From Smittium mucronatum (Eukaryota; Kickxellomycota; Harpellomycetes; Harpellales; Legeriomycetaceae): DNA of 16,426 bases. Positions 1-16,426 of this stretch are shown in pieces (the stretch's first letter is position 1; each line of letters begins with the position of its first letter). The stretch lies in assembly GCA_001953115.1 (NCBI GenBank), contig LSSL01002737.1:1-16426 (forward strand). The letters are read 5' to 3'. The notes under the pieces were generated by a model. It did no database searches. It saw only the letters and a list, made by a program, of their open reading frames with translations, and was not told the DNA's origin. A program made the translations under genes and the position numbers.

Positions 1-236
1 AATGAATCCCGGTTGGGGATAGTTGGAAAACTCCTTGGGGGGGAGTCTAAACATACTTTAAGTCAGCTCCAAGCTGACACCGCCGATCAAAAATTTGTGT
101 TGGAAACAGCCAAATTTCTGATTGGCATTCGCGTGCCACGAACACTTAAGCTCCAGAGTTTAAGTGATTCACCAGCCCCCTTGAACCAATGCCCTCGAGG
201 TATGGAGCTGCTAGAGCGGCAGAGGGGAGTTGGGTG
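1..236 (+). ncRNA. Structured RNA island 1 (3' part, cut by window edge)
   Basis: This stretch is close to half G+C and stops abruptly at very AT-rich DNA. It is an almost continuous run of clean hairpins: ATCCC/GGGAT (6-10/16-20), ACTCC/GGAGT (30-34/42-46), GTCAGCT/AGCTGAC (62-68/72-78, loop CCA), AAATTTGTGTT pairing with AACA then CAAATTT (91-101/105-117, GC bulge), TGGCA/TGCCA (123-127/134-138), CACTTAA/TTAAGTG (143-149/160-166) and GCTGC/GCGGC (207-211/216-220, loop TAGA). A possible closing stem joins CACC and CCCC (170-180) to GGGG and GGTG (224-236). It shares a conserved block and hairpin order with the island at 10864-11430. A T·G wobble at 209/218 becomes an A/C mismatch on the other strand, which favours plus-strand transcription. 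A frame is open from the edge to 237, but the hairpins and the lack of protein likeness argue against coding. The RNA class is unknown: I see no rRNA, tRNA, RNase P, SRP or snRNA signature. Confidence 0.55.
181..225 (+). other. Conserved RNA block, copy 1
   Basis: This 45-nt block aligns without gaps to 11326-11370 at 31 of 45 positions. It starts with TTGAACC, then 10 variable bases, then AGGTA. It ends in a 5-bp hairpin (207-211 with 216-220) with loop TAGA, followed by AGAGG. The hairpin differs from the second copy at a whole base pair (C-G here, G-C there) and at a wobble pair (U·G here, C-G there). That pattern is expected when structure, not sequence, is under selection. Confidence 0.65.
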
Positions 237-240
237 AAAA

Positions 241-246
241 TTTTTT
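241..246 (+). terminator. T6 run after island 1, possible RNA polymerase III terminator
   Basis: Six consecutive T on the plus strand lie 4 bases after the putative closing stem of island 1 ends. Placed directly after a structured RNA, this is a typical position for a Pol III stop. Short T runs are very common in this AT-rich DNA, so the assignment depends on the neighbouring RNA being real. Confidence 0.3.
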
Positions 247-286
247 GTAAAATTTTCGCTATTTATACTTTTTTTAATCTTTTTAA

Positions 287-328
287 ATTAGTTTTTATAA
301 CTTTTATTACTTTTAAAATAAATTTTCC
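287..328. repeat. Degenerate relative of the 48-bp right terminal inverted repeat
   Basis: The stretch holds TAGTTTTTA, TTAC and an AATAAATTTTCC-like end, in the same order as the right inverted repeat of the element at 10816-11478. The shared TAGTTTTTA lies 66 bases after the conserved RNA block here (G at 291 against 225) and 70 bases in the second copy (G at 11440 against 11370). The intervening T-rich DNA also shares TATAC and AAATT. The match needs gaps and is AT-rich, so it is only suggestive, but it would make island 1 the inside of a second element copy. Confidence 0.35.
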
Positions 329-375
329 TTAAAAAATAATAATAATAATTTATAACTTATACAATTAATATGAAA

Positions 376-395
376 ATATATTTTTGGGTTTTAGT
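376..395 (+). repeat. 20-base direct repeat, copy 1
   Basis: Twenty bases here (A-T alternation, T run, GGG, TTTTAGT) are identical to 14025-14044 in the same orientation. The internal GGG makes chance less likely than for a pure A/T match. The flanks are not obviously similar, so this may be the last recognisable piece of an old repeat or a coincidence. Confidence 0.4.
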
Positions 396-2859
396 CAGTA
401 TCATGTTATAATCTAAATTATTAAAATACAAAATTATCCAACCATATATAAAAAAATGGTAGTATAAATAGTTTATAATCATATAAAAATATCAAAATTC
501 GTCCAAAAAAATGTACATAGTTTATATATCCACATCGAAATAACTTTTTGTATTTTTAATCGATATCTATTTTTTAAGTTTTGTCATTCAGACTTTTTCA
601 TCAGAATTTTTAACTAAATGAGCTCATCCTTTCTTTAAATTTAATATTATTTTTAAAGTATTATTTTAAAATTTGGATCTAATTTATAATATTGCTCGTA
701 TTAAAATATAATAAAACCTGTATCAATGATTTTTTTCATTTATTTAAAAATCCTAGTATGAACTAAAAAAATCAAAAAATTAATATTTAATAGATTAATT
801 AATTTTTCCAATTTTTAGACCAGTTTTCAAAATTTTTGTTGAGTTTTGTAGTTTATTTTCCATAAATATGTTAAAAATATACTTCTTGATCGGATAAATC
901 TCACCATTTGAAATGTTATAAGCGCTGTTCATAATTTTACACGAACTTAATATATGTAAGTAATCTGTTTTTTTTTGGGCTATTTATAAATTAAATATTT
1001 ATTGGCACAAGATGTGATGAAACCAAGAAATAAAATGGAATAAAACTAACTGAAAATCTTTCGTTCCCTAAGTAGAAATTCAAGCATTTATATATCTATG
1101 GACTAAATAAAATCTATTTATATTTAATTATTTTAACGTGTTATTGTACACAGCCGATAATTATAATTTCATTACTAAATATTTCTCATGCGATGCACAA
1201 AAAAACCATAAAATAATAGTTTTAAAACGATTAAAAATTTAAAAAAATTCGCAAATTGCTTAATTTAACCTTATAAACCTTTTATTTTCATTATCAGTAT
1301 TAAGTGTGCCCATTAAATAATTATTATATTTTAAATTGATGATTAGAAAGAAAAAAAAAATTTTTTTGAATGAATCTTGATTGATTTTATTGTCTATTTT
1401 AAAATCATTTAACTAATACTAAATTAAATAGTCAGAAAATTAAAATTAAAATAATTTTTACTTATTAAATAAATTCGGAAAACATTTTTAGCATATATGA
1501 TACCTCTTTTTTTTATTACCCAACTTTATGATATTGAAATTTAGCATGTTTTTGTTTTTTTTTCTGATACTTCTTAAATACCATAATAATTTTTAATGTG
1601 TTTATAAACTTACTCTAAAAAAATTAGAAATTATTATTTATTAAATTTTTTTTTATAATGTATTTCAGTCTTTTATTACTTTTTATTATGAAATATGATT
1701 AATTCAATTTATAATATAATATTAATTTTTTTTTAATTAGTATATCTAAATCAATAATAAATAATTTATAGCATTCCTAGGAAGTTTAAATTTTGGTACA
1801 GGATCAATAGTTTAATAATCTAGAAATATCTCTGTATTATTAAAAAATATCCAATAAAACATTAACAAAATATTTTTTATTCGGATACGAAATCTTTATG
1901 GTGCTTCTTTTGGATTAATGGTAAAATCATTCTATTATCAAATAATTTTATGTGTTAGCATTATTTTTTAAAATTTTGCCTAATTTTGTATGTGATTATT
2001 TTTAAAAATATGGAAGATTACTTGGCGCTGCAACATTTGACTCAATTTTTTGAACCAGATGAAGTCGTTATCTTGTTAAAGTTTTTCGATTCTTTTTTTT
2101 ATCTTATATAAGACAATTCGTGATCAAAAAAATCTTCTCAAATATAAAAAAATTAAAAATTATTAATTTTTTAATTATATCCATTTAATAGGAAATAAAA
2201 TTCACAAAAGTTCTTGAAATGCTGCTAAAAACGCTATAATTTAGCGGTTAAACTTTTTTTACTTAGATTTTGTGATAGAAGATAAAAATTTATTAGGTTT
2301 CTTAATATATTGTTGGATTATAAATACGTACTTGTTATATTTAATAAAGATTTCGTATAAAAATTGATTTTTGACTATATGTGGCATTTACTAAAAAATT
2401 TTATGTTGAAATTCTTATTTGAAAAATTTTCCATATAGTCAAATTATACGATGAATTTTTTTTGAAAGAAATTTTATATATTAATTCCTCATTTTAGCGA
2501 TTTTCTTCACTGATATTTTCTTTTCGAGTATGTGGGAAAATTTATACTACTTTTATAATTAGTATTAATCTTCACAAATGTAACCATATAATACTACCGT
2601 TTAAAATTTATTTAATTTATCTGATCTACACGTGGTTATTTTATGATTTTGATTTAAATAAATTCAAAGATAACTACGATTTGAAACTGTTGTTTTTAAA
2701 AAATTAAATTTTGAATAGAAAATACGTAAAATATTTGCTTATAAATATCGAACAAAGATTTAATATATTATGATAATTAAAATCGATTATAAGAAAAATA
2801 AATTGGGTTTGTAACTTTATAAAACTTAAAATCGTTTCATTTAAATCACACAAAAAAAA

Positions 2860-2901
2860 AAGCAAGCTGTAATAGTAGAATCTTTTTTACTTAACTTGCT
2901 T
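2860..2901. other. 7-bp hairpin AAGCAAG/CTTGCTT
   Basis: AAGCAAG (2860-2866) and CTTGCTT (2895-2901) are perfect inverted copies around a 28-nt loop. The stem is richer in G+C than its surroundings. No gene is adjacent, and I cannot assign a role. Confidence 0.3.
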
Positions 2902-3124
2902 AAAGCGTATACTTTTGAATAAAATAATACATACTCTTTTATTAAGCTGTCGGATATTTTTTTCAACTTAATATAATTTGGTATTAATCTTTTTGGGTTA
3001 AAAATATAAATAGGAATGGATCGCTAAGATTAGCTTTAGTTTAAACTCTAAATTGATTGGATAAGTTAATTAAAGTTAATATGATTAACAATGCTCTTAA
3101 GATTTTATGTTGTTCACATACACT

Positions 3125-3236
3125 GCTACCATTTCAATTCAGGATTTCGAATGAAATAAAAGGCTTTTTTGAGAAATTAGGCTACCAACACAATTCAGGC
3201 ATTTGAATGAAATGAAGGATTTCTGTTGGCTAATAT
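3125..3236. repeat. Tandem 56-bp repeat, two units
   Basis: Unit 1 starts at 3125 and unit 2 at 3181, both with GCTACC. Each then has CAATTCAGG, a TTTGAATGAAAT-like core (TTCGAATGAAAT in unit 1) and an A/G-rich AAGG tail. Unit 2 has palindromic ends (CCAACA near its start, TGTTGG near its end), so a single unit could fold on itself. A third, inverted relative with longer palindromic arms lies at 8532-8586. I infer a small dispersed palindromic repeat family. It has no coding capacity. Confidence 0.65.
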
Positions 3237-3365
3237 CGAAACTAAACAAAATAAAATCTTGCTTTTCAAACGTTTTATAAAGTGATATAATAATTGTATA
3301 TATCTATATGCAATTTTAGTAATCGATAATTATTTTTTTGGGTTAAGCGCATTTAATTAGAAGAC

Positions 3366-3430
3366 TCATAATCGTTTGAAATTTTTCATTATTTTCAAAT
3401 AAATGCAAATTTTTCAATATAATGAGTTTT
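3366..3430 (+). repeat. Possible diverged third copy of the foldback arm
   Basis: TTTTCAAATAA, then GCAAATTTTTCAAT, then GAGTTTTA follow the order seen in the arms at 4944-5225 and 5940-6231, in the orientation of the left arm. The similarity covers about 50-65 bases with several differences, in low-complexity sequence. It may be an older solo copy of the same repeat. Confidence 0.35.
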
Positions 3431-4832
3431 ATTTGAGTTTAAAATAATACCATAATTTCCTAAAATGAGTTTCAATATATCAAAATAATATATACTCGAG
3501 TCAGATTTTTTATTATAATTACTGGATAACTAAAAATTATCACTTTTTTTCATTATTGGTGTCTAATTTCAATAAAAAAATTATATTTTTTACTTTAGAA
3601 GATTTTTTTTAGGCTTTATTTATAAATTTATTATAAATTCTCGAGAATATGCCAATATTTTTTTTTAAATATTTTTCTCTTTTCTTACTTTAGTTTTGGA
3701 AATTCCTTTAGTTAACAATTTAAATAAAGATAAGATATAAAAAAACGAAAAATAAAATTTCATAGTACTTTTAAAGTCCTATTTATTAAAAATAGGTGAA
3801 GCAATTTGTTTTATTGCTATCATAAATTAAATTTCATAATTATATTTTTATACTTTTCTGTTTTTTTATTTATAATGGATATTTAAAGCATTTATAAATG
3901 ATAAAACTAGAGTTTAAAGCTTATTTATTTATATTATTCAAAGCATGTTATTAAATATGCTGATTTTAAATTTTTTAACCTGAAACTATAAATTGAAAAG
4001 TTTGCAAATATTTTGGATTTAATTTGGAAATATAAATAATTTTTTTTATTGAGGCACATATTATGAAAATATGTTATTATTTGCAGCTCAAATAAAAAGC
4101 CATTTATTTAAAAAAATCATTTAATTCTGTTTAATATTCTAACAGTGTGTGAAGTGAAAATATAGACATGTATCACTTTTATTGGGAAGTAGCCAATAAT
4201 TTGTACATGTTGGGATATTAATGCTTATCGGTTATATTATATCATTTCTTTTATGCTTATTCTAGAGCATTGTTTTATAAATTCTTGTAATATAAGTTTA
4301 ATTGAACCCTTTTATATCTTCTCATTATAAATTTTTATAAATAAAATTGATAACTTATAAAATATCGTGTTATCTGATATTTATTCGCTTATAGTTCGTG
4401 TGAAAAACTACTCAACAACAGTGAGCACTCTTTTTCGGTGAAATAGCCGGGTTTATTTGGATCATGTGAATTTTCGAGAAAAAAAAATCAAAAAAAATAT
4501 GAAAATATTAATTCGCAAAAAAACTTGATCTTAAATTAGATAAAAGGATATAAATCGAAAAAACAGTTGATTCAACATATTTTGAAACAATGGCATTATA
4601 TTTGTAAATTTCTATTTGTTGGATAAAATGATTTAATTTAAATAAACGGATATTTATCAATAAAACACTATTTTTATAATGAAAATAGATTATTTATATT
4701 AAACTCTGCCTATTTAATAATTTCTTATTTACTTTAAAATTTTTATTTTGCCTAATTAGATAAAAATTAACAAAATGCATGTACACACTCAAAGCAAAAA
4801 AATTGTTATTTTTTATGATAGATGTTTAAAAT

Positions 4833-4854
4833 TTTCAGAAAGAAGTTTCTGAAA
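4833..4854. other. Perfect 9-bp hairpin with GAAG loop
   Basis: TTTCAGAAA (4833-4841) and TTTCTGAAA (4846-4854) are perfect inverted copies around GAAG. It lies about 90 bases outside the left arm of the foldback element. No adjoining gene or T run gives it a clear terminator role. Confidence 0.5.
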
Positions 4855-4943
4855 CACTTCTATTTTTATGGATTGAAAATTTAACTCTGCATATATTATC
4901 ACTTATTTCATTAGTATAAAATATCCTACAAATTCTATTTAGA

Positions 4944-5225
4944 CCCTTAAAGGTGTTAAAGACTCGAAATTGGATATGATTTTAAATAAAACAAAAAAGT
5001 TTCAATTTTTTTAAAACCCGTTAAAATAATTTTTTATAATGTTAAAAATCCACTAGAGATTTCAGAATAAGTTTATTATTCTACTAAAAGCATTTTATTG
5101 AATAGTTTAGATTAATTTGAAAATTAGACTCATTTTTAAATAAGCGTAAATTTTTCAATTAAACGCGTTTTAAACAAAATGAATGCTTTTTTTCAAATTA
5201 AAAGATTTATTAACTTTCTAATGAC
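4944..5225 (+). repeat. Left arm of foldback element
   Basis: It begins with CCCTTAAAGGTGTTAAAG and continues through the 43-base exact block at 5071-5113 to GATTTATTAACTT at 5204-5216. Similarity to the right arm is strongest in the outer 230 bases and fades inward, where the pairing becomes patchy between about 5176 and 5203. Confidence 0.85.
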
Positions 5226-5939
5226 CTTCAATCAATTTTCATGAAATTTATTAAAAATAATTCCGATTCACAAAAAGATGGAATTTCTCATATTAATTTC
5301 ATTTTTTATCAATGAAAAATTTTGGAATTTTTTTTTGATACTTAAATTTATCTAAATATTAAATGGGATTTCTATGTGCAACAGGAAATAGAATGAGAGT
5401 TTATTGGAGCCTCATCAATATGATCATAACATTTATATATATATTTACAAACTTTCTCGTCAAAAAATTGACCCCTATAAGCATAACTTTCTGATAATAA
5501 ATTTTTTTAATTATATCATTTTCTTTTAGTTTTTTCATATTTTTTATTCGTATTAATAGCTTCATAAATTGGTGGATAAAATATTCAGATCATTTTTTTT
5601 GAAAATAAAATAAAATCAAGGATATTTTTTTATAAAAAATCTATTTAATTTTTCCAAAAATTTAATTGAAATCAGAGTATCTTTATTATATTTTATTTAC
5701 AAAATTTCAGTTTAAAGCGTACTCAAAATAAAAATTAATGTTTTAGTTGAATTTTTTTTCATAAAGCCTACAGAAATTAAAATTTTAGGCCCTAGATTGA
5801 AGCTTCAAAATCACACATGATTATCATTTTATTTCTACTAATTTATACAAATAAAATACAATTTTTAATCGTCATATTTTAAAGTTTAATTCGAAACTTT
5901 TGAGCCAATTCGATTCAAAAATTAAAAACCATCATAAGC
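5226..5939. other. Non-coding spacer of foldback element
   Basis: The stretch between the arms is A/T-rich, with no frame above noise and no recognisable protein fragment. It shows no internal repeat of the arms. It may be the unrelated loop of the foldback or the remains of an eroded internal region. Confidence 0.55.
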
Positions 5940-6231
5940 CTATTATAAAGTTAATAAATCATATATTTTATAGGGAAAAAAATTTCATTTTTAATAAAAC
6001 GAGTTTAATTGAAAAATTTACGCTTATTTGAAAATGAGTCTTATTTTCAAATCAATCTAAACTATTCAATAAAATGCTTTTAGTAGAATAATAAACCTAT
6101 TCTAAAATTTCAGGTGGATTTTTAACATTATAAAAAATTGTTGTAACGGATTTTAAAAAAATGAACCAATTAAACCCTTTTTGTTTTATTTAAAATAATA
6201 CCCAATTTTGAGCCTTTAACACCTTTAAGGG
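5940..6231 (-). repeat. Right arm of foldback element
   Basis: This is the inverted counterpart of 4944-5225. It runs from AAGTTAATAAATC (5948-5960) through the exact block 6054-6096 to the terminal CACCTTTAAGGG. It differs from the left arm by scattered substitutions and a few small indels, so the two copies have been diverging for some time. Confidence 0.85.
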
Positions 6232-8516
6232 ACTCAATTACACTAGTATCATAGTTTTATTGATCTTTTTATGACATTAACAAAGAGAAAACACCATTTT
6301 TTTTAAATATCGAATTTAAAAATATCTATTCAATTAAAAAGTTTTATTTTTCACAACCAAGTTATGAATTCTGTTAATAATTCTATTTTTAATGAATTGA
6401 AAATTGACAAGAAGTTTTTAGGTATTAATTCTTATTCTTTATGTATTATTTTTCACAATACTTGGTATATACTTTTTTAGGTTAGATTAGTTTAAAGAAG
6501 GAAATAAATTTGCATATTTGATCTGAATTTTAAGTTTAAGTGCCAATGAAAAATCATTGAGTTATTTTGAGAAAAAAAAACTTGTATAATTTTTTTCTTG
6601 TAGTATGGAAAATTTTACTGATTTGATTCTAAGATATTATGAATATATCTTATAAATATTGATTTATTTTGTTAATTTGGATCTAATTTGATAAAAATAT
6701 AATAGAGTCGAGTGCAAAAATAGACAGGGATTAAGAAATAATTGCAGAAATAGACGTATTTTAATTCTATATACATTACTGGCAAATGCAAATTATTTTT
6801 TTGTTTTTTATAAAATTTATGGATACTATTTAAAAACTAATTATTCCAAATCAATTTATTCTTTAATTAGAGTTCCAGATAAAAAATTAATAAGTGATTT
6901 AATTCCCCTAAATCCGAATAATAAAAGCAAATCTAGAGGTTGAGATAATAATAGGTTGATAATAATGTGAAGTATTTCACTATTATTCATAAAAGATGAC
7001 ATTAAAACTAAATATTTTTTAAAAAAAAGGGGGTTTTAATTTGATTAATTTCATTAAAAAAATCCTGAATATAAAAGTGGCATTTATGAAAAGGGTAGGA
7101 CACAATGAAGTTAAAAATTGGGAGCTATAAATTGAAATCGATGTTTTTATAAACTTTAACAGATCAAAATATTTAACATTTAAACCCCTATACAGCTTAT
7201 ACTAATTCGATCAGTATCATATGAAAGATATAAAGTGGGTTATAGATTTTCGATTGTTTTTTGATATTTTTTGAAATCTTATTCGGATAACAGGGCTCAA
7301 ATTCGATCTTTTGAGAATTAGATATTTAAATTTTATTAAACTCGCAAAAAAATAAAACTTTATGTAATTACATCAAACTAAAAAACATTTGTGTTTTTAA
7401 ATATATTGAGAATAAATTTGTGGGAATTATTTGTTTCTATTAATGAAGATACATTTTCATAACTAAATTGAAATGCATTTTCGGCGTTTATCTTTAAAGA
7501 GGTTTGAAAAAAATCTTTGAATCCATAATTAGAACACATCTGTATTATTTATTGTAAAAAATAAAATATTGTAGATAAGATCATCATTAGCATTCTTATA
7601 TTAGTATCAGTGATTTGAATTAGTAAAATAAACTAAAATTTCTAGGGATATGGTATTCACATGGACATTAGTTTATTTCTAATGATATTTAGATAATTTA
7701 AATGGTTTTTTGGTGACATTCATTGATTAAGAATTATCTTCATTATAATTGATTTCCAATAAATTCTATGAATTTTATCTTTTCTGTTAAAAACTTCTTC
7801 TAATTTTTAAAGGTAAAACATCTCCATAACTATTTTTTTATATGAATATTCTTAATCATTTTATTTGAAGGCTATAAAATTTGAAACATTACAGAAAACT
7901 TCAAGAAATAATTAATTTTTAAAAAATTGTAGTTTTAATGACATCTTTGATATGTAATGCTTAACTACTTTACTTTTTAAACCATCAGCCTTTACTAACT
8001 CCCTCCCTCAATCCCATTTATTTCTGAAACCCAGTGAGATATAATTACTTGGTATTTTGGTATCTGAAACTCTAATTAATGCTTCAATTGATTCGATTAA
8101 ATTGATTTTTAAACATTAACCATGTATTTTATTTCAAAAAAATAAATTATTTCCATTTGACAGCAAGGCGGATTAAATTAAAAGCTTGTCTATTTATGTA
8201 TATACTTTAAAATATGTCTATCTTCGCAATTAAATATTCTTTCTTTTCTATTTTTGAAATAATCCAATAATAATATTCAAAGTAAATGCGAGATTATTAA
8301 ATTAGCTGATTTTGATATAAATAATTTATTTTTATACAAAAAATCGTTTTATCATGATAAATATGCGTTTATTTAAATTAAATAATTTTATTTATATCCT
8401 TTTTTCTAATGTAAAATCAAAAGTTTTTGCGAATTGGTATTGTCGAATTCTTTTTGATTTTTAATTATTTATTTGCCATAAATTCATATAAATTTAAATA
8501 AACCTGCATATTTCAT
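6232..8516. other. AT-rich gene-free stretch
   Basis: No coding frame, RNA-like island or repeat family is recognised. One C-rich patch at 8001-8015 (CCCTCCCT, then CCC) stands out. On the minus strand, together with GGG at 8030-8032, it gives four G runs, but one loop is about 14 bases, so it is at best a weak quadruplex candidate. Confidence 0.65.
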
Positions 8517-8595
8517 TGGTATCATAATATAGATATCAACTAAAAAAATCCTTTATTTCATTCAAAAACCTAATTTAGTTGGTATCGTAATTTCA
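8517..8595. repeat. Small palindromic repeat, inverted relative of the 56-bp units
   Basis: GATATCAACTAAA (8532-8544) and TTTAGTTGGTATC (8574-8586) are inverted copies at 12 of 13 positions, giving a 55-bp unit that can fold into a hairpin. Read on the minus strand, the middle has the same AGG, TTTGAATGAAAT, AAGGATTT order as the tandem units at 3125-3236. A further TTGGTATC at 8517-8524 suggests part of a neighbouring unit. This looks like a dispersed mini-palindrome family. Confidence 0.6.
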
Positions 8596-9539
8596 ATTAA
8601 TTTTTATATTTAACCCTTTATAACCAAAAAATTCGATGGAAAAAAAATCCTTGAAAATTTTTTTTTGTGTAGGACCATTTTAAATATTTGACTGTATTAT
8701 CTGCCAACTTTTATATTTAACGCATGCAATCTCGATATATGCGATTGGTCTGAAAGTTTCTTATAAAATCATGTGAAAATAGAAAAAAAATCCCGCTATT
8801 AACGGATTTAATTTCCCCTAAAAACATCTCTGAACAATTTTATTTAAATTGGCTATGGATGGCGCATAAACTTTTTTTATTCTGTAAAATTTTTTTAGGA
8901 AAATTCATACGCGTAAATACAGAAATACATTTAAAAAAATATGGGGTATTCTTAACGAAGAGGTCATTTTGTTTCATATCAATTTTACTGGCTAATTATC
9001 AGATTAAAATCATCCACTTAATTTGTTAAATTAAATTTAATCGTTTCTATTGAAAAAAAAAAAAAAAGGCATAATCACTTTTACAACATCCCTAATAATA
9101 ATCTTTTGGCCTTTAGTGCAATATTATTCCTTTTTACCAAACATTTTTTCTTTAATTGGATAAAAAACAATGTTTAGGAATCTTCGCTGAAATAAGATAG
9201 AATATATATTTCTTTCTTCATTAAGAATCTGACATATTCTTTCCAGTACAAAATTTTTTTATTATAATTAAAATTTATCATTAATAAATCGGTAAAAATA
9301 AAATTTCATATTATCTTTAATAAGATTACAGCACTTTTTCTATCGCAATTTGAATAACAGACTACCCAATAAATTTATACATTATAAAAAGCGAATTTTT
9401 CCAAATCAGGAAAGAGGCAAAAGTTTAATATGGAAGTTTTTGCTTTCTTAGAGATTATCCCATATATAATGGAGGTAAATTACCTATTCGTTCTATCAAG
9501 CAGTTTTAAGTACACTCGAAAATTATTGTAAAATTAATT
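8596..9539. other. AT-rich gene-free stretch with poly(A) tract
   Basis: No gene is visible. A run of 15 A occupies 9053-9067. It has no obvious retroposed body next to it and no visible target duplication, so I read it as a simple homopolymer. Confidence 0.6.
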
Positions 9540-9563
9540 GGGAGGGAGGGAGGGGTGGGGGGG
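9540..9563 (+). other. Perfect G-quadruplex motif
   Basis: Four GGG/GGGG runs separated by single A bases, then GGGGGGG after a T, lie on the plus strand. There are five or more usable G runs with one-base loops, the most stable arrangement for intramolecular quadruplexes. The surrounding hundreds of bases are nearly pure A/T, so the run is compositionally exceptional. No gene start lies close by. It could be a simple-repeat expansion or a site affecting replication or chromatin. Confidence 0.85.
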
Positions 9564-10815
9564 CTACCTTAAAAATTTTAGTTTTATACATAAGTTAATG
9601 TGATTTGTTGGAATTTACAAGAAATTTCATCTAATTTTTATCCAATAAAGATTCAATTTCGAAAAATTAAAAAATACCCATTTTTCTTAGAAACGCTTAG
9701 CTTTTTCAGGATGTTATTTCTTTAATTTAGAGTTTTATGGGTTTAAAAACTAATATAAAAATCCTTAAAGTTTCCTGGCAAGAAAAATTAAGATATCACA
9801 AGCCAGACCAAGCTTTTTTTTTATTGACTTTATAGATGAATCTTTTTTAAACGAAATAATAGTTAAATATTGCGCAAATTTCAAAAAATGGGGTGATTTT
9901 GCGTCAATATATTTATAAAAACTATTACTTGCTGCTCCTAGAATTTCAGACTTTAAAAACTGGTTTAAATAAACCAATATTTTTATACAAAATTAAATAA
10001 GAATATCTTTGGATTGAGATATCTGGTAAGGTAAGGAATCTACTACGCAGTTAGCTATGAGGCTTTAATCATAAACTTGAATAATTTCCATTAAATTTTA
10101 ATATATTTTATATTTTCCCATGATTATAGACGCTCTTCATTTTAATAAAGGATTCACGAGATACTATTTTACTTTCATGAAGGTTCCATTTGTTTTTACT
10201 GCAATAATTACTATTTTACTTTTACAACTTCTTTTTTTTAACTATTTTTAGTGTATATAGTCAGTATTAAGTTATTAAAATTCGGCCAAATAAGGCTATC
10301 ACAAATTTCTTTCCTAATTAATAATATTTAGAGAGGTTTATAATCAAATTATATTATTTTTTATATTCTTATTATTGTTCACAGAAATCAATAAAAGTCG
10401 AAAGAGTAAGAAATTTGGATATTTTTCGGAACTAAAGAGTATAGTAGTAGGCTCTTATGCTCACTGCAATATATTTTTTGGTATCAGGTCATTTCATCCT
10501 ATTTTTAAATCCAATTTACATTTCATCTTGGTTCCCTTTGACCCGATTTCATTTGATCCAAAATCGATAAGCGAATAGTGTTGGGCTTTTTTGGTTTAAA
10601 ATTTGTAGATATTATTTTCCAAAGCCTACACTTAATCTGAATTCAACAATAATAAACTCAAATGCATCTTTTTTTTCTCCTCCAATTGTAAGTTATAAAA
10701 TTATGTAAAAAGTGTATTGGGCGAAATTTCAATTGGGTGAAATAGAATTGTTTTAAATGACGCGTAAATATATTTTTTCGCTTTTTTTAGTCTATGCCTA
10801 TTTTATTTTTTTTTG
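9564..10815. other. AT-rich gene-free stretch
   Basis: Two frames of about 70 codons exist (minus 9765-9977, plus 10375-10578). Both open with TTG only and encode no family I recognise, so I do not call them genes. A slightly richer patch near 10021-10075 holds nothing identifiable. Confidence 0.6.
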
Positions 10816-10863
10816 TATCGCGGAATTTTATTGTAAGATAAATTTATTAAAAACTATACTAAA
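10816..10863 (+). repeat. Left 48-bp terminal inverted repeat
   Basis: It starts TATCGCGGAATTTTATTG and ends CTATACTAAA. The reverse complement matches 11431-11478 with three substitutions. The T run to its left also faces the A run beyond the right repeat. Confidence 0.88.
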
Positions 10864-10904
10864 CCCCTAAGATTCTAATACCTTGCCTTGGTTTAGAAGT
10901 TTAA

Positions 10905-10928
10905 TAGTGTACTTTTCGAAGTACACTA
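10905..10928 (+). other. Perfect 10-bp hairpin with TTCG loop
   Basis: TAGTGTACTT (10905-10914) and AAGTACACTA (10919-10928) pair perfectly around TTCG. TTGGT upstream (10888-10892) and ACCAA downstream (10930-10934) could extend the stem past an asymmetric internal loop. UUCG is a stable RNA tetraloop on this strand, although the closing pair here is U-A, not the optimal C-G. It marks the 5' side of island 2. Confidence 0.75.
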
Positions 10929-11325
10929 GACCAAAATTTCACACAGCGCTGTACTATTCTTGATTGGGAATGGTGGAGACAGCCCACAGCGATTCGGAGG
11001 ACAGCGATTCCAGAGGAGGGCCATCTAGAAACAGGAGGAACCGATCGTTTAGCACAGCTGAGACATAGTCTAGTGCAAAAGTCCAGCGCTCGACAGTCAG
11101 ACTGATCTCAGCGTTTAACAGCTATTTGTAGGAAAGCCATGTCGATCAATCCCACGTTTGGGTAGGAGCCTAATTTTATTAATCCTGTTAGAAGTAGGCT
11201 CTGACTAGGAGCTCAATAGCTTCAATGAGCCGTTGTTCATTGACAAAGAGCTTAATCCATATCCGTTAAAGCCTCAGTCATGCAACTAATAGAAGCAATG
11301 CCAGGGGGGTCTTTCGGTTGGTAGA

Positions 11326-11370
11326 TTGAACCCTTTTCCCGTAGGTACACAGCCGGTAGTCCGGCAGAGG
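11326..11370 (+). other. Conserved RNA block, copy 2
   Basis: This is the counterpart of 181-225: TTGAACC, 10 variable bases, AGGTA, then a GCCGG/CCGGC hairpin with loop TAGT, then AGAGG. Spacing between all landmarks is identical in both copies, and the substitutions within the stem preserve pairing. It sits near the 3' end of its island, as copy 1 does. Confidence 0.65.
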
Positions 11371-11430
11371 AGCTTATTTTAATTAGGATAATAGTCTTTT
11401 CTATACGTCTTTTTCTTTTTTTCAAATTTT

Positions 11431-11478
11431 TTTAGTATAGTTTTTAATGAAGTTATCTTACAATAAAATTCCGTGATA
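11431..11478 (-). repeat. Right 48-bp terminal inverted repeat
   Basis: It starts TTTAGTATAGTTTTTAAT and ends AATTCCGTGATA. The three differences from the left repeat are at 11449, 11452 and 11474. The low divergence suggests either recent mobility or selection for pairing. Confidence 0.88.
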
Positions 11479-11759
11479 AAAAAAAAAATTGTTAAAAAAT
11501 AATGAAAAAAATACAATTTTTTTTATAAATATTCAAAAAAAATTAAAAAAATATTATAATAATTTTTTTTCTTAATGCAAATATGTGAATTCGTGATTTA
11601 AAAAATCATTATTTTATATCTGCACTTTTATTGATCGTCTAAAAGATATTCATCTTTCTTAAACATGCACTAAAATGATTTCATTGCCATTTAAATAGAT
11701 TTAAAATTATACTATATTAAATCTTGATTTTTGAAGCTTCAACATATTTTATATTAAAA
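11479..11759. other. AT-rich gap between the inverted-repeat element and the transposase relic
   Basis: The stretch begins with ten A that adjoin the right inverted repeat, and it has no further recognisable element end. A small TGATTT/AAATCA palindrome lies at 11594-11608. TATATT-like sequences before the relic's ATG are too common here to call a promoter. Confidence 0.5.
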
Positions 11760-12865
11760 ATGGAAAGATCTATTTTTGAGATTTATTTGGAGGAGAATGA
11801 GCTGTGTCAGAAAATTAAGAGTTTTTTGAGAGCGAAGTATTCAAAAAAGCTAAAATACTGTGCTAAAAAAGTTTACAGCTGTATAAATCCTAAAGATAAC
11901 GTATTTCTGTTCAAATTAAGAGTTAACAGATTTTATGATGGCAGAATTACTACTCATATGGGGAATTATCACTGCGATCCCTGCGTTAAAAATGAAATTA
12001 TTGGCCACAAAAAAAGAGATTTTGGAATTACACAAACTTGGTGTAAAGTCTAGAATGACTAAGAGAAAATTATAAAACGATGTTAATCCCATTGAAATTA
12101 ATTTAATATACTCTATTTTGAACTATTACAAAAGAAAAAAAATCAAAAAATGAGCCCAGCCACGACTGAATTTTTTGAAAAAATATGCATAAAGTTCTCG
12201 GGAAAAAAAAATCGCATCTTCCATATCTCGCGGGCTTTTCATCTGAAATAGAAAATTCGATGGTAATTGTGACTTCAAAAAACCGAATAATGATATTATC
12301 CAGAGCAATCAATTTACATGTGGATTCAACTTTTATCTAATTTATGTAAATTATACGGTTATAGTCTCAGAGATTACAGACGCAAATCGGAAATTCATAG
12401 CAATATAAATTTATATTTTGAGCAACGACAATAAAATTTCTTATTTAAGGTGTTTAATACCCTAAAAAAAGAATCGGAAAAAGAAACTTTCCACTTTAAA
12501 ATTTTAAATTTTAAAGTTCATTTAAGATTGAGCTAGGCAGATAAAAATGCCTCGGAAGAATTCGGAAAATTCGAATTGAAGACAGATTGTTGGTTTCATG
12601 AAGCCATAAAATTTAAAAAAATAATTGGAAAAAGAAAAAACTCAACAATTTTAGCCAAATTTTATATAATTATTTTTGGAGAATACAGCTGCCTCCAACG
12701 CCTGAAATTTTTGAAAAAAGAAAAAATCTTTTCATAATGAAATAGGGAGATCTTAGTGAACTGGCTGGAATAATATCTAAAATATCTGATGGAAATTTTA
12801 AAACCAGTTCAATCTGGTATGAGGGATATTCTATCTTTAGTACTTTCAACATAAAATGGGCTTAA
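11760..12865 (+). pseudogene. Decayed MULE (Mutator-like) transposase with FLYWCH-like N-terminus
   Basis: The intact protein would cut and paste DNA using a DDE (RNase H-fold) domain. From ATG 11760 a 97-codon frame runs to TAG 12051. Residues 49-75 resemble a FLYWCH-type finger (GRITT at 61-65, HCDPC at 71-75), but expected zinc ligands are missing (L53, Y59, D73). At a run of seven A (12009-12015) protein-like sequence moves to the +1 frame, continues as EILELHKLGVKSR, hits TAA 12073-12075 and stays open to 12153. The middle is spread over frames (12153-12251 and 12252-12408). From 12537 a frame includes DCWFHEAIKFKK. It shifts again at seven A (12615-12621), passes through RIQLPPTPEIFEKRK, is cut by TAG 12743-12745, and then reads SDGNFKTSSIWYEGYSIF. 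This matches the MULE motif D-G-T-F-K...Y-x-I around the first catalytic Asp (codon 12788-12790). TAA follows at 12863, and the second Asp and the Glu were not found. Two frameshifts plus stops make it inactive. Confidence 0.62.
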
Positions 12866-15800
12866 AATATACAACAGAACCATTTAGGACCGATATCAAT
12901 CCTGGAAAAAAACTAATACAGTGGAATTTTTAAGAATATTAATTAAAATTATTTAAGATTCTGATGTTGAATATATTCCATACCACTAGAAAAAAAATTA
13001 AAATAATATTGTTACATCAGGGTGACAAAGATTTTTTTGAAACCTGTATTTTTTTTGAAAGAATTTTTTTGATTTTTGGTGTTTGAAAACAATTTTAAAA
13101 TGGATTTAGCTACAAGAATTTCGCCTAAACTTAATTTTTTGCAATTTGAGACTATAAATGATTTTATTAACATATTTTGTAAACACAACTTTTTTTTCGT
13201 AAGCGATATAGTAACTAAATGAACCGATTTTTTATGAAGCTGCTATAATTTTCTAAAAATAATAAAATGTGCCCACATATATTGGTATCTCAAAAAAATA
13301 ATCTTTAACGAGTTATTTTCATTATACTTATCAATCAAAAAAGATTAGCTGGAAAACCAAGAAACATAAAAAAAAGTAGTCTATTATTTGATTTTTTTAG
13401 GTAAATGGGAAATTATTAATGAATATTTTTTTATAAATCGAATATTAAACTTTGAGTTAACAAAAATATCATTTTTATATAAGACAATATTTTTTTCTAT
13501 AACAGACGAATATTTTTAATTAAAATTACATTTAATAAAAATAAAATGAGTTTTAGGACAAGTTTCACCATTTTTTTAATTTCATATAGATATAATCTGA
13601 AAATGCAGTTGACGATAATAGTTAAGAAATATCAAATATATACAAAGTTAATAAAATTATAATTCACGTATCTTAAAAAATTTCAGAATATCCCCGATTT
13701 AAAAATAATCTTGAATTTTTTGAAAAATTAAATAAGAAACCAGATTTTTTCAGTAATTTTTTTTATTAAAAAAAATTATGGACGAAGGTTATTCGAATTG
13801 AGAGCATATTTAGATATTTTTGTTTCCAATTAACATAATTTATACATGTCTAAAATAAAATTTCAAAAGCAATTAATTTATCTTGTTTCTATGAATAAAA
13901 CCTTGTCAAAGGACTTATACTTGTTCTTTTCTTTATTATTCGCAATTCAAAATTCACACTTTGTTTTTTTAGACAAAGTTTAAAGTTTTATTGAATGTTT
14001 AAGCTGGTTTTTAAATTGTATTCGATATATTTTTGGGTTTTAGTTAAACATAATAATTAGGTTTTTATATATATAGGGGAGGTTTATACTTTTTATATTT
14101 GGGAAAAAAACGGATATCTTAGATCCAAAAATCGATGAAGTGATAACTCCCAAATTTTACAAGGATAAATTTTTTGTTATAAATTGATGCTATAAATCCA
14201 ATAAACTATTTGGCTTTCTTCATGAGTCATCTATTTTTAAAAATATTGTTAATATAACCCAAAGCCCAATTTTATCAACTTACTATATTTTCTAAAAAAA
14301 ATTGGGTAGCTTATAACACACTTAAATGAGAGTATCATTCTTTAGAAGTTACTTAATAAAGTAAAAAAAAAATGCGCATATATTTTTAAAAATTTTTGAT
14401 TTATAATAAAAGTAATTTTTATTCCAAAATTAGCGTAAATTTAATTTCTTTCCTTAAAAAAACAGCAGTTTGTTATTTATCCAAAATGTATATATATATA
14501 GCATAAAGTTTTAATTTTTTAATAATATTTGTTTATTATTGGATAAATCAAGAAGTTTGAAAAATTAAAATAGCTGATTTAGACAAATGGGAGTGAATCT
14601 TAAATGTGTGCCTGGAAAAGATTAATTTAAATGATGTAACCCAACTTTTCAGATTGTCAAAATAACTATCTTTTTATTATTTAATTTTATGACCATCACA
14701 AATAAAATTAAAAGAAAAAAGTTTGTATAATTTTTATTTGTTATAGTAGCCACAAGATAATCACCTGCGCACTTTTGTCTACTTTTAGCAAAAGTATAGT
14801 TAGAATGGATGAAATATTTTATTTCTACATTTCTTTAGTAATATTTTTTGTTTTTCATTATAGATCCCTATTATTATTATGCAATTCTTTAGAGAAAAAA
14901 TGTTAATTTAATTAAGGGGTAAGATTGAATCTTTTATATCAACCTTTTTATTTATTAAAAAGGATATTGTGAGAAAGATATTAGTAATTTGATCAGAGAA
15001 ATTGATGTAATGTTTTATTTTATAGGACATTTTTATTTATAGCTAAAATTTCCTATTTCGATTATTAGGAATAGGAATATTTTCTACCATTTTTATTTTC
15101 TAAAAAGTTAATTTTTTCTAACTTTTAATATTTTCTACATAAATTGAACTATATTGATCCATTAAATTTTTAATAATTCTTTTGACGTAAATTTTTTGAA
15201 ATTTTCGATAATATTTTTGAAAAAAATTTCAGTTCTATTTATTTAATAATACTTTTATAAGATTTTAAATAACAAATAAATTTATATTCGCGCTTAAAAT
15301 ATAGATATTCTTAGTCTAGGCTCCCTGTATCTTCTTTTTTATAGAAATTTTTTGACCTATTTCATCTTAGTAAATTGCAGTGAGTTTATCATTAATAATT
15401 TTAATGCCACTTGTTCCCAAGAATAGTTGTTTTAGGAAGAGAAATTAAATATTTTAATATTTTGCTTTTTTAAGTCATAAATTGGTTTTCAGTCTCTTAA
15501 AATATTTATTAAAAGAAATGTGTCAGATATCACACGGGTTAGGTTACCAAACCGTTTAAATTTGGTAATTTTTAATGTTATTTTAACAGAGGAACCTCTA
15601 AAAAAAACTGAAATTTTTTGATCTTTTATATTATTTCATATTCTAATACTTAGCTTTGCCTGATTTTCAGTTATTAATTTTCAAAATTTCAACCGGAAAA
15701 TTGATTAATTCGTATTATTTATTATTTTCTTAATATCTGGAAATTATATAAGTATGATTAAACAACTGTTGTATATATTTTTTAATGACCTTTTTTTTTA

Positions 15801-16426
15801 TTATAATATTGTAAATATGAATTTTGAATCGCATTAATTGAGGCACTGGTATTTGAGAGTGCGCCGCTGACCTTCAATATGATTAGATTTTAATTCTTGT
15901 TATTCTTTTTTGTATATTATCTCACTTGATTTCCGGGTTTACTACTTCACTAGTATCAGAATTTGAGAGATCAATGGCACTTTATCGTGGTTTAATTGCC
16001 ATATTTTAGATATTTGCAATGAAAAAGCTATGATTAAGGTTATTTTTTTCATCTAAATCTGCCATTTTATCTGAGGTATCGTTTTAGAGGGGATCAACAG
16101 AACTAACTCACAAAGTTCTAGTTTTATACTAAGGGATTTTTCGCAGTCTCTTATAGTTCCTTGATTCTATCATAATAAATCGTTGCCTTTTTTATATATC
16201 GTTGAGAATAAAAAGATATCTGGTTAGTTGAAGTTATGTTCATTAATACAAAGTTAATTTAGTCTTTGACGACTATTAACTATTATTATACTAAGGATGG
16301 GGTCATATTAAGTGTTATCATCTTTATTATTAAAAAATCGAAATTTACAAATTACAATTTTTTATGAAATCTAAAAATAGAATTATTTTAGTTTAAATTA
16401 GATATTTTAAACTTAAGATAGAATAA
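12866..16426. other. AT-rich gene-free stretch
   Basis: No gene or RNA island is visible. The first 100 bases may still belong to the transposase relic (a short frame from the ATG at 12856), but no catalytic C-terminal motif is recognisable. CTGATGT (12961-12967) and ACATCAG (13014-13020) form an inverted pair. The 20-base repeat copy is at 14025-14044. Slightly richer patches lie at 15841-15870 and 16081-16150, the latter with an AGAACT/AGTTCT hairpin (16099-16119), without an identifiable function. Confidence 0.6.
14025..14044 (+). repeat. 20-base direct repeat, copy 2
   Basis: Identical to 376-395 in the same orientation. The following bases differ, apart from a loose A/T resemblance. Confidence 0.4.

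Follow-up and report, generated by a model that had tools for sequence, protein, structure and literature searches.

Two islands of a Smittium mucronatum contig are very probably the 3' ends of a LINE and of a short retroposon with a LINE-derived tail

Why should two distant blocks of one fungal contig share a small hairpin, with base changes that preserve its pairing? The question arises in a 16,426-nucleotide stretch of DNA, hereafter the window, which is an entire contig (G000:C1503) of the 73.8-Mb assembly (2,957 contigs) of Smittium mucronatum, a gut fungus of insects. The original prediction was that the blocks, one in each of two islands, contain the same 5-bp stem and that substitutions preserving its pairing mark a functional RNA read from the plus strand. 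The description of the sequence was accurate. Positions 181-225 and 11326-11370 align without gaps and are identical at 31 of 45 positions. This is the top 45-mer alignment between island 1 and island 2, and none of 1,000 paired dinucleotide shuffles scored as high (the best reached 29). The stem-loops are, as claimed, GCTGC-TAGA-GCGGC in island 1 (207-220) and GCCGG-TAGT-CCGGC in island 2 (11352-11365). Between them, one pair has changed on both sides, from C-G to G-C (alignment columns 33/38), and another is U-G in the first and C-G in the second (columns 31/40). The same differences recur in further copies of both families. Hence, they are not noise of two single copies.

We conclude, with a probability of roughly 0.9, that the islands represent 3' ends from two families of retrotransposons, and that the tail of the second family, F2, comes from a LINE of the island 1 type. 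What we observe is many dispersed copies, variable LINE 5' truncation, a near-constant F2 5' end, target-site duplications, A-rich tails and homologous 3' ends. The two elements seem to be of a known kind: an enzyme-encoding LINE and a short retroposon that seems to borrow its enzymes. In both, the RNA corresponds to the plus strand, as originally predicted. Features of the window are listed in Table 1. Searching the S. mucronatum genome with island 1 gave 987 first-look candidates, 40 of which were scored to yield 42 matches; with island 2 there were 2,206, and 40 scored candidates yielded 40 matches. Note that 987 and 2,206 are candidates rather than verified copy numbers, and that the family labels used here, F1 to F4, were assigned from sequence and not from a tree.

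Table 1. Positions of the LINE and F2 features in the window.
Feature	Positions	Strand	Remarks
End of LINE ORF2	1..237	+	78 codons fall in the window, ending with TGA at 235-237; frame runs on upstream in other copies
Block of island 1	181..225	+	last ORF2 codons LNQCPRGMELLERQR; proposed stem 207-211 / 216-220
LINE 3'UTR	238..345	+	AATAAA 317-322, A/TAA-rich tail; alignment of most copies ends at about 334-351
F2 fragment, last 59 bp	10805..10863	-	inverted, directly against the 5' end of island 2
F2, complete copy	10864..11489	+	about 626 bp, 5' end CCCC, 3' end poly(A)
Decayed HDV-like ribozyme fold (predicted)	10864..10942	+	F2 5' terminus; P1 and P2 mutated in the window copy, well formed in other copies
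F2 body	10943..11325	+	without a long open frame; matches neither Rfam nor the LINE 5' loci compared
LINE-derived F2 tail	11326..11489	+	18-codon ORF2 relic, stop 11380-11382, 3'UTR, AATAAA 11462-11467, poly(A)
Block of island 2	11326..11370	+	stem 11352-11356 / 11361-11365

Island 1 is the last ORF2 codons and the 3'UTR of an APE-type non-LTR retrotransposon (LINE). In other copies, the upstream frame contains a CxxC...HxxxxC motif and leads towards reverse transcriptase and endonuclease pieces. The ORF2 C-terminus has at least 150 matching places in the genome. Among the matches listed, an RVT_1 domain above cut-off lies about 0.8-1.1 kb upstream, on the same strand, in at least nine contigs (C2400, C2884, C1359, C1244, C92, C1636, C2020, C391, and C1166). 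APE and zf-RVT matches are weak and below cut-off. Such weak matches in single ORF2 pieces are those to PF03372, and also to RVT_1, at locus L072, where one piece had no domain match, and one to zf-RVT in a piece of L065. Points of 5' truncation vary (near -5 in L061, -262 in L065, -315 in L062, and at least -456 in L063). Despite this, the copies all end alike, in AATAAA followed by an A-rich tail. A target-site duplication was found in the one LINE copy checked, a short 3' insertion at L050 with flanks ATTCAGAGGTTTAATT. At the same locus (L050:2313-2546), Rfam identifies a tight row of three minus-strand tRNA genes, with that insertion on one side and an F2 copy on the other.

A 178-amino acid piece of the ORF2 C-terminal region matched 23 proteins, all from S. 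mucronatum or S. culicis; the candidates were proteins of 0.55 to 1.75 times the query length, which kept long LINE proteins out of the results. No intact ORF2 of the island 1 family was seen: among 150 matches listed, frames containing the C-terminus reach at most 287 amino acids, C822 excepted. In that contig (G000:C822:5486-5674), the match lies within a 1,892-amino acid open frame, possibly a host gene that has exonised the end of a LINE. Many C-terminus matches start near residue 38, which could have signified a fixed short derivative of the LINE. We rejected this idea since DNA matches of several such copies cover the entire query; frameshifts in a G run are probably responsible. A different LINE at L071 (G000:C2526) has a long open ORF2, of at least 1,167 amino acids, and an upstream frame in which a CCHC zinc-knuckle motif can be picked out by eye.

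Island 2 is a complete copy of F2, a non-autonomous and non-coding retroposon. Copies of F2 start at, or a few bases from, one point (usually CCCCTAAG) and end with AATAAA and poly(A). Target-site duplications were assessed for 14 interior copies with both flanks, the ends being placed by eye. Allowing one mismatch, eight have duplications of at least 11 letters, while the maximum for 182 mismatched upstream and downstream pairs was 9. The remaining six, including the copy in the window, scored 4 to 6, as controls do. The longest open frames in 15 copies are 63 to 95 amino acids, with 11 of them on the minus strand and four on the plus, and we therefore rejected the possibility that F2 is a protein gene. 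We likewise rejected the head of F2 as the 5'UTR or ORF1 of a LINE: two F2 heads, compared by blastn and tblastx with L071, L072, and L093-L099, gave no match at E 0.01. A head recognisable as tRNA, 5S or 7SL RNA, typical of a classical SINE, was not found by Rfam in the window copy or in five others, and ARAGORN detected no tRNA anywhere in the window. As regards an internal Pol III promoter, inspection by eye showed that F2 contains T runs of at least four.

Within the window, island 2 could be mistaken for a MITE, a DNA transposon, bounded by terminal inverted repeats of 59 bp, since the inverted repeat does exist (10805-10863 and 11431-11489). The left arm, as judged by blastn, is not found in other F2 copies, which begin a few bases from 10864. 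Furthermore, poly(A) is at a single end and duplications bracket the shorter unit in eight of the 14 copies. The other copies of F2 thus contradict a MITE, which we rejected as extremely unlikely. An inverted F2 end, lying against the complete copy, explains the apparent terminal repeat.

The two islands are related through the F2 tail. About 165 bp, from TTGAACC (11326) through the end of the element, are homologous to the LINE. Hence, the left edge of the block is simply where the LINE-derived tail starts. Read in the LINE frame, the F2 tail gives LNPFPVGTQPVVRQRSLL (L043) compared to LNQCPVGTEPLERQRGVG (L075), and the copy in the window has a stop codon at the place equivalent to the stop of island 1. 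The tail motif is nearer to that of LINE families F3 and F4 (PVGTEP) than to that of the island 1 family. Among the loci analysed, F2 copies resemble one another more closely than any LINE tail resembles F2. Common 3' ends are a mark of LINE/SINE-type pairs and, in addition to its LINE-derived tail, F2 has the target-site duplications of such elements. Mechanistically, the LINE reverse transcriptase may bind the common 3' end, perhaps via the small stem-loop, and F2 RNA would be copied by the LINE enzyme through target-primed reverse transcription.

These results bear directly on the reading originally implied, in which the two islands are copies of a functional RNA gene in its own right, or of something akin to a riboswitch. 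In its favour are the compensatory change, which is real, and the Rfam searches. As originally stated, no known RNA family is recognised: neither the blocks nor F2 (the window copy and five further copies) gave a match reaching a gathering score, and matches in the entire window, and in smaller stretches of it, were weak and far below such scores. Conversely, target-site duplications, poly(A) and a LINE reading frame are properties of mobile elements, and the matches listed include at least 150 LINE ends and at least 40 F2 places. A match to a protein-coding family had been named in advance as evidence against an RNA, and the block of island 1 is the C-terminal coding end of LINE ORF2. Hence, for the islands as wholes, an independent RNA gene is refuted, and we give it next to no weight; both are mobile-element 3' ends.

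This does not preclude selection on the 5-bp stem-loop itself, as a 3' recognition hairpin for the LINE protein kept in F2 by compensatory change. A hairpin of such kind is required by stringent LINEs, according to an excerpt of PMC4176376. We aligned 30 copies, picked by hand to span families, from 88 rows (112 matches minus duplicates and short or cut-off ones). The covariation score was 0.309 (mean after shuffling, 0.187), and 82.7% of 150 stem cells were paired, compared to 74.4% after shuffling; neither value was equalled in 500 shuffles. Sliding the stem positions lowered pairing to at most 54.7%. Note, however, that the shuffle control ignores relatedness. Moreover, two other measures were not raised: the number of doubly changed pairs was matched or exceeded in 251 of 500 shuffles, and that of further pair types in 124. 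While the double change at pair 33/38 is confirmed and accompanied by the wobble change at 31/40, the informative covariation is a single double change between two families, and so one event. In LINE family F3, pair 2 (30/41) is broken in six of seven copies and none keeps all five pairs. Across the 30 hand-picked copies, pair 2 is broken in 10. A small-looking covariation signal can, it appears, arise from the ends of mobile elements.

Folding predictions were similarly divided. The stem is part of the predicted minimum-energy fold of island 2, and of predicted folds for L043 and L091, but is missing from those of island 1 and the F3 member L090. The folding energies of the two blocks (z of -1.45 and -0.89) are no better than those of shuffled sequences, and -1.45 was also the best z among seven pieces folded. 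RNAalifold retained three pairs, at -1.04 kcal/mol. In a covariance model, the check proposed originally, the stem contributed little, with 58 matches compared to 57 for a sequence-only model; the extra one (L011:326-380) is weak and in a LINE copy already found. Both counts refer to 46 sources, which are the window and fetched loci, some redundant or used in training, and bit scores of the two models are not directly comparable.

The other explanation is that common descent, and the coding constraint on ORF2, account for the similarity by themselves, with the stem being incidental. Consistent with this, the LINE block encodes protein, and its GMELLER motif is retained in an S. culicis protein (P0143). 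In four of the six F3 copies affected, what breaks pair 30/41 is a synonymous substitution, CGA for CGG. Less easily accommodated is that F2, without a long open frame, multiplied with the block kept, and that its differences happen to preserve pairing. On balance, our analysis leans slightly towards an incidental stem; a selected hairpin is a reasonable second possibility that we hold tentatively.

The 5' terminus of F2 can be folded into the nested double pseudoknot, P1-P2-P3-P4, of HDV-like ribozymes. The predicted helices are P1 CCCCTAA/TTAGGGG, P2 GTGAAAT/ATTTCAC, P3 ACC/GGT and a P4 of 10 bp, beginning at the exact end of the element. The best-formed example of this predicted fold is L043:1501-1580. 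Among 28 rows, chosen as F2 5' ends, 95.0% of 726 helix cells are paired. In 19 of the 28, J4/2 reads GACUAAA or GACCAAA, which would put a C in place at the catalytic position. P1.1 has no obvious pairing, and the first base of the fold is C. Rfam models of HDV-like ribozymes do not recognise the F2 5' end. Within F2, covariation of the predicted helices did not exceed that in shuffles, which is what dead copies of a single family should show.

We wrote a perfect-helix descriptor of the fold after the sequence had been seen. Of 38 F2 5' matches, 16 fit it starting at their first base, 15 of these with the intended P4. Applied to both strands of 261,379 bases, with seven redundant loci omitted, the descriptor gave 50 matches, compared to 17 (best score 15) in one shuffle. 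F2 matches with the intended P4 scored 14 to 18. Elsewhere, scores of 16 (L094 and L098) and 17 (L094) occurred, so the descriptor score alone is not decisive. The match scoring 17 (L094:1312, minus strand) lies within a LINE copy, away from its end, has weak P1 pairs, and is probably due to chance. We also shuffled the first 110 nucleotides of the best F2 copy, which scores 18 while most others score 17. Of 60,000 shuffles, 108 had any match, six scored at least 17, and one at least 18. The main weight, however, comes from position: the match sits exactly on the first base of F2.

In R2 ribozymes, P1, P2 and P4 vary, whereas the catalytic C and four other positions are kept, and J1/4 is 0-2 nucleotides (excerpt of PMC3774820). 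J1/4 of F2, at 5 nucleotides, is longer. This and the score of 17 reached outside F2 weigh against the ribozyme. We still consider it somewhat probable, from the sequence, that the F2 5' end is an HDV-like self-cleaving ribozyme. The ribozyme would free F2 transcripts and restore the exact 5' end. At the LINE 5' end, in the one copy examined, the descriptor gave weak matches alone (10-11, one mismatch allowed); the start of the LINE in that copy is tentative, being set from two other copies whose alignment begins there. Hence, F2 may be an abundant fungal fusion of an HDV-like ribozyme, a body, and the ORF2 end and 3'UTR of a ribozyme-less LINE. The 5' end would be made by self-cleavage, and the 3' end by borrowed recognition overlapping donor coding sequence. 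We propose this composite picture with appreciable doubt.

Known systems, compared here through excerpts of the cited papers, resemble F2 in part. In stringent LINE/SINE pairs, such as UnaL2, ZfL2, and pairs in the CR1, Tad1, and RTE clades, common 3' tails contain a stem-loop bound by the LINE protein (PMC4176376). Similarly, F2 has a LINE 3' end and target-site duplications, and a small stem-loop can be drawn in its tail. Unlike in those pairs, the region common to F2 and the LINE starts within ORF2 codons, the F2 stem is weakly kept, and F2 has AATAAA and long T runs without a recognised tRNA, 5S or 7SL head. In Drosophila, R2/R1 hybrid SIDEs join a 5' ribozyme to the 3' end of another LINE (PMC3414825). 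F2, like R2 and these SIDEs, is predicted to have a 5' ribozyme ahead of a LINE 3' end, and is short and non-autonomous like the latter. However, the SIDEs are rDNA-specific and built from R2 and R1, whereas F2 is dispersed, fungal, and has a body of about 380 bp.

The trypanosomatid NARTc and SIDER elements have 5' Pr77 HDV-like ribozymes (PMC4035085). Again, F2 is a short retroposon with a predicted 5' HDV-like ribozyme and a LINE relative; its sequence and host differ, and the one LINE copy examined showed no ribozyme at what is putatively its 5' end. Among fungi, AfuSINE2 and other Aspergillus fumigatus SINEs are short retroposons with target-site duplications, as F2 is (PMC5063351). Those elements are related to tRNA or 5S RNA, while Rfam, and ARAGORN within the window, found no such head for F2. 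Excerpts from the literature on Smittium retrotransposons, and on HDV-like ribozymes of fungal non-LTR elements, contained no report of F2 or of the LINE. If the ribozyme and tail were confirmed, Smittium would harbour a fungal retroposon reduced to two RNA signals, one per end, and F2 would be useful for testing what the LINE enzyme needs of its template.

Other features of the window lie outside the islands. Just 3' of island 2, at 11724-12053, is a 109-amino acid open frame with cysteines (YHCDPC) and sub-threshold Pfam matches. Between 3173 and 8594, there are nested inverted repeats (3173-3237/8532-8594, 4483-4555/8390-8462, and 4623-4747/8266-8391), with more at 4937-5222/5942-6238, 6713-7025/7916-8228, and 3397-3494/4031-4126. 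The surrounding sequence is AT-rich, and the repeats have the look of nested insertions of foldback elements or DNA transposons.
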